Below, piece by piece: positions 1 to 64,000 of a stretch of DNA of 64,000 bases; position 1 is the first letter of the stretch, and the number at the start of each line of letters is the position of its first letter. The stretch comes from Geodermatophilus ruber. GTDB taxonomy: Bacteria > Actinomycetota > Actinomycetes > Mycobacteriales > Geodermatophilaceae. The DNA lies in NCBI RefSeq assembly GCF_900114385.1, contig NZ_FOSW01000005.1, positions 182,980-246,979 of the forward strand. Direction: 5' to 3'. The notes beneath the pieces were generated by a model that made no database searches, was not told the DNA's origin, and was given only the letters and a program-made list of their open reading frames with translations. The translations under genes and the position numbers were made by a program.

Positions 1-2232
1 GGCAAGCTCGGCGGCCAGGCGCAGGTGCGCGGGGTGTCGGGCACCTGGCGGGACCTCACCGAGAGCGTCAACCAGCTGGCCGGCACGCTCACCACCCAGC
101 TGCGCGCGATCGCGGCGGTGTCGACCGCGGTGGCCCGCGGCGACCTCACCCAGCAGATCCAGGTCGCGGCGTTCGGCGAGGTCGCCGAGCTCAAGGACAA
201 CATCAACCAGATGATCGCGGCGCTGCGGGAGACCACGGCGGAGAACGCCGAGCAGGGCTGGCTGGACTCCAACCTCGCCCGCATCGGTGGCCTGCTGCAG
301 GGCCAGCGCGACCTCGGCGACGTCGGCCAGCTGATCATGGAGGAGGTCGCGCCGCTGGTGGGCGCGCAGGTCGGCACCTTCTTCCTGGCCGCCGATCCGG
401 GTGATCTCGCCGAGGCGGGTGCGCCTGCGTGCTGGGTGATGCGCGCCGGCTACGGGCTGCCCGTCGAGGACCCGCCGCAGGAGTACCGCCTCGGAGAAGG
501 CCTGGTCGGGCAGGCGGCGGCGAGCAAGCAGAGCATCGTCGTCACCGAGCTGCCCGCGGGGTACCTGGACGTGCGCTCCGGGACCGGTACCGCCGCTCCG
601 GGGGCCATCGTCGTGCTCCCCGTCCTGTTCGAGGGCGAGTCGCTGGGGGTGATCGAGCTCGGCGCGACCACGCCGTTCTCGGCGTTGCACCTGACCTTCC
701 TGGAGCGGCTGGTCGCCACGATCGGCGTCGCGCTCGCGACCATCCAGGCCGGTCGGCGCACCGAGCAGCTGCTCGCGCAGTCCCAGCGGCTGACCACGGA
801 GCTGCAGGACCAGTCCGCGGAGCTGCAGCGCACCAACGCCGAGCTGGAGGAGAAGGCGCTGCAGCTGTCCGAGCAGAACCGCAACGTCGAGCTCAAGAAC
901 ATGGAGATCGACGCGGCGCGGCGCGGGGTCGAGGAGAAGGCGCAGCAGCTGGCGCTGGCCAACCAGTACAAGTCCGAGTTCCTGGCGAACATGAGCCACG
1001 AGCTGCGCACCCCGCTCAACTCGCTGCTGCTGCTCTCCCGGTTGCTCGCGGACAACCGGGACTCGAACCTGACCTCGAAGCAGACCGAGTTCGCCAGGAC
1101 GATCCACGCCTCCGCGACGGAGCTGCTGCGCCTGATCGAGGACATCCTCGACCTGTCCAAGATCGAGGCCGGCCGGGTGGACATCCACCCCGCCCCGGTG
1201 GAGCTCGCCGACGTGTGTGCCGAGGTGGAGCAGGCGTTCGGTGTCCAGGCCGAGGACAAGGGCCTCGAACTGCGCGTCGAGACGGCGGCGGAGCTGCCCT
1301 CGTCGATCACCACCGACGCCCAGCGGCTGCACCAGATCCTGCGCAACCTGCTGGCCAACGCCATCAAGTTCACCGACACCGGCAGCGTCACGCTGGAGGT
1401 CGGCCTGGCGTCACCGCGCACGCTCCACGGGGTGCCCTCGCTCGACGGCGCCCGCTCGGTCGTCACGTTCGCGGTGCGCGACACCGGGATCGGGATCCCG
1501 GGCGAGAAGCTGGCGATGATCTTCGAGGCGTTCCAGCAGGCCGACGGCACCACCAGCCGCAAGTACGGTGGCACCGGGCTGGGCCTGTCGATCTCCAAGG
1601 AGCTGGCCGGTCTGCTGGGCGGCAGGATCGAGGTGTCGTCCGAACCGGGCAGCGGGTCGGTGTTCACCCTGCTGTTGCCCGACGAGTGCCCGGTCACCAC
1701 CCCGGCGGCGTCCGGCGTCCCACCCCGGCACGTGGCCGAAGCGCCGCCGGAAGGCGCCGACCGAGGCGGGCCCATCCTGCGCGCCGCTGCGCCGTCGACG
1801 GTGCATCCTGCGCCGGACCTGTCCGGGACCACGGTGCTCATCGTCGACGACGACGTCCGCAACGTCTTCGCCCTCACCAGCGCGCTGGAGATGCACGGCC
1901 TCGAGGTGCTCTACGCCGACAACGGCCTCGACGGCATCGCCCTGCTCGGCGAGCACCCGGAGGTCCGCATCGTGCTGATGGACGCGATGATGCCCGACCT
2001 CGACGGCAACGCGACCACCCGCCGGATCCGGGCGCTGCCGCAGTGGCAGGACCTGCCGATCGTGTTCCTGACGGCGAAGGCGATGCCCGGTGATCGGGAG
2101 TCCAGCCTGGCCGCAGGCGCCACCGACTACGTCACCAAGCCCGTCGACCTCGACGAGCTGCTGGCGATCATGGCGTCATGGGTGACCGGCAACGGGAAGG
2201 CGACGGTCCGCGAGGACGGCGGTCAGCCATGA
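1..2232 (+). CDS. Hybrid sensor histidine kinase with HAMP repeats, 5' truncated
   Basis: The reading frame is open from the first base, so the N-terminus lies outside the window; the first ATG-like position at 25 is not the true start. Domains in order: HAMP-type helices (motif GDLTQQI), a GAF domain, a long Gln/Glu-rich coiled coil, a HisKA dimerisation domain with the phospho-acceptor His in NMSHELRTPLN (codon 997-999), a HATPase domain (NLLANAIKF, DTGIGIP, GTGLGLS), and a C-terminal receiver with the phospho-acceptor Asp at codon 1981-1983 and Lys in YVTKP. Repeated HAMP plus GAF is typical of cytosolic stress-sensing hybrid kinases of actinobacteria. Its stop overlaps the ATG of the next response regulator, so the two are probably co-translated. 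The signal sensed cannot be told from sequence. Confidence 0.93.
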   Translation, partial: GKLGGQAQVRGVSGTWRDLTESVNQLAGTLTTQLRAIAAVSTAVARGDLTQQIQVAAFGEVAELKDNINQMIAALRETTAENAEQGWLDSNLARIGGLLQGQRDLGDVGQLIMEEVAPLVGAQVGTFFLAADPGDLAEAGAPACWVMRAGYGLPVEDPPQEYRLGEGLVGQAAASKQSIVVTELPAGYLDVRSGTGTAAPGAIVVLPVLFEGESLGVIELGATTPFSALHLTFLERLVATIGVALATIQAGRRTEQLLAQSQRLTTELQDQSAELQRTNAELEEKALQLSEQNRNVELKNMEIDAARRGVEEKAQQLALANQYKSEFLANMSHELRTPLNSLLLLSRLLADNRDSNLTSKQTEFARTIHASATELLRLIEDILDLSKIEAGRVDIHPAPVELADVCAEVEQAFGVQAEDKGLELRVETAAELPSSITTDAQRLHQILRNLLANAIKFTDTGSVTLEVGLASPRTLHGVPSLDGARSVVTFAVRDTGIGIPGEKLAMIFEAFQQADGTTSRKYGGTGLGLSISKELAGLLGGRIEVSSEPGSGSVFTLLLPDECPVTTPAASGVPPRHVAEAPPEGADRGGPILRAAAPSTVHPAPDLSGTTVLIVDDDVRNVFALTSALEMHGLEVLYADNGLDGIALLGEHPEVRIVLMDAMMPDLDGNATTRRIRALPQWQDLPIVFLTAKAMPGDRESSLAAGATDYVTKPVDLDELLAIMASWVTGNGKATVREDGGQP

Positions 2233-2780
2233 CCGCGCCGGTCCGGGTCCTCGCGGTCGACGACCGGCGGGAGAACCTGCTCGCGCTGCAGGCGATCCTG
2301 GAGGGTCTGCCCATCGAGGTCGTGCCGGTCACCAACGGTGAGGACGCGCTCAAGCAGCTGCTGGTCAAGGACTACGCGCTGATCCTCCTCGACGCCCGCA
2401 TGCCGGGGATGGACGGCTTCGAGACCGCCCGGCACGTCAAGCAGCGGGAGCGGACCCGGCACATCCCGATCCTGTTCCTCACCGCGGCCGACTACGACCC
2501 CCACATGGCCTTCCGCGGCTACCAGGCGGGCGCGGTCGACTACATCACCAAACCCTTCGATCCGTGGGTCCTGCGGTCCAAGGTGGCCGTGTTCGTCGAC
2601 CTCTACCGGCTGCACACCGAGCTCGCCGAACGCGCCGCCGAGCGGGACGCGCTGCGCAAGAGCGTGGACGAGGCATTGGAGGTGCTCGACGCCGTCGAAC
2701 CCGCCGATGCCGCCACCTCCACGCTCGTAGACCGCCTGCGCGGTGTCCTCGGCGTGGTGCGCCGCGACCGACCCTGGTAG
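2229..2780 (+). CDS. Response regulator (receiver domain plus C-terminal coiled coil)
   Basis: The 183-residue product starts with a complete receiver domain (VLAVDD acidic pocket, phospho-acceptor Asp in LLDARMPGMDG at codon 2391-2393, Lys in YITKPFDP), followed by an Arg/Glu/Ala-rich helix and no recognisable DNA-binding output domain. It is probably a single-domain or protein-binding regulator. An in-frame start at 2178 exists, but ATG 2229 overlaps the kinase stop in the ATGA arrangement of translational coupling, so it is preferred. Likely role: partner of the upstream hybrid kinase in a phosphorelay. Confidence 0.9.
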   Translation: MTAPVRVLAVDDRRENLLALQAILEGLPIEVVPVTNGEDALKQLLVKDYALILLDARMPGMDGFETARHVKQRERTRHIPILFLTAADYDPHMAFRGYQAGAVDYITKPFDPWVLRSKVAVFVDLYRLHTELAERAAERDALRKSVDEALEVLDAVEPADAATSTLVDRLRGVLGVVRRDRPW

Positions 2781-2861
2781 CCCTTGCTTCTCGAAGGAGC
2801 GGGACGCTCCGCCAGCACTGAGGCGCGGAGGACTGACTGAGGGCCGAGGCAGGCCGCCGAG

Positions 2862-2903
2862 CCGCTGCTTCGGGACCGGACAGACCGGGTCCCGGAGCAG
2901 CGG
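2862..2903. terminator. Bidirectional hairpin terminator
   Basis: A 16-base stem (2862-2877 with 2888-2903, one G-U type mismatch) and a 10-base loop lie between the convergent response regulator and alcohol dehydrogenase genes. There is no U-tract on either side, which is common in high-GC actinobacteria. Confidence 0.6.
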
Positions 2904-2924
2904 CCGGTGTCTGTGCGGCCGGTG

Positions 2925-4028
2925 TCAGTGCGGCATCGTGAGGATGGGCTTGACGACGGCGCCGCTGTGGGAGGCCTCGACGGCGTCCTGGATGCGCTCC
3001 AGCGGGAAGTACTCGACGAGCTTGTCGAACGGGAACCGGCCCTGGGCGTGCAGGTCCATGAGCGCGGCGATCGTCTGCTGGCCGTGGCCGCTGCCGCCGA
3101 GGGTCCCGCGGATCGTCTTTCCCCACAGGGTGGTGAGGTGGTCGGCGCTGAACTCCGCGCCGGCCGGGGCACCGCCGATGAGCAGCGCGGTGCCGAGCAT
3201 GCCGACCGAGTCGATCGCCTGGCGGACGACGGAGATGATCCCGGTGCAGTCCAGCGCGGCGTCGGCCGGCCCGCCGCAGATGTCCTGGACCGCCTGCACC
3301 GGGTCGGTGTCCGTCGCGTCGATCGTGTGCGTCGCGCCCAGCCCCTCGGCCAGCTTCAGCCGGGAGGCGTGCCGGTCGACGGCGATGATCGTGGTCGCCG
3401 CGGAGTTCCGTGCGGCCATGACCGCGGCCAGCCCCACCGTGCCGACGCCGTAGACGACGATCGACGAGCCCGGCTCCGGGCGGACGGTGTTGAACACCGC
3501 GCCCGCGCCGGTCGCCAGCCCGCAGGCCAGCGGGCCCATGAGCTCGACCGGCAGCCCCTCGGGGATCGGCACCAGCGACGACGCGGTGGTCATCGAGTAG
3601 GTGGCGAACGAGGACTGGCCGAAGAAGTGGCTGGCCAGCGGGTTGCCATCGGTCGTGCGCAGCGCGGAGGCACCGTCGAGCCGGTGCCCACCACCGACCA
3701 GCTCACCCATGCGCAGGCAGTAGCGGGGCTGCCCGGCCGTGCAGTTGCGGCAGGCGCCGCAGGAGGGCCACCCCAGGACGACGTTCTGCCCCTCGCGGAC
3801 GCCGGTGACCCCCGCCCCCACCGCGACCACGGTGCCGGCGCCCTCGTGCCCGAGCACACCGGGCAGCGGGAACGGCAGGTCACCGTCGCGGGCGATCCCG
3901 TCGGTGTGGCAGAAGCCGGTGGCGGCGACCTTGACCAGGACGTCACCGGGGCCGGGCTCGTCGAGCTCGACGTCCCTGACGACGAACGGGCCGTGCAGCT
4001 CTTCCACGACGGCTGCAGTGATCTTCAA
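2925..4028 (-). CDS. Zinc-dependent alcohol dehydrogenase (MDR family)
   Basis: The 367-residue medium-chain dehydrogenase has catalytic zinc ligands Cys40 and His61-Glu62, four structural zinc cysteines (Cys90, 93, 96, 104), and a Rossmann motif GVGTVGLA with an acidic residue (VDR) that favours NAD. The frame stays open upstream across the neighbouring gene, but TTG at 4028 has a well-placed AGGAG (4034-4038) and fits the family N-terminus. It is the last gene of a three-gene set behind a Baeyer-Villiger monooxygenase and an esterase. The predicted role is oxidation of the alcohol released by ester hydrolysis, or of the alcohol that gives the ketone substrate. Confidence 0.9.
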   Translation of the reverse strand: MKITAAVVEELHGPFVVRDVELDEPGPGDVLVKVAATGFCHTDGIARDGDLPFPLPGVLGHEGAGTVVAVGAGVTGVREGQNVVLGWPSCGACRNCTAGQPRYCLRMGELVGGGHRLDGASALRTTDGNPLASHFFGQSSFATYSMTTASSLVPIPEGLPVELMGPLACGLATGAGAVFNTVRPEPGSSIVVYGVGTVGLAAVMAARNSAATTIIAVDRHASRLKLAEGLGATHTIDATDTDPVQAVQDICGGPADAALDCTGIISVVRQAIDSVGMLGTALLIGGAPAGAEFSADHLTTLWGKTIRGTLGGSGHGQQTIAALMDLHAQGRFPFDKLVEYFPLERIQDAVEASHSGAVVKPILTMPH

Positions 4029-4081
4029 CAGTTCTCCTCGGTTCGTTGGGGTGATCGGATGGGGGAGAGGGCCACCGGCGA

Positions 4082-5680
4082 CTAGGCGATGACCAGGCCG
4101 TCGTAGCCGTTGGCCGCCACCTTGTCGCAGATCTCTCGATAGGCCGGGACTCCGCCCACGTAGGGCATGAAGACCCGCGGCTTGCCGGGGACGTTCGCTC
4201 CCATGTACCAGGACGCCGTCCTGAGCATCAAGGTCTGGCCCGCGACGTCGTTGACGTGCCGCACCCAGTCGGCCTCCGCCGCCGGCGTGGGCTCCACGGT
4301 GCTCGCGCCCCGCTCGCGCAGCGCGACCAGCAGGTCGGCCACGAACTCCACGTGCTGCTCGATGGACCGCACCATGTTGCTGAAGACCGACGGGCTCCCG
4401 GGGCCGGTGATGAGGAACAGGTTGGGGAAGGCCGCGGCCTGCAGCCCCAGGTAGGTCACCGGGCCGGCCGCCCAGTGCTCGGCCAACGACTCGCCCCCGC
4501 GTCCGCGGACGTCGATCGCCAGCAGCGCGCCGGTCATCGCGTCGAAGCCGGTCGCGAAGACGATGTCGTCCACGTCGTAGGAGCCGTCCGCGGTGCGGAT
4601 GCCCGTGGGGGTGACCTCCACGATCGGCGAGCCCTTGACGTCGACGAGCTCGACGTTCGGCTGGTTGAACATCGTGTGGAAGCCCGGGCCGACCACGAGC
4701 CGACGGGCCCCGACCGGGTAGTCCATCGAGGCGAGCAGCTCCGCCGTCCGCGGGTCCTCGACGATCTCGCGCACCTTGTCCTTGAGGTAGTTCGCGAGCC
4801 GCTCGTTCGCCTCTGCGTCGACGATGAGGTCGGGGAAGGCGGCGAGGATGGCCGCCCCGCCGACCGGCCAGCGCTTCTCGAACTCGGCGCGGCAGTCCTC
4901 CTCGGACAGCGACATCGTCGGCTCGGGACGGGTGGCGAAGTCGACGCCCAGCGGCGCCCTCAGCGCCAGCGCCCGCCGCTCGGCGTACCGGGTCTTCTCG
5001 TCGGCGAGGGTCTCGGCGTCCAGCGGCTCGTGCAGCGCCGGGACGACGTAGCTGGGCGTCCGCTGCAGGACGTACAGGTGCTCGGCCTGCTTCGCGATCT
5101 CGACCGAGACCTGCACCCCGGAGGAGCCGGTGCCGATGACGGCGACCCGCCGGCCGGTGAAGTCGACCTCCTCGTCGGGCCAGGCGGCCGTGTGGAACCG
5201 CCGGCCGGCGAAGGTGTCGATGCCGGGGATGTCGGGCAGGCGCGGCGTCGACAGCGAACCGGTGGCCATGACGACGTGGTGGGCGCGCGTCAGCGGACCG
5301 CTCGCCGCGGAGAGCGTCCACAGGCACTCCGCCTCGTCGAACTCCGCCCCGGTGACACGGGTGCCGAAGGTGATGTCGGCGCGGAGGCCGAAGCGGTCGG
5401 TGACGTGCTCGAGGTAGCGCTGGATCTCCTTCTGGCCGGAGTACCGCTCCGGCCAGTCCCACTCCTGCTGCAGCGTCTCGTCGAAGGAGTAGGAGTAGTC
5501 GAGGCTCTCGAAGTCGCAGCGCGCACCCGGGTAGCGGTTCCAGTACCAGGTGCCGCCGACCGCGTCGCCGGCCTCGTACAGGTGCGCGGACAGCCCCGCG
5601 GTCCGGGCCCGGTGGAGCATGTAGAGGCCGGCGAAACCGGCGCCCACGACCACGACGTCGTACGTCTTGTCCGTGCTCAT
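4082..5680 (-). CDS. Baeyer-Villiger flavin monooxygenase
   Basis: The 532-residue product has the FAD-binding motif VGAGFAG (residues 12-18), the Baeyer-Villiger fingerprint FAGRRFHTAAWP (157-168) and a second nucleotide motif GTGSSG (183-188) for NADPH. Length matches cyclohexanone monooxygenase-type enzymes of about 540 residues. The reaction is insertion of one oxygen from O2 beside a ketone, giving an ester or lactone. It lies between an esterase and an alcohol dehydrogenase, the classic set for using a ketone as carbon source. Whether the substrate is cyclic or linear (for example acetone, butanone or cyclohexanone) cannot be told from sequence. Confidence 0.93.
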   Translation of the reverse strand: MSTDKTYDVVVVGAGFAGLYMLHRARTAGLSAHLYEAGDAVGGTWYWNRYPGARCDFESLDYSYSFDETLQQEWDWPERYSGQKEIQRYLEHVTDRFGLRADITFGTRVTGAEFDEAECLWTLSAASGPLTRAHHVVMATGSLSTPRLPDIPGIDTFAGRRFHTAAWPDEEVDFTGRRVAVIGTGSSGVQVSVEIAKQAEHLYVLQRTPSYVVPALHEPLDAETLADEKTRYAERRALALRAPLGVDFATRPEPTMSLSEEDCRAEFEKRWPVGGAAILAAFPDLIVDAEANERLANYLKDKVREIVEDPRTAELLASMDYPVGARRLVVGPGFHTMFNQPNVELVDVKGSPIVEVTPTGIRTADGSYDVDDIVFATGFDAMTGALLAIDVRGRGGESLAEHWAAGPVTYLGLQAAAFPNLFLITGPGSPSVFSNMVRSIEQHVEFVADLLVALRERGASTVEPTPAAEADWVRHVNDVAGQTLMLRTASWYMGANVPGKPRVFMPYVGGVPAYREICDKVAANGYDGLVIA

Positions 5681-5691
5681 CAGGGTTGCCC

Positions 5692-6585
5692 TCACTTCCG
5701 GAAGTGGCGGCGGACGAACGCGCCGCACTGGTCGACGACCTCGCGGCCCTCGCTGAGGGCGAAGCCGAACATCGCGAACACGTGCACCATCGCCGGCCAG
5801 ATCTCCAGGCTCGTGCGGACGTCGCACACCGCGGCGCGGGCGGCCAGGCGGGTCGCGTCGTCCAGGAGGACCTCCGCCGTCCCGACCTGGACGAGCATCG
5901 GCGGGAGGCCGGTCAGGTCCGCCCCGACGGGGCTGGCCAGCGGGTCGTCGGCGGCGTGCCCGGCGAGGTAGTCGGCCGCGCGCAGCCGCAGGCCGGCCGG
6001 GGTCAGGGAGGGGTCGGCGGCAGCCTTGCCGTCCATGGACGCCCCGGAGCACGCGAGGTCGGTCCACGGGGAGAGCAGGGTGACCGACGACGGCATCGGC
6101 AGCCCCTGGTCGCGGGCGGCGACCAGCAGGGCGACCGCGAGGCCACCGCCGGCGCTGTCCCCGCCGACGGCGATGTCCTCCGGCGCCACGCCCTCGTCGA
6201 GCAGGGCCCGATAGGCGGCGACGGCGTCCTCGACCGCGGCCGGGAAGGGGTGCTCCGGGGCCAGCCGGTACTCCGGCGCCACGCCCCGCACGCCCGCCGC
6301 CGAGGCGAGCCTGCTCCACAGCGTGCGGTAGCCCGCCGCCGATCCGGCGACGTAGCCGCCACCGTGCAGGTAGAGCAGGACCCGCCCGAGGTCGGCCCCC
6401 GGATCCGAGGACTGCAGGGCGGGCACCCCGCCGAGCGTCACCTCCTGGAAGGTGACGCCCTCGTCCACCGGGAAGGTGGCGAGCATGCCGTCGAAGGTCG
6501 CGCGGATCTCGGCCGGGTCGGCCTCGAAGGTGAGCGGACCGCTGCGGATCTGATCGACCAGAGCCTGGAGTTCCTGCGTCGTCAT
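5692..6585 (-). CDS. Alpha/beta-hydrolase esterase, HSL family
   Basis: The 297-residue product belongs to the hormone-sensitive-lipase (esterase family IV) group: oxyanion motif HGGG (74-77), nucleophile Ser144 in GDSAGG, and a C-terminal Asp near 242 with His268 completing the triad. ATG 6585 follows an AGGGAG ribosome site. It is the first gene of the minus-strand set and ends 11 bases before the monooxygenase start. The inferred job is hydrolysis of the ester or lactone made by the Baeyer-Villiger enzyme. Confidence 0.9.
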   Translation of the reverse strand: MTTQELQALVDQIRSGPLTFEADPAEIRATFDGMLATFPVDEGVTFQEVTLGGVPALQSSDPGADLGRVLLYLHGGGYVAGSAAGYRTLWSRLASAAGVRGVAPEYRLAPEHPFPAAVEDAVAAYRALLDEGVAPEDIAVGGDSAGGGLAVALLVAARDQGLPMPSSVTLLSPWTDLACSGASMDGKAAADPSLTPAGLRLRAADYLAGHAADDPLASPVGADLTGLPPMLVQVGTAEVLLDDATRLAARAAVCDVRTSLEIWPAMVHVFAMFGFALSEGREVVDQCGAFVRRHFRK

Positions 6586-6894
6586 CGATGCGCTCCCTGT
6601 GACCGTGCCGGGAGGCCGCTGCGGGCCCGCGGGCGGAGGTCGTCGCTGGGTGTCGGTGGGCGACGTCAGCGTGGCGGCGGTCACACGGGGTGGCTTGCTC
6701 GTCCCCGCACGGCTTCTTGACCCAGGCCGCACTGCCGGCGGCGGACCCGGCGGCCCGGACCGGGGGACCACGCCCGCCGTCGCCGGGGGAGGCTGGTGGC
6801 CCCCGAGCGGTCTGTGCCACACTCCCGGCCGGCTCGGCTGGCCGGCCGGGGCCGGCGGGCGGCGGGGCTTCGCATGCGGGGGAGGTCAGCTGGC
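6586..6894. promoter_or_regulatory. Divergent promoter region between esterase and AraC regulator
   Basis: These 309 bases separate the divergently read esterase and AraC genes and must hold both promoters and probably the regulator's binding sites. I see GC-rich inverted repeats built from GGCCGG around 6828-6860 but no convincing -10/-35 pair. No gene is seen here. Confidence 0.4.
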
Positions 6895-7881
6895 GTGATC
6901 CTCCAGCGGTCGACGGCAGAGGTGAGCGGGCCGCGACGCTTCGACTTCTGGCGCGAGGCGATCTCCGACGCGTTCGTCGATCTGGAACCCCGCCGCGGCG
7001 ATCCCGGCGCCGCGGAGTTCTTCACCGGCGAGCTCACCGGCGGTCAGATCGGCGCGGTGCGGATGTGCACGGTCGCGGCGAGCAGCCACGAGGTGGTGCG
7101 GACGCCGTCGCTCATCAGGCGGACCGGTGACGACTTCCTCTTCCTGAGCCTGCTGCTGGACGGCGACATGGTCTACGCCCAGGACGACCGCGTGGCCGAA
7201 CTGGTCCGGCCGGGCCAGTTCGTCTTCTACGACAGCGCCAAGCCGTACAAGGCGGCGTTCCGGGACAGCGCCCGGCAACTCGTCGTCCGCTTTCCCCGGC
7301 ACGAGCTGACCGCCCGGGTGCGCGGGATCGACACCGTGACGGCGCGGACGATCAGGGCCGACAGCGGCGTCGGCGCGCTCGCCTCCGGGCTCCTCCAGTC
7401 CCTCGGCCGGTGCGTGGAGGACGTGGACCCGCAGGTCGCCGAACCCCTGCTCGGCAACGTGTTCTCCGTCGTCGCCGCGGCACTGGCGGCGAACGCCGGC
7501 GTCGGTCTCGAACCCGCGGACCACCGGGCGGTGCACCTGCAGCGCGCCCGCGGGTACATCCGGGAGCACGCGACCGACGCGGAGCTCACCCCGGCGGGGA
7601 TCGCTCGCGCGATCGGGGTGTCGGAGCGGTACCTCTACACCCTGTTCCGGACCGAGGGCACGTCCCCGGCCCGGGCGATCATGGACGAGCGCCTGGCCCG
7701 CGCCCATGCCGCGCTGCAGCGCCCGCACGCGGTGCACCGGACGATGGAGAGCCTCGCGCTGAGCCTCGGCTTCAAGCACGCGGCCCACTTCACCCGGGCC
7801 TTCAAGGACCGCTACGGCCTGCCGCCCAGCCGGCACCGCGACCAGGCGCTGGCCGCGGCCCACGACCGCCGAAGGCGGTGA
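6895..7881 (+). CDS. AraC/XylS-family transcriptional regulator
   Basis: The 328-residue product has an N-terminal AraC-binding-like domain (residues about 20-190) and a C-terminal AraC double helix-turn-helix: IARAIGVSERYLYTLF, then LALSLGFKHAAHFTRAFKDRYG, followed by PSRHR. GTG 6895 is chosen because GGAGG lies 9 bases upstream; an in-frame ATG at 6796 would add 33 low-complexity Arg-rich residues. Divergent placement next to the esterase-monooxygenase-dehydrogenase set mirrors ketone-catabolic loci such as mek and chn, so it is probably the activator that responds to the substrate. Confidence 0.88.
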   Translation: MILQRSTAEVSGPRRFDFWREAISDAFVDLEPRRGDPGAAEFFTGELTGGQIGAVRMCTVAASSHEVVRTPSLIRRTGDDFLFLSLLLDGDMVYAQDDRVAELVRPGQFVFYDSAKPYKAAFRDSARQLVVRFPRHELTARVRGIDTVTARTIRADSGVGALASGLLQSLGRCVEDVDPQVAEPLLGNVFSVVAAALAANAGVGLEPADHRAVHLQRARGYIREHATDAELTPAGIARAIGVSERYLYTLFRTEGTSPARAIMDERLARAHAALQRPHAVHRTMESLALSLGFKHAAHFTRAFKDRYGLPPSRHRDQALAAAHDRRRR

Positions 7882-7906
7882 TCAGGACGACGCCCTGATC
7901 ACCGCC
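7874..7906 (+). terminator. Hairpin overlapping the AraC stop codon
   Basis: A perfect 13-base inverted repeat (7874-7886 with 7894-7906) has a 7-base loop and includes the stop codon of the AraC gene. Confidence 0.6.
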
Positions 7907-8111
7907 CCGCCGGGGCGGCGGAAAGTCCAGGAGCGCATCGGGTCGTCCGGCGGATCGCCGCCCGGCACGGCCGGGAGAACTCCTTGGGAAACGGCTTGGG
8001 CACGGTGCTGGTCCTTCCAGCGAGGCCGCAGCCTCCCAGGTGAGGAGTCAACCGAACTGCGGGCAGCCCGACCGTCGTTCCGCCGCTGCCTCGGAGGAGT
8101 GAAGCTAAGGC
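7907..8111. other. Gene-free stretch, no recognised content
   Basis: The gap from the AraC stop to the first EamA gene (7882-8250) contains the terminator, this stretch and one copy of a direct repeat. On the minus strand, from 8003, a start with MPKPFPKEF resembles the beginning of IS3-type OrfA proteins, but the match fades after nine residues, so no gene is called. Confidence 0.4.
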
Positions 8112-8176
8112 TGTCCCCCTTAAAGCCGCCCTTCGCGACGAGTGTGGCCGTCTCCCAGAGCGGCCCACTCCGGGAC
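8112..8176. repeat. Imperfect direct repeat, left copy
   Basis: About 65 bases match 9214-9276 in the same orientation. The best part, 8156-8176, matches 9256-9276 at 20 of 21 positions, exactly 1100 bases away. The core contains a short inverted repeat (CAGAG ... CTC). The two copies bracket the first EamA gene and could be ends of a vanished mobile element, recombination sites or duplicated terminators. Confidence 0.6.
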
Positions 8177-8250
8177 ACCGCGCCGGGGTGGCGAGCCGGT
8201 GTCGCGCGGCACGGAAGCGGTGATCAGCTCGGCGTCGTCAGACTGAGCCG

Positions 8251-9150
8251 ATGACGGGGACGACCTCGCGGGTCCAGATGCTGGGTGGGCCGGCGCTGTT
8301 CGTCCTGCTGTGGAGCACCGGTTTCGTCGGTGCCAAGTACGGGCTGCCCTACGCCGAGCCCTTCACCTTCCTGAGCCTGCGCCTGGGCGTCGCCGCGGCC
8401 CTGCTCGGCGTCCTGGCCGTCGCACTGCGCTCGGCCGGCATGGCCTCCCGCCCGCAGTACGGCCGCGCCTCGGTCGCCGGGCTGCTGCTGCATGGCGGAT
8501 ACCTGGGCGGCGTCTTCTACGGCATCTCGCTGGGTGTGCCCGCGGGGGTGGCGGCGGTGATCGTCAGCCTGCAACCGGTGCTCACCGCCGTCCTCGCCGC
8601 GCGGGTGCTCGGCGAGCGGCCCACGGCGCGCCAGTGGCTGGGGCTGGCGCTCGGCGTCGGGGGTGTCGTGCTGGTCGTCGGCCCGGGTATCGCCGCCGCC
8701 GGCTCGGCCGAGCCGCTTCCGGTGGCCGGTCTCGTCACGTGCCTGGTGGCCCTCGCCTCGGGAACGCTCGGCACCGTCTACCAGAAGCGGCACGGCGACC
8801 GCATCCCGCTGCTCTGGGGGACGGCGGTCCAGTACGCGGCGGCCGCGGCTGTGCTGCTGGCGGTCGCGGTGGCGACCGAGGACATGTCGATCCGGTGGAC
8901 CGGCGAGTTCGTCGCCGCGTTGGTCTGGCTGGTGCTGGTCCTGTCGATCGGCGCCGTCCTGCTGCTGCTCCTGCTGCTGCGCCGGGGCACGGCCGCGGGT
9001 GTCTCCAGCCTCTACTACCTCGTGCCGGTGGCCACCGCCGTCGAGGCGTACCTGCTCTTCGGCGAACGGGTCAGCGGGCTGTCGTTCGTGGGGATCGGGG
9101 TCACCGCTCTCGGCGTCGCGCTGGTGGTCCTGCCACCGCGGAAGCGGTGA
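8251..9150 (+). CDS. EamA/DMT-family transporter
   Basis: The 299-residue membrane protein has about ten hydrophobic helices in two EamA repeats, the second ending in a YLVPVATAVEAYLLFGE block typical of the drug/metabolite transporter superfamily. ATG 8251 has no clear ribosome site, but a -10-like CAGACT lies six bases upstream. Substrate unknown; family members export amino acids or metabolites. The gene is bracketed by direct repeats and sits in a zone of broken genes. Confidence 0.88.
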   Translation: MTGTTSRVQMLGGPALFVLLWSTGFVGAKYGLPYAEPFTFLSLRLGVAAALLGVLAVALRSAGMASRPQYGRASVAGLLLHGGYLGGVFYGISLGVPAGVAAVIVSLQPVLTAVLAARVLGERPTARQWLGLALGVGGVVLVVGPGIAAAGSAEPLPVAGLVTCLVALASGTLGTVYQKRHGDRIPLLWGTAVQYAAAAAVLLAVAVATEDMSIRWTGEFVAALVWLVLVLSIGAVLLLLLLLRRGTAAGVSSLYYLVPVATAVEAYLLFGERVSGLSFVGIGVTALGVALVVLPPRKR

Positions 9151-9213
9151 TGCGCAACCAGCGGATCAGCACCTTTATCACTGCGCGGCGTGTCACCTGA
9201 GATTCCACGGCCG

Positions 9214-9276
9214 TGTCCCTTAAGTCCGCCCTCGAGGTCAGCCGGCGTGTTGTCTCAGAGCGGCCCACTCTGGGAC
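9214..9276. repeat. Imperfect direct repeat, right copy
   Basis: Partner of 8112-8176. The core 9252-9276 forms an inverted repeat with 9-base arms (one mismatch) around CGGCCCA. It lies just beyond the 3' end of a decayed recombinase on the minus strand. Confidence 0.6.
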
Positions 9277-9316
9277 TGAAGTGACCCCCGTCGGCCCAGG
9301 TGTGGTGGCCCGGCGG

Positions 9317-9581
9317 CTACCGGTCGAAGGCGTCACCGAGGGTCGACATGGCCTGGCGGCGACGTCGGGGGAGACGTGGTCGTAGATGTCGCCGGTGACG
9401 GCGGTCGACGCGTGGCCGAGGATCTCGCACACCACCTTGAGCGGCACGCCGCGGGTGAGCATGACGCTGGCGGCCGAGTGGCGAAGCGTGTGCGGCCCGG
9501 CGTGGGGCATCCGGAGTTCGCGTAGGTTCGCGTGAAGGGTTCCGGACCGAGGGGGTCCCCTGAAGAGAGGACCGTCCCCAA
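9317..9581 (-). pseudogene. Tyrosine recombinase (phage-type integrase), C-terminal relic
   Basis: Translating the minus strand in three frames gives the ordered C-terminal pieces of a tyrosine recombinase: GDPLGPEPFTRTYAN, then PHTLRHSAASVML with the HxLRH active-site box, LGHASTAVTGDIYDHV with the conserved LGHxS and the catalytic Tyr region, and finally QAMSTLGDAFDR before a stop at 9317. At least two frameshifts separate the pieces, and the N-terminal two thirds is missing. This is a dead integrase, evidence of past mobile DNA here. Confidence 0.75.
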
Positions 9582-9796
9582 CGTGGTGCACGTGGACCTG
9601 CCCATGCCAGTGATGAACGGCCTGGCGCGCAACGGAAGCGCTGCGCTCCGTCCGACCCGAGGTGCGGATCGTCCTGGTGACCGGGGAGACCCACGCGGCA
9701 CGGACCGAGGTCACAGCCGTCGGTGCGCAGGCCCTGGTGCCGAAAGACGTCAGGCCCGAGGCGATGTTCCGCTGCTTGCGCAAGGTCGCGTGCGGT
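9580..9796 (+). pseudogene. Response-regulator receiver domain relic
   Basis: The plus strand carries VVHVDLPMPVMNGLA, a receiver-domain phosphorylation-site block, and after a frameshift near 9635-9660 continues as VRIVLVTGE, then LVPKDVRPEAMF and CLRKVA, the end of a NarL-type receiver with its conserved Lys. The start of the domain and any DNA-binding output domain are missing. It abuts the antisense integrase relic almost exactly. Confidence 0.6.
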
Positions 9797-9872
9797 TTCC
9801 GGTGCTGCCCCTACTGGCTGGGACCCTGCCTGGGCCGCCGCGGCCCCCTCGGACATCGGGAGGTCGCGCTCA

Positions 9873-10820
9873 GTGACTCCTGCAGCGACGCGGGCGGGGG
9901 CGGTTCAGGCGCTGGACGAGCGGCCGTTGCTCATGCTGTGGATCGGTGTCGTGCTCTTCAGCCTCGGACCGGTGCTTGTCGCCGGCTCGACCACGTCCGG
10001 TGCTGTGCTGTCCTTCTGGCGTCTGTGGATCGGTGCCCTGCTGCTCGGGGCGCTCACGCTGTGGCGACACCGCGTACGGGGAACGCGTGCCAGCCGACGC
10101 GGGTGGGGGTGGACGGCGGCGGCCGGTCTGGCCTTCGGCACACACCAGTTGTTCTTCATGATCTCGATCAAGGCGACGTCGGTGGTCGACGTGACCCTGA
10201 TGCAGGTGCTGCAACCGATCCTGGTCGGAGTCCTCGCCTTCGTGGTCTTCGGCGAGCGTCCTGGCCTCGCCTTCCGCCTCTGGTCGGTGCTCGCGGGTGT
10301 CGGCGCGGCTCTGGTCGTCCTGGCGGGTACCACGGGACCGGAGGGAAATCCGGTCGGCATGGCGTTGGCGCTGGCGAACGTGGTGTGCTTCGCCTTCTAC
10401 TTCGTCTGGTCCAAGCAGGCGATGGCCCACATCGGCGCGTTGCCCTTCCTGCTGGGGGTGGCGGTCGTCGCCGGTCTGGCCGTCTCGTTGTTCGCCGCGG
10501 TGACCGGGGAACGGGTCTCGAGCATCGACACCACGGACCTGCTGATCGCGGCGAGCATCGCGGTCGTTCCCGGTGCCTTGGGCCACTTCCTCACGACGCA
10601 TTCGCTGTCGCGGGTTCCGGCCAACCTGCCGCCGGTGATGCAGCTCGCCATGCCGTTCCTCTCCGGCGGCCTCGCCTGGCTGCTGCTGGGCGAGGGCTTC
10701 ACCCTGATGCACGTGGTCGGTGGCCTGGTGACCGTGGTCGGTGTCGTGGGTGCCCTGCTCTCACCTGCCGACCGGCGACGAGTGGTCCCCGAGTCCCCGG
10801 GACCGGTCACGCCGGACTGA
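9873..10820 (+). CDS. EamA/DMT-family transporter
   Basis: The 315-residue membrane protein has about ten predicted helices in two EamA repeats; conserved blocks include LMQVLQPILVGVLAFVVFGE and the C-terminal AMPFLSGGLAWLLLGE. GTG 9873 is chosen because GGGAGG lies 9 bases upstream; the frame stays open further up, but that part is the response-regulator relic read in another frame. It is only distantly similar to the EamA gene at 8251. Substrate unknown. Confidence 0.87.
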   Translation: MTPAATRAGAVQALDERPLLMLWIGVVLFSLGPVLVAGSTTSGAVLSFWRLWIGALLLGALTLWRHRVRGTRASRRGWGWTAAAGLAFGTHQLFFMISIKATSVVDVTLMQVLQPILVGVLAFVVFGERPGLAFRLWSVLAGVGAALVVLAGTTGPEGNPVGMALALANVVCFAFYFVWSKQAMAHIGALPFLLGVAVVAGLAVSLFAAVTGERVSSIDTTDLLIAASIAVVPGALGHFLTTHSLSRVPANLPPVMQLAMPFLSGGLAWLLLGEGFTLMHVVGGLVTVVGVVGALLSPADRRRVVPESPGPVTPD

Positions 10821-10943
10821 GGCCCGCCCGCCCACGAACGTGCACTAGTGGCAGCCGTCCCGGCACAGGCAGTCACCAGTGACGGCATCAGCTCGCTGGG
10901 GAGCGCTGCGACGGTGTTGGTGCCGGCTGACGCCCGCCGCGAG

Positions 10944-11133
10944 TCAGCCGGTCGTCCGGCATGCGTCGCGCCGGTGGGCGACGTCGAGGACGGCGACGGT
11001 TGGGGTGGTCGAGCAGCGAGCCGAGGACGAACGCATGGGCGGCCGCGGAGACGGCGTCGGGGAGTTGGCCGGTGAGCTGGCGACGGGCAGTCGGGGTGAT
11101 GGCAAGGAGGTAGCACTCCGGAGCGTCGGTCAC
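10944..11133 (-). pseudogene. RelE/ParE-type toxin with internal deletion
   Basis: From GTG 11133 the frame reads YLLAITPTARRQL, then a RelE-like helix (LPDAVSAAAHAFVLGSLLDHPN). Directly after HPN a different frame carries TVAVLDVAHRRDACR and a stop at 10944, the usual RelE C-terminus. About 35 central residues, including the catalytic strand pair, are gone and the frame is shifted. No antitoxin is present: prfC ends only 39 bases upstream. The rest of 10821-11172 shows nothing recognisable. Confidence 0.65.
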
Positions 11134-11172
11134 TGCCGCTGACTGCGTCGGCGGGGGCCGGCCGCCCCGCGG

Positions 11173-12798
11173 TCAGCCGAGTTCGGCGGCGACCATCGGG
11201 GTCAGCGTGAGGTGCGGCTTGTTGCGCTCGAGCACCTGCAGCGCCCACTTGTTCGTGAACAGGGCCAGCAGCTCGCCGTCGGCGCGCTGCAGCACCTCGA
11301 CGTCCCGGGCGGTGGCGAGCTCGGGCGCGGACTTCCGGTCGGTGATCCGGGCGATCTTGTAGGGGAGTGGCTCCAGGGTGATCCGGGCGCCGAACTCGTG
11401 CTCCATGCGGTGGCTGGCCACCTCGAACTGCATGGGGCCGACGACGGCGAACACCGGGGCACCGTCCCCGCGCCGCTCGGAGACCAGCACCTGGACGACA
11501 CCCTCGCCGCCCAGGGTCTCGATGCCCTTGCGGAACTGCTTGTACTTCGACGTGTCCGCCGCCCGGGCGACGGCGAAGTGCTCCGGGGCGAAGGTGGTGA
11601 TGGGGGGATAGATGACCGGGTCGCCGGCGTAGAGGGTGTCGCCGACGCCGAGGGCCGCGGCGTTGACCAGGCCGACGACGTCCCCGGGGTAGGCCGTCTC
11701 GATCGTCTCCCGCTCCCGGCCGAGCACCTGCTGGGCGTACTTGGTGGCGAACGGCCGGCCGGTGCGGCCGTTGGTGACGACCATGCCGCGCTCGAAGACG
11801 CCCGAGCAGACCCGCAGGTAGGCCAGCCGGTCGCGGTGCCCGGCGTCCATGCCCGCCTGCACCTTGAACACGAACCCGCTGAACGGCGCGTCCAGCGGGC
11901 GCGGCTTGCCGTCCTCGTCGGGCCGGTCGACCGGGGCGGGGGCCAGGCCGACCAGGACGTCGAGCAGCTGGCCGACGCCGAAGTTGGACACCGCGGAGGC
12001 GAACAAGACCGGCGTGCTGGCGTGGGCCAGGAACAGCTCCTGGTCGTGCACGGCACCGGTCTCTGCCAGCAGCTCGGACTCCTCGACCGCGCGCAACCAG
12101 GTGTCGCCCTCCCGGGCCAGCGCCTCCTCGGCGGAGAACACCTGTTCCGGGGCGATCGTCGCCCCGCCGGCGGTCCGGGTGAAGTGGCGGTAGGTACCGT
12201 CGCGCCGGTCGAGGACGCCGCGGAAATCCCCGGCGATCCCGACCGGCCAGGTCAGCGGGGTGGGGGCCAGCCCGGTTCGGTCGGCCACCTCGTCCATCAG
12301 CGCGAGCGCGTCCATGCCGGGGCGGTCCCACTTGTTGACCACGGTGATCACCGGGATCCCCCGGTGACGGCAGACGGCGTACAGCTTCATGGTCTGCGCC
12401 TCGAGGCCCTTCGCGGCGTCGATGAGCATGACCGCGGCGTCGACCGCGGTGAGCACCCGGTAGGTGTCTTCGGAGAAGTCGGCGTGGCCGGGGGTGTCGA
12501 GGAGGTTGATCACGGTGTCGCGGTAGGAGAACTGCAGCGCCGCCGAGGTGATGGAGATCCCGCGGGCGCGCTCCATGTCCATCCAGTCCGACACCGTGCC
12601 CCGCCGGCCGGCCTTGCCGTGCACCGCACCGGCCTGGCCGATGACACGGGCGTGCAGAGCCAGGGCCTCGGTGAGCGTCGACTTCCCGGCGTCGGGGTGG
12701 CTGATCACGGCGAAGGTGCGCCGGCGAGCGGCCTCGGCCACCACGTCGGCCGGCGTCCCTCCCGCGGTGTCCGTGCGGGTGGGGGCGGTCGCGGTCAT
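11173..12798 (-). CDS. prfC: Peptide chain release factor 3
   Basis: The 541-residue translational GTPase has G1 HPDAGKST, a switch region around ERARGISIT, G3 DTPGH, and G4 NKWD, followed by the RF3-specific domains (LYAGDPVIYPP, VGPMQFEV, ALFTNKWALQ). RF3 recycles RF1/RF2 from the ribosome after peptide release; its distribution in actinobacteria is patchy. ATG 12798 follows AGGGAG. It is flanked by relics (RelE downstream, MerR upstream), so it may have arrived with accessory DNA, although its composition matches the neighbours. Confidence 0.93.
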   Translation of the reverse strand: MTATAPTRTDTAGGTPADVVAEAARRRTFAVISHPDAGKSTLTEALALHARVIGQAGAVHGKAGRRGTVSDWMDMERARGISITSAALQFSYRDTVINLLDTPGHADFSEDTYRVLTAVDAAVMLIDAAKGLEAQTMKLYAVCRHRGIPVITVVNKWDRPGMDALALMDEVADRTGLAPTPLTWPVGIAGDFRGVLDRRDGTYRHFTRTAGGATIAPEQVFSAEEALAREGDTWLRAVEESELLAETGAVHDQELFLAHASTPVLFASAVSNFGVGQLLDVLVGLAPAPVDRPDEDGKPRPLDAPFSGFVFKVQAGMDAGHRDRLAYLRVCSGVFERGMVVTNGRTGRPFATKYAQQVLGRERETIETAYPGDVVGLVNAAALGVGDTLYAGDPVIYPPITTFAPEHFAVARAADTSKYKQFRKGIETLGGEGVVQVLVSERRGDGAPVFAVVGPMQFEVASHRMEHEFGARITLEPLPYKIARITDRKSAPELATARDVEVLQRADGELLALFTNKWALQVLERNKPHLTLTPMVAAELG

Positions 12799-12829
12799 GA
12801 GTAACTCTCCCTGGTCTGGCGTGGTCGTT

Positions 12830-13070
12830 CCTCGTGGCGGGCGTAGGGCGTCGGCGAACTCGGCAGCGCTCGTGCAGGGCCGGAGCCCGCTGACGGGCGA
12901 GCTCCCGGCACATGGCCGGCCGCTCCGCCAGCACCGCCGGCGGAGCGGCCGTGGCGCGCGCCCCGGCCGGTCATCTCGTACAGCAGTCCGAGGACCTCCC
13001 GCATTTCCTCGAGGCTGAACTCCAGCGGCTCGAGCCGGCGGATCGCTGCAGCCGGGCGCCGTCGCTGACT
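12830..13070 (-). pseudogene. MerR-family regulator relic
   Basis: Minus-strand pieces in three frames form the middle and end of a MerR protein in the right order: RRLEPLEFSLEEMREVLGLL (the MerR signature helix), then LAERPAMCRELARQRA (dimerisation helix), then AAEFADALRPPRG. Two frameshifts separate them and the N-terminal winged helix is missing. Short matches make this a moderate call. Confidence 0.5.
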
Positions 13071-13088
13071 CGCCGACCTGTAGCTGGC

Positions 13089-13172
13089 CGGTTGGCTCGC
13101 GATTATGAGGTCTACGACCTCATGGCGGCTGCGGCGGTTCCGGTGAAGGAGATCGCCCGGCGGATAGCCGTT
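13089..13172 (+). pseudogene. Possible IS21-type transposase N-terminal relic
   Basis: The plus frame reads RLARDYEVYDLMAAAAVPVK then EIARRIAV, which resembles the start of IstA-like transposases (VPxKEIARRLGVS helix-turn-helix). The similarity stops after about 28 residues and no insertion-sequence ends are visible. It could instead be a different helix-turn-helix protein. Confidence 0.35.
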
Positions 13173-13260
13173 CGGCATGGCCGGGAGCACCGCGCTCCCG
13201 CCCCGGAGAGACCGTCTCGCTCAGGTTCTTCGGGACATGGAGACGCTGCGTGCGTGGTGA
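13171..13260 (+). pseudogene. Truncated antitoxin C-terminus ahead of mazF
   Basis: A 29-residue frame ends RDRLAQVLRDMETLRAW and overlaps the following toxin start by 11 bases, the layout of a toxin-antitoxin pair. In-frame stops at 13144 and 13159 cut off the N-terminal DNA-binding part, so only the toxin-binding tail remains. Confidence 0.45.
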
Positions 13261-13561
13261 GGTCTACCGCCTGCGCTCTCCTCGTGGCGCCCGTGGCCAT
13301 GAGCAGGCCGGCGTCCGCTACACGGTGGTCGTCCAGTCCGACCTGCTGCCTCTGTCGACCTGGCTGGTCGCGCCCACGTCCACCTCGGCACGCGCGGCCA
13401 CCTTCCGTCCTGAGGTGTCCATCGAGGGCCGCCTGACCCGGGTGCTGGTTGAGCAGACGAGTGCTGTGGATCCGCAGCGCCTGGGGGAGTCGACCGGGCA
13501 CCTCGGCTTCGATGAACTGCGCCAGGTTGACGCCGCACTGCGCCTGGTCCTCACCCTGTGA
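13250..13561 (+). CDS. mazF: MazF/PemK-family toxin endoribonuclease
   Basis: The 103-residue protein begins RGEVYRLR and contains RYTVVVQSD and a VAPTSTSARAA loop, the fold signature of the MazF/PemK family (ribosome-independent mRNA cleavage). Length is normal and the frame is intact. GTG 13250 overlaps the end of the truncated antitoxin. Without a full antitoxin it should be harmful unless inactive, poorly expressed, or neutralised by an antitoxin encoded elsewhere. Confidence 0.8.
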   Translation: MRGEVYRLRSPRGARGHEQAGVRYTVVVQSDLLPLSTWLVAPTSTSARAATFRPEVSIEGRLTRVLVEQTSAVDPQRLGESTGHLGFDELRQVDAALRLVLTL

Positions 13562-13766
13562 GGAACACCCAGCACGTGTCTCGTCAGTGGCTCGCCGCCG
13601 GGACACGAACCGTCCTTCAGCAGTGACTCCTCGTGTTGTGGAAGGGCGCAGCGACCATGGTGGAGCCCTTCGGCATGCCAGTGCGCGCGCTCACGCGCAC
13701 CTCCGCCCATGTACCCGGATCAGCTGAATCGGGGCCGCTGTGGTTGGTGCCTCCGAGCACACGCAA
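13562..13766. other. Gene-free stretch, no recognised content
   Basis: The gap from mazF to maiA (13562-13875) holds only the hairpin at 13767-13801. Short frames on both strands have no recognisable domains; none is called. Confidence 0.4.
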
Positions 13767-13801
13767 CCGTCCCTGCTCCGTCAGGGACGGAGCAGGGACG
13801 G
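13767..13801 (-). terminator. Perfect 16-base hairpin after the catabolic operon
   Basis: 13767-13782 pairs perfectly with 13786-13801 around a 3-base loop. It lies 75 bases beyond the stop of the last operon gene, maiA, and is a likely terminator for the 11-gene minus-strand operon; it also faces the plus-strand mazF. Confidence 0.65.
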
Positions 13802-13875
13802 AGGACTTTCGTGTCATCGACGGCGCCGTCAGTCATCTCCGATCGGGCCTCGACCGTGGTGCCGAAAACTGCCAG

Positions 13876-14685
13876 TCAGCTCAGCTCGCCCGTGAGCAGG
13901 CGTCCGGCTCCGCTGATGGCCGGCCGGTGGCCTAGTGCTCGGAGCACCTCGAAGGTGGTCGCCGTCGCAGCGGTGACCACCGGCAGCCCCAGTTCGTCCT
14001 CGACCCGCTGGACGGCAGCGAGGGACGGCATCTGCACGCAGGCCGACAGGACGATCGCCTCGGCGCCCTCGCGCTCCAGGCCTCGGGCGATGTCCGGCAG
14101 GTTCTCTGGGTCCAGCCGGCCGACGGCGAGGTTGTCCGGCACCTCGAGGGCGACCGCGTCGAGGACCTCGATGCCCTCACCCTCGATGTACTCCCGGACC
14201 ATCTGGGTCAGCGGCGCCATGTACGGGGTCACGATGGCCACCCGGTGGGCGCCGATGGTCTGCAGGGTGCGCACCAGGGCGCCGGCGCTGCTGACCACGT
14301 CGGCGGGGTGCCCGTTGTCTCGGGCGGCTTCCCCGATGACCTGCTCGGACTCCTTGTGCGCGCCGGGGCCCTGTGCCATGACGGCGACCAGGCAGGCGTA
14401 GGCGATGACGTCCACATCGGCGTCGGATACGGCGGTCGCGCACTCGGCCGCCTTTCCCACCATCGCGAGCAGTTCCTCCCTGTTGACCTGCTTCATCGCC
14501 GCGCGGGCCGAGTGGAACGTGTAGCGGTGCCCGGTGGCCTCCGACTGCCGGCGAAACAGCTCCGGCAGCTCGGTCTCCATCGTGGTGTTCGAGCTCGGCA
14601 CGATGAGGCCGACCCGGGAGGAGCCGGGAGCCTGTGGAGCCGGGCTGTTCTCGCAGGCTGCCGCGGTTGTGGGATCGATGGTCAT
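13876..14685 (-). CDS. maiA: Maleate cis-trans isomerase
   Basis: The 269-residue Asp/Glu racemase-fold protein has the maleate isomerase signature GLIVPSSNTTMETE and the two catalytic cysteines, Cys98 in YACLVAVM and Cys216 in LSACVQMPS. It converts maleate to fumarate, the last step of the maleamate pathway (NicE in nicotinate degradation). Its ATG overlaps the stop of the molybdenum hydroxylase large subunit (TGATG), so translation is coupled; a GGAGGAG site is also present. Arylmalonate decarboxylase is a related fold, but the signature and context favour maleate. Confidence 0.9.
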   Translation of the reverse strand: MTIDPTTAAACENSPAPQAPGSSRVGLIVPSSNTTMETELPELFRRQSEATGHRYTFHSARAAMKQVNREELLAMVGKAAECATAVSDADVDVIAYACLVAVMAQGPGAHKESEQVIGEAARDNGHPADVVSSAGALVRTLQTIGAHRVAIVTPYMAPLTQMVREYIEGEGIEVLDAVALEVPDNLAVGRLDPENLPDIARGLEREGAEAIVLSACVQMPSLAAVQRVEDELGLPVVTAATATTFEVLRALGHRPAISGAGRLLTGELS

Positions 14686-17135
14686 CAGTAGCCAACTCCT
14701 CCGTCGGGAAGGTTTTCTCGGGTGGGGGTGAGCTCCTCGTCGAAGCCCTGGCCGTCGGAGCGTCCGGAGAGCGCGCGCCACACGGCCTCCGGGGTGATGG
14801 GGAGCGTGTCCAGCTCGACGCCGAAGTCGGCGAGCGCGTCGCAGATCGCGTTGGCCACGGCTGCACCCGGCGGAATGGTGCCGACCTCGCCGACGCCGCG
14901 GATGCCGAACGGCGTCACGGGGGAGGGGACCTCCGTGTGCAGCAGCTCGATCGGCGGCAGGTCGGCCGCCGTCGGTGGGAAGTAGTCGACCATCGACCCG
15001 TTGACCAGCTGCCCGGTCTCCGCGTCGTAGCGCAGCTCCTCGGTGAGCGCCGCGCCGAAGCCCTGCGCCAGCGCGCCGCGGACCTGGCCGTCGACCACCG
15101 TCGGGTTCACCACCGTCCCGGCGTCGTGCACCATGACGAAGCGCTCGATCTCGAACTCCCCCGTCCCCGGGTCGACGGCGACCAGCGCCGCCGCGGTGCC
15201 GAAGGAGTACGCAGCGTCGGCGGGCTCGAAGTGGCTGGTCGCCTCCAGGCCGGGCTCTTCCCCCGGCGGGATGCCCTGCCCCGTGATCGCCGTGCCGAAG
15301 ACCTCGGCCAGCGTCACCGACACGGAGGCGTCGTCCCGACGGCGGACCACCGGCCCGGCGATCTCCAGCAGCTCCGGGTCGCTCTCCAGCCGCCAGGCGG
15401 CCAGGCGCAGCGTCTTGGCCGCCAGCTCCTCGGCCGCCTCCTTGAGCGCCCCGGACGCCGCGATCATCGTCCGCGACGCGAAGGCGCCGGTGTTCAGCGG
15501 CGAGGCCGAGGTGTCACCGGCGTGCACCTTGACGGCGTCGTACCCGATGCCGAACACCTCGCTGACCACCTGGGCGAACGCCGTCTCGGCGCTCTGCCCC
15601 ATGGTGGAGACACCGGTCCAGACGTCGATGCCCCCGGACCGGTTGGCCCGCAGGGTCACGCTCTCGTGCGCGCCGAACTGCGAGCCGCGGCGGGCGAGGA
15701 AGCGGGCGCTGGCGTAGCCGGTGCGCTCGACGAAGGAGGAGAAGCCGATGCCGCGGATCCGGCCGTCGGCCCGCGGGGTGCGGGGGGTACCCCGGTGGGC
15801 GTCCCAGCCGATCGCCTCGGCGGCCATCCGCAGGCACTTCTCGTAGTCGCCGCTGTCGTAGACCGCGCCGGTGGGGTTCTTCCACGGCAGCTCGGCGGGC
15901 GTGAGCATGTTCTTGGCGCGCAGCTCCACCGGGTCGAGGTCCAGCCGGCGGGCGAGGGTGTCCATCAACCGCTCGTAGGCGAAGTTGACCTCCGGCTGGC
16001 CGTACCCCCGGTAGGCGCCGATCGGCGTCTTGTTGGTGAGCGTGACCCGCCGCTCGGCGTACCCGTCGGTGACCCGGTACGGGCCGTTGAGCACGACGCT
16101 GGACAGCTGCGCCGAGCCGAACGGGGAGTTCCAGCCGCCGATGTCGGTGGCGTAGACGTCGGTCATGGCCAGGATCCGGCCCTCGGCGTCGGCGGCGATC
16201 CGGTAGTCGTGCACCGACTCGCGGGCGTGCGTGGAGTTCCGGAAGTGCTCGGCGCGGTCCTCGGTCCACTTCACCGGCCGGCGCAGCGCCATGGCGTGCA
16301 GGCAGGCCAGCACGTCCTCGGGGAAGACGCCGAGCTTGAGGCCGAAACCACCGCCGACGTCGGAGGCGACCGCGCGGATGTCGCTCTCCTGCAGCCGCAG
16401 CGACTCGGCCAGCTGCTTGCGGATCAGGTGCGGCACCTGGGTGGAGGTGTGCACCGTCAGCTCCCGGGCGCCGGGGCGCCACTCGGCGACGACGGCACGG
16501 GTCTCCATCGGCAGCGCGGTCACCCGGTTGATCCGGAAACGGCCCTCGACGACGACGTCGGCCTCGCGGATCCGCGCCTCGGGGTCGCCGCTGCCGTCGG
16601 AGTTGGCCGCCAGCAGATTGGAGTCCAGGACGTCGGGGTGCAGGACGGGCGCCCCCGGCTCGAGCGCGGCGAGCACGTCGACGACGTGCGGCAGCGGCTC
16701 GTACTCGACGTCGACCAGCTCGAGGGCGTCCTCGGCGACGTGCCGGCTGGTCGCCACGACGCTGACCACCGGCTGGCCCTCGTGGGTGGCCACGTCCTGG
16801 GCCAGCGCGTAGTACGGCAGCCGCGGCGCGCCGGGCACCGGGCGCAGCACGCCCAGGGGCTCGGTGGCGGCGCGGACGTCGGCGCCGGTCAGGACGTGCT
16901 TGACGCCCTCGAGCTGCTCGGCGGCGGAGGTGTCGATGCGCACGATCCGGGCGTGCGGGTAGGGGCAGCGGCCGACGGCCATGTGCAGCACGTGCGCCGG
17001 CTCGACGTCGTCGGTGAACCGGCCGTCGCCGCGCAGCAGCCGGTCGTCCTCCTTGCGCAGCTGCCAGGAGCCGATGACGCCGCGCGTGACGGGGCCGGAG
17101 CGGTCGGCCGCGGCCGGGCGCTCGACGGTGGTCAT
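14685..17135 (-). CDS. Molybdenum hydroxylase large subunit (xanthine dehydrogenase family)
   Basis: The 816-residue subunit binds the molybdopterin cofactor: the GGGFG block (DVGGGFGLK), GAYRGYGQPE, and near the C-terminus GVGEVGT with the catalytic Glu of the family. It lacks the AYRCSFR loop of form I CO dehydrogenase, so it is not a true CoxL. With the [2Fe-2S] subunit (17132-17662) and FAD subunit (21009-21872) it forms a three-subunit hydroxylase that would hydroxylate the pyridine ring next to nitrogen. Its ATG overlaps the small-subunit stop. The substrate (3-hydroxypyridine or a similar ring) is inferred from neighbours. Confidence 0.9.
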   Translation of the reverse strand: MTTVERPAAADRSGPVTRGVIGSWQLRKEDDRLLRGDGRFTDDVEPAHVLHMAVGRCPYPHARIVRIDTSAAEQLEGVKHVLTGADVRAATEPLGVLRPVPGAPRLPYYALAQDVATHEGQPVVSVVATSRHVAEDALELVDVEYEPLPHVVDVLAALEPGAPVLHPDVLDSNLLAANSDGSGDPEARIREADVVVEGRFRINRVTALPMETRAVVAEWRPGARELTVHTSTQVPHLIRKQLAESLRLQESDIRAVASDVGGGFGLKLGVFPEDVLACLHAMALRRPVKWTEDRAEHFRNSTHARESVHDYRIAADAEGRILAMTDVYATDIGGWNSPFGSAQLSSVVLNGPYRVTDGYAERRVTLTNKTPIGAYRGYGQPEVNFAYERLMDTLARRLDLDPVELRAKNMLTPAELPWKNPTGAVYDSGDYEKCLRMAAEAIGWDAHRGTPRTPRADGRIRGIGFSSFVERTGYASARFLARRGSQFGAHESVTLRANRSGGIDVWTGVSTMGQSAETAFAQVVSEVFGIGYDAVKVHAGDTSASPLNTGAFASRTMIAASGALKEAAEELAAKTLRLAAWRLESDPELLEIAGPVVRRRDDASVSVTLAEVFGTAITGQGIPPGEEPGLEATSHFEPADAAYSFGTAAALVAVDPGTGEFEIERFVMVHDAGTVVNPTVVDGQVRGALAQGFGAALTEELRYDAETGQLVNGSMVDYFPPTAADLPPIELLHTEVPSPVTPFGIRGVGEVGTIPPGAAVANAICDALADFGVELDTLPITPEAVWRALSGRSDGQGFDEELTPTRENLPDGGVGY

Positions 17136-17662
17136 CGCGCACCTCCCGGCAGGGACGCGGCGGCCTCGTCCGCCGGTCGCTCCACGGACTCGGCGAAGTA
17201 CCGCTCGATCGCCGTCACGATGTTCTCGTATCCGGTGCAGCGGCACAGCACACCGGCGATCTCCTCGCGGATCTCCTCGCGGGAGGGGTGCCCGCCCTGG
17301 TGGGCCAGCGCGGTCGCGGTCATGAGCATTCCGGGGGTGCAGAAGCCGCACTGCAGCGCGTGCTGCTCCTTGAAGCACTGCTGCAGCGGGTTGAGCTCGT
17401 CGTCGACGGCGAGGGACTCGACGGTTTGCACGTTCCGGCCGTCGAGCTGGCAGGCCAGCATCAGGCAGGACTTCACTGCCTCGCCGTCCACCACGACCGT
17501 GCACATGCCGCAGGAGCCCTGCTCGCAGCCCACGTGCGTGCCGGTCAGGCCCAGCCGCTGGCGGAGGAAGTCGGCGACGTGCAGCCGCGCCGGCACGGTG
17601 GCGGTCACCACCTCGCCGTTGACGGTCGTGGTCAGCTCGACGAGCGGCTCGGGGGCGGTCAT
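17132..17662 (-). CDS. Molybdenum hydroxylase [2Fe-2S] small subunit
   Basis: The 176-residue protein has the N-terminal plant-type ferredoxin cluster (Cys46, 51, 54, 66 in CEQGSCGMC ... C) and the C-terminal four-helix cluster (Cys105, 108, 140, 142 in CGFC and CRC). It carries electrons from the molybdenum centre to FAD. It overlaps the large subunit by four bases (ATGA). A 123-base gap separates it from nicX upstream; no promoter is obvious there. Confidence 0.95.
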   Translation of the reverse strand: MTAPEPLVELTTTVNGEVVTATVPARLHVADFLRQRLGLTGTHVGCEQGSCGMCTVVVDGEAVKSCLMLACQLDGRNVQTVESLAVDDELNPLQQCFKEQHALQCGFCTPGMLMTATALAHQGGHPSREEIREEIAGVLCRCTGYENIVTAIERYFAESVERPADEAAASLPGGAR

Positions 17663-17785
17663 TGCCGTCCCCCCGCTCGATCAGCCGTGCTCCGGCTCTC
17701 GGCACCCAGGTGGCGGGTGGTGCGGTCGGTTCTCGTCACAGGATGTCCAAGGAGGTCGAAGGGCTGGTCGAGCGGGGGGCAGGGG

Positions 17786-18817
17786 TCACCGGCGGTTGAC
17801 CGGGCGCATCTCCGGGACGGTCAGCTCGCCGCGGTCGACGATGAGCTCGTCGTCGAGGTAGAGGCTGTTGCCGCGCATCGGGATGTCGAAGTGGCAGGGG
17901 GTGTCGTTCGGGCCACCGAGCTCGTTGTTGGGCCCGATGGAGAACATCACGTTGCCGTAGAAGGAGCGCAGCTCCATGCCCATCCCGCCGGGGAACTGGG
18001 TGAGCCCGTGCCAGTGGGCGCGCTCGTCGAGGCCCCAGCCGACGTGGCTCATGCCGTAGCCGCGGGGGTCGTCGAAGGACTCGATGTAGGACTTCAGCAG
18101 GTCGGCGTCCAGGCCGCCGCGGATGTCGCGGATGAAGCCGGCCTCGATGGTGAGGGTGACCGGGGTCTGCACGTAGGTGTTGAAGGGCAGCAGCACGTCC
18201 CCGGGGGAGAGCACGATCTGCCCGTCCACGCCGTCGTCGGCGCCGCCGGTGAACACGAACGCGGCCGGCCAGTGGTCCCAGCGGCCGGGGGTGTCGGTGT
18301 AGCCGTACTCGCTCATCGTCGGGTAGACGCCCAGCTTGTAGGTGACGTCGGTGCCGCCGGGGCTGGTGATCCGCATGACCTTGGCCTTGGCCAGCAGCTC
18401 GTAAGCGACCTCGACCCGCTCCCGGATCTCCCGGGTGGGCATCAACCGGGCGAGCAGCGGCGCCGGCTCGACGCAGGTCAGGATCCGGGTGCCGGCGTCC
18501 TGGATGGCGAACTGCTCCTTGCTGAACAGCAGGAAGGTCAGGTCGACGACCATGTCGGCGGCCTTCAGGGCCTCGACGGCCAGCGGGTTGTCGGCCAGGC
18601 CGGACTCGCCGACCGCCCAGGCGCCCTTGGCGCTGGAGGGCGAGGGCAGCCGCATGTGGTAGGTCGCCGCGCCCAGCTGCTGGGCGGCCCACAGGAAGGC
18701 GTCGGCGTACTCGGGCCGCTCGCCGCCCCGGGAGAGGACGGCGACGGTCTCGCCCTCGTGCACCCCGGACAGCCGCAGCTGCTCCAGGCAGATGGAGTTG
18801 AACAGGTTCTGGTCCAT
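17786..18817 (-). CDS. nicX: 2,5-dihydroxypyridine 5,6-dioxygenase-like (NicX family)
   Basis: The 343-residue protein matches the NicX family in length and in conserved blocks: TEYGY-type turn (SEYGYTDTPGRWDHWP), SHVGWGL with the presumed iron ligand His258, and CHFDIP with His309 and Asp311, which correspond to the HxD ligand pair of Pseudomonas NicX. The family also resembles M29 aminopeptidases and is often misannotated as such. The reaction is iron-dependent ring opening of 2,5-dihydroxypyridine to N-formylmaleamate. It lies 25 bases after nicD in the operon, whose other products fit the next steps. Confidence 0.88.
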   Translation of the reverse strand: MDQNLFNSICLEQLRLSGVHEGETVAVLSRGGERPEYADAFLWAAQQLGAATYHMRLPSPSSAKGAWAVGESGLADNPLAVEALKAADMVVDLTFLLFSKEQFAIQDAGTRILTCVEPAPLLARLMPTREIRERVEVAYELLAKAKVMRITSPGGTDVTYKLGVYPTMSEYGYTDTPGRWDHWPAAFVFTGGADDGVDGQIVLSPGDVLLPFNTYVQTPVTLTIEAGFIRDIRGGLDADLLKSYIESFDDPRGYGMSHVGWGLDERAHWHGLTQFPGGMGMELRSFYGNVMFSIGPNNELGGPNDTPCHFDIPMRGNSLYLDDELIVDRGELTVPEMRPVNRR

Positions 18818-18842
18818 GAACTGTCTCCTGTCGGTTACGGGA

Positions 18843-19673
18843 TCAGTGCTGCGGGGCGTGCGCGAGCAGGTGCGGACGCACGACGTCGAGGAAGCCGGGC
18901 AGGTTGTCCCACGGCACCATGTGGCCGGCCCGAGGGACGGTGTGGATCTCGATGCCGGGCTGGGCGCGCCGCAGGTCGGCCACGGCCGCCAGCGGCACCA
19001 CGGGGCTGTCCCCGCCGCGGACCAGCACGACCGGCTGGGTGAGCCGCGCCCAGTAGTCGAAGAAGTCCTCGGTCTCGAAGCCCTCGTGGGTCTCCAGCAC
19101 GGCCGTCTCGTCGCAGGAGGCCAGCACCTCCGCCCGCAGCCGCAGCTCGCGCTCGGGCCACAGCGGGTAGAAGCGGCGGACGGCGTGGGCGTCGGTGCCC
19201 GCCTGCGCCTCGTGCAGCTGCTGCAGGAACGCCTCGCGCGAGGTCGGGTACGGGCCGCGGCCCGGGCCGGACACCGGCGGGTCGACCAGCAGCAGCAGGC
19301 CGTGGTCGTCGGGGGCGTGCAGCACCGCGTAGGCCGCGGCGATCCGCGCGCCCATCGAGTGGCCGAGCACGACCGGGCGGCGCAGGTCCAGCGCGCCGAC
19401 CAGGCCGGCGACGTCCGCGGCGTAGTCGACTAGCCGGTACCCGCCCGAGGGCGCCCGGTCGCTCTCCCCGCGGCCGCGCACGTCGGGCACGGTCACCCGG
19501 TAGCCCAGGTCGGCCAGCAGCACGGCGAGGAAGTCCGCAGTCGCCGCCGGGCTGGTGATGCCGGGCAGCACCAGCAGGTCCGGGGCACCGGGCTCGCCGT
19601 AGCGCAGAACGTGGTGGCGCAGCCCGTTCGCTTCCACGAATGCGCTCGCGCCGCGGAGTTCGACGGCGGTCAC
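18843..19673 (-). CDS. nicD: Alpha/beta hydrolase, probable N-formylmaleamate deformylase
   Basis: The 276-residue alpha/beta hydrolase has nucleophile Ser106 in GHSMGA, Asp131 in LVDPPVSGPG at the spacing of the NicD acid, and His251 in AGHMVPWD. Asp131 lies 25 residues after the Ser, close to NicD of Pseudomonas putida. It would cleave N-formylmaleamate to maleamate and formate. GTG 19673 overlaps the upstream HD-protein stop (GTGA). Sequence alone would allow other hydrolase functions; position beside nicX decides the call. Confidence 0.82.
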   Translation of the reverse strand: MTAVELRGASAFVEANGLRHHVLRYGEPGAPDLLVLPGITSPAATADFLAVLLADLGYRVTVPDVRGRGESDRAPSGGYRLVDYAADVAGLVGALDLRRPVVLGHSMGARIAAAYAVLHAPDDHGLLLLVDPPVSGPGRGPYPTSREAFLQQLHEAQAGTDAHAVRRFYPLWPERELRLRAEVLASCDETAVLETHEGFETEDFFDYWARLTQPVVLVRGGDSPVVPLAAVADLRRAQPGIEIHTVPRAGHMVPWDNLPGFLDVVRPHLLAHAPQH

Positions 19674-20278
19674 CGGTCGCCCCCGTCCTCGGCCGGGAGC
19701 TGGTCCAGCGCCCACTCGAGCCACTGGCCGGCCAGCTCCCGGGCGGCCGGCACCCGGATCCGCTCGGCCATGTAGACGAGCTTCTGCGCCCCCTTGTCCC
19801 GGGAGCAGGCGCCGCTCGCGACCCAGTCCCGGGTGAGCCCGGCGAGGGTCTCGAGGAACGACAGCGAGTCCCCGGCCTGCACGTCGTCGGCGCCGCGCAG
19901 GCCGCCCACCTCGTGCAGGCCGACCAGCCGGCGCACCTCCGCGAGGCTCACCTCGGCCGCCGCCGGACCGATGCTTCCCAGCCACACCCCCACGGACTCC
20001 GCGGAGCGCAACGAGTGCGGGTACAGGTAGAACGGGTCGTCCCACTCCGTCGCCCGGTGGTCCAACCGCGGGCCGCCCGGGAACATCCGCTCGATGTCGT
20101 GGGTCATCGCCGCCAGGCGCATCTCCACGGTCGCGTCCGGGTTGAGGTGGACCAGCCAGTCGCGGGCCCGCATCAGGTGCTCGGCCTGGTCGTAGGGCTT
20201 GATCCACTCCGCGGCGAGGACCTCGATCTCGGTCTCCAGCGAGACCTCCGGAGCCGTCCAGGGCAGTGCGGCGGTCAT
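19670..20278 (-). CDS. HD-domain protein of unknown function in the catabolic operon
   Basis: The 202-residue protein has a likely HD metal site: His34, His60-Asp61 (MTHDIERMF) and His88. It overlaps both neighbours by four bases, so it is translated as an integral part of the operon between the CoxG-like and deformylase genes. HD proteins are usually phosphohydrolases. If the pathway uses a phosphorylated intermediate, as the PEP-synthase-like pair suggests, this could be the matching phosphatase; that is a hypothesis, not something the sequence proves. Confidence 0.75.
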   Translation of the reverse strand: MTAALPWTAPEVSLETEIEVLAAEWIKPYDQAEHLMRARDWLVHLNPDATVEMRLAAMTHDIERMFPGGPRLDHRATEWDDPFYLYPHSLRSAESVGVWLGSIGPAAAEVSLAEVRRLVGLHEVGGLRGADDVQAGDSLSFLETLAGLTRDWVASGACSRDKGAQKLVYMAERIRVPAARELAGQWLEWALDQLPAEDGGDR

Positions 20279-20922
20279 CGGCGGGACCGCCGCCGGCCGC
20301 GCCGCAGGGCGACGATGCTCAGCACCACCGACACCGCGCTGAGCGCCGCGGCCACCTTCGACCACGGGTCCCCCGCTGGCAGGTCGCTGACCGGCGGAAG
20401 CGCGGAGCCCGTGGTGCGCACGGCGGCGGGAGCCGCCGTGGGAGCCACCGCGGCGGCGGCCGCGGCCGGCGTGGAACCGCCGCCGAGGGCCTGCTCCAGG
20501 TTGCGGGCGAACTGCCCGGTCACCTTGCCGGCCTGCTTGGCCACGACCTTCTGCCCGACGCTGCCGAGCGCGCCGGCGAGGGCGACATCGCCCTCGACCA
20601 TGACGACCGTGCGGTCGCCGGCCGGCTCCAGCTGGACGGTGACGCCGGCGCGCACGTTGCCCATCGCGCCGCGGACGCTCTTGCCGGTGGCGGTGAAGCC
20701 GATCAGCTTCTCGGGCACCCGCTCGACGATGGTCACCTTCGCGGCGAAGGTCGCCGTCATCGGGCCGACGCTCTGGGTCAGCCGGACGTCGATGTCGTCG
20801 GGGGTGACGACGGTGAGCTGCTCGACACCGGGCACGCACTCGGCGACCCGCTCCGGCTGCTCGAAGAACGTCCACACCGATGCCACCGGCTGGGCGACCT
20901 CGAACTCCTCGCGCAGCTTCAT
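20275..20922 (-). CDS. coxG: CoxG-like SRPBCC protein with C-terminal membrane anchor
   Basis: Residues 1-145 form an SRPBCC/CoxG domain (start MKLREEFEVAQPVASVW, then CVPGVEQL). An Ala/Pro-rich linker and one C-terminal hydrophobic helix (about 187-205) with a basic GRRRSRR tail follow, as in CoxG of CO dehydrogenase loci, which recruits the molybdenum enzyme to the membrane or delivers substrate and electrons. A strong GGGAGGAG site precedes ATG 20922. Its place among the hydroxylase subunits suggests it tethers this hydroxylase to the respiratory chain. Confidence 0.87.
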   Translation of the reverse strand: MKLREEFEVAQPVASVWTFFEQPERVAECVPGVEQLTVVTPDDIDVRLTQSVGPMTATFAAKVTIVERVPEKLIGFTATGKSVRGAMGNVRAGVTVQLEPAGDRTVVMVEGDVALAGALGSVGQKVVAKQAGKVTGQFARNLEQALGGGSTPAAAAAAVAPTAAPAAVRTTGSALPPVSDLPAGDPWSKVAAALSAVSVVLSIVALRRGRRRSRR

Positions 20923-21008
20923 GACTGGATCTCCTCCCGGGAGGGCAGCGGCGTCGGGTAACGCCGGCCCGTGGGCTCGTATTCGGGTGGGCGGCGGCCG
21001 CCCGGGGT

Positions 21009-21872
21009 TCAGTGCGCGCCGGCGGCGCGCAGCTCGGTCAGCACCCGGCGGACGTAGACGGGCACCAGGTGTCGGCGGTACTCGGCGGTGGCGCGCACGT
21101 CCGTGGGCGGGTCGATCACCGCGAGCGCCGCCTGTGCGGCGGCATCGAGGTCGGTGTCGGTCAGCTCCGTGCCGGCCAGCGCGTCCCCGGCCGCCGCGGC
21201 GAGCACCGGGGTGTCGGCCACCCCACCCAGGGCGATCCGCACGTCCCGCCACCGACCCTCGTCGTCCCGGTCACCGGTGGCGACGACGCTGAGGACGGCG
21301 AAGTCGTTGTGCTTGCGGCACATCTCGCCGAACGCCACGTGCTGCGGGTGGCGCGGGAACTCCACGGCGGTGACCAGCTCGTCGAGCTCGAGCGCCGTGG
21401 CGTAGGAGCCGGTGTAGAACTCCGCCAGCGGGATCCGCCGGGTGCCGCGGGGCCCTACGGCGGTCACGACCGCGCCGAGCACCAGGCAGGCCAGCGGCAT
21501 CTCGCCGGTCGGGTCGCCCTGCACCAGCGCGCCGCCGACGGTGCCCCGGTTGCGCACCTGCCGGTCGCCGATGTGCCGGACGACGCGGGCCAGCAGCGGC
21601 AGCCGCTGCGCCACCACCTCGGACCGCTCGACCGTGGTGTAGCGGGTGAGCGCGCCCAGCACGGTGCGGTCGCCGTCGACGGTGATGTCGTCGAGCTCGT
21701 CGACGTCGTTGATGTCGACCAGCGCCGCCGGCCGCCACAGCCGCATGTTGAGCATCGGGACGAGGCTCTGCCCGCCGGCGAGCACGCGGGCGGCGCCCGC
21801 GTGCTCGCCGAGGTGGGCGACTGCCTCGGCGACCGACGTCGGCCGGTGGTAGGCGAAGGCTGCGGGCTTCAC
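21009..21872 (-). CDS. Molybdenum hydroxylase FAD-binding medium subunit
   Basis: The 287-residue protein has the CO dehydrogenase-type flavoprotein fold: AGGQSLVPMLNMRL (pyrophosphate loop) and GTVGGALVQGDPTGEMP, plus a C-terminal CODH_FAD_C domain. It passes electrons from the [2Fe-2S] subunit to the acceptor. GTG 21872 overlaps the stop of the PPDK-like gene (GTGA). It is separated from its small and large partners by four genes, an unusual order for a three-subunit hydroxylase. Confidence 0.93.
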   Translation of the reverse strand: MKPAAFAYHRPTSVAEAVAHLGEHAGAARVLAGGQSLVPMLNMRLWRPAALVDINDVDELDDITVDGDRTVLGALTRYTTVERSEVVAQRLPLLARVVRHIGDRQVRNRGTVGGALVQGDPTGEMPLACLVLGAVVTAVGPRGTRRIPLAEFYTGSYATALELDELVTAVEFPRHPQHVAFGEMCRKHNDFAVLSVVATGDRDDEGRWRDVRIALGGVADTPVLAAAAGDALAGTELTDTDLDAAAQAALAVIDPPTDVRATAEYRRHLVPVYVRRVLTELRAAGAH

Positions 21873-22969
21873 GAGGCGCGGTTCCCGCCCTGCACCACGC
21901 CGACGCCGGCGAAGCGGGCCAGCACGTGGCTGACCGCCGACTTCTTCTCGGTGACCAGCTGCTCGGCCTGCCGATGGCTCCACACCGTCTCCGGGCGGAC
22001 CTGCAGCACGTGCACGTCACCGGTGGCGCTGACGGCCCACTCGATGTCCTGCGGGGCGCCGCGGTGCCGCTCGATCCGCTTGGCCAGCTCGGCCAGGGCG
22101 TGGATCTGCACGTCATCCAGGCAGGGGGCGGCGCAGAGCTCGGCCGCCACCGGGACCAGGCCGACCGCGGCGATCGCCGGGTCGAAGCTGTACTGCTGCT
22201 CCTGGTGGGCGACGTCGCGCTTGAGGACCTCGAAGGTCACCTTGTCGACGACGTAGCGGCTCGGGGTGACCCCGCCGCTGACGACGCCCTCGCCCAGGCC
22301 CCAGCAGCCCTCGATGACCACTTTGGAACGGTCGCCGGTCACCGGGTCGAGGGTGAACATGACCCCGGCCGACCGGGCCTCCACCATCTGCTGCACGCCG
22401 ACGCAGATGCCGTGGTCAACGGCGACCGCCGCGGGGTCAGCGTCCGGCCGGTAGGTGAGCACCGCGGCGCCGAACATGCCGGCCCAGCAGCTGCGGACGT
22501 GCTTCAGCACGTCCTCGGCCCCGCGGATCCACAGGAAGGTGTCGTACTGCCCGGCGAAGCTCGCGCCGGCCAGGTCCTCGGACTCGCCGCTGGAGCGCAC
22601 CGCCACCGGGAGGCCCTCCCGCCCGGTGCGCCGCTCGAGCTCCGCGTAGGCGCTACGGACGGCGGCCTCCAGGTCGGCCGGCAGCGGCGCGGCCTCGATG
22701 GCCGCGGTGAACTCCGCGCTGATCTCCTGCACCCGGGCGAGGTCGGCGCCCACCGCCTCGGCGCGCACCTGCCGGGCCCGCTCGGCCAGGCCGGCGGACT
22801 CCAGGAAGTACCGGTAGGCGGTGGTGGTGATGCCGAACCCGCCGGGGACGGCGAACCCGCCCGCGGTCATCTCCGCGAGGCTGGCGAACTTCCCGCCGAG
22901 CAGCTTGCTGCCGACGGCCTCCGGCTCGTCGATCCAGAGGACGAACGGGGATGCGGTGGCGGTGGTCAT
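21869..22969 (-). CDS. Stand-alone PEP synthase/PPDK ATP-binding domain protein
   Basis: The 366-residue protein is only the ATP-grasp half of PEP synthase: GGKFASLAEMTAGGFAVPGG, then AVRSSGESEDLAGASFAGQY, then ARSAGVMFTLDPVTGD, and DIEWA ... LQVRPETVW at the end. It lacks the phosphohistidine and PEP-binding domains of the full 800-residue enzyme. The next gene upstream supplies the phosphohistidine domain. The pair resembles PpsB and PpsA of phenylphosphate synthase, which phosphorylates phenol, so this half probably transfers phosphate from ATP to the partner's His. Overlap by four bases with both neighbours implies matched synthesis. Confidence 0.88.
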   Translation of the reverse strand: MTTATASPFVLWIDEPEAVGSKLLGGKFASLAEMTAGGFAVPGGFGITTTAYRYFLESAGLAERARQVRAEAVGADLARVQEISAEFTAAIEAAPLPADLEAAVRSAYAELERRTGREGLPVAVRSSGESEDLAGASFAGQYDTFLWIRGAEDVLKHVRSCWAGMFGAAVLTYRPDADPAAVAVDHGICVGVQQMVEARSAGVMFTLDPVTGDRSKVVIEGCWGLGEGVVSGGVTPSRYVVDKVTFEVLKRDVAHQEQQYSFDPAIAAVGLVPVAAELCAAPCLDDVQIHALAELAKRIERHRGAPQDIEWAVSATGDVHVLQVRPETVWSHRQAEQLVTEKKSAVSHVLARFAGVGVVQGGNRAS

Positions 22970-24858
22970 GCGGACACGTCCTCGAGAACACGGACGACGC
23001 CGGTGTTGCCGTCGACCTCGATGAGCTGACCAGTGCGGATGGAGGTGGTCGCGAAGCCCGTTCCGACGACCGCCGGCAGGCCGTACTCGCGGCAGACGAT
23101 GGCGGTGTGCGCCATGATCCCGCCGACGTCGGAGACCGCGGCCGACAGCCGCGAGAAGACCGGCGCCCAGCTCGGGGCGGTGATCCGGCAGACCAGGATG
23201 TCGCCGTCCTCCACCTCGTGCAGCTGCTCGGGGTCGATGATCACCCGGGCGCGGCCGGTGGCCTTGCCGGCGGAGGCCGCGACGCCGCGCAGCTCGCCGC
23301 CGTCCTGGCCATCCACCCCGAGCCACTCCTGCACCGACTCCTGGGTGATGCCCCAGAGCATCACGGTGAGCGGCTCGGTGATGAACTCCGGCGGGATGCC
23401 GAGGGCCGGCAGCGGCGGGTTGGCCTTGAGCACCTCGCGGATCCGCTTGCGCCGCTCGACCTCCGGGCGCCAGTAGGTGACGCCGCGGGCCTCGGTGCCG
23501 GTGGCCCAGCCGATGTTCAGGTCGTACAGCGCCGAGTAGATCTCGTTGCGGTGCAGGTAGAAGACGTCCTCGCGGTCGTCGAGGAAGTCGTGGGCGACGA
23601 AGACGTCACCGAGCTCGCGCACCTTGGACCAGAACAGCGAGTGGTGCCAGTGCTCGACGTAGAAGTTGTGGTTCTCGACGAACGGGAACACCTGGCGGGC
23701 CAGCTCGACCAGCCCGTCGAAGGACTCCCGGTCGGCGTCGGTCGGCAGGTAGCTGCGGTACTCCGCCGTGACCCGGACCCGCTCGGCCAGGATCTCGTCG
23801 AGCGGGCGGCGGATGTCCTCCCCGGCGAGCAGGGCCTGGACGTAGCCGCGCATGGCGCTGAAGGGCAGCCGCAGGTCGTCGATCCACGCGCGGTCGCTGT
23901 GGGTGTAGCCGGCGCCGGTGGAGAACCAGAACCACGGGTCCTTGGCCTTCTCGAACGCGGAGATCCACTGCGAGCCGTTCGGGTGCGCGGCGATCGCGTT
24001 CAGCGTCGCGTCGGGGTCGTCGTTGCCGAGCACGATGTCGCTGAGCTCGAGCTCGACCGCGAGCTTGGCCAGCCCGCGCACCTCGTCGTCCGGGCGGAAC
24101 AGCAGGATGTCGATGCCCGACACCATGCTGGCGATCGTCTGGTCGCTGATCCCGGGGAACGCGGCCTGGCAGAACTCGCGGAAGGTGAGGTAGGCGCCGT
24201 ACCCGAGGTTGAGCATCTCGAAGTGGTAGGAGCCCATCTCGAACAGGTTCTCGATGAGCGCGCCGTAGCTGGTGAGCAGGTCGTAGGTGGAGTAGACGCC
24301 GCGGTGCTCGAAGACGCTGCTCTCCGGCTCCATGCCGGGCAGCGGCGCGAACCGGATCGCCTTGAGCCGCTCGATGCAGTCGGTGGCCTTGGCCACCCAC
24401 TGCTCGTAGATCTCGTCCCAGTTCTCGTAGTAGTGCCCGGCGCGGACGGCGAACTCCTGCGCCCGCTGGGCCACCTCGTCGGGGTCGGTGACAGCGTTCG
24501 GGCTGATGTAGAGGTAGCCGTTGATGATCCGGTGGTCGATCCCGCCCGCCGGCGGCACCGGCCAGACCCGGGTCGACATCTGGCTGGCCGCCACCCACCA
24601 GTTCTCGGTCATGATCGTGTCGAACGGGTACAGCGGCTCGGGGTTGTGCATCCCGTCGAAGAACCAGAACTTGCCGTCCTCGAACTCGCGGCGCTCGTCG
24701 CTGAGCAGGGCGTAGTACGGGTACATGCTCTGCCAGCCCTCGGCGCCGGCCGGGGTCTGGACGGCGAACGGGCTGGCGAACCGCTTGCCGGGGACCGCTT
24801 GGGCGGCCCCCTCGGAGCTGGGCACGCCGTCGGTCGAGTTCGAACTGGTGAGCGTCAT
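22966..24858 (-). CDS. PEP-utilising mobile (phosphohistidine) domain protein
   Basis: The 630-residue protein ends in a PEP-utilisers mobile domain with the phospho-acceptor His584 in GGIMAHTAIVCREYG. The first 480 residues are rich in Trp, Tyr and Phe and have no Walker or ATP-grasp motif; they resemble the large N-terminal part of PpsA-like proteins and could hold the acceptor-substrate site. It is separated by 79 bases from the amidase gene upstream and overlaps the ATP-grasp gene downstream. Likely function: transfer of phosphate from His584 to a hydroxylated ring. Confidence 0.85.
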   Translation of the reverse strand: MTLTSSNSTDGVPSSEGAAQAVPGKRFASPFAVQTPAGAEGWQSMYPYYALLSDERREFEDGKFWFFDGMHNPEPLYPFDTIMTENWWVAASQMSTRVWPVPPAGGIDHRIINGYLYISPNAVTDPDEVAQRAQEFAVRAGHYYENWDEIYEQWVAKATDCIERLKAIRFAPLPGMEPESSVFEHRGVYSTYDLLTSYGALIENLFEMGSYHFEMLNLGYGAYLTFREFCQAAFPGISDQTIASMVSGIDILLFRPDDEVRGLAKLAVELELSDIVLGNDDPDATLNAIAAHPNGSQWISAFEKAKDPWFWFSTGAGYTHSDRAWIDDLRLPFSAMRGYVQALLAGEDIRRPLDEILAERVRVTAEYRSYLPTDADRESFDGLVELARQVFPFVENHNFYVEHWHHSLFWSKVRELGDVFVAHDFLDDREDVFYLHRNEIYSALYDLNIGWATGTEARGVTYWRPEVERRKRIREVLKANPPLPALGIPPEFITEPLTVMLWGITQESVQEWLGVDGQDGGELRGVAASAGKATGRARVIIDPEQLHEVEDGDILVCRITAPSWAPVFSRLSAAVSDVGGIMAHTAIVCREYGLPAVVGTGFATTSIRTGQLIEVDGNTGVVRVLEDVSA

Positions 24859-24937
24859 GCGGGCGCCTCCGCCTCGGACAGGGTCGTGGACTGGTGCGGT
24901 GCTGGGATGCGGTGCGGTGCTGTCACCGACGTCCGGC

Positions 24938-25570
24938 TCACGCGAGAGCCGCGACGTAGGTCAGGACGTCGCCGAGATCGACCACGTCGCCGTACTTCTC
25001 GTTGATGTCGAACAGGCTCGCGTCGTGCGGGCCCTGCGCGCGGTCGGCCACGCAGTCGCGCGGCACGAGGGTCGGGTAGCCGTGCTGGACGGCGTCCACG
25101 ACGGTCGCGCGCACGCACCCGCTGGTCGTGGCTCCGGTGACGATCACCGTGTCCACCCGGCGCGAAGCCAGGTACGACGCGAGGGCCGTGCCGAAGAACG
25201 CCGACGCGCCGGTCTTCACCACCAGGTGCTCGTCCGGCCGCGGGGACAGTCGCTCGTCGACCTCGACCAGCCGGCTGCCGGCCTCGAGCGCGGCCATCCC
25301 GGTCGCCTTCTTCAGCCACGCCAGCGAGCCGACCTGGCCCTGGTCGTAGGCGATGGTGGTGAAGACGACCGGCAGGTCCTGCGCGCGGGCTGCGTCGAGC
25401 AGCCGCGCGGTGGCCAGGACAGCGCCGGACATGTCCGACCCGGTGGGATACTCCGGATCGGTGAAGCCGTAGGTGAAGTCGACGACGACCACCGCGGGTC
25501 GGCTGCCGCGCTCGATCGGGCGGCCGAAGCCCGCCCGGTCGTAGACCTGGGCGGTCGTGGGTGCACCCAT
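24938..25570 (-). CDS. nicF: Isochorismatase-family hydrolase, probable maleamate amidase
   Basis: The 210-residue cysteine hydrolase has the triad Asp31 (VVDFTYGF), Lys119 (VVKTGASAFFGT) and Cys152 (GATTSGCVRAT), and the length of NicF-type maleamate amidohydrolases. It would convert maleamate to maleate and ammonia. It is the first gene of the minus-strand operon; GGAG precedes ATG 25570, and a 16-bp palindrome lies 77 bases upstream. Related N-carbamoylsarcosine amidases are possible by fold, but the pathway context supports maleamate. Confidence 0.86.
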   Translation of the reverse strand: MGAPTTAQVYDRAGFGRPIERGSRPAVVVVDFTYGFTDPEYPTGSDMSGAVLATARLLDAARAQDLPVVFTTIAYDQGQVGSLAWLKKATGMAALEAGSRLVEVDERLSPRPDEHLVVKTGASAFFGTALASYLASRRVDTVIVTGATTSGCVRATVVDAVQHGYPTLVPRDCVADRAQGPHDASLFDINEKYGDVVDLGDVLTYVAALA

Positions 25571-25645
25571 GTCGTCTCCTTCCGCTGCCGCCGTGCCGGT
25601 CCAGATCCGGCCGGAGTGTGATCCACATCTATGACGTGGACAACA

Positions 25646-25663
25646 TGGCATACATGTATACCA
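25646..25663. promoter_or_regulatory. Palindromic operator candidate 1
   Basis: GGCATACATGTATACC (25647-25662) is palindromic except for one pair, flanked by T and A, and lies 77 bases upstream of the nicF start. A near-identical copy is at 25882-25899. Symmetric GTATAC-type sites are typical of GntR/FCD regulators, and such a regulator gene (27631-28320) is close by. Confidence 0.65.
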
Positions 25664-25881
25664 ACCGCCCCGGGCTCGTCCAGCCCCCTCGCTGGACTCC
25701 CGATGCCGGGCGCCGCCCGGTTCGCGGCAAGGGTCTCGAGTCGCGGCGAACCGCAGCCCACCTTCTGTGAGCCAGGTGTCCCAGGGGTTACCGCCGCGTT
25801 GAGAACGCGGCTCGGTCACCCAGCCCCGTGACCGACGGATTTCCCGGCGGACGCGAATTGATCACGGGTCTTGTGAGGGCG

Positions 25882-25899
25882 TGGCATACGTGTATACCT
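25882..25899. promoter_or_regulatory. Palindromic operator candidate 2
   Basis: GGCATACGTGTATACC (25883-25898) differs from site 1 at one base, is in the same orientation 236 bases away, and lies about 150 bases upstream of the Amt-like gene. The pair could control both directions or support DNA looping. Confidence 0.65.
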
Positions 25900-26051
25900 T
25901 CCGCCACAGCTCGGGCCGTGGGCCATCTCACACCGAGATCGGGAAACCGGCACCGCCGGCACCCGCGCCGCGTACGAGCTCCCCGCACCACCCTGCTCCG
26001 CCCCCGCTCAGGACCACAGGCCCGGCGCCGCAGCGCCGCTCAGGAGGAAGC

Positions 26052-27488
26052 ATGGAACAGTTCCCGGAACAGGCATCGACCAACTGGTTGATGTCGACGT
26101 TCATCTTCACGGTCGGCGCCGTCGCCGTGCTGCTCGTGGTCGTCGGCCTCGTCATGGTCGACATGGGCCTCGTCCGCCGCCGCAACGTCCTCGACACCAC
26201 GGTGCAGAAGATCGGCGCCGCGATGGTGGGCGGGCTGGGCACGCTGCTGATCGGCTACCCGATCTGGATGTGGCAGTTCAACTCGGCCTTCGGCGCGCCG
26301 CAGCCGCTCTGGCAGGCGGTGAAGGACTGGTGGATCGGCGGCACGTTCACCACCACCGCCTCGCGCTACATCGACCCGACGGTCCTGCCCGAGGCCGACG
26401 TCCTGCAGATCTTCCTCGTCTTCTTCGTGACCTTCACGATGGCGACCATGGCGCTGGTGCACACCGGCGTCGTCGAGCGGATCAAGCCGGTTCCGCTCTA
26501 CGCGATGTCCTTCGTGATGGGCGCGATCATCTCGCCGCTGGTGGGCTACCTGTGCTGGGGCTCGCTGTCTCCCCTGACGCTGCGGGGCACCCACGACTTC
26601 GACGGCATCTTCCCGCTGTACATCACCGCGGGCACGTTCGCGCTGGTGCTGGCCTGGCGGGTCGGCCCCCGGCTCGGCGTCTTCCGGCCGCACCCCAGCG
26701 GCATCAAGCCCGCCTCGCACAACGTCGCGTTCGTCGGCATCGGCGTGCTGCTGATCCTGTTCGCGCTGCCGTTCATCACCATCGGCAGCGGGTTCATCTT
26801 CGCCGACGTCGGCTTCTTCGGGATCTCGTTCACCGAGAGCGGCATCGGCCTGGTCATCATCAACCTGTTCTCGGGCATCCTCGGCGGTGCCGTGATGGGG
26901 CTGATCGTCGCCTACCGGCGGCGGGAGGCCTCGTGGGCGCTCATGGGCCCGATCGCCGGCGTGGTGATGGGCGGGACGCTCTTCGACATCAGCACCTCGT
27001 GGGTCTGCCTCCTGGTGGGTGCTCTCGGCCCGCTGGTCTCCCTGGGCACCGCGGCCCTGCTGCGCAAGGCCCGGATCGACGACCCCAAGGTCGTCCCGCT
27101 GGCCCTCGGTCCCGGCGTCGTCGGCGCACTCCTGTGCGGCTTCCTCGAGTGGGGGACCCGCACCGGTGGCTACCTCGGCCTGGAGGGTGAGTACGCCCCC
27201 GGGGTCGCCGAGATCACCCCGTGGTGGCAGCTGGCCGGCGTCGTCACCACGATGCTCGTCTCCGGGGTGCCCGCCCTGCTCATGTGCCTGGTCTTCGAGA
27301 AGCTCGGTGGCCTGCGCAGGACCGAGCAGGCCGAGATCATCGGCCTGGACGTCGACCAGTGGGGCGTGACCAACTTCGGCGACGACCTGGAGCCGGGACT
27401 CGGGCCGGTGCTCCCGCCGGAACCAGTCGCCGAGCCCATGGCGTCCGCGACCCGCACGCACTCCACCCCGAGCGGGCTGCCGGACTGA
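26052..27488 (+). CDS. Divergent Amt-family membrane transporter lacking the twin histidines
   Basis: The 478-residue protein has about 11 hydrophobic helices and the Amt layout: NVLDTTVQKIGAAMVGGLGT, then HDFDG, then ASHNVAFVGIGVLLI, and a C-terminal LGGLRRTEQAEIIGLDVDQWG like the cytosolic tail of ammonium transporters. By hand alignment to E. coli AmtB the pore His168 is Tyr190 and His318 is Leu352; the Asp160 equivalent is Asp182. Loss of both histidines argues against ordinary ammonium conduction. AGGAGG precedes ATG 26052. Placed beside a hydroxypyridine pathway, it may import the ring compound or move ammonium by another mode. Confidence 0.78.
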   Translation: MEQFPEQASTNWLMSTFIFTVGAVAVLLVVVGLVMVDMGLVRRRNVLDTTVQKIGAAMVGGLGTLLIGYPIWMWQFNSAFGAPQPLWQAVKDWWIGGTFTTTASRYIDPTVLPEADVLQIFLVFFVTFTMATMALVHTGVVERIKPVPLYAMSFVMGAIISPLVGYLCWGSLSPLTLRGTHDFDGIFPLYITAGTFALVLAWRVGPRLGVFRPHPSGIKPASHNVAFVGIGVLLILFALPFITIGSGFIFADVGFFGISFTESGIGLVIINLFSGILGGAVMGLIVAYRRREASWALMGPIAGVVMGGTLFDISTSWVCLLVGALGPLVSLGTAALLRKARIDDPKVVPLALGPGVVGALLCGFLEWGTRTGGYLGLEGEYAPGVAEITPWWQLAGVVTTMLVSGVPALLMCLVFEKLGGLRRTEQAEIIGLDVDQWGVTNFGDDLEPGLGPVLPPEPVAEPMASATRTHSTPSGLPD

Positions 27489-27630
27489 CCGCTTGACGCT
27501 CCGACCGCAGGGGCGGCCCGGGATCCCCGGGTCGCCCCTGCGGGTCCGGAGGCCTCCGTACCGCGGGGGACCCCGACGGGGACCGGCTGACGCCGTATCC
27601 TTCCCCCACACCTGCGAGGACGGAGTGCAC

Positions 27631-28320
27631 ATGGAGCCCTTGGGGCGGGGCGTCGTGTCCATGTCCCAGCGGACGAGCGAAGGCGTGGCGCGCATCTTGC
27701 GCACGGAGATCTTCTCGGGGCGCCTGAAGCCCGGCGAGCCCATGCCGGAACGTCTGCTGGCCGAGCAGCTCGGGGTGAGCCGCACCCCCGTCCGCGAGGC
27801 GTTGTTCACGCTGCAGAGCGAGGGGCTCGTCGAGCTGACGCCCAACCGCGGCGCGACCGTCCGGATGATCACCGCGCAGGACATCGTGCGCATCTACTCG
27901 CTGCGCGGAGTGCTGGAGTCCTACGCCGCCCGGGAGGCGGCGACCGCCCGGGAGCAGCACCACCTCGATGCACTCGAGGACGCGCACGCCCGGCTGGAGC
28001 GGATCGGCACACGGGGCAACGCCTCGGAGCAGGCGCTCGCCGACCTCGCGTTCCACATGCTGGTCAGCGAGGCGACCGGAAACCCGCTGCTGCAGACCAT
28101 CATGGGTCAGGTCTTGGCGTTCACGGTCAGCTACCGCTCGAACTACGCCTACCCGTCGGACCGTGCGACCACCGTCAACGAGCAGCACCGGGCCATCCTC
28201 GACGCGCTCCGTGACGCGGATGCCGGCCGCGCGGAGGAGCTCATGCGCGAGCACGTCGCCTCCTCCAGCCTCTACGCGCTGGAGCACTTCACGGACGTGG
28301 AGCGCGTCGAGCAAGCTTGA
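27631..28320 (+). CDS. GntR-family (FCD) transcriptional regulator
   Basis: The 229-residue protein has the GntR winged helix (RLLAEQLGVSRTPVREALFTL, read in two parts around residue 45-65) and a C-terminal FCD ligand domain (IVRIYSLRGVLESYAARE, FHMLVSEATGNPLL, EQHRAILDALRDAD) with the usual metal or carboxylate-binding histidines. An in-frame GTG-type start at 27493 is possible, but ATG 27631 has GGAG five bases upstream. It is the only regulator next to the island and probably represses it through the palindromes at 25646 and 25882. Confidence 0.88.
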   Translation: MEPLGRGVVSMSQRTSEGVARILRTEIFSGRLKPGEPMPERLLAEQLGVSRTPVREALFTLQSEGLVELTPNRGATVRMITAQDIVRIYSLRGVLESYAAREAATAREQHHLDALEDAHARLERIGTRGNASEQALADLAFHMLVSEATGNPLLQTIMGQVLAFTVSYRSNYAYPSDRATTVNEQHRAILDALRDADAGRAEELMREHVASSSLYALEHFTDVERVEQA

Positions 28321-28622
28321 GGCGACCGTCGTCGTGCATCTTCGGCGAAGCGCGAGTCCGATCGTCCGCTTCGTCGACCCATGCCCTGGTCGTGGCGCCT
28401 ACCTTGCCGATCAGCCAGGCGGCAAGCACGACGCCGCGGTTCATGCGGCATCCACCCGATCCAAGGCCGCGCGGGCTCTGGCAACCACGGGCGCCGGCTC
28501 GCGCCAGGTCTGATGGGGGCTCCCATCCGCCGTAAGGACGAGAGTCATGGCGCCGCCGCGAATCGCCGGACCATGAACGGTGTCGCGGCACACCATGTGA
28601 ACGGTGTCCCGTGACATCGCAG
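28321..28622. other. Gene-free stretch with a short direct repeat
   Basis: About 300 bases between the regulator and tRNA-Gly contain no recognisable gene. The 11-mer TGAACGGTGTC occurs at 28574-28584 and again at 28598-28608, the second copy followed by a GTGACATC block. This could be a remnant of an insertion-sequence end next to the tRNA, but no transposase is seen. Confidence 0.35.
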
Positions 28623-28625
28623 TGG

Positions 28626-28696
28626 AGCGGGTGACCGGGATCGAACCGGCATGGCCAGCTTGGAAGGCTGGGGCTCTGCCATTGAGCTACACCCGC
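28626..28696 (-). tRNA. tRNA-Gly (anticodon TCC)
   Basis: The minus strand folds as a 71-base cloverleaf including the discriminator: acceptor GCGGGTG with CACCCGC, D stem GCTC/GAGC, anticodon stem CCAGC/GCTGG with loop CTTCCAA, and T loop TTCGATC. The CCA end is encoded (28623-28625). Confidence 0.95.
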
Positions 28697-28936
28697 GGAA
28701 CTGTGCGAGACGACGTGCGGAAGTGCCCGTCCCCTCGCTGCGAGCAACCGCGAACCTCGATCCACGGAGCCACAGTCCGGGTCGAGGGTAGCGCCTGCCT
28801 GCACGCGGCCGCCCGAGAGGCGCGCAGAACGGCCCCGAGGGGAGTCGCGGGCCCACGTGGTGGGACGGAAGGCGTCGACGGCGGACCGAGCGGGTAGCCG
28901 TGCGGTCGTCCCGCACCGAACCGGAAGGAGCGCGCC

Positions 28937-29140
28937 ATGGACCTCGGAGGCCTCGCGGACAAGGCGAAGCAGGCGCTCGACAGCGAGCAGGGCGAGCAGC
29001 GCAGCGACCAGGCGCTGGACAAGGCCGCGCAGTTCGCCGACGAGAAGACCGGCGGTACGCACGGCCAGCACATCGACAAGGGGCGAGATCTCGCCGACGA
29101 GCGCGTCGGCCGGCAGGAGGACGGGCCGTCCGGCTCCTGA
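28937..29140 (+). CDS. Small MT0933/Rv0909-type antitoxin-like protein
   Basis: The 67-residue hydrophilic protein (MDLGGLADKAKQAL, then ADEKTGGTHGQHIDKGRDLA) fits the MT0933_antitox family of actinobacteria, whose Mycobacterium member is named as an antitoxin. GGAAGGAG precedes ATG 28937. No toxin gene is adjacent; both neighbours are tRNA genes. The family is often found alone, so an antitoxin role here is doubtful. Confidence 0.75.
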   Translation: MDLGGLADKAKQALDSEQGEQRSDQALDKAAQFADEKTGGTHGQHIDKGRDLADERVGRQEDGPSGS

Positions 29141-29227
29141 GCTCACCGGAAGGCGGCGGGCGGGGCCCGCGTGGCCCGGCCCGCCGCCCCCCGGACCGCG
29201 GTGGGCGGTAGCACGCCGGTCTGCACC

Positions 29228-29233
29228 TAGACT
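29228..29233 (+). promoter_or_regulatory. -10 element of tRNA-Pro
   Basis: TAGACT lies 10 bases before the tRNA 5' end, the expected spacing for a promoter of this gene; no clear -35 is seen. Confidence 0.45.
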
Positions 29234-29243
29234 CGTGCCGCCA

Positions 29244-29317
29244 CGGGGTGTGGCGCAGCTTGGTAGCGCACCCGCTTTGGGAGCGGGGGGCCGTGGGTTC
29301 AAATCCCGCCACCCCGA
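29244..29317 (+). tRNA. tRNA-Pro (anticodon TGG)
   Basis: A 74-base cloverleaf: acceptor CGGGGTG with CACCCCG, anticodon stem CCCGC/GCGGG with loop TTTGGGA, T loop TTCAAAT, discriminator A. The CCA end is not encoded (ACCG follows). Confidence 0.95.
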
Positions 29318-29369
29318 CCGAGGGCGCCGGGATCCATGCCCGCCGCACCGGCCGTTCTCGCGACGTCTC

Positions 29370-29375
29370 TAGACT
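29370..29375 (+). promoter_or_regulatory. -10-like element upstream of tig
   Basis: TAGACT lies about 75 bases before the trigger factor start and matches the TANNNT elements seen elsewhere in the window. Confidence 0.4.
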
Positions 29376-29448
29376 CGGGGGTCGACCCGGCGTCGTCCGT
29401 CTGCCCGGCGCCCATCCCGCCGTCTTTCGATCGAGGAGCACTGCCGCT

Positions 29449-30909
29449 GTGAAGAGCACCATCGAGGAACTGGGCCCCACACGGGTCCGGATGGCGATCG
29501 AGGTGCCGTGGGGGGACCTGGACCACGCCTTCGGTGAGGTCTACAAGGAGCTCGGCCGCCAGGTGCGCGTGCCCGGCTTCCGCCCCGGCAAGGTGCCCAA
29601 CCGGGTGATCGACACGCGCATCGGCCGGCCGGTCGTGCTCGAGCAGGTCGTCCAGCACGCCATTCCGGAGGTCTACTCCGAGGTCGTCCGGGAGAACCAG
29701 GTCCGCGTGCTGGGCCAGCCCGACATCGAGGTGACCCGGCTCGACGACAACGACACCCTCGCCTTCACCGCCGAGGTCGACGTCGCCCCCAAGGTCGAGC
29801 TGCCGTCGCTGGACGACCTTGCCGTCACCGTCGACGACGTCGAGGTGACCGACGAGGAGATCGACAGTCAGGTCTCGGTCATGCGGGAGCGCTTCGCCAT
29901 GCTCACCGCCGTCGACCGGGCCGTCGAGGATGGCGACTTCGTCTCCATCGACCTCGAGGCCACGCTCAACGGCGAGGTGCTGGAGGACGGCTCCACCAGC
30001 GGCATGTCCTACGAGGTCGGCTCCGGCAACCTCATGGAGGGTCTCGACGAGGCCGTCCGCGGGCTCTCGGCCGACGAGTCCCGCGCCTTCCAGACCCCGC
30101 TGCTCAACGGCCCGAACGCCGGCGAGACGGCCGACGTCACCGTCACCGTCCGCTCGGTGAAGACCAAGGAGCTGCCCGAGCTCGACGACGAGTTCGCCTC
30201 CACTGCCAGCGAGTTCGACACGCTCGAGGAGCTGCGCGAGGACGTCCGCACCCGGCTGGCCCGCACCAAGGCGCTGCAGCAGGGCGCGCAGGCCCGCGAC
30301 CGGCTCGTCGAGCACCTCCTCGCGACCGTCGAGGTGCCGATCCCCGAGAACCTGGTCGAGCGCGAGATCGAGTGGCGCAACCGGGCCCTGGAGAACGAGC
30401 TGCAGCAGGCCGGCATGGACTGGGACAGCTTCCTGTCGATGTCCGGTGTCGAGAACCGCGAGGCCTACGACGTCGACCAGCGCAAGAACATCGAGGAGGC
30501 GGTCCGCAGCCAGTTCATCCTGGACGCGATCGCCGACGCCCGGGAGATCACCGTCGACAACGAGGACCTCTCGGCGCAGATCATGGCCCAGGCCTCGCGC
30601 AGCCGGATGAGCCCGGAGCAGTACGCCCAGCAGCTGCAGCAGGGCGGCAACATCGCCGAGTTCGTCGCCGACGTCCGCCGCACCAAGGCCCTGGCCCAGC
30701 TGCTGGAGCAGACGACGATCACTGACGCGTCGGGCAACACCGTCGACCTCGAGGCGCTGCGCCCGAGGACGGTGCAGGCCCCCGCCGACAGCCAGGCCGA
30801 GACCCCGGCCGACAGCGACACCCCGGCCGAGACCGAGCCGGCCACCGAGGAGAACGCCGGCGCCGAGGACACGGCGGCCGAGCAGCCCGAGGACGCCGCG
30901 AAGAGCTGA
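29449..30909 (+). CDS. tig: Trigger factor, ribosome-associated chaperone
   Basis: The 486-residue protein has the ribosome-binding domain with the signature [12 protein letters not shown], an FKBP-type peptidyl-prolyl isomerase domain ([13 protein letters not shown] ... [17 protein letters not shown]), and the helical C-terminal chaperone domain. The last 50 residues are an Ala/Glu/Pro/Asp-rich acidic tail, common in actinobacteria. GTG 29449 follows GAGGAG; the frame extends upstream into tRNA-Pro and is not coding there. Upstream of clpP1-clpP2-clpX, the usual order. Confidence 0.97.
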
Positions 30910-30929
30910 CCCGCGCAGCCAGGCACGCC

Positions 30930-30973
30930 GACGACGCCGCCCCACCCCGCGATCCGGGGCGGGGCGGCGTCGT
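30930..30973 (+). terminator. tig terminator hairpin
   Basis: A long GC-rich inverted repeat (about 19-base arms, one bulge, built on GACGACGCCGCCCC) begins 20 bases after the tig stop. Confidence 0.7.
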
Positions 30974-31154
30974 CGTCCTCGGGGTTCTTCCAGCGCGGAC
31001 CGCTGCGCCCACGGCGAACAGTGCCCGCGCCGGGACTGCCACCCCGCACCTGCGCGTTAGGGTCGACGCAGACCCAGGCGCACACCGGGTACACCCGGTC
31101 CGCACCATCCACCGAGACCGACTGCACAACAGTTCTACGGAGGTCACCACACCC

Positions 31155-31790
31155 GTGAGCACCGACCCGATCCCGGCGGGCGCGCCGCTGCTGCGTGCCG
31201 CCGCCGGGGGGATGAACCTCAACGACTCGGTCTACGAGCGCCTGCTCCGCGAGCGCATCATCTTCCTGGGCAGCCAGGTCGACGACGTGATCGCCAACCA
31301 GCTTGCCGCCCAGATGCTGCTGCTGTCGGCTGAGGACCCCAAGCGCGACATCCACCTCTACATCAACTCGCCCGGTGGCTCGGTCACGGCCGGTATGGCG
31401 ATCTACGACACCATGCAGTTCATCGACTGCGACGTCGCCACCTACGGCATGGGCCTGGCCGCCTCGATGGGCCAGTTCCTGCTGACCGCCGGCACCAAGG
31501 GCAAGCGCTACGCCCTGCCGCACGCGCGGATCATGATGCACCAGCCCTCGGCCGGCGTCGGGGGCACCGCGTCGGACATCGCGATCCAGGCCGACCTGTT
31601 CCGCCGCACCAAGCGGGAGCTCAACGAGCTGCAGTCCAAGCACACCGGTCAGCCGGTCGAGCAGATCGAGAAGGACTCCGACCGGGACCGCTGGTTCACC
31701 GCGCAGGAGGCCCTCGAGTACGGCTTCGTCGACCACGTCGTCAGCCGCGCTGCGATGACCGACAGCGCCAACCCGGTCAGCGACAACTGA
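31155..31790 (+). CDS. clpP1: ATP-dependent Clp protease proteolytic subunit 1
   Basis: The 211-residue serine protease has catalytic Ser in GLAASMGQF, His in MMHQPSAG, and Asp in the C-terminal handle. Actinobacteria have two ClpP proteins that form a mixed ClpP1P2 tetradecamer with ClpX or ClpC; this is the first of the pair. GTG 31155 follows a GGAGG site. A 17-base gap separates it from clpP2, so they form an operon. Confidence 0.95.
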
Positions 31791-31807
31791 GGTCCGGAGG
31801 GACAGAC

Positions 31808-32437
31808 ATGAGCAACTTCCAGATGCCCTCCAGCCGGTACATCCTGCCCTCCTTCGTGGAGCGCACGAGCTACGGCATGAAGGAGTCCAACCCGTACAAC
31901 AAGCTCTTCGAGGAGCGCATCATCTTCCTCGGGGTGCAGATCGACGACGCGTCGGCCAACGACGTGATGGCCCAGCTGATCACGCTGGAGTCGGCTGACC
32001 CGGACCGTGACATCACGATCTACATCAACTCGCCCGGTGGCTCCTTCACCTCGCTGATGGCGATCTACGACACGATGATGTTCGTCCGGCCGGACATCCA
32101 GACCGTCTGCATGGGCCAGGCCGCCTCGGCCGCCGCGGTCCTGCTCGCGGCCGGGACGCCGGGCAAGCGCCTCGCCCTCCCGTACTCCCGCGTGCTCATC
32201 CACCAGCCCTCGGGTGAGTCCGGCGGCCAGGTCTCCGACCTGGAGATCCACGCCGCGGAGATCCAGCGGGTGCGCAGCCAGATGGAGGAGATCCTGGCCC
32301 GGCACACGGGGCAGTCCATCGACCAGGTCCGCCTCGACATCGAGCGGGACAAGATCCTCACGGCCGACGAGGCGAAGTCCTACGGCATCGTCGACCAGGT
32401 CATCCAGAGCCGGAAGCTCAACGCCCTCCCGGCCTGA
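31808..32437 (+). CDS. clpP2: ATP-dependent Clp protease proteolytic subunit 2
   Basis: The 209-residue protein has catalytic Ser in GQAASAAAV and His in LIHQPSGE, with the INSPGGS loop shared with ClpP1. The N-terminus is longer than in E. coli ClpP and would be processed. GGAGGG precedes ATG 31808. It works with ClpP1 as the essential mixed protease. Confidence 0.95.
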
Positions 32438-32449
32438 TCGGCCAGATCG

Positions 32450-32490
32450 GTACGGGTCGAGGTCGCGCGTGTCGCGGACTCGACCCGTAC
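32450..32490 (+). terminator. Hairpin after clpP2
   Basis: A perfect 12-base inverted repeat (32450-32461 with 32479-32490) lies 13 bases after the clpP2 stop; the 17-base loop can pair further. It separates clpP2 from clpX, which has its own 233-base leader. Confidence 0.6.
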
Positions 32491-32723
32491 GGTCGGGGGA
32501 CGCGGGACGCATGAGGTCGGCACCGGCCCGGCGGGGTGAGTCATTGCCCCTCGACGTCGGTGCCGTTGGGTACCGTCGGCGAGCGCCCGATCCCCGGCCG
32601 GCAGCGCCGGGAGGAGAGCCTCGCGGAGCACGTCGACAGGCGAGGCCGGACATGGGACATCGGCAGAGTTCACACGCAGGTACCTGAGACCAGGGCCTGA
32701 TTCCCCGAGGTGGAGGTCAGCAG

Positions 32724-33995
32724 GTGGCACGAATCGGTGAGAGCGGTGACCTGCTCAAGTGCTCGTTCTGCGGCAAGAGCCAGAAGCAGGTCAAGAAGCT
32801 CATCGCGGGCCCCGGGGTCTACATCTGCGACGAGTGCATCGACCTCTGCAACGAGATCATCGAGGAGGAGCTGTCGGAGTCGTCGGACCTGAAGTTCGAC
32901 GAGCTGCCGAAGCCCAAGGAGATCCACGACTTTCTCGAGCAGTACGTCATCGGCCAGGACAAGGCCAAGCGCACCCTTTCCGTCGCGGTCTACAACCACT
33001 ACAAGCGGGTCCAGGCCGGGAACGCGGGCGGCCGTGACGACTCCGTCGAGCTGGCCAAGTCCAACATCCTGCTGATGGGCCCCACCGGGTGCGGCAAGAC
33101 CCACCTGGCGCAGACGCTGGCCCGGATGCTCAACGTCCCGTTCGCCATCGCCGACGCGACCGCGCTGACCGAGGCCGGCTACGTCGGTGAGGACGTCGAG
33201 AACATCCTGCTCAAGCTGATCCAGGCCGCCGACTACGACGTCAAGCGGGCTGAGACCGGCATCATCTACATCGACGAGGTCGACAAGATCGCCCGCAAGA
33301 GCGAGAACCCGTCGATCACCCGCGACGTCTCCGGCGAGGGCGTGCAGCAGGCGCTGCTGAAGATCCTCGAGGGGACGACCGCCTCGGTGCCCCCGCAGGG
33401 CGGCCGCAAGCACCCCCACCAGGAGTTCATCCAGATCGACACGACCAACGTGCTGTTCATCGTGGGCGGCGCCTTCGCCGGGCTCGAGAAGATCATCGAG
33501 CAGCGGGCGGGCAAGCAGGGGATCGGTTTCGCTTCGGAGATCCGCAGCAAGCAGGAGATCGACGAGGCCAACGCCTTCGCCGAGGTCATGCCCGAGGATC
33601 TGCTGAAGTTCGGGATGATCCCCGAGTTCATCGGCCGGCTCCCGGTGATCACCAGCGTGCAGAAGCTGGACCGCGAGGCGCTGATCAACATCCTCACCGA
33701 GCCGAAGAACGCCCTGGTGCGCCAGTACCGGCGGCTGTTCGAGCTCGACGGGGTCGACCTGGAGTTCACCGAGGACGCCCTCGAGTCGATCGCCGACCAG
33801 GCCATCCTCCGCGGCACCGGCGCCCGCGGCCTGCGCGCGATCATGGAGGAGGTCCTCCAGTCGGTGATGTACGACGTCCCCAGCCGGGACGACGTGGCCT
33901 CCGTGGTGATCACCAAGGAGGTCGTGCTCGAGCACGTGAACCCGACGATCGTGCCGCGCAAGGCGACCCGCACCCCCCGGGAGAAGTCCGCCTGA
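32724..33995 (+). CDS. clpX: ClpX, AAA+ unfoldase subunit of Clp protease
   Basis: The 423-residue protein starts with the C4 zinc-binding domain (CSFCGKSQ ... CDEC), followed by the AAA+ module: Walker [10 protein letters not shown], Walker [10 protein letters not shown], and the pore loop in GYVGEDVEN. The IGF loop for ClpP docking is present (QGIGF). GTG 32724 follows GGAGG. It recognises and unfolds tagged proteins for ClpP1P2. Confidence 0.97.
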
Positions 33996-34010
33996 CCTCC
34001 TGACCGCCGC

Positions 34011-34044
34011 GACGGCCCGCTCCCGGATCCGGGAGCGGGCCGTC
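34011..34044 (+). terminator. clpX terminator, perfect 34-bp palindrome
   Basis: 16-base arms (34011-34026 and 34029-34044) around AT, 15 bases after the clpX stop. Confidence 0.8.
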
Positions 34045-34225
34045 GTGCGTTCCGGGCCCGGCCGGACCACCCCGCAGGTGGCAGGCGGGTCCAGTGTGAA
34101 TTCGGCTCCAGAACGTCTGCCGTCGGCAGCCCGAGCCGCAGCGGTTCGCCCCTTGCTGCGACCTACTGTGCCCCGGACCCCGGGCACCGCGCCCGGCCGA
34201 TCGTGGAGCTGAAGGAGCGCACCAG

Positions 34226-34984
34226 ATGACGCAGCCGTACCCGCCGCAGCAGGCCGGCCCCGGCGGGGTGGACCGCGACGCGACCCAGCAGATCCCCGCC
34301 TCGCAGTACGGCCCTCCGGAGTACGGGCTCCCGCAGTACGGAGCGCCGGCTCCCGAGCCGAAGCAGCGCAACCTGCTGCCGTGGCTGGTCGCCACCGGCG
34401 TGGCACTGCTCGTCGCGGTGGGCGTGCTGCTCTTCCTGCTGCTCCGGGGCGACGACGAGGGCAGCACGACGGACACCGCCGCACAGAGCGCCGCGCCGAG
34501 CAGCGCGCCGAGCGACGAGGGCCTCGGGGACGTCGACGGTGATGCGGTGGTCCCCCCGGAGGCGGCCGACGAGGGGCTCGGGGACGTCGACGGCGACGCG
34601 GTCGTGCCACCGCCCGCCGACGAGGGCGTGGAGCTTCCGGGCCACGTGATCGTGGAGGACGGTTCGGTCATCCCGGGCTCGCTGGACCGGGGCGCCGCCT
34701 TCATGGACGAGGTCGTGCTCGGCGACTACCGGAGTGCGCTGGGCCATGGCGGAGCGGACTTCCAGGCCTACTACGGCGACGACGCCGACCTGCTGCGCGA
34801 GGAGATCGCAACCGGTGCCGGTGCCCCTCCGGTCAACTACTCCATCGACGGGGTCGGGTTTCTCGCCGAGGCCGACGCCGACGTCCTGGCGCTGACCGTT
34901 GAGCTGCCCGACGGCACGTACGGCCAGCTCGCCGTCTTCGTCGGCGAGGAGAACGGCCGGGCGGTCGTCGTCGGCTTCCAGTGA
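34226..34984 (+). CDS. Membrane-anchored hypothetical protein with internal repeat
   Basis: The 252-residue protein has a Pro/Gln/Tyr-rich cytosolic N-terminus (1-46), one transmembrane helix (about 50-72), an acidic low-complexity stretch with a 15-residue unit, DEGLGDVDGDAVVPP, present twice (DNA copies at 34514 and 34568, 54 bases apart), and an extracytoplasmic C-terminal domain of about 100 residues with an NTF2- or DUF4878-like look. No catalytic motif is seen. GGAG precedes ATG 34226. Function unknown. Confidence 0.75.
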   Translation: MTQPYPPQQAGPGGVDRDATQQIPASQYGPPEYGLPQYGAPAPEPKQRNLLPWLVATGVALLVAVGVLLFLLLRGDDEGSTTDTAAQSAAPSSAPSDEGLGDVDGDAVVPPEAADEGLGDVDGDAVVPPPADEGVELPGHVIVEDGSVIPGSLDRGAAFMDEVVLGDYRSALGHGGADFQAYYGDDADLLREEIATGAGAPPVNYSIDGVGFLAEADADVLALTVELPDGTYGQLAVFVGEENGRAVVVGFQ

Positions 34985-34990
34985 TCGGCC

Positions 34991-35024
34991 GCGGGCGCCG
35001 CCGCTATCCGGCGGCGGCGCCCGC
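34991..35024. terminator. Bidirectional terminator between convergent genes
   Basis: A perfect 13-base inverted repeat (34991-35003 with 35012-35024) and 8-base loop lie between the stops of the hypothetical gene and valS. Confidence 0.75.
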
Positions 35025-35029
35025 GCCGC

Positions 35030-37615
35030 TCACGCGTCGGCCGGTTCGGCCAGGACCACGTCGACCGACAGCGGGCCCTCTCCGGCGACGATCTCCAGTG
35101 AGGCGATCCGTCCCGCCTCGGCGAGATCGCGGCGGCCCGCCTCCAGCAGGGGCACCTGGTCGGCCGGTGCGGTGACCGTCGCCGAGGCGACGTCGGCCCG
35201 CATCGACTGCTTGGCGTCGGACTTGGCCTTCCGGACCCCCGCCAGCGCGGTGGCGACGACCGGCAGCACGGCGGGGTCCCCACCGGCCGGCAGCTCCGCG
35301 ACCGCCGGCCAGGCCGCGCGGTGCACCGAGCCCTCCTGCCACCAGGACCAGACCTCCTCGGTCACGAACGGCAGCACCGGGGCGAACAGCCGCAGCTGCA
35401 CCGACAGCGCGATCGCCAGGGCGGCCTGCGCGGACCGGGCCGCGTCGTCCGAGCCGTAGGCCCGCGACTTCACCAGCTCCACGTAGTCGTCGCAGAACGA
35501 CCAGAAGAAGGACTCGGCCACCTCGAGGGCCCGGGTGTAGTTGTAGGCGTCGAGGGCCGCCGCCGCCTCCTCGACCACCCCCGCCAGCCCGGCCAGCATG
35601 CTCCGGTCGATCGGCTCGGTCACCTGGTCGGCGGACAGCCCGGCCGAGGCGCCCAGCCCCAGCACGAACTTCCCGATGTTCAGGATCTTGATCGCCAGCC
35701 GGCGGCCGACCTTCATCTGCGCCTCGTCGAACGGCGAGTCCGTGCCCGGCCGCGCCCCGGCGGCCCGCCAGCGCACCGCGTCGGTGCCGTACCGCTCGAG
35801 CACGTCGATCGGCGTGACCACGTTGCCCTTCGACTTCGACATCTTCTTGCGGTCGGGGTCGACCACGAAGCCGGAGATGGCCGCGTGCGTCCAGGGCACC
35901 GTCCCGAACTCGTAGTGCGAGCGCACCACGGTCGAGAACAGCCAGGTCCGGATGATGTCGTGCGCCTGCGGCCGCAGGTCCATCGGGAAGACGTGCGCGA
36001 ACAGCTCCGGGTCGGTGAGCCAGCCCGAGGCCACCTGGGGCGACAGGGACGACGTCGCCCAGGTGTCCATGACGTCGGGGTCGGCCAGGAACCCGCCGGG
36101 CTTCCCGCGCTGGTCCTCGGTGTACCCCTCGGGGACGTCGTAGGCCGGGTCGACCGGCAGCGCCGACTCGGGCGCCAGGATCGGATCGTCGTAGACCGGC
36201 TCGCCCTCGGAGTCCAGCCGGTACCAGACCGGGAACGGGACGCCGAAGAACCGCTGGCGGCTGATCAGCCAGTCACCGTTGAGACCCTCGACCCAGTTCT
36301 CGTACCGGTGCCGCATGTGCTCGGGGACCCACTGGATCTCCCGGCCCCGCGCGAGCAGCGCCTTGCGCAGCTCGGGGTCGCGCCCGCCGTTGCGGATGTA
36401 CCACTGCCGCGTGGTGACGATCTCCAGCGGCCGGTCGCCCTTCTCGAAGAACTTGACCGGGTGGGTGATCGGCCTGGGCTCGCCGTGCAGGTCGCCGGAC
36501 TCGCGCAGCAGCTCGACGATCCGCTCGCGGGCGGCGTGGGCCGTCCTGCCGGCCAGCTCGCGGTAGGCCTCGTAGGGCACGCCCTGCGGCGCGTCGGGGA
36601 CCAGCCGGCCGTCCCAGCCGATCACGGCGCGGGTGGGCAGCTGCAGCTCCCGCCACCAGGTGACGTCGTTGAGGTCGCCGAAGGTGCAGATCATCGCGAT
36701 GCCCGAGCCCTTGTCCGGCTCGGCCAGGCGGTGGGCGACCACCGGCACCTCGACGTCGAACACCGGCGTCCGCACCGTCTGGCCGAACAGCGGCTGGTAG
36801 CGCTCGTCGTCGGGGTGGGCGACCAGCGCGACACAGGCGGGCAGCAGCTCCGGGCGGGTGGTCTCGATGAACACCGGGCCCTCGGGGCCGGCGAAGGAGA
36901 GCCGGTGGTAAGCCCCGGGGCGCTCGCGGTCCTCCAGCTCGGCCTGCGCGACCGCCGTCCGGAAGGTGACGTCCCAGAGGGTCGGCGCCTCCTGGGCGTA
37001 GGCCTCGCCGCGGGCGAGGTTGTGCAGGAACGCCCGCTGCGCTGTGGCCCGGGAGGACGCCGAGATCGTCCGGTACACGTTGGACCAGTCCACCGACAGG
37101 CCGACCCGGCGCCACAGCGCCTCGAAGGCCCGCTCGTCCTCCGCGGTCAGCCGCTCGCACAGCTCCACGAAGTTCCGCCGGGAGATCGGGATCTGCTCCT
37201 TGCCCGGGTTGGCCGGCGGCTCGAAGTCCGGGTCGTAGGGGAGCGAGGGGTCGCAGCGGACGCCGTAGTAGTTCTGCACCCGGCGCTCGGTGGGCAGGCC
37301 GTTGTCGTCCCAGCCCATCGGGTAGAACACGTGCATGCCGCGCATCCGCTGGTAGCGGGCGACGATGTCGGTGTGGGTGTAGCTGAAGACGTGCCCCACG
37401 TGCAGCGAGCCGCTGGCCGTCGGCGGGGGAGTGTCGATGGAGTAGATCTGCTCCCGCGGCGCCTGCAGCGCGGCTTCGCGGTCGAAGGCGTAGGTGTCCT
37501 CGGCCGCCCAGCGGGCGATCCACTTCTCCTCGAGCCCGTCGAGCGACGGCTTCTCCGGTACGCCGACGGAGGCTCCCGGGGCAGCGGTGTCCGGGGTGCG
37601 GGAGTCGGTGACCAT
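35030..37615 (-). CDS. valS: Valyl-tRNA synthetase
   Basis: The 861-residue class I synthetase has the HIGH-type motif [11 protein letters not shown] near the N-terminus, an inserted editing domain, and KMSKSKGN for ATP binding, then the anticodon-binding domain and a short C-terminal arm. The long open frame continues far upstream antisense to folC, but ATG 37615 gives the normal N-terminus and has a -10-like TAGACT seven bases upstream. It charges tRNA-Val. Confidence 0.96.
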
Positions 37616-37622
37616 GTACCTC

Positions 37623-37628
37623 AGTCTA
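37623..37628 (-). promoter_or_regulatory. -10-like element of valS (leaderless candidate)
   Basis: TAGACT on the minus strand ends seven bases before the valS ATG, leaving no room for a ribosome binding site. Confidence 0.5.
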
Positions 37629-37657
37629 GGAAGTCCGCGGCTGGCATCCTGGAGAGG

Positions 37658-39034
37658 ATGAGCAGCACCGGTCCGGACGGTCGGACACCTGAGGACCCTG
37701 AGCTCGCCCGGGTCGAGAACGCCCTGCTCGCGCGGTGGCCGGAGACCCGGCTGGAGCCGTCGCTCGACCGCATCAGCGCCCTGGTCGACGTGCTGGGCTC
37801 CCCGCACCGCGCGATGCCGGTGATCCAGGTGGCCGGCACCAACGGCAAGACGACCACCGCGCGCATGATCGACGAGCTGCTGCGCGGGTTCGGGCTGCGG
37901 GTGGGCCGCTTCACCAGCCCGCACCTGCAGTCGATGCGGGAGCGGATCGTGCTCGACGGGGCGCCGGTCAGCGCGGAGCGGTTCGTCGAGACCTACGACG
38001 ACATCGCGCCCTACGTGCAGATGGTCGACACCGCCGGCGAGCACCCGATGAGCTTCTTCGAGGTCATGGTCGGCATGGCCTACGCCACCTTCGCCGACGC
38101 GCCGGTCGACGTCGCCGTCATCGAGGTCGGCATGGGCGGGACCTGGGACGCGACCAACGTCGCCGATGCGCGGGTCGCCGTGGTCACCCCCGTGGCGCTG
38201 GACCACGCCGAGTACCTCGGGCCGGACGTCGCCACGATCGCCGGTGAGAAGGCCGGGATCATCAAGCCCGAGTCGATCGCGGTGCTGGCCCGCCAGGAGC
38301 CCGGCGCGCTGGACGCGCTGGTGCGCCGGGCCGTCGAGGTGGAGGCCGTGGTCGCCCGGGAGGGCACCGAGTTCGGCGTCCTCGAGCGCAAGGTCGCCGT
38401 GGGCGGGCAGCAGCTGCGGATGCAGGGCCTCGGCGGTGAGTACGGCGAGATCTTCCTCCCGCTCTTCGGTGCCCACCAGGCGCAGAACGCGGCGACCGCG
38501 CTGGCCGCCGTCGAGGCGTTCCTGGGCGCGGGCGCGGCCACCGGCCCCATCGACGTGGAGACGGTGCGCGGCGCTTTCGCCGCCGTCCGCTCGCCCGGCC
38601 GGCTGGAGCGGGTCCGGACCAGCCCGACGGTGCTGGTCGACGCCGCGCACAACCCGGCCGGCATGGCCGCCACGGTCGAGGCGATCCGGGAGTCGTTCGA
38701 CTTCACCCGGCTGGTCGGCGTCGTCGGGGCGGTCCGCGGCAAGGACACCGCCGGCATGCTCGCCGCGCTGGAGGAGATCTGCGCCGAGCTGGTCGTCACC
38801 CAGAACAGCTCGCCGCGCGCGCTCCCGGCCGACGAGCTCGGTGCGCTGGCCGTCGAGGTGTTCGGCGCCGACCGGGTCAGCGTGCACCCGCGGCTGCCCG
38901 AGGCGCTGGAGTCGGCCATCGAGCTGGCCGAGGCCGGCCCGGACGATGCCCTCGGTGGCTCCGGGGTGCTGGTCACCGGCAGCGTGATCACGGCGGGGGA
39001 GACCCGCGCCCTGCTGGGCGGGACGGCGCCGTGA
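37658..39034 (+). CDS. folC: Folylpolyglutamate/dihydrofolate synthase
   Basis: The 458-residue Mur-ligase-family enzyme has the P-loop [12 protein letters not shown], the folate-binding block [12 protein letters not shown], and [10 protein letters not shown]. It adds glutamate to dihydropteroate and folates. ATG 37658 follows GGAG and lies divergent to valS with 42 bases between the starts. Its stop overlaps the GTG of the next gene. Confidence 0.95.
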
Positions 39035-39414
39035 CGGCGGCCGATCCCCAGCGCGCGGCCCGGGCCCTCCGCGGGGCCGCCGCGGCCGTCCTGGTGCTCG
39101 AGGGCATCAGCGTGCTGTTCGTGCCCCGCGGCATCGCGCAGACCGACGAGGGCCTGACCGGCGGCCGGCTGACGGCGCTGCTCGTGCTGGCCGGCGTCCT
39201 GATCCTCGCCTCCGGCGTGCAGCGCCGCCGACACGGCGTCCTCATCGGCACCGTGCTGCAGGTGCCGCTGCTCGCGACCGGGCTGCTCAACAGCGCCATG
39301 TGGTTCGTGGCCGGCGCGTTCGTCCTCATCTGGCTCTACCTGCTGCAGATCCGCAAGGAGCTGCTCGGCTCGCCGTTCGCGGAGCCGGCGGCGCCCCCGG
39401 GGCCGACCCCGTAG
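39031..39414 (+). CDS. DUF4233 membrane protein
   Basis: The 127-residue protein has four hydrophobic helices and fits the DUF4233 family, which in actinobacteria almost always sits between folC and ndk. GTG 39031 overlaps the folC stop (GTGA). Function unknown. Confidence 0.85.
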
Positions 39415-39417
39415 GCT
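39412..39417 (+). promoter_or_regulatory. -10-like element of ndk (leaderless candidate)
   Basis: TAGGCT, overlapping the stop codon of the previous gene, ends eight bases before the ndk GTG. Confidence 0.5.
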
Positions 39418-39425
39418 CCCCCCTC

Positions 39426-39848
39426 GTGTCTGCTGCCACCCCCGCTCGCACCCTCGTTCTCGTCAAGCCCGACGGCGTCGCCCGCGGCCTGGTCGGTGAG
39501 GTGATCTCCCGCCTGGAGGCCAAGGGCCTGCGGCTGGTCGCCGTGGAACTGCGCACGCTGTCCCGCGAGACCGCCGAGGAGCACTACGCCGAGCACCGCG
39601 AGAAGCCGTTCTTCGGCTCGCTGGTCGAGTTCATCACCGGCGGCCCGCTGGTCGCCCTCGTCGCCGAGGGCCCCCGGGCGGTCGAGGCGTTCCGGGCACT
39701 GGCCGGCGCGACCGACCCGGTGAAGGCCGCCCCCGGCACGATCCGCGGCGACTTCGCGCTCGAGGTGCAGAACAACATCGTGCACGGTTCGGACTCCGAC
39801 GAGTCCGCGGCCCGCGAGATCGCGCTCTTCTTCCCCCACCTCGGCTGA
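39426..39848 (+). CDS. ndk: Nucleoside diphosphate kinase
   Basis: The 140-residue enzyme has the signature NNIVHGSDS with the phosphorylated His, and the [14 protein letters not shown]-terminus. It balances nucleoside triphosphates. GTG 39426 has no ribosome site but a -10-like element eight bases upstream. The last gene of the folC-DUF4233-ndk group; a hairpin follows. Confidence 0.96.
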
Positions 39849-39852
39849 GGTC

Positions 39853-39880
39853 CCCGCCCGGATATTTCCGGCCGGGCGGG
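39853..39880 (+). terminator. ndk terminator hairpin
   Basis: A 9-base perfect inverted repeat (39853-39861 with 39872-39880) lies five bases after the ndk stop. Confidence 0.65.
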
Positions 39881-39905
39881 TTCCGTAGTACGCGGCCCGG
39901 GGTAC

Positions 39906-39935
39906 GGACCCGTGCGCGCAGGGGCGCACGGGTCC
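39906..39935. other. Second hairpin, in the leader of the serine protease gene
   Basis: A perfect 12-base inverted repeat (39906-39917 with 39924-39935) with a 6-base loop ends 17 bases before the protease GTG. It may be an extra ndk terminator or a structured leader. Confidence 0.5.
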
Positions 39936-39952
39936 GACCGGAGGGCCGAGGC

Positions 39953-40984
39953 GTGGGCACACGGAGCATCGTCGGCGCGGCGGCCCTCACAGTCCTGCTC
40001 CTCGCCGCCTGCACGGACTCGGACCCGGGGTCGGGCTCGAACTCCGACACCGTGACACCGGCGCCCGCAGCCGACGCCCTGGAGGAGACCTACCAGGACG
40101 TCATCGACGAGGTCCTGCCGTCGGTCGTGGAGATCCGGAGCAGCGCGGGCCTGGGCTCGGGCGTCGTCTTCGACGACGACGGGCACATCGTGACCAACGC
40201 GCACGTGGTCGGCACCGAGCAGCAGTTCGAGGTGCTCGCCCCCGGCTCCGCGGGCCCGCTGCAGGCCACGCTCGTGGGCACCTACCCGCCCAACGACGTC
40301 GCCGTCGTCCGGGTCACCGGCGGCCGCCTGGAGCCGGCGACGTTCGGGAACTCCTCAGACGTCCGCGTCGGCGAGATCGTGCTGGCCATGGGCAACCCGC
40401 TGGGGCTGGCCGCGACGGTGACCAACGGCATCGTCTCGGCCAAGGGGCGCACCGTGACCGAGCCGCCCGGCGCCGGGTCGCCCGGCGCCACGCTGCCCGA
40501 CGCCATCCAGACCTCCGCGGACATCAACCCGGGCAACAGCGGAGGTGCCCTGGTCGACCTGGACGGCGAGGTCATCGGGATCCCCACGCTCGCCGCGGTG
40601 GATCCGCGGGTGGGGGCGGCCGCGCCCGGTATCGGCTTCGCCATCCCGTCGAACCAGGCCAAGCGGTTCGCCAAGCAGCTCGTGGAGAACGGCAGGGTCA
40701 CCGACTCGGGCCGGGCCGCCCTGGGCGTCCAGGTGACGACGGTCATCGACTCGTCGGGCAAGCGGGTGGGCGTCGGTGTGGTCGACGTGGTCCCCGGGGG
40801 GCCGGCCGCGGCCGCCGGCATCCGCCCCGGCGACGTGATCGTGTCCGTCGACGGCAAGAAGACCCCGACCGCCGAGGAGCTCGGCGCCGTCCTGGCCGAG
40901 CTCCAACCCGGCCAGCGGGTGCCGGTCACGGTGCAGCGGGAGGGTCAGACGCTGGAGCTCGAGGTCACCCTCGGGGAGCTGTGA
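39953..40984 (+). CDS. HtrA/DegP-like secreted serine protease with PDZ domain
   Basis: The 343-residue protein begins with a lipoprotein signal (ALTVLLLAACTD, lipobox Cys). The trypsin-like domain has the triad His (VTNAHVVG), Asp (NDVAVVRV) and Ser (NPGNSGGALVD), followed by a PDZ domain (VVPGGPAAAAGIRPGDVIVS). It is probably anchored on the outer face of the membrane for protein quality control. GTG 39953 follows GGAGGG. Confidence 0.93.
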   Translation: MGTRSIVGAAALTVLLLAACTDSDPGSGSNSDTVTPAPAADALEETYQDVIDEVLPSVVEIRSSAGLGSGVVFDDDGHIVTNAHVVGTEQQFEVLAPGSAGPLQATLVGTYPPNDVAVVRVTGGRLEPATFGNSSDVRVGEIVLAMGNPLGLAATVTNGIVSAKGRTVTEPPGAGSPGATLPDAIQTSADINPGNSGGALVDLDGEVIGIPTLAAVDPRVGAAAPGIGFAIPSNQAKRFAKQLVENGRVTDSGRAALGVQVTTVIDSSGKRVGVGVVDVVPGGPAAAAGIRPGDVIVSVDGKKTPTAEELGAVLAELQPGQRVPVTVQREGQTLELEVTLGEL

Positions 40985-41013
40985 TCCCCCACCGGGGCGG
41001 GCCCGCGCCTTCC

Positions 41014-41034
41014 GGCGAGATCGCCGATCTCGCC
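41014..41034 (+). terminator. Hairpin after the protease gene
   Basis: 8-base arms GGCGAGAT and ATCTCGCC around a 5-base loop, 30 bases after the stop. Confidence 0.5.
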
Positions 41035-41050
41035 CGCCGAGGGACCCGTC

Positions 41051-41056
41051 TACCCT
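41051..41056 (+). promoter_or_regulatory. -10-like element of the radical SAM gene (leaderless candidate)
   Basis: TACCCT ends nine bases before ATG 41066; no ribosome site lies between. Confidence 0.45.
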
Positions 41057-41065
41057 GGACCGGTC

Positions 41066-43015
41066 ATGACTGGTGAATCGCTCCATGCCACCGGGGAGAC
41101 GCTCTATCCCCGCCTCGAACCGCTCCTCGCGCAGGTGCAGAAGCCGATCCAGTACGTCGGCGGCGAGCTGAACGCGCAGGTCAAGGCGTGGGACGACGTC
41201 GCCGTCCACTGGGCGCTGATGTACCCCGACGCCTACGAGGTGGGGCTGCCCAACCAGGGCCTGATGATCCTCTACGAGGTGCTCAACGAGCGCCCCGACG
41301 CCCTCGCCGAGCGCACCTACGCCGTCTGGCCCGACCTCGCCGCGCTCATGCGCGAGCACGGCGTCGGCCAGTTCACCGTCGACGCCCACCGGGCCGTCGC
41401 GGACTTCGACCTGCTCGGGGTCAGCTTCGCCACCGAGCTGGGCTACACCAACCTGCTGGAGGCCCTCGACCTCGCCGGCGTCCCGCTGCACGCGGCGGAC
41501 CGGGACGAGACGCACCCGGTCGTGGTCGCCGGCGGGCACGCGGCGTTCAACCCCGAGCCGATCGCCGACTTCGTCGACTGCGCGGTGCTCGGCGACGGCG
41601 AGCAGGTCGTCGGCGACATCACCGACGTGGTCAAGGCGTGGAAGGAGCAGGGCCGCCCGGGCGGGCGGACCGAGCTGCTGGCCCGCCTCGCCCGGGTGGA
41701 CGGCGTCTACGTGCCGCGCTTCTACGCGGTCTCCTACGGCCCCGACGGCGCCATCGCGGCCGTGACCCGCACCCGGGACGACGTCCCCGCGCGGGTCGGC
41801 AAGCGCACCGTGATGGACCTCGACGAGTGGCCCTACCCGAAGACGCCGCTGGTGCCGCTCGCCGAGAGCGTGCACGAGCGGATGAGCGTGGAGATCTTCC
41901 GCGGCTGCACCCGCGGCTGCCGGTTCTGCCAGGCCGGGATGATCACCCGCCCGGTGCGGGAGCGGACCATCACCGGCATCGGCTCCATGGTCGACCAGGG
42001 GTTGCGGTCCACCGGCTACGAGGAGGTCGGGCTGCTGTCGCTGTCCTCGGCCGACCACTCCGAGATCGGGCAGCTCGCCAAGGAGCTCGCCGACCGCTAC
42101 GAGGGCACCAACACCGGGCTCTCGCTGCCCAGCACCCGGGTCGACGCGTTCAACGTGACCCTGGCCAACGAGCTCTCCCGCAACGGCCGCCGCTCCGGGC
42201 TGACCTTCGCCCCCGAGGGTGGCAGCGAGCGGATCCGCCGGGTGATCAACAAGACGGTGTCCAAGGAGGACCTCGTCCGCACCGTCACCACCGCCTACGC
42301 CAACGGCTGGCGCCAGGTGAAGCTCTACTTCATGTGCGGGCTCCCCACCGAGACCGACGAGGACGTGCTGGAGATCGCCGACCTCGCCGTCGAGGTGATC
42401 AAGGCCGGCCGGGCGGCCAGCGGGCAGAAGGACATCCGCTGCACCGTGTCGATCGGCGGCTTCGTGCCCAAGCCGCACACGCCGTTCCAGTGGGCGAGCC
42501 AGGCCAGCGCCGAGACGATCGACCACCGGCTGCGCGTCCTGCGGCAGAAGATCAACGAGGACCGCCGCATCGGCCGCTCGATCGGCCTGCGCTACCACGA
42601 CGGCAAGCCCGGCGTGATCGAGGGCCTGCTCTCCCGCGGCGACCGCCGCGTGGGCCGCGTCATCGAGCGGGTCTGGCGCGGGGGTGGCAAGTTCGACGGC
42701 TGGAGCGAGCACTTCTCCTACGACCGCTGGACCGCCGCGGCCGCCGAGGAGCTCGCCCCGTTCGGCGTCGACCTCGACTGGTTCACCACTCGGGAGCGGA
42801 CCCAGCACGAGATCCTGCCCTGGGACCACCTGGACTCCGGGCTGGACAAGGAGTGGCTCTGGGACGACTGGCAGGACTCGCTGTCCGAGGAGGAGGTCGC
42901 CGACTGCCGGTGGACCCCCTGCTACGACTGCGGCGTCTGCCCGACCAACGGCACCGAGATCCAGATCGGGCCGACCGGGCGCAGCCTTCTCCCGCTCACG
43001 GTCGTCGGCCGGTAG
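41066..43015 (+). CDS. B12-binding-domain radical SAM protein (TIGR03960 type)
   Basis: The 649-residue protein has an N-terminal cobalamin-like domain (MYPDAYEVGLPNQGL, then VVVAGGHAAFNPEP) and a radical SAM core with the three-cysteine cluster motif CTRGCRFC. The C-terminus has further cysteines (CYDCGVCP). Members of this family are paired with a DUF2344 protein and lie upstream of rne in many actinobacteria; the reaction is unknown, with RNA or ribosome modification suggested only by the neighbours. Its stop overlaps the next GTG. Confidence 0.9.
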   Translation: MTGESLHATGETLYPRLEPLLAQVQKPIQYVGGELNAQVKAWDDVAVHWALMYPDAYEVGLPNQGLMILYEVLNERPDALAERTYAVWPDLAALMREHGVGQFTVDAHRAVADFDLLGVSFATELGYTNLLEALDLAGVPLHAADRDETHPVVVAGGHAAFNPEPIADFVDCAVLGDGEQVVGDITDVVKAWKEQGRPGGRTELLARLARVDGVYVPRFYAVSYGPDGAIAAVTRTRDDVPARVGKRTVMDLDEWPYPKTPLVPLAESVHERMSVEIFRGCTRGCRFCQAGMITRPVRERTITGIGSMVDQGLRSTGYEEVGLLSLSSADHSEIGQLAKELADRYEGTNTGLSLPSTRVDAFNVTLANELSRNGRRSGLTFAPEGGSERIRRVINKTVSKEDLVRTVTTAYANGWRQVKLYFMCGLPTETDEDVLEIADLAVEVIKAGRAASGQKDIRCTVSIGGFVPKPHTPFQWASQASAETIDHRLRVLRQKINEDRRIGRSIGLRYHDGKPGVIEGLLSRGDRRVGRVIERVWRGGGKFDGWSEHFSYDRWTAAAAEELAPFGVDLDWFTTRERTQHEILPWDHLDSGLDKEWLWDDWQDSLSEEEVADCRWTPCYDCGVCPTNGTEIQIGPTGRSLLPLTVVGR

Positions 43016-43782
43016 TGGCCCGCCAGCCCGAGGGGCCCCCGCCGCCCCCGACCGTCCAGAAGCTGCGGCTGCGCTACGCCAAGCGCGGCCCGCTCCGGTT
43101 CGCCTCGCACCGCGACCTCGCCCGCGCGCTGGAGCGGGCGCTGCGCCGGGCGCAGGTGCCGATGGCGTTCTCCGCCGGGTTCAGCCCGCACCCCAAGATC
43201 TCCTACGTCGGCGCCGCACCGACCGGCGCGGCCAGCGAGGCCGAGTACGTCGAGATCGGACTGGCGCAGGCGCGCGACCCCGAGGCCGTGCGCGCCGCCC
43301 TGGACGCCGCCCTGCCGCCCGGGATCGACGTCCTCGAGTGCGTCGAGGCGGCCGAGGGCGGCGGCTCGCTGGCCGACCGGATCGACGCCGCCGCCTGGCG
43401 CGTCGAACTGCCGGGGGTGGCCCTCGCGGAGCTGCAGCACGCGGTCGAGACGTTCCTGGCCAGCGACGTGGTGATGGTGGCCAAACGCACCAAGAACGGG
43501 CTGCGGGACATCGACGCGCGCGCTGCCGTGGTCTCCGCGTCGGGAGCCGAAGAGGCAGGTTGTGCCATACTTGGTGTGGTCGTCCGGCAGGTGACGCCCG
43601 CCGTTCGACCCGACGACGTGTTGGCCGCCCTGGCTGCCGTCGCCGACCTGCGCCCGCCGTCGCCCCCTCGGGCCGTGCGTGAGGCGCAGGGCCGGCTCGA
43701 CGACACCGGGAACGTGGCCGATCCGCTCGGTCCCGACCGTGCGGCGCGCACCCCCCGCCAGGGGGAGCACGCGGTGGTCTGA
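43015..43782 (+). CDS. DUF2344 radical SAM-linked protein (TIGR03936 type)
   Basis: The 255-residue protein has the family start LRLRYAKRGPLRFASHRDL and FSAGFSPHPKISY. GTG 43015 shares its first base with the stop codon of the radical SAM gene, so the two proteins are made together and probably act as one unit. Function unknown. Confidence 0.9.
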   Translation: MARQPEGPPPPPTVQKLRLRYAKRGPLRFASHRDLARALERALRRAQVPMAFSAGFSPHPKISYVGAAPTGAASEAEYVEIGLAQARDPEAVRAALDAALPPGIDVLECVEAAEGGGSLADRIDAAAWRVELPGVALAELQHAVETFLASDVVMVAKRTKNGLRDIDARAAVVSASGAEEAGCAILGVVVRQVTPAVRPDDVLAALAAVADLRPPSPPRAVREAQGRLDDTGNVADPLGPDRAARTPRQGEHAVV

Positions 43783-44057
43783 CCGGTGGGCCCGGTGCAA
43801 CGCGGCGTCGCGCGACACGGCTGCCAGACGTGACGCACCCCGGATTTGGCACCACCGAGAACCAGCTCCACCCGCACCACCCGCACATCGGCCCCCGGCC
43901 GCGGCAACCGTCGCCCGGGAGCCGGGCACAGACTTCGCAGGTCGAGCTCTGCCGCCGTACCCGGCGCGGCAGCCCGACCCGCCCAACCCGTGCTCCTGCG
44001 CGGCCGCCAGTCGATCCGATCGGCGCCCGGGAGCACCACACAGGAGGCGAGCCCCTC

Positions 44058-47081
<3,024 letters not shown>

Positions 47082-47083
47082 CC

Positions 47084-47115
47084 CGGAGGGCAGAAATGGC
47101 CATTTCTGCCCTCCG
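47084..47115 (+). terminator. rne terminator, perfect 32-bp palindrome
   Basis: 16-base arms meet without a loop (centre 47099/47100, core AAATGGCCATTT), beginning three bases after the rne stop. The AT-rich centre is unusual in this genome and the element may be repeated elsewhere. Confidence 0.7.
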
Positions 47116-47294
47116 CCCGGGCGGCCGGGCACCCGTTCGACCGGGTGCCGGCCGCTCGGGTACGCTGGTCGGGTTGCATCGCCACGGGCCGGGCACCTCG
47201 CGGTGTCGCCTGGGAGGCGAGCAGCCCGTCCAGCACCCGGCGCCCGACGTCCGGGCGCCCGCCGGACATGACAGCAGCGATCGAGGAGTCAGTG

Positions 47295-47606
47295 GTGTAC
47301 GCAGTCGTGAAGGCCGGTGGCCGGCAGCACAAGGTGGCCGTGGGCGACCGGTTCACGGTCAACCGTCTCGTGGGTGAGGCGGGCGACTCCGTCACCCTCC
47401 CGGCCCTGCTCCTGGTCGACGGCGACACCGTCACCAGCGATGCCCAGGCGCTGGCCGGCGTGACCGTGACCGGCGAGATCGTCGGCCACGGCAAGGGCCC
47501 GAAGATCCGCATCCACAAGTTCAAGAACAAGACCGGCTACCACAAGCGTCAGGGCCACCGTCAGCCGCTGACCGACGTGGTCATCCGCGACATCACGAAG
47601 GGCTGA
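47295..47606 (+). CDS. rplU: 50S ribosomal protein L21
   Basis: The 103-residue protein has [17 protein letters not shown] at the start and [21 protein letters not shown] near the end, the L21 signature. GTG 47295 is preceded by GAGGAG at six bases. A roughly 180-base leader from the rne palindrome is large enough to hold a promoter; GGGTACGCT near 47158 could be its -10. Confidence 0.97.
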
Positions 47607-47613
47607 CGACGAC

Positions 47614-47871
47614 ATGGCACACAAGAAGGGCGCCTCGTCCTCCCGCAACGGCCGGGACTCGAACGCGCAGCGCCTCGGCGTCAAGCGCTTCGGGGGCCAG
47701 GTCGTGAAGGCCGGCGAGATCATCGTGCGCCAGCGCGGGACCCACTTCCACCCGGGCCTCGGCGTCGGCCGCGGCAGCGACGACACGCTGTTCGCGCTGG
47801 AGCCGGGTGCAGTCACCTTCGGCTCGCGGCGGGGTCGCCGGACCGTCTCCATCTCCGCGGTCGAGGCCTGA
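47614..47871 (+). CDS. rpmA: 50S ribosomal protein L27
   Basis: The 85-residue protein starts [21 protein letters not shown], read around residues 2-22, and has the usual length. It lies seven bases after rplU, the universal pair. Confidence 0.98.
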
Positions 47872-47888
47872 GCACCAACCACTCCGCT

Positions 47889-47923
47889 CACGAGCGCACG
47901 GGCCGTCGGCCCGTGCGCTCGTG
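47889..47923 (+). terminator. Hairpin between rpmA and obg
   Basis: Perfect 16-base arms (47889-47904 with 47908-47923) and a 3-base loop. It probably reduces read-through from the ribosomal pair into obg. Confidence 0.75.
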
Positions 47924-47954
47924 GCGCTTGAGAGCAAAGTAAGGGGCGGCGGAC

Positions 47955-49430
47955 ATGGCCGCTTTCGTCGATCGTGTGGTCGTACACGTGGCTGCCGGCA
48001 ACGGCGGTCACGGGGTCGCGTCGGTCCACCGGGAGAAGTTCAAGCCCCTGGGTGGCCCGGACGGGGGCAACGGGGGCAACGGGGGCGACGTCGTCCTCGA
48101 GGTCGACCCCAGCGTGCACACGCTGCTGGACTTCCACCACCATCCGCACCAGAAGGCCGGTAACGGCCGCCCGGGCGAGGGCAGCAACCGGCACGGCGCC
48201 CGCGGCGAGGACCGCGTCCTGCGGGTCCCGGCGGGCACCGTGGTGAGCACCCCCGACGGCCGGGTCATCGCCGATCTCCTCGGCGCCGGCACCCGTGTCG
48301 TCCTGGCCTCCGGCGGCAAGGGCGGCCTGGGCAACGCCGCGCTGGCCAACAGCCGCCGCAAGGCCCCCGGGTTCGCGCTGCTCGGCGAGCCGGGTGAGGC
48401 CTTCGACGCGGTCATCGAGCTCAAGAGCATCGCCGACGTCGGGCTCGTGGGCTTCCCCTCGGCCGGGAAGTCGTCGCTGATCGCCGCGATGTCGGCGGCC
48501 CGGCCGAAGATCGCCGACTACCCGTTCACCACGCTGGTGCCCAACCTCGGCGTGGTCCGCGCCGGCGACGTCGCCTTCACGATGGCCGACGTCCCCGGCC
48601 TCATCCCCGGTGCCTCCCAGGGCAAGGGGTTGGGCCTGGAGTTCCTCCGGCACATCGAGCGCTGCGCCGTCCTGGTGCACGTGGTCGACATGGCGACGAT
48701 GGAGCCCGGCCGCGATCCGGAGAGCGACATCGACGCCCTCGAGCACGAGCTCGCCGAGTACCGCGAGGACCTGGTGGAGCGGCTGCGGTTCGCCGTCCTC
48801 AACAAGGTCGACGTCCCGGACGCGCGGGAGCTGGTCGACCTCGTCCGGGAGTCCCTGGAGGCGCGCGGCCTGGAGGTCTTCACGGTCAGCGCGGCGACGG
48901 GGGAGGGGCTGCGAGAGCTCGGCTTCGCCCTGGCCACGGCCGTCGAGGAGCACCGTGCCGCGCTGCCCGAGCCCGAGCCGGTGCGGATCACCCTCACCCC
49001 GCGCGCGGTCGACGACACCGGCTTCACCGTGGAGCGCGACCCGGAGGACGAGGAGGCGTTCGTCGTCCGGGGGGTCAAGCCCGAGCGCTGGGTGCGGCAG
49101 ACCGACTTCACCAACGACGAGGCGGTCGGCTTCCTCGCCGACCGGCTCAACCGGCTCGGCGTCGAGGACGCACTGGCCGAGGCCGGCGCCCGCGAGGGCG
49201 ACGCGGTCACCATCGGCGCGGTCACCTTCGACTTCGTGCCGACCCTGCCGGCCGGCACGCTCACCGCCGAGGAGAGCGCCGGCCTCGGCGGCCGTGGCAC
49301 CGACTCGCGCATCGACGCCCCGCACCGGGTGCGCGCCGAGGAGCGGCTGGCGGCCAAGCGGGCCCGGCGGGTGCCCTACGAGCTCACCGAGACCTGGACC
49401 GACGAGGACCTGCCGGGCGACGAGACATGA
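47955..49430 (+). CDS. obgE: Obg/CgtA GTPase
   Basis: The 491-residue protein has the Gly-rich Obg domain ([14 protein letters not shown]), the GTPase domain (G1 [10 protein letters not shown]3 DVPGL, G4 NKVD) and a C-terminal OCT domain ([17 protein letters not shown]). It acts in 50S ribosome assembly and the stringent response. Its stop overlaps the proB start (ATGA). Confidence 0.97.
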
Positions 49431-50548
49431 GCGCCCGACCGGAGATCGCCGGGGCGAGGCGGGTCGTCGTCAAGGTGGGCTCCTCGTCGCTGACCACGCT
49501 CCCCGGTGGGCTGGACGAGGCGCGGTTGTCCGCCCTCGTCGACGTCCTCGGGGGCGTGCGGGCCGGTGGCCGGGAGGTCGTCCTGGTCTCCTCCGGCGCG
49601 ATCGCCGCCGGCCTGGCCCCGCTGGGCATGCAGGGCCGCCCGCGGGACCTCGCCACCGCCCAGGCCGCCGCCAGCGTGGGTCAGCTGCGCCTGGTGCAGA
49701 CCTACGCCGACGCCTTCGCCCGTCACCAGGTCACCGTCGGGCAGGTGCTGCTCACCGCCGACGACCTCACCCGGCGCAGCCACTACCGCAACGCCCACCG
49801 CACCGTGGAGCGGCTGCTCGCCCTCGGGGTGCTGCCGATCGTCAACGAGAACGACACGGTGGCCACCGAGGAGATCCGCTTCGGCGACAACGACCGGCTC
49901 GCGGCGCTGGTCGCGCACGTCGCCCAGGCCGAGGCGTTGCTGCTGCTCTCCGACGTGGACGGCGTCTACGACGGCGACCCGCGTTCGGGGCCGGCGCAGC
50001 TGATCGACACCGTCCGGAGCGCGGCGGACCTCGCGGCGGTCACCCTCGGCTCGGCCCGGCGCAACGGCGTGGGCACCGGCGGGATGGCGACCAAGGTGGA
50101 GGCGGCCATGATCGCCGCGCACGCCGGCGTGCCGGTCGTCGTCACCTCCACCGCACAGGCGGCCGCCGCGCTGGCCGGGGAGCGGGTCGGCACGCTGTTC
50201 GCGGTCGCCGGGCGCCGGCCCGGGGCCCGGCAGTTCTGGCTGCGCTACGCCAGCCGGCCGCGGGGACGGCTGCACCTGGACGAGGGCGCGGTCCGGGCGG
50301 TGCGGGAGCGCAACGCCTCGCTGCTGGCCGCCGGCATCACCGGGGCCACCGGTGAGTTCCTCGCCGACGACCCGGTGGAGCTGGTCGGCCCCGACGGCAC
50401 GGTGGTCGCGCGCGGCCTGGTCGCCTACGACGCGCGGGAGCTGCCGGCCCTGTTCGGCCGCAAGACCGGCGAGCTGGACCCGGAGTACCGCCGGGAGGTC
50501 GTGCACCGCGACGAGATGGTGCTGGTCGGCCGCCGGATCGTCGGCTGA
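49427..50548 (+). CDS. proB: Glutamate 5-kinase
   Basis: The 373-residue protein has the amino-acid kinase domain ([32 protein letters not shown]) and a C-terminal PUA domain. It makes glutamyl 5-phosphate, the first step of proline synthesis. It is translationally coupled to obgE. proA is not next to it but 3.8 kb downstream beyond def and the zinc operon. Confidence 0.96.
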
Positions 50549-50561
50549 GAGACTGCTCTGC

Positions 50562-51044
50562 GTGACCGTCCGTCCCATCCGTGAGATCGGTGATCCCGTC
50601 CTCCGCACGCCCACCGACGAGGTGCGCGCCTTCGACCGGGAGCTGGCGGCCCTGGTCCGGGACCTCGAGGAGACCGTCGAGCACCCCGGCCGCGCCGGTC
50701 TGGCCGCGCCGCAGATCGGCGTCGGCGCCCGGGTGTTCTCCTACAACATCGACGGCCGGATCGGCCACGTGGTCAACCCGCGCATCGTCGAGCTGTCGGC
50801 GGAGACCCAGGACGGCGACGAGGGGTGCCTGTCGGTGCCCGGCATCTGGGCGCCCACCGTCCGCGCGATGCACGCGGTGGTGGAGGGCTTCGACGTCCAC
50901 GGCGAGCCGCTGCGCCTGGAGGGCACCGGGCTCATGGCGCGCGCGCTCCAGCACGAGGTCGACCACCTCGACGGCAAGCTCTTCCTCGACCGGCTGACCG
51001 GCGAGGCCCGCAAGGCGGCCCTGCGCGCGCTGCGCGACCGCTGA
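50562..51044 (+). CDS. def: Peptide deformylase
   Basis: The 160-residue metalloenzyme has the three deformylase boxes: GLAAPQIG, EGCLS and HEVDH. It removes formyl from new N-termini. GTG 50562 lies 13 bases after proB and has no clear ribosome site. Confidence 0.95.
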   Translation: MTVRPIREIGDPVLRTPTDEVRAFDRELAALVRDLEETVEHPGRAGLAAPQIGVGARVFSYNIDGRIGHVVNPRIVELSAETQDGDEGCLSVPGIWAPTVRAMHAVVEGFDVHGEPLRLEGTGLMARALQHEVDHLDGKLFLDRLTGEARKAALRALRDR

Positions 51045-51046
51045 CC

Positions 51047-51166
51047 GTGGCGGCTCTGGAGCCGGTCACGCTCACCGGCGACCTGGTCCTCCTGGAGCCC
51101 CTGCACCCCGATCACTCGGCCGAGCTGGCCGAGGCCGTCCGCGACGGCAGGGGACCCTACCGCTGA
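51047..51166 (+). pseudogene. GNAT acetyltransferase, N-terminal fragment
   Basis: The 39-residue frame (LEPVTLTGDLVLLEPLHPDH, then AELAEAVRDG) is the first strand and helix of a GNAT N-acetyltransferase of the type that often starts with a GDLVRLEPL block. It stops after about one quarter of the usual length and directly abuts the zur stop on the other strand. It looks like a gene cut by a rearrangement. Confidence 0.6.
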
Positions 51167-51167
51167 G

Positions 51168-51578
51168 TCAGCGGGCGGTGGTGCAGGCCGCACAGGTCCC
51201 GAAGACCTCCAGCTGGTGCTGCACGTCGGCGAACCCGTGCTCGGCGGCGACCCGGGCGGCCCAGCGCTCGACCGGCGGATCGGCGACCTCCACGGTGCGG
51301 CCGCAGGACCGGCACACCAGGTGGTGGTGGTGCACCGGCGAGCAGCGCCGGTAGGCGGCCTCCCCGTCGCCGCGGAGGACGTCGACCAGCCCGTCGTCCA
51401 CCAGTGCCTGCAGGGCCCGGTAGACCGTTGCCAGCCCCACCGCCTCGCCCCGCTCGCGCAGCAGCGCGTGCAGGTCCTGGGCGGTGCGGAAGCCGTCGAG
51501 CTGCTCCAGCAGCGCCAGAACGGCGCTGCGCTGGCGGGTCTGCCGGCGCGGCGCCTCGGTCGGCTCCGGGCGCGTCAT
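51168..51578 (-). CDS. zur: Zinc uptake regulator Zur (Fur family)
   Basis: The 136-residue Fur-family repressor has a winged helix (GLATVYRALQALVDDGLV) and two CxxC pairs for structural zinc (Cys89/92 and Cys129/132), plus HHHH at 83-86. Its position as the last gene of a znuACB operon points to zinc rather than iron. ATG 51578 overlaps the permease stop. It presumably binds the palindrome at 54313. Confidence 0.92.
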   Translation of the reverse strand: MTRPEPTEAPRRQTRQRSAVLALLEQLDGFRTAQDLHALLRERGEAVGLATVYRALQALVDDGLVDVLRGDGEAAYRRCSPVHHHHLVCRSCGRTVEVADPPVERWAARVAAEHGFADVQHQLEVFGTCAACTTAR

Positions 51579-52597
51579 GGCCGGCTGCCCTGGCGGGCCG
51601 GGGGAGCGACGTGCTCCCCGTGCTCGTCGTAGTGCACCCCCGCGCCGGTCCGGTGTGGTGCGTGCAGGTGCCCGTCGTGGTCGTAGTCGACGTGGTCGCC
51701 GTGCGGCACCGCCGGGTGCCCGCACCCCTCGCCGTGCTCGTGCGGATGGGCGGCGTGCACCTCGGCGCGGCGCCGGTGGCGGCGCCGCGCGGTCGCCTCA
51801 CGGAGCGCGACCCCGGCGGTGACCAGGAGGAACAGCGCGATCGCCAGGAGCACGATCGTCCCGCCCGACGGGGTGCCCGCGTAGTAGGACGTGGTCGTGC
51901 CGGCCACGCTGACCACCAGCCCGATCGCGCAGGCCAGGTAGAGCGTCTGCCGGAAGCTGCGGCCCACCTGCTGGGCGATCGCGCTGGGCACGATCATCAG
52001 GGCGCTGATCAGCAGCAGGCCGACCACGCGCATGGACAACACCACGGTCGAGGCGACCAGCGCGGCGAGCACCACGTTGAGCGCGAGCACCGGCAGGCCG
52101 ACCGCGCGGGCGTACTCCTCGTCGTCGCTCACCGCGTACAGCCGCTGCCCCAGCAGCCAGACCACCCCGAGCACCAGGACGGTGATGACGGCGAAGACGG
52201 CGAGGTCCGCGGCGCTCGTGGTGGTGATGGCGCCGAACAGGTAGGCCTCGAGGTTGGTCGCGCGGCCGCGGGGCGCGAGGCTGAGCAGCACCACGCCGCC
52301 GGCGATGCCCCCGTAGAAGAGGACGGCGAGCGCGACGTCCCCGCTGGTCCGGCCGCGGGCCCGCACCAGCTCGATCAGCACGGCGCCGAGCACGGCGGCC
52401 ACCAGCGCCGCGCCGACCGGCGCGGTGGAGGTGAGGACGCCGACCGCCACGCCGGTGAGCGCCACGTGGCCGAGGCCGTCGCCGAGCAGGGAGAGCCGCC
52501 GCTGCACCAGGAACACGCCGACCGCCGGGGCGACCAGGCCGACCATGAGCGAGGCCAGCAGTGCCCGCTGCATGAAGCCGAACTCGAGCACCTCCAC
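51575..52597 (-). CDS. znuB: Zinc ABC transporter permease
   Basis: The 340-residue ABC-3 family permease has about nine hydrophobic helices (for example ASLMVGLVAPAVGVFLVQRR) and a C-terminal His/Asp-rich tail (HAAHPHEHGEGCGHP and more) that could bind zinc in the cytosol. GTG 52597 lies one base from the znuC stop. Confidence 0.93.
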   Translation of the reverse strand: MEVLEFGFMQRALLASLMVGLVAPAVGVFLVQRRLSLLGDGLGHVALTGVAVGVLTSTAPVGAALVAAVLGAVLIELVRARGRTSGDVALAVLFYGGIAGGVVLLSLAPRGRATNLEAYLFGAITTTSAADLAVFAVITVLVLGVVWLLGQRLYAVSDDEEYARAVGLPVLALNVVLAALVASTVVLSMRVVGLLLISALMIVPSAIAQQVGRSFRQTLYLACAIGLVVSVAGTTTSYYAGTPSGGTIVLLAIALFLLVTAGVALREATARRRHRRRAEVHAAHPHEHGEGCGHPAVPHGDHVDYDHDGHLHAPHRTGAGVHYDEHGEHVAPPARQGSRP

Positions 52598-52598
52598 G

Positions 52599-53390
52599 TC
52601 AGCGGCCCCCCTCGGGGGTCACCCGCGGCTGGTCCAGCCGGTAGCCGGGCGCCGGCGGCCGCCCCGGCTCGCCGGGGTGGTGGTGCCCGCCGCCCACCGG
52701 TAGCTCGCTGCCGGCCAGCGGCCCGTCGTAGCCGATCCGGCCGTGGTCGACCACCACCGCCCGGGACAGGACGCCGGCCAGCGGGGCGGTCTCGTGGGTC
52801 ACGACCACCAGTGTCGTCCCGCTGGCGGTCACGCCCGCGAGCACGGCGGCGAGCGCGTCCTGGTTGGCGGCGTCGACCCCGGCGGTGGGCTCGTCCATGA
52901 TCAGCAGCTCCGGCTCGGCGGCCAGGGCGCGGGCGACGAGCACCCGGCGCTGCTGGCCGCCGGACAGCGAGGCCACCGGGTCGTTCATCCGGTCGCCGAG
53001 CCCGACGGCGGCCACGGCGTCGGCGACCGCCGTGCGGTCGGCCGGGCGCAGCCGCCGGAACAGGCCCAGGCGGGCCAGCCGGCCGACACCCACCACCTCG
53101 CGGACGGTGGCCGGCACCGCGCCGCTCACCGTGTGCCGCTGCGGGACGTAGCCGATCCGGCCGCGCTCACGCAGCCGGCCCACCGGGGCGCCGAGCACCT
53201 CGACCTCGCCGTCGAGCACCGTGGCCAGCCCGAGCAGCCCGCGGGCCAGCGTCGTCTTGCCCGAGCCGTTGGAGCCGAGGACGGCGACGGTCTCGCCCCG
53301 GTGCACGGTGAGGTCGACCCCGCGGACGATCGCCACGTCGCCGTAGCCGATGCTGGCGCCCCGGAGCCGGAGGGCCGGTCGGTCGCTCAT
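52599..53390 (-). CDS. znuC: Zinc ABC transporter ATP-binding protein
   Basis: The 263-residue ATPase has Walker [10 protein letters not shown], signature LSGGQQRRV, Walker B LLIMDEPT and the switch His in VTHE. The C-terminus carries a His-rich [11 protein letters not shown] stretch. It overlaps znuA by four bases. Confidence 0.94.
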
Positions 53391-54313
53391 GGGCAGGACT
53401 GCCCCTCCTGCAGGGTCGCCAGGTTGGCGCGCATCACCGCGAGGTAGTCGTCCCCGCCCGACTCGTCGGTCAGCCCCTCGAGCGGGTCCAGGACGGCGGT
53501 CCGCACGCCGGCCTCGTCGGCGACGGTATCGGCGACGGCCGGGTCGACCAGGGTCTCGGTGTACACGGTCGTGACGCCGCGCTCGCGGACCAGCTCGGAG
53601 ATCTCGGCCAGCTGCGCCGGGCTCGGCTCCTGCGACGGGCTGAGCCCGCTGATGCCGACGACCTCGAGGCCGTACCGGTCGGCCAGGTACCCGAAGGAGT
53701 CGTGGCTGGTGACGAGGGTGCCGACGGCGCAGTCGGCCAGGCCGGTCTGCAGCTCCGCGTCGAGACCCTCCAGGTCGGCGCGCAGCGCGACGGCGTTCTC
53801 CTCGTAGGCGGCGGCACCGTCGGGATCGAGTTCGGCGAGCCGTTCGGCCAGGGCGTCGCCCACCGCGGCCAGGCGCAGCGGGTCCAGCCAGAAGTGCGGG
53901 TCCACCGGCTCCTCGCCCTCGTGCCCCTCCTCGCCCTCGTGCGCGTGCCCCTCCGTCGCCCGCGAGAGGTCCGCGGCCTGCCCGGCGTCCCACGCCGAGT
54001 CGCCCGCTTCCGAGTCCGCGGCCTCGTCCAGGGCGGGCTGGAAGCCGTCGAGGTAGACGAGCAGATCGGCCTCGCCGACGGCGGCCAGGTCCCGCGGGGT
54101 GAGCTCCAGGTCGTGCGCCTCGGCCCCGGGCGGGGTGAGGGAGGAGACGTCGACGCGGTCCCCGCCGACCCGCTCGGCGACCCACTGCAACGGGTAGAAG
54201 CCGGCGACCACGGTGCGCCCGTCCCCGCTTCCGTTCTCACCGGCCGAGGCCCCGCACCCGGCGAGCAGCAGGGCCGCGACGGTGACGACCACGCCCGTCC
54301 TCCTTGTGTTCAT
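53387..54313 (-). CDS. znuA: Zinc-binding lipoprotein, ABC transporter substrate-binding subunit
   Basis: The 308-residue protein has a lipoprotein signal ([14 protein letters not shown]), the metal-binding cluster A-I fold, a His/Glu-rich loop ([14 protein letters not shown]) typical of zinc binders, and His ligands in DPHFWLDP and [11 protein letters not shown] 54313 overlaps the Zur-box-like palindrome. A strong AGGAGG lies just inside the gene, six bases before a GTG at codon 8, so that start is possible; the ATG is preferred because it supplies the positively charged end of the signal peptide. Confidence 0.92.
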
Positions 54314-54327
54314 GAGAATCATTCTCG
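54313..54327. promoter_or_regulatory. Zur-box-like palindrome
   Basis: TGAGAATCATTCTCG has 6-base arms GAGAAT and ATTCTC around one base, close to the actinobacterial Zur consensus TGAAAATCATTTTCA. It touches the znuA start codon and lies 62 bases upstream of proA on the other strand. Confidence 0.75.
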
Positions 54328-54375
54328 CATGACTGGGCGGTGCCGGAGCGACGAGGGCCCGGGCCCCCGCACGCG

Positions 54376-54381
54376 TAGTCT
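54376..54381 (+). promoter_or_regulatory. -10-like element of proA (leaderless candidate)
   Basis: TAGTCT ends seven bases before GTG 54389; no ribosome site is present. Confidence 0.5.
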
Positions 54382-54388
54382 CGCGGGC

Positions 54389-55645
54389 GTGTCCGACGTC
54401 TCCGGCCTGCCTCTGATCGGCGCCGCGGCGCAGCGTGCCCGCGCCGCCGCCCGGGTGCTGCGCACCCTGCCCACCGACACCAAGGACGCCGCGCTGGCCG
54501 CCATGGCCGATGCCCTCGTCGAGCGCGCCGACGAGGTGCTGGCCGCCAACGCCGCCGACGTCGAGGCGGCCGCGGCCGACGGGACGCCGGCGGCGATCCT
54601 CGACCGGCTGCGGCTGGACCCCGGGCGCGTGGCCGGGGTGGCCGACGCGCTGCGCCAGCTGGTCGCGCTGCCCGACCCGGTCGGCGACGTGGTCCGCGGC
54701 TCGACGCTGCCCAACGGGCTGCAGCTGCGGCAGGTGCGGGTCCCCCTCGGGGTGGTCGGCATCATCTACGAGGCCCGGCCCAACGTGACCGTCGACGCCG
54801 CCGGCCTCTGCCTGAAGAGCGGCAACGCGGCCCTGCTGCGCGGCTCGGCGTCGGCGTTCGGCACCAACACCGCGCTGGTCGCCGTCCTCACCGAGGCGGC
54901 GGCGAAGGCGGGGCTGCCCGCGGGGTCGATCGAGCTGCTGCCGGCCGACCGGGCCTCCGTCGGCGAGCTGCTCAATGCCCGCGGGCTCGTCGACGTGGTC
55001 ATCCCGCGCGGCGGGGCCTCGCTCATCCAGCGGGTGGTGCGCGAGGCCCGCGTGCCGGTCATCGAGACCGGCGAGGGCAACTGCCACGTCTACATCGACG
55101 CCTCCGCCGACCCGGAGACGGCCGAGGCCATCGTCCTCAACGCCAAGACCCACCGGGTGAGCGTCTGCAACTCCGCCGAGACGCTGCTGGTGCACCGCGA
55201 CGTGCCGTTCCTGCCGCGGCTGCTGTCCGCGCTGGTGGACGCCGGGGTGACGCTGCACGGCGACGAGCGGGCGCAGGCCGCCCACGACGCCGTCGTCCCG
55301 GCGACCGATGAGGACTGGGCGACCGAGTACCTGTCGATGGACATGGCCGTGCGCGTGGTCGACGACCTGCCCGCCGCCCTGGACCACATCCAGCGGTGGG
55401 GGAGCGGGCACAGCGAGGCGATCGTCGCCGACTCCGCGCGCGCCATCGCCGCCTTCACCGCCGGGGTGGACGCCGCGGCGGTGCTGGTCAACGCCTCCAC
55501 CCGGTTCACCGACGGTGGGGAGTTCGGTTTCGGCGCCGAGATCGGCATCTCGACGCAGAAGCTGCACGCCCGCGGTCCGCTGGGCCTGCCCGAGCTGACC
55601 TCCACCACCTATGTCGTCACCGGGAGCGGGCACACCCGCCGCTGA
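54389..55645 (+). CDS. proA: Gamma-glutamyl phosphate reductase
   Basis: The 418-residue aldehyde-dehydrogenase-fold enzyme has the catalytic Cys in [11 protein letters not shown], the [15 protein letters not shown] block and [14 protein letters not shown]. It reduces glutamyl 5-phosphate for proline synthesis. GTG 54389 gives the family N-terminus. It is divergent from the zinc operon. Confidence 0.96.
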
Positions 55646-55693
55646 CCCGCCGTCCTGAGCACCCGCCCACCCCCCGCCCCAGCGAGGAGTCGC

Positions 55694-56581
55694 ATGCCCC
55701 GCCCGCCGTCGCAGTCCTCGCAGTTCTCCTCGGTCGCGGACGTCGGCAAGCGGCTGTCCACCGCGGGATACCTGCCCGACGCGCAGATCGCCACGACCGT
55801 GTTCCTCGCCGACCGGCTGGGCAAGCCGCTGCTGGTGGAGGGGCCGGCCGGCACCGGCAAGACGGAGCTGGCCAAGGCGCTGGCGGCCGCGACCGGGTCG
55901 GAGCTGATCCGGCTGCAGTGCTACGAGGGCCTGGACGAGGCGCGGGCGCTGTACGAGTGGAACTACAAGAAGCAGCTGCTGCGCATCCAGGCGTCGCAGG
56001 GCACCGACGGCGCGGACTGGGACACCGTCCACGACGACATCTTCGGTGAGGAGTTCCTGCTCTCCCGGCCGCTGCTGACCGCCATCCGGCGCACCGAGCC
56101 GACCGTGCTGCTCATCGACGAGACCGACAAGGCCGACGTCGAGGTCGAGGGCCTGCTGCTGGAGGTGCTCAGCGACTTCCAGGTGACCATCCCCGAGCTG
56201 GGCACGGTGACCGCGACCCGGCGGCCGATGGTCGTGCTGACGTCCAACGCCACCCGGGAGCTGTCCGAGGCGCTCAAGCGGCGCTGCCTGTACCTGGCGC
56301 TGGACTACCCCACGGCCGAGCGGGAGCGGGAGATCGTGCTCTCGCGGGTGCCCGACCTCGCGCCGGGGCTGGCCGAGCAGCTGGTGCGGACGGTGCGCGC
56401 GCTGCGGGCGCTGGAGCTGAAGAAGTCCCCGTCGATCTCCGAGACCCTCGACTGGGCGCAGACGCTGCTCGAACTGGGCCTGGACACCCTCGATGAGTCC
56501 GCGGTCTCCTCGACGCTGGGTGTGGTGCTCAAGCACGCCAGCGACCAGGTGCGGGCCGCGGCCGAGCTTCGGCTGAACTGA
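55694..56581 (+). CDS. MoxR-family AAA+ ATPase
   Basis: The 295-residue ATPase has Walker A GPAGTGKTE, Walker B VLLIDETDK and sensor residues in LTSNATRELSEALKRRC. MoxR proteins act as chaperones together with a VWA-domain partner, which follows with a one-base overlap (TGATG). AGCGAGGAG precedes ATG 55694. The client complex is unknown. Confidence 0.92.
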   Translation: MPRPPSQSSQFSSVADVGKRLSTAGYLPDAQIATTVFLADRLGKPLLVEGPAGTGKTELAKALAAATGSELIRLQCYEGLDEARALYEWNYKKQLLRIQASQGTDGADWDTVHDDIFGEEFLLSRPLLTAIRRTEPTVLLIDETDKADVEVEGLLLEVLSDFQVTIPELGTVTATRRPMVVLTSNATRELSEALKRRCLYLALDYPTAEREREIVLSRVPDLAPGLAEQLVRTVRALRALELKKSPSISETLDWAQTLLELGLDTLDESAVSSTLGVVLKHASDQVRAAAELRLN

Positions 56582-58005
56582 TGACCGCGCCGGTTCCCGC
56601 CGCGGGCGGGCTGGCCGGGCACCTGGACGGGTTCGTCCGGGCCGTGCGGGAGGCCGGCATCCCGGTCGGGATCAGCCAGGCCGTCGACGCGGCCGAGATC
56701 CTCACCGTGGTCGACCTGCTCGACCGGGAGCAGCTGCGGCACGGGCTGGCCGCGGTGCTGCTGCAGCGCGCGGCGCAGCGGCCGACCTACGACGTGCTGT
56801 TCGACCTGTGGTGGCCGCTGGGCGACCGGCCGGTGCCTTCCGACGGCGATCCCGGGGACGGGGACGCCGACGGGGAGCCGGGCGAGTCCACCCTCGACGT
56901 GCCCGACGGCGCCGACCTGGCCGCGCTGATGCGCGAGCAGCTGGCCCGGCTGCTGCTCGAGGGCGACGAGGAGGCGCTGCGCCGGTTCGCGCGGCAGGCG
57001 GTCGAGCGGCTGGGGCGGGCGACGCCGTCGCCGTCCGGGCAGTCGTTCTTCAGCTACCGGGTGATGCGCGCGCTGTCGCCGGACACCCTGGTCGCCCAGC
57101 TGCTGGCCGGCCTGCTCGGCGGCGCAGAGCGCGGCGGGTTGACCGAGCAGGTGGCCCGGCAGCTGGTGCGCGAGCGGCTGGCGGCGTTCCGGGCGGCCGT
57201 GGAGGCCGAGGTCCGGCGGCGGTCGGCGGCCGAGCGGGGGCGGGACAGGGTCGCCAAGGGCGCGGTGCGCCCCCTGGCCGACCAGATCGACTTCCTGCGG
57301 GCGCAGCAGGCCGACCTCGCCGAGCTGCGGCGCACGGTGGCCCCGCTGGCCCGGCGGCTGGCCGTGCGCCTGTCTGCCCGCCGCCGGCTGGGCCGGGAGG
57401 GCCGGCTGGACTTCCGCAAGACCGTCCGCTCCTCGCTGGGCACCGGCGGGGTGCCGGTGGTGACCCACCACCGGCCGCGGAAGGTGCACAAGCCGGAGCT
57501 GGTCGTGCTCTGCGACGTCAGCGGCTCGGTCGCCGGCTTCAGCCACTTCACGCTGATGCTCACCCAGGCGCTGCGGGAGCACTTCTCCGGCGTGCGGGCC
57601 TTCGCCTTCGTCGACTCGACCGACGAGGTCACCCGGTTCTTCCACCCGGGCGCTGACGTCGCCGACGCCGTGGCCCGGATCGGCCGGGAGGCCGACGTCG
57701 TCGGGTTCGACGGGCACAGCGACTACGGCAACGCTCTCGAGGTGTTCGCCGACCGCTGGCCGGCCGTGGTCGGGCCGAAGACGTCGCTGCTCGTCCTGGG
57801 TGACGGGCGCACCAACTACCGCCAGCCGGGGCTGCCCGTGCTGGCCGATCTCGTGCGCCGGGCGCGGTCGGCGCACTGGCTGAACCCGGAGCCGCGCCGG
57901 TTGTGGGGGAGTGGCGACTCGGCGGCCGACCGGTACGGCGAGGTCATCGACATGGTCGAGTGCCGCACCGCCGCTCAGCTGGGGGACTTCGTCACGACCC
58001 TGTGA
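56581..58005 (+). CDS. VWA-domain protein (CoxE type)
   Basis: The 474-residue protein has a C-terminal von Willebrand A domain with a MIDAS motif (VLCDVSGSVAGFS) and the CoxE-like arrangement. It is coupled to the MoxR ATPase. CoxD/CoxE pairs mature the molybdenum-copper site of CO dehydrogenase, but MoxR-VWA pairs near proA and nadD are also widespread in actinobacteria without such an enzyme. Confidence 0.9.
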   Translation: MTAPVPAAGGLAGHLDGFVRAVREAGIPVGISQAVDAAEILTVVDLLDREQLRHGLAAVLLQRAAQRPTYDVLFDLWWPLGDRPVPSDGDPGDGDADGEPGESTLDVPDGADLAALMREQLARLLLEGDEEALRRFARQAVERLGRATPSPSGQSFFSYRVMRALSPDTLVAQLLAGLLGGAERGGLTEQVARQLVRERLAAFRAAVEAEVRRRSAAERGRDRVAKGAVRPLADQIDFLRAQQADLAELRRTVAPLARRLAVRLSARRRLGREGRLDFRKTVRSSLGTGGVPVVTHHRPRKVHKPELVVLCDVSGSVAGFSHFTLMLTQALREHFSGVRAFAFVDSTDEVTRFFHPGADVADAVARIGREADVVGFDGHSDYGNALEVFADRWPAVVGPKTSLLVLGDGRTNYRQPGLPVLADLVRRARSAHWLNPEPRRLWGSGDSAADRYGEVIDMVECRTAAQLGDFVTTL

Positions 58006-58310
58006 GCCCGTTCGCCCGCCGCGGGCGGCGGGTCCGCCGGCCGGGCGGCTGCGGTGCACCGCTGTCGTGGCGACAGGTCGACATGTCGCCGTAACCGGGC
58101 GCCGGCGCGCCCGTTGATCCGTGCGGGTGCCGGGGCTCGTTCCGGCGCTGCGGTGCCGGGTGCGCCGGGCCGGCCGTGACCGGCAGCACGGGGGAGCCGG
58201 TCGCCTCGACCCATCGGGTCCGGTGGTCCGGCGGACCGGGAGCACCCCGTGCCCTCGTCCGGGGCCGGTCCTCGCGGGCCGGCCCCGGACGGCCCGGATA
58301 GGCTCGATCG
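58006..58310. other. Intergenic stretch with nadD promoter
   Basis: These 305 bases hold no recognisable gene. There is a small hairpin, CTGTCG/CGACAG, near 58063-58077 and the nadD -10-like element at the end. Confidence 0.4.
58299..58304 (+). promoter_or_regulatory. -10-like element of nadD (leaderless candidate)
   Basis: TAGGCT ends six bases before GTG 58311. Confidence 0.5.
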
Positions 58311-59054
58311 GTGGCGGGTCGGCGGGTCGGGATCATGGGTGGGACGTTCGATCCCATCCACCACGGTCACCTCGTGGCGGCGAGCGAGGTCGCCGTGCTG
58401 TTCGGGCTGGACGAGGTCGTCTTCGTGCCCACGGGTCAGCCGTGGCAGAAGGGCCACCGCGAGGTCAGCCCGGCGGAGGACCGCTACCTCATGACCGTCA
58501 TCGCCACGGCCTCCAACCCCCGGTTCACGGTGAGCCGGGTCGACATCGCCCGGGGTGGCCCCACGTACACCATCGACACGCTCACCGATCTGCGGCGGCA
58601 GCGTCCGGACGACGAGCTGTTCTTCATCACCGGCGCCGACGCGCTGTCCCAGATCCTCAGCTGGCGGGACAGCGAGCGCTTCCTCGAGCTGGCCCACTTC
58701 ATCGGCGTGACCCGGCCCGGCTTCGACCTCGGGGCCGCCCACCTCCCGGAGGGGGCGGTCAGCCTGGTCGAGGTGCCGGCGCTGGCGATCAGCTCCAGCG
58801 ACTGCCGGGAGCGGGTCAGCCGGGGCATGCCCGTCTGGTACCTCGTGCCCGACGGCGTCGTGCAGTACATCGAGAAGCGGGGCCTCTACCGCTCCCGCGG
58901 CGGCACCCGACCGACGGTGCGGGAGGGTGCCGGCGACGGCGCTCACCCGCCCGCGGCGGACGGGGCCACCCATGACCGGCTGCCCCCCGGCGCGCCCGGC
59001 GGCCCCGCTCCCACCGACCCACCACCCGATCATCTCCAGGAGGTACCCCGATGA
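58311..59054 (+). CDS. nadD: Nicotinate-nucleotide adenylyltransferase
   Basis: The 247-residue enzyme has [12 protein letters not shown] for ATP binding and [10 protein letters not shown], the ISSTxIR-type motif. It adenylates nicotinate mononucleotide in NAD synthesis. The last 45 residues are a Pro/Gly-rich extension that overlaps the rsfS start by four bases. Confidence 0.95.
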
Positions 59055-59632
59055 CCGCCTCGCCCGAGGCGCGGGAGACCGCACTGCTGGCGGCCCAGGC
59101 CGCCGCGGACAAGCTGGCGACGAATGTCTCGATCGTCGACGTCAGCGACCGGCTCGCGATCACTGATGCCTTCGTGCTCGCCGCGGCACCCAACGAGCGT
59201 CAGGTGCAGGCGATCGTCGACGAGGTCGAGGAGCGGCTGCGGCGGCACGGGGTGAAGCCGGTGCGCCGCGAGGGGGTCGCCGAGGCGCGGTGGGTGCTGC
59301 TCGACTTCATCGACGTCGTCGTCCACGTCCAGCACGCCGAGGAGCGCGCCTACTACGCCCTCGAGCGGCTGTGGAAGGACTGCCCGACGATCCCGTTCGT
59401 GGACCGGAGCGGGCCCGGGGCGGGGACCGGCGGGGAGGCCGCGGAGGGCGCGCCCCCCGGGAGCCGGACGACCCTGTCGGCCGACGACGTCGACCCGTCG
59501 AGCGCCGATCCGACCCCGCTGCCTCCCGAACCGGTCGAGGACGACGGGGTCGGGAACGGGGCCCGCGGCGACGCGGTGCCCCCGGCCGACGCCCAGGACG
59601 ACGGATCCGCTCCGGGAACGACCGGCCGGTGA
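59051..59632 (+). CDS. rsfS: Ribosomal silencing factor
   Basis: Residues 1-120 are the RsfS/DUF143 domain ([38 protein letters not shown]), which binds L14 and blocks subunit joining in starvation. The remaining 70 residues are a Pro/Asp-rich low-complexity tail, longer than usual. ATG 59051 overlaps the nadD stop and its own stop overlaps the next GTG. Confidence 0.94.
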
Positions 59633-60369
59633 CCGGGGCAGTTCCGCCGCTGCCCATGTCCCGCCTGCTGATCTGGCGGCACGGGCGGACCGAGTGGAAC
59701 GCCACCGGCCGCTTCCAGGGGCAGCTGGACCCCCCGCTGGACGAGGAGGGCCGCCGTCAGGCGGCGCGCAGCGCCCGGCATCTGGCGGCCGCGGTAGGGC
59801 CGGCCGAGGACCCGGTCGTGGTCTCCAGCGACCTGTGCCGTGCGGTGCAGACCGCCACGGAGCTGACCGACCTGCTGGGCGTGCCGCTGCGGGAGGATCC
59901 CCGGCTGCGCGAGGTCGGGATGGGCTCCTGGGAGGGGCTGACCCGTGCGGAGGTGGCCGAGCGCTACCCGGAGCAGTACACCGACTGGATCGCCGGCCGA
60001 CCGATCCGGGGCCGGGGCGGGGAGGACCCCGCCACCGTGCCGGCACGGGCGCTGGCGGCCCTCGGCGACCTGCCCGACACCCCGGTGGCCGTCGTGGTGA
60101 CCCACGGCGGCACGGCCGCCCGGCTGATGGAGCGGCTCCTCGGGCTGGGGCCCGAGCACCGCCGGGTGTTCGGGCCGCTGGCCAACTCCGCCTGGAGCGA
60201 GCTGGCCCTGCAGAGCGGCCGCTGGCGCCTGCTCCGGCACAACGTGGCCCCGCACCAGCCGGTCTGCCCGGGGGCCGAGGGCCCCGCGGCGGTACGGCCG
60301 CTGGAAGCGGGCGGGAGCCCGGAGGAAGGCGTCCCGCCCGGCAGCGAGGACGCCGACGCCGTTCTCTGA
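59629..60369 (+). CDS. Histidine phosphatase (phosphoglycerate mutase-like)
   Basis: The 246-residue protein has the phosphohistidine motif WRHGRTEWN and VVTHGGTAARLM with the second His. GTG 59629 overlaps the rsfS stop; ATG 59656 is the alternative. In actinobacteria the gene after rsfS is often called gpgP or phosphoglycerate mutase; the substrate is not fixed by sequence. The C-terminal 35 residues are low complexity. Confidence 0.9.
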   Translation: MTGAVPPLPMSRLLIWRHGRTEWNATGRFQGQLDPPLDEEGRRQAARSARHLAAAVGPAEDPVVVSSDLCRAVQTATELTDLLGVPLREDPRLREVGMGSWEGLTRAEVAERYPEQYTDWIAGRPIRGRGGEDPATVPARALAALGDLPDTPVAVVVTHGGTAARLMERLLGLGPEHRRVFGPLANSAWSELALQSGRWRLLRHNVAPHQPVCPGAEGPAAVRPLEAGGSPEEGVPPGSEDADAVL

Positions 60370-60427
60370 ACTCACCCCTCCGGGGCCCGCGGCACCGCAC
60401 CGCGTCCGGAAGCGATCGGACTCCGGC

Positions 60428-60433
60428 TAGCCT
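60428..60433 (+). promoter_or_regulatory. -10-like element of degV gene (leaderless candidate)
   Basis: TAGCCT ends six bases before GTG 60440. Confidence 0.5.
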
Positions 60434-60439
60434 CGCCGG

Positions 60440-61369
60440 GTGTCCGTCGCCGTGGTCACCGACTCCACGGCCTACCTGCCTCCTCAGCTCGTGGAGCGGT
60501 ACGCGGTCGAGGTGGTCCCCCTGTACGTCGTCCTGGCCGGCCACTCGGGGCGCGAGGGGCAGGAGATCGGGCCGGTCGACGTGGCCCGCGCGCTCGGCGT
60601 CCGTGGTCAGCGCGTCTCCACCTCGCGGCCGACACCCGGGGACTTCGTCAGCGCCTTCCGGCGGCGGCTCGCCGACGGCGCCGACCGCATCGTGTCGGTG
60701 CACCTGTCCGCCGAGCTCTCCGGCACGGTGGACGCCGCCCGGCTGGCCGCCGCGCAGGTGGGCGAGCACGTCGTGACCGTCATCGACTCCCGGTCGGCTG
60801 CCATGGGCAACGGCTTCGCCGTCCTCGCCGCCGCCCGCGCGGCTGCGGCCGGTGCCGATGCCGCGACCGTGGCGGCCGCGGCGAGGAAGACCGCCGCCGC
60901 CACCCGCACGCTGTTCGTCGTGGACACCCTCGAGCACCTCCGGCGGGGAGGCCGGATCGGCTCGGCCGCCTCGGTGCTCGGCACCGCCCTCGCGGTCAAG
61001 CCGGTGCTGCACATGGCCGAGGGCCGGGTGGTCCCGCTGGAGAAGGTGCGGACCTCGGCCCGTGCGCTGACCAGGCTGGTGCAGCGAGGGATCGAGGCCG
61101 CCGACGGAGGGCCGGTGTCGGTGGCCGTCCACCACCTGGCCGCCCCCGAGCGGGCCGAGCGGCTGGCCACCGAGCTGCGCGAGCGGTTGCCCGGCCTGTG
61201 CGAGCTGTACGTCAGCGAGCTCGGCGCGGCCATCGGCGCCCACGTGGGACCGGGGGCGGTGGGCGTCGTCGTGGCCCCGACCCCGGGAGGGAAGCCGGCC
61301 GGCGAACCGGAGCCCGGCACCGACGCGCGGTCCGGCAGCGAGGGCACGCAGCAGCCATCGGCGGGGTGA
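60440..61369 (+). CDS. DegV-family fatty-acid-binding protein
   Basis: The 309-residue protein has the DegV start VAVVTDSTAYLPP, the TSRPTPGDF loop, and GRIGSAASVLGTALAVKPVL. DegV proteins bind fatty acids for the FakA kinase in Firmicutes; the role in actinobacteria is less clear. Confidence 0.92.
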   Translation: MSVAVVTDSTAYLPPQLVERYAVEVVPLYVVLAGHSGREGQEIGPVDVARALGVRGQRVSTSRPTPGDFVSAFRRRLADGADRIVSVHLSAELSGTVDAARLAAAQVGEHVVTVIDSRSAAMGNGFAVLAAARAAAAGADAATVAAAARKTAAATRTLFVVDTLEHLRRGGRIGSAASVLGTALAVKPVLHMAEGRVVPLEKVRTSARALTRLVQRGIEAADGGPVSVAVHHLAAPERAERLATELRERLPGLCELYVSELGAAIGAHVGPGAVGVVVAPTPGGKPAGEPEPGTDARSGSEGTQQPSAG

Positions 61370-61496
61370 CGGAACCGGGGCGACGGGCACGGGAGCACAC
61401 TGCCCCGGAACCGTGACGATGCGTTCGGCCGCATCCACAGGCCGGCCGCCTGTCCACAACCCTCCTCGACCAGCGGCCGGCCGCTGGATGGCTGCC

Positions 61497-61502
61497 TAGC
61501 GT
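61497..61502 (+). promoter_or_regulatory. -10-like element of comEA (leaderless candidate)
   Basis: TAGCGT ends seven bases before GTG 61510. Confidence 0.45.
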
Positions 61503-61509
61503 CCGGTCG

Positions 61510-62349
61510 GTGCGCCTCTCCTCCCGCCGCGGTGACGACGCGGACCTGATCCGGGCCCGCCTGCGCGCCCTGCTCGACGAGAACGGCCACGCGCCCGGGT
61601 GGGTACCCGAGGACGAGACGCCGGGCGACCTGGACACCCCCGGGCTGGAGGGGCGCGACGGCGCAGACCCCGCGGACGCCCTACCCCGCGGCATCGGCCG
61701 GCACCGAGCCCCGGGCGCCGCCGTCCGCCTGGATCCCGGACGGCGCGGGGCCTGGTCGCTCTGGGCGGCCGGGTTGCTCGCCGCACTGCTGCTCGCCGCG
61801 TGGACCTGGTGGGACCGCCCCCGGGTGGAGCCGGCCCCCGCGGAACCGGTCGGCACGTCGCCGTCCGAGGCGCCCGAGCCCGCACCGGCCACGCCCCCCG
61901 TGGGGGTGGCCGCGGAGACCTCGCCGACCGTCGTGGTCTCGGTGGTGGGCCTGGTGACCCGGCCCGGCCTGGTGACCCTGCCCCAGGGGTCCCGGGTCGC
62001 CGACGCGATCACCGCCGTCGGTGGGCTGCTTCCCGACGCCGATCCGGCCGCGGTGAACCTCGCCGCGGTCCTGGCCGACGGTCAGCAGGTCGCGGTGGGC
62101 GTGCCCGGGGCCGCCACAGCGGGTGCCTCCACCCCGGGCGCGGTTGCGGCCGGTGCGGCGCCGGTCGACCTCAACGCGGCCACCGTCGGCGACCTCGACG
62201 CACTGCCCGGGATCGGCCCCGTGCTGGCCCAGCGGATCGTCGACCACCGCGAGCAGCACGGCCGCTTCGGCTCGGTCGAACAGCTCGACGACGTCCCCGG
62301 CATCGGCCCGGCCACCTTCGCCGAGCTCGTCGACCTGGTGACCGTGTGA
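61510..62349 (+). CDS. comEA: ComEA-like helix-hairpin-helix DNA-binding protein
   Basis: The 279-residue protein has a cytosolic N-terminus, one transmembrane helix (about 78-97), an SLBB domain (VSVVGLVTRPGLVTLPQGSR) and two C-terminal helix-hairpin-helix motifs (LDALPGIGPVLAQRI, LDDVPGIGPATF). It is the outside DNA receptor of the uptake system. Its stop overlaps the comEC start. Confidence 0.93.
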   Translation: MRLSSRRGDDADLIRARLRALLDENGHAPGWVPEDETPGDLDTPGLEGRDGADPADALPRGIGRHRAPGAAVRLDPGRRGAWSLWAAGLLAALLLAAWTWWDRPRVEPAPAEPVGTSPSEAPEPAPATPPVGVAAETSPTVVVSVVGLVTRPGLVTLPQGSRVADAITAVGGLLPDADPAAVNLAAVLADGQQVAVGVPGAATAGASTPGAVAAGAAPVDLNAATVGDLDALPGIGPVLAQRIVDHREQHGRFGSVEQLDDVPGIGPATFAELVDLVTV

Positions 62350-64000
62350 GCGCCGCGCCCGAGCGATGGTCGTGGGTGGACCTGCGGCTGGTCCCGGCCG
62401 CGGCCACCGTGTGGGCCGGCACCCTCGCCGCGCCGGCGCTGCGCCCGGCGCTGCTCGGCGGGATCGCCCTGGCCGCCGCCGGTGCCGCCGCTGCCCTCGT
62501 CCGGTGGCGCCGCTCGACCGCGGCCGTCGTCTGCCTCGGCGTCCTCGCTGCGCTCGCGGTCACCGCCGCCACCGCCGCCGTCCGCGCCGGCGCCCGGGAG
62601 GCCTCCCCGCTGCACGCGCTGGCGGAGGACCGGCGCACCGTCCTCGTCGAGCTCGAGCTGGACGGTGACCCACAGCGGATCGGTGGCGCCGGCCCGCCCC
62701 GGGTGGTCGTCGACGCGACCGCCACGGCCGTCGAGGACGGCGGCACGCGCACCCGCCTGGACGACGCGGTGATCCTCTTCGCCCCGGCCGAGGAGTGGCT
62801 CGGGCTGCTCCCGGGGCAGCCCGTCCGGGTGCGGGTGGCCGCGGCGCCGGCCCCGGCCGCGGACGGGCTGGTGGCGCGGTTGTCGGCCCGCGCGCCGCCG
62901 ACGCCGCTCGGCAGCCCGCCCTGGGTGCAGCGGGTCGCGGGCGACCTGCGTGACGGGCTCTCCGCGGCGGCCGCCCGCGTGCTGGATGCACGGGCCGGCG
63001 GCCTGCTGCCGGGGCTGGTGGTCGGGGACACCCGCGCCATGGACCCCGTGCTGGTCGAGGACTTCCGGCGCGCCGGGCTGGCGCACCTCACCGCCGTCTC
63101 GGGCGCCAACGTCGCGATCGTCCTGACCGGGGTGCTCGCGCCGCTGCGCCGGCGGGCCACCGACCGGCGTGTGCAGGCCCTGGTTGCGGCGGCCGCCCTC
63201 GTCGGGTTCGTGCTGCTGGCCCGCCCCACCGCGAGCGTCGTGCGGGCCGCCGCGATGGGCGCGGTGACCCTGCTGGCGCTGGCCACCGGCCGCTCGCGCG
63301 CGGCGCTGCCGGCCCTGGCCGCGTCCGTCGTGGTGCTCGTGCTGATCGACCCCGGCCTCGCCCGGGACGCCGGCTTCGCCCTCTCCGTCGCGGCGACGGC
63401 CGCCATCGTCCTGCTCGCACCCGGCTGGTCGCGGCGGCTGCGCGGCCGCGGCTGGGCTCCCGCCCTGGCCGACGCCGTCGCGGTCGCCGCGGCGGCCGGC
63501 GTCGCCACCGCCCCGCTGATCGCGGGGCTGTCCGGGCTGGTCAGCCTCGCCTCGCTGCCGGCCAACCTGCTGGCCGCGCCGGCCGTGCCACCGGCGACGA
63601 TCCTCGGGCTGCTGGCCGCCCTGGTGGCGGTGGCCGTGCCGCCGCTGGCCGACGCGCTGGTGTGGCTGGCCGGCTGGCCGGTGCGCTGGCTGGTCCTCGT
63701 GGCCGAGCGCGCCGCGGCACTGCCGGACGGCGCGACGGGCTGGCCGGCCGGTACGCGCGGCGCGCTGCTGCTCACCGTGCTCGTGCTCGTCCTGGCGTGG
63801 CTGCTCTGGCGGTTCGCGCGTCTGCGACCGCTGGCTCTCGCCGCTCTCGTCGGCCTGGTCGTCGTGGGCTGGCCGGTCCGGCAGCTCACCCGCGGCTGGC
63901 CGCCCGACCGCACGGTCGTCGTGGCCTGCGACGTCGGGCAGGGGGACGCCCTCGTGGTGCCGACCGGGCCGGGGCAGGGCGTGCTCGTCGACGCCGGCCC
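62346..64000 (+). CDS. comEC: ComEC/Rec2-family DNA channel protein, 3' truncated
   Basis: From GTG 62346 the frame is open to the window end (about 551 residues). It has N-terminal helices, an OB-like soluble domain, the competence domain with HLTAVSGANVAI, many transmembrane helices, and the start of the metallo-beta-lactamase-like domain (DVGQGDALVV) just before the end. It would move single-stranded DNA across the membrane. It is coupled to comEA by a four-base overlap. Confidence 0.94.
   Translation, partial: MSAAPERWSWVDLRLVPAAATVWAGTLAAPALRPALLGGIALAAAGAAAALVRWRRSTAAVVCLGVLAALAVTAATAAVRAGAREASPLHALAEDRRTVLVELELDGDPQRIGGAGPPRVVVDATATAVEDGGTRTRLDDAVILFAPAEEWLGLLPGQPVRVRVAAAPAPAADGLVARLSARAPPTPLGSPPWVQRVAGDLRDGLSAAAARVLDARAGGLLPGLVVGDTRAMDPVLVEDFRRAGLAHLTAVSGANVAIVLTGVLAPLRRRATDRRVQALVAAAALVGFVLLARPTASVVRAAAMGAVTLLALATGRSRAALPALAASVVVLVLIDPGLARDAGFALSVAATAAIVLLAPGWSRRLRGRGWAPALADAVAVAAAAGVATAPLIAGLSGLVSLASLPANLLAAPAVPPATILGLLAALVAVAVPPLADALVWLAGWPVRWLVLVAERAAALPDGATGWPAGTRGALLLTVLVLVLAWLLWRFARLRPLALAALVGLVVVGWPVRQLTRGWPPDRTVVVACDVGQGDALVVPTGPGQGVLVDAG

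Follow-up and report, generated by a model that had tools for sequence, protein, structure and literature searches.

A split dikinase and a putative HD-type phosphatase beside a molybdenum hydroxylase in a candidate 3-hydroxypyridine cluster of Geodermatophilus ruber

Why should an operon with a molybdenum hydroxylase also carry two genes that look like the separated halves of a PEP synthase? We examined this question in a stretch of 64,000 nucleotides from Geodermatophilus ruber (contig NZ_FOSW01000005.1), referred to here as the window, in which the two genes, P0001 and P0002, lie among those listed in Table 1.

Table 1. Features of the cluster, with their positions in the window
Feature	Position	Strand	Basis
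P0001, dikinase substrate-binding and swivel subunit, 630 aa, His584	22966-24858	-	PF00391, NF006153, RPH fold match, clade placement
P0002, dikinase ATP-grasp subunit, 366 aa	21869-22969	-	PF01326; matches to HpeI 9GOJ and PEP synthase 9dae
P0003, HD-superfamily hydrolase, predicted aryl phosphatase, 202 aa	19670-20278	-	Invariant HD ligands, AF2 model, fold matches
P0005, molybdenum hydroxylase large subunit	14685-17135	-	PF02738, PF20256, PF01315
2Fe-2S subunit	17132-17662	-	PF01799, PF00111
FAD subunit	21009-21872	-	PF00941, PF03450
Separate SRPBCC/CoxG-like protein	20275-20922	-	PF06240
2,5-Dihydroxypyridine 5,6-dioxygenase, NicX type	17786-18817	-	7cn3, E 4.8e-91
Alpha/beta hydrolase, probable N-formylmaleamate deformylase	18843-19673	-	PF00561; role inferred from pathway
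Isochorismatase-fold hydrolase, probable maleamate amidase	24938-25570	-	PF00857; role inferred
Arylmalonate-decarboxylase-family protein, probable maleate isomerase	13876-14601	-	PF17645; role inferred

Gene content of the cluster

Of the ten junctions between genes, five are overlaps of 4 bases, among them P0001/P0002, P0002/FAD subunit, SRPBCC/P0003 and P0003/alpha/beta hydrolase. An earlier note on this DNA had described a two-gene enzyme in an operon with a molybdenum hydroxylase, and on these points it is borne out. The coordinates, the strand and the split all hold, P0002 containing only the ATP-grasp part and P0001 the swivel domain with His584 behind a 480-residue aromatic-rich region, and the hydroxylase is represented by genes for large, FeS and FAD subunits and a CoxG-like SRPBCC protein. 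The closest solved matches of the large subunit are CoxL (8uem) and quinoline 2-oxidoreductase (1t3q).

Based upon the NicX match, the next intermediate would be 2,5-dihydroxypyridine. Work by Wang (2020, AEM 86:e01313-20) on Ensifer adhaerens HP1 reportedly described a 3hpd cluster with a 3-hydroxypyridine dehydrogenase, HpdA; the abstract is said to state that two PEP/PPDK-like proteins are involved in HpdA activity, and to leave the mechanism open. Two of the features reported for 3hpd occur here, namely a molybdenum hydroxylase with large, FeS and FAD subunits plus a separate SRPBCC protein, and a NicX-type dioxygenase on the 2,5-dihydroxypyridine route. The gene content thus fits a 3hpd cluster for 3-hydroxypyridine, judged on reported features rather than on Ensifer sequences. 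Proteobacterial 3hpd clusters were sought with P0001 among plasmid records only. These gave 276 matches, all below 60% identity and 10 of them at 80% coverage or more; by annotation, no 3hpd cluster was present in six of those 10 regions (H1, H2, H4, H5, H6 and H9).

Family placement of the dikinase pair

Pfam analysis located a PEP-utilizers swivel domain (PF00391, 77 bits) at residues 550-620 of P0001 and PPDK_N (PF01326, 309 bits) as the sole domain of P0002. These are the only Pfam domains detected in the pair, and a barrel for PEP or pyruvate is not among them. Solved PEP synthases align by sequence with P0001 at the swivel domain only. By fold, P0001 matches rifampin phosphotransferase (RPH) over its full length (614 columns, E 2.6e-18), and pyruvate phosphate dikinase (PPDK) over only about 120-130 columns. 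Nearly full-length alignments were obtained with proteins from Pps-, Hpe- and Cre-type loci, a swivel subunit beside annotated ppc genes having 46.4% identity over 95% of P0001, and NF006153 scores P0001 at 800.7 bits (cut-off 578). P0002 is, by sequence alone, equally close to PEP synthase (9dae, E 1.2e-65) and to the crystal structure of HpeI (9GOJ, E 5.1e-65), and a PEP synthase model gives it 299.5 bits. Since the barrel is missing and the PEP synthase match of P0001 is limited to the swivel domain, we reject the identification as PEP synthase; the description in the earlier note, a PEP synthase split in two, was inexact.

A motif T/S-xx-GG-xxx-H with Met, not a regulatory Thr, at -2 from the His is described as distinguishing small-molecule dikinases (PMC12167813). 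In P0001, His584 lies within SDVGGIMAH, with Met at -2, and an RPH-like substrate-binding domain occurs without the PEP barrel. This His is invariant in all 28 aligned sequences. Phe, Trp and Tyr make up 14.3% of residues 25-505 of P0001 vs 4.0% of residues 506-630, and 2.9-9.3% of the other ten cluster proteins. The share is 12.6-14.5% in six relatives, two of them members of the P0001 clade and four encoded at Hpe- or Cre-type loci; aromatic richness is thus a trait of the family. P0001 falls in a clade of 16 rows (support 100/99), separate from the CreHI dikinase. The pair therefore appears, from these alignments, to resemble the two-component aromatic-hydroxyl dikinases PpsAB, CreHI and HpeHI, yet to form a clade of its own. 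From this likeness, phosphorylation of a ring hydroxyl by P0001 and P0002 is a well supported prediction.

P0003 and its genomic associations

P0003 received no Pfam hit, DUF4202 scoring 13.0 bits against a cut-off of 35.1; its relatives L083 and L087 do reach this cut-off, and L087 also passes that for HD. Six HD ligands (H34, H60, D61, H88, H122 and D137) are invariant in 27/27 sequences, and the AlphaFold (AF2) model (pLDDT 94.3) matches HD-type folds. P0003 thus looks like an HD-superfamily hydrolase and is predicted to be an aryl phosphatase. Since nucleotide and alarmone hydrolases can also have an HD fold, the fold does not itself name the substrate. Two Rhodococcus plasmids with cre-like gene order have an HD protein at the place expected for creD; BLASTP detected no homology between it and P0003 (best E 0.024 over 39 residues).

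Among 298 sampled genomes, a P0003-type gene was found in all four carrying this dikinase clade and in none of the 294 others (Fisher p 3e-9, ancestry not corrected for). In a scan of a genome collection with P0003 as query, a swivel subunit was present at 33 of the 37 loci having a P0003 relative, or at 30/34 once the three query-seeding genomes are set aside. Eight of the 37 loci represent a second context, which lacks NicX and has dikinase and molybdenum hydroxylase genes, the hydroxylase being unlike that of the cluster. The P0003 family is not exclusive to the dikinase clade, since its profile matched in 5/393 phylum-sample genomes without this clade, four of which had no molybdenum hydroxylase match. 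Both in this sample and among the 298 genomes, scoring covered the top 8 to 10 first-look candidates of each genome. Around the distant relatives L087-L089, the other cluster genes were absent within the stretch examined. What looks new here is P0003 as an HD-type hydrolase within the operon, tied to this dikinase clade.

Pathway, alternatives and related systems

We propose that the cluster probably degrades 3-hydroxypyridine by the successive action of a kinase, a hydroxylase and a phosphatase. Because a kinase and a probable phosphatase accompany the molybdenum enzyme, we favour the order phosphorylation, hydroxylation and dephosphorylation, as in the cre pathway with its P450. P0002 would bind ATP and charge His584 of P0001, which would hand the beta-phosphate to the ring hydroxyl, giving pyridin-3-yl phosphate. 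The molybdenum hydroxylase would then add a hydroxyl at C6, which adjoins the ring nitrogen and lies para to the ester, and P0003 would cleave off the phosphate. The product, 2,5-dihydroxypyridine, would be taken on to fumarate by the NicX-type dioxygenase, the deformylase, the amidase and the isomerase. Perhaps the phosphate keeps the oxyanion from donating electrons toward C6, provides an anionic handle or traps the substrate. Ring-hydroxyl phosphorylation, as the earlier note had it, gains from the likeness to PpsAB, CreHI and HpeHI and from P0003, a phosphatase-like third gene whose presence strengthens the case for a phosphorylated intermediate; we still infer that the hydroxylase takes the ester as its true substrate.

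To look for a phosphate-binding pocket in the hydroxylase, we set 18 large subunits of the cluster type against nine paralogues of the source genome. All 18 share R471, R478 and R483, positions that carry a basic residue in no more than two of the nine. Within segment 465-495, the presumed pocket, picked post hoc by analogy with the xanthine oxidase structure, Arg/Lys was not significantly enriched (3/14 vs 10/124 other 3hpd-specific positions, Fisher p 0.13).

Phosphorylation of 3-hydroxypyridine by the pair might serve just for trapping or detoxification, with the hydroxylase using the free compound that P0003 releases, or using either form. The pocket result is compatible with this, and for HpeHI trapping was proposed by its discoverers (PMC12167813, PMC9618137) and detoxification was also named (PMC9618137); the next Hpe enzyme, as described there, worked on phosphorylated compounds only. 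Were the phosphate removed before hydroxylation, the trap would be lost, and the same pairing of kinase and HD protein recurs beside the second, unlike molybdenum hydroxylase, so we consider trapping alone unlikely. That the role of the pair and P0003 is to support the hydroxylase itself, through protein phosphorylation or help in cofactor assembly, agrees with the abstract of Wang (2020), which reportedly speaks only of involvement in HpdA activity, and with the overlap of the P0002 and FAD genes. We regard it as quite improbable, as the characterised relatives HpeHI, CreHI and PpsAB are described as phosphorylating small phenolic compounds (PMC12167813). The source genome, moreover, has nine further full-length molybdenum hydroxylase relatives but a single full-length match to P0001 and a single match to P0003.

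NicX acts on the free diol, so that phosphorylation of the product would block the path. This makes it highly improbable that the pair phosphorylates another pathway compound, e.g. 2,5-dihydroxypyridine or a substituted hydroxypyridine, even if two swivel subunits and one ATP-grasp subunit, as found in the stretch examined of three rearranged clusters, may mean several substrates, and several phenols are described as accepted by HpeHI (PMC12167813). A split but true PEP synthase, forming PEP from pyruvate, is scarcely credible in view of the missing barrel and the alignments of P0001, although both domains occur in PEP synthase, and P0002 scores well against it and has PEP synthase 9dae as its best solved match by sequence.

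Returning to phosphorylation before hydroxylation, CreHI and HpeHI already provide cases of phosphate activation in aerobic catabolism; novelty would lie in its use ahead of a molybdenum hydroxylase. The earlier note, which presented the activation as little-known aerobic chemistry, had overlooked these precedents, the HD-type hydrolase and the published 3hpd cluster. In the open-licence literature searched, which omits most subscription papers, we found neither a description of bacterial phosphorylation of 3-hydroxypyridine nor a naming of DUF4202. We lean slightly towards phosphate-ester activation being a general strategy for molybdenum hydroxylases, with a split dikinase, an HD/DUF4202-like phosphatase and a molybdenum hydroxylase forming a movable module that serves at least two hydroxy-aromatic pathways by acting on phosphorylated compounds, one for 3-hydroxypyridine in actinobacteria and another, indicated by the same three parts, in Thermomicrobium, Thermoleophilia and their kin. 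If so, phosphate esters join the known ways of preparing a ring for molybdenum-dependent hydroxylation, and a branch of DUF4202 gains a function. The proposal also offers a testable answer to the presence of two kinase-like genes in 3-hydroxypyridine clusters, and predicts a function for the small orphan gene P0003 and some DUF4202-like relatives.

Among known systems, 3hpd/HpdA of E. adhaerens HP1 reportedly shares the four-part molybdenum hydroxylase with separate SRPBCC, the 2,5-dihydroxypyridine route and the PEP-utilizing and PPDK-like genes, whereas it is not known to have a phosphorylation mechanism. P0003 has the ligands and fold of the HD superfamily but falls below the DUF4202 cut-off. 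RPH has the same three domains, in a single chain that inactivates an antibiotic. Phenylphosphate synthase PpsABC shows the same split and His chemistry (PMC6114531, PMC12167813), but is anaerobic, has a third subunit and is followed by a carboxylase. HpeHI, described as acting on 4-hydroxyacetophenone and acetovanillone, is likewise an aerobic two-component dikinase whose phosphate ester is required by the next enzyme; there, however, carboxylation follows, and the phosphatase HpeD is NagD-like (HAD-type) (PMC12167813, PMC9618137). The 4-cresol pathway of CreHI, CreJEF and the phosphohydrolase CreD is described as combining, aerobically, a two-component dikinase, an oxidation and a phosphohydrolase (PMC12167813, PMC9618137, PMC7764795). 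The HD protein at the creD place of the two Rhodococcus plasmids is not detectably similar in sequence to P0003, and the dikinase of the cre pathway belongs to a separate clade; its substrates are phenols, and its oxidation is carried out by a P450, where the present cluster has a molybdenum hydroxylase.

The two dikinase subunits

The swivel subunit, P0001, is a 630 amino acid protein with its phosphohistidine swivel domain at residues 550-620, and its partner, P0002, is an ATP-grasp domain alone. The earlier note took the pair for a PEP synthase split in two; the ATP-grasp and phosphohistidine functions do reside on separate chains, but a Pfam search found the PEP/pyruvate barrel in neither, and the identification as PEP synthase was not retained.

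Fold comparison of the P0001 AlphaFold model (pLDDT 87.1, pTM 0.87) aligned it with rifampin phosphotransferase (RPH) across 614 columns (E 2.6e-18, probability 1.00). PPDK matched about 120-130 columns, and enzyme I aligned loosely, mostly over about 220-230 columns with an rmsd of about 13-16. Sequence matches of P0001 to solved RPH and to solved PEP synthase cover the swivel domain only; the protein scores 800.7 bits (cut-off 578) against NF006153, an NCBI family named "hypothetical protein". P0002 matches the HpeI crystal structure (9GOJ) with an E-value of 5.1e-65, tied by PEP synthase 9dae at 1.2e-65. His584 of P0001 is invariant in all 28 aligned sequences, and Met occupies the position of the PEP synthase regulatory Thr, a mark of RPH and the phenolic kinases according to PMC12167813.

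A maximum-likelihood tree was built from 39 sequences including the window's, none of them a PEP synthase. Anchors took their names from neighbouring genes: Pps from annotated ppc genes, Cre from genes encoding P450, SDR, ferredoxin, reductase, HD protein and aldehyde dehydrogenase, and Hpe from genes of the biotin carboxylase and HAD types. P0001 falls in a 16-row clade (support 100/99) separate from the Hpe (100/100) and Cre (100/100) clades and the Pps row, in a tree with six open forks and some long rows.

The operon and a proposed phosphorylated route

Gene calling with a codon model placed the pair in a run of eleven genes, with 4-base overlaps at five of the ten junctions (P0001/P0002, P0002/FAD, SRPBCC/P0003, P0003/hydrolase and FeS/large subunit).

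Genes of the window cluster and its neighbours
Feature	Gene of run	Window coordinates	Strand
Whole run	1-11	25570 down to 13876	minus
Isochorismatase-fold hydrolase	1		minus
P0001, substrate-binding and swivel subunit	2	22966-24858	minus
P0002, ATP-grasp subunit	3	21869-22969	minus
FAD protein	4		minus
CoxG-like SRPBCC protein	5		minus
P0003, HD-superfamily hydrolase	6	19670-20278	minus
Alpha/beta hydrolase	7		minus
NicX-type dioxygenase	8		minus
2Fe-2S protein	9		minus
Molybdenum large subunit	10		minus
Arylmalonate-decarboxylase-family protein	11		minus
Ammonium transporter		26091-27488	divergent from cluster
GntR/FCD regulator		27625-28320	divergent from cluster

Since the NicX-type protein matches a solved 2,5-dihydroxypyridine dioxygenase (E 4.8e-91), the molybdenum step should yield 2,5-dihydroxypyridine; judged by enzyme class, a hydroxylase acting beside the ring nitrogen would form it from 3-hydroxypyridine. 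By family and gene order, the other hydrolases and the isomerase fit a maleamate route to fumarate. The transporter and regulator adjoining the cluster may serve the handling of released ammonia and control.

We propose that His584 would be charged from ATP via P0002 and 3-hydroxypyridine then phosphorylated; the molybdenum enzyme would hydroxylate the phosphate ester at C6, and P0003, a predicted aryl phosphatase, would release 2,5-dihydroxypyridine. The chemical reason may be that molybdenum hydroxylases attack electron-poor carbons beside nitrogen: a free oxyanion would donate electrons toward C6, and an ester would weaken this donation and add a charged handle. Trapping, as proposed for HpeHI, could operate alongside activation. 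A cluster-specific basic pocket was sought in the hydroxylase, without a significant result.

Linkage of the HD hydrolase to the dikinase

Among 298 genomes of the order, a P0001 relative of at least 81% identity occurs in four (window included), spread over four families; the same four, and no others in the sample, have a P0003 match (p 3e-9, ignoring shared ancestry). P0003 is missing from nine further genomes whose P0001 relative has 43-50% identity, and from one in which it has 35%. Among 396 genomes of the phylum, all three with a P0001 relative of at least 60% (window included) have P0003, and P0003-type matches turn up in five more genomes that lack such a relative (co-occurrence p 5e-6). 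Four of these five lack a molybdenum hydroxylase match and the fifth has such hydroxylases without a swivel-subunit match, so the wider P0003 family has other jobs.

Scanning a genome collection with the P0003 alignment gave 37 loci, three of them (L060, L065, L066) from genomes behind the query rows. Of the 37, 33 show the swivel subunit, 32 the ATP-grasp subunit, 33 one or more molybdenum hydroxylase genes and 26 the NicX type. Loci without a swivel subunit are L054, whose contig starts within the SRPBCC gene, and L087-L089, with distant P0003 relatives (32-36%). A second context comprises eight of the 37 loci (L073, L078, L079, L081, L083-L086) together with a Thermomicrobium roseum plasmid (L051). 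Here P0003 relatives share 41-59% identity, the swivel subunit 25-31% and the large subunit, where found, 28-34% (it was not found in L081, a short contig); NicX is absent, a cyclase-family gene occurs in all but L073, and an FAH-family gene in all but L073 and L078. At L073 (10001), a P0003 relative of 59% adjoins a swivel subunit of just 27%, so parts seem mixed between modules.

L080 and L082 are rearranged clusters of the first kind. Two swivel/substrate subunit genes each, with a single ATP-grasp gene within the fetched stretch, were seen in the rearranged clusters L159 (5759, 15131), L160 (12666, 16619) and L080 (13398, 16359); perhaps one ATP-grasp partner is common to two substrates.

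Comparison with known phosphorylated pathways

Outside the P0003 groups, 19 further split-dikinase loci were examined (L036-L050, L052, L161-L163). In 14 of the 19, a count made without a control, there is a gene of phosphatase type or, for Pps, a phosphatase-family carboxylase subunit: HAD with Hpe genes (L038-L044, L049), His_Phos_1 and HAD (L036), HAD (L047), HD (L052, L163), a metallophosphoesterase about 6 kb away (haloarchaeal L162) and ppcD (L161), which belongs to a phosphatase family according to PMC6114531. None was seen among the genes examined, a part of the total, in L037, L045, L046, L048 and L050. The pattern fits a shared logic of phosphorylation, transformation and dephosphorylation, with phosphatases of differing origin.

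On a Thermomicrobium roseum plasmid (L050, 9986-18462) the dikinase pair adjoins biotin carboxylase and a three-gene molybdenum hydroxylase, with no P0003 relative within the fetched stretch; the locus combines these kinds of enzyme in yet another way. The haloarchaeal plasmid pair (L162) lies close to genes for a ring-hydroxylating Rieske dioxygenase and the metallophosphoesterase. L036 (7897-15951), possibly another phosphorylated aromatic pathway, combines a pair (swivel subunit 49-51% identity) with a histidine phosphatase, a HAD hydrolase, two extradiol-dioxygenase-like genes and a Rieske protein.

By gene content the window cluster fits the 3hpd type that Wang published in 2020, where a PEP-utilizing protein and a PPDK are said to be involved in the activity of HpdA, the 3-hydroxypyridine dehydrogenase, their function being called open. 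The open-licence literature yielded no report of bacterial phosphorylation of 3-hydroxypyridine, and passages of a study on a 3-hydroxypyridine degrader (PMC6525221) name no kinase. A 2025 paper (PMC12167813) described the subfamily of two-component dikinases. Within reach of our literature search, three points are new: the window pair forms a clade of its own, it has an HD partner, and the module recurs in a second context.

Hpe offers a measured parallel to the proposed order of phosphorylation, transformation and dephosphorylation. In Cre, oxidation comes between the two phosphate steps. According to PMC9618137, the Hpe carboxylase is active only on phosphorylated compounds, and the later ester is strongly preferred by the Hpe phosphatase. 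In its sequence of steps Cre, which uses a P450 (PMC12167813), comes closest; its creD is called a phosphohydrolase in a table of PMC7764795.
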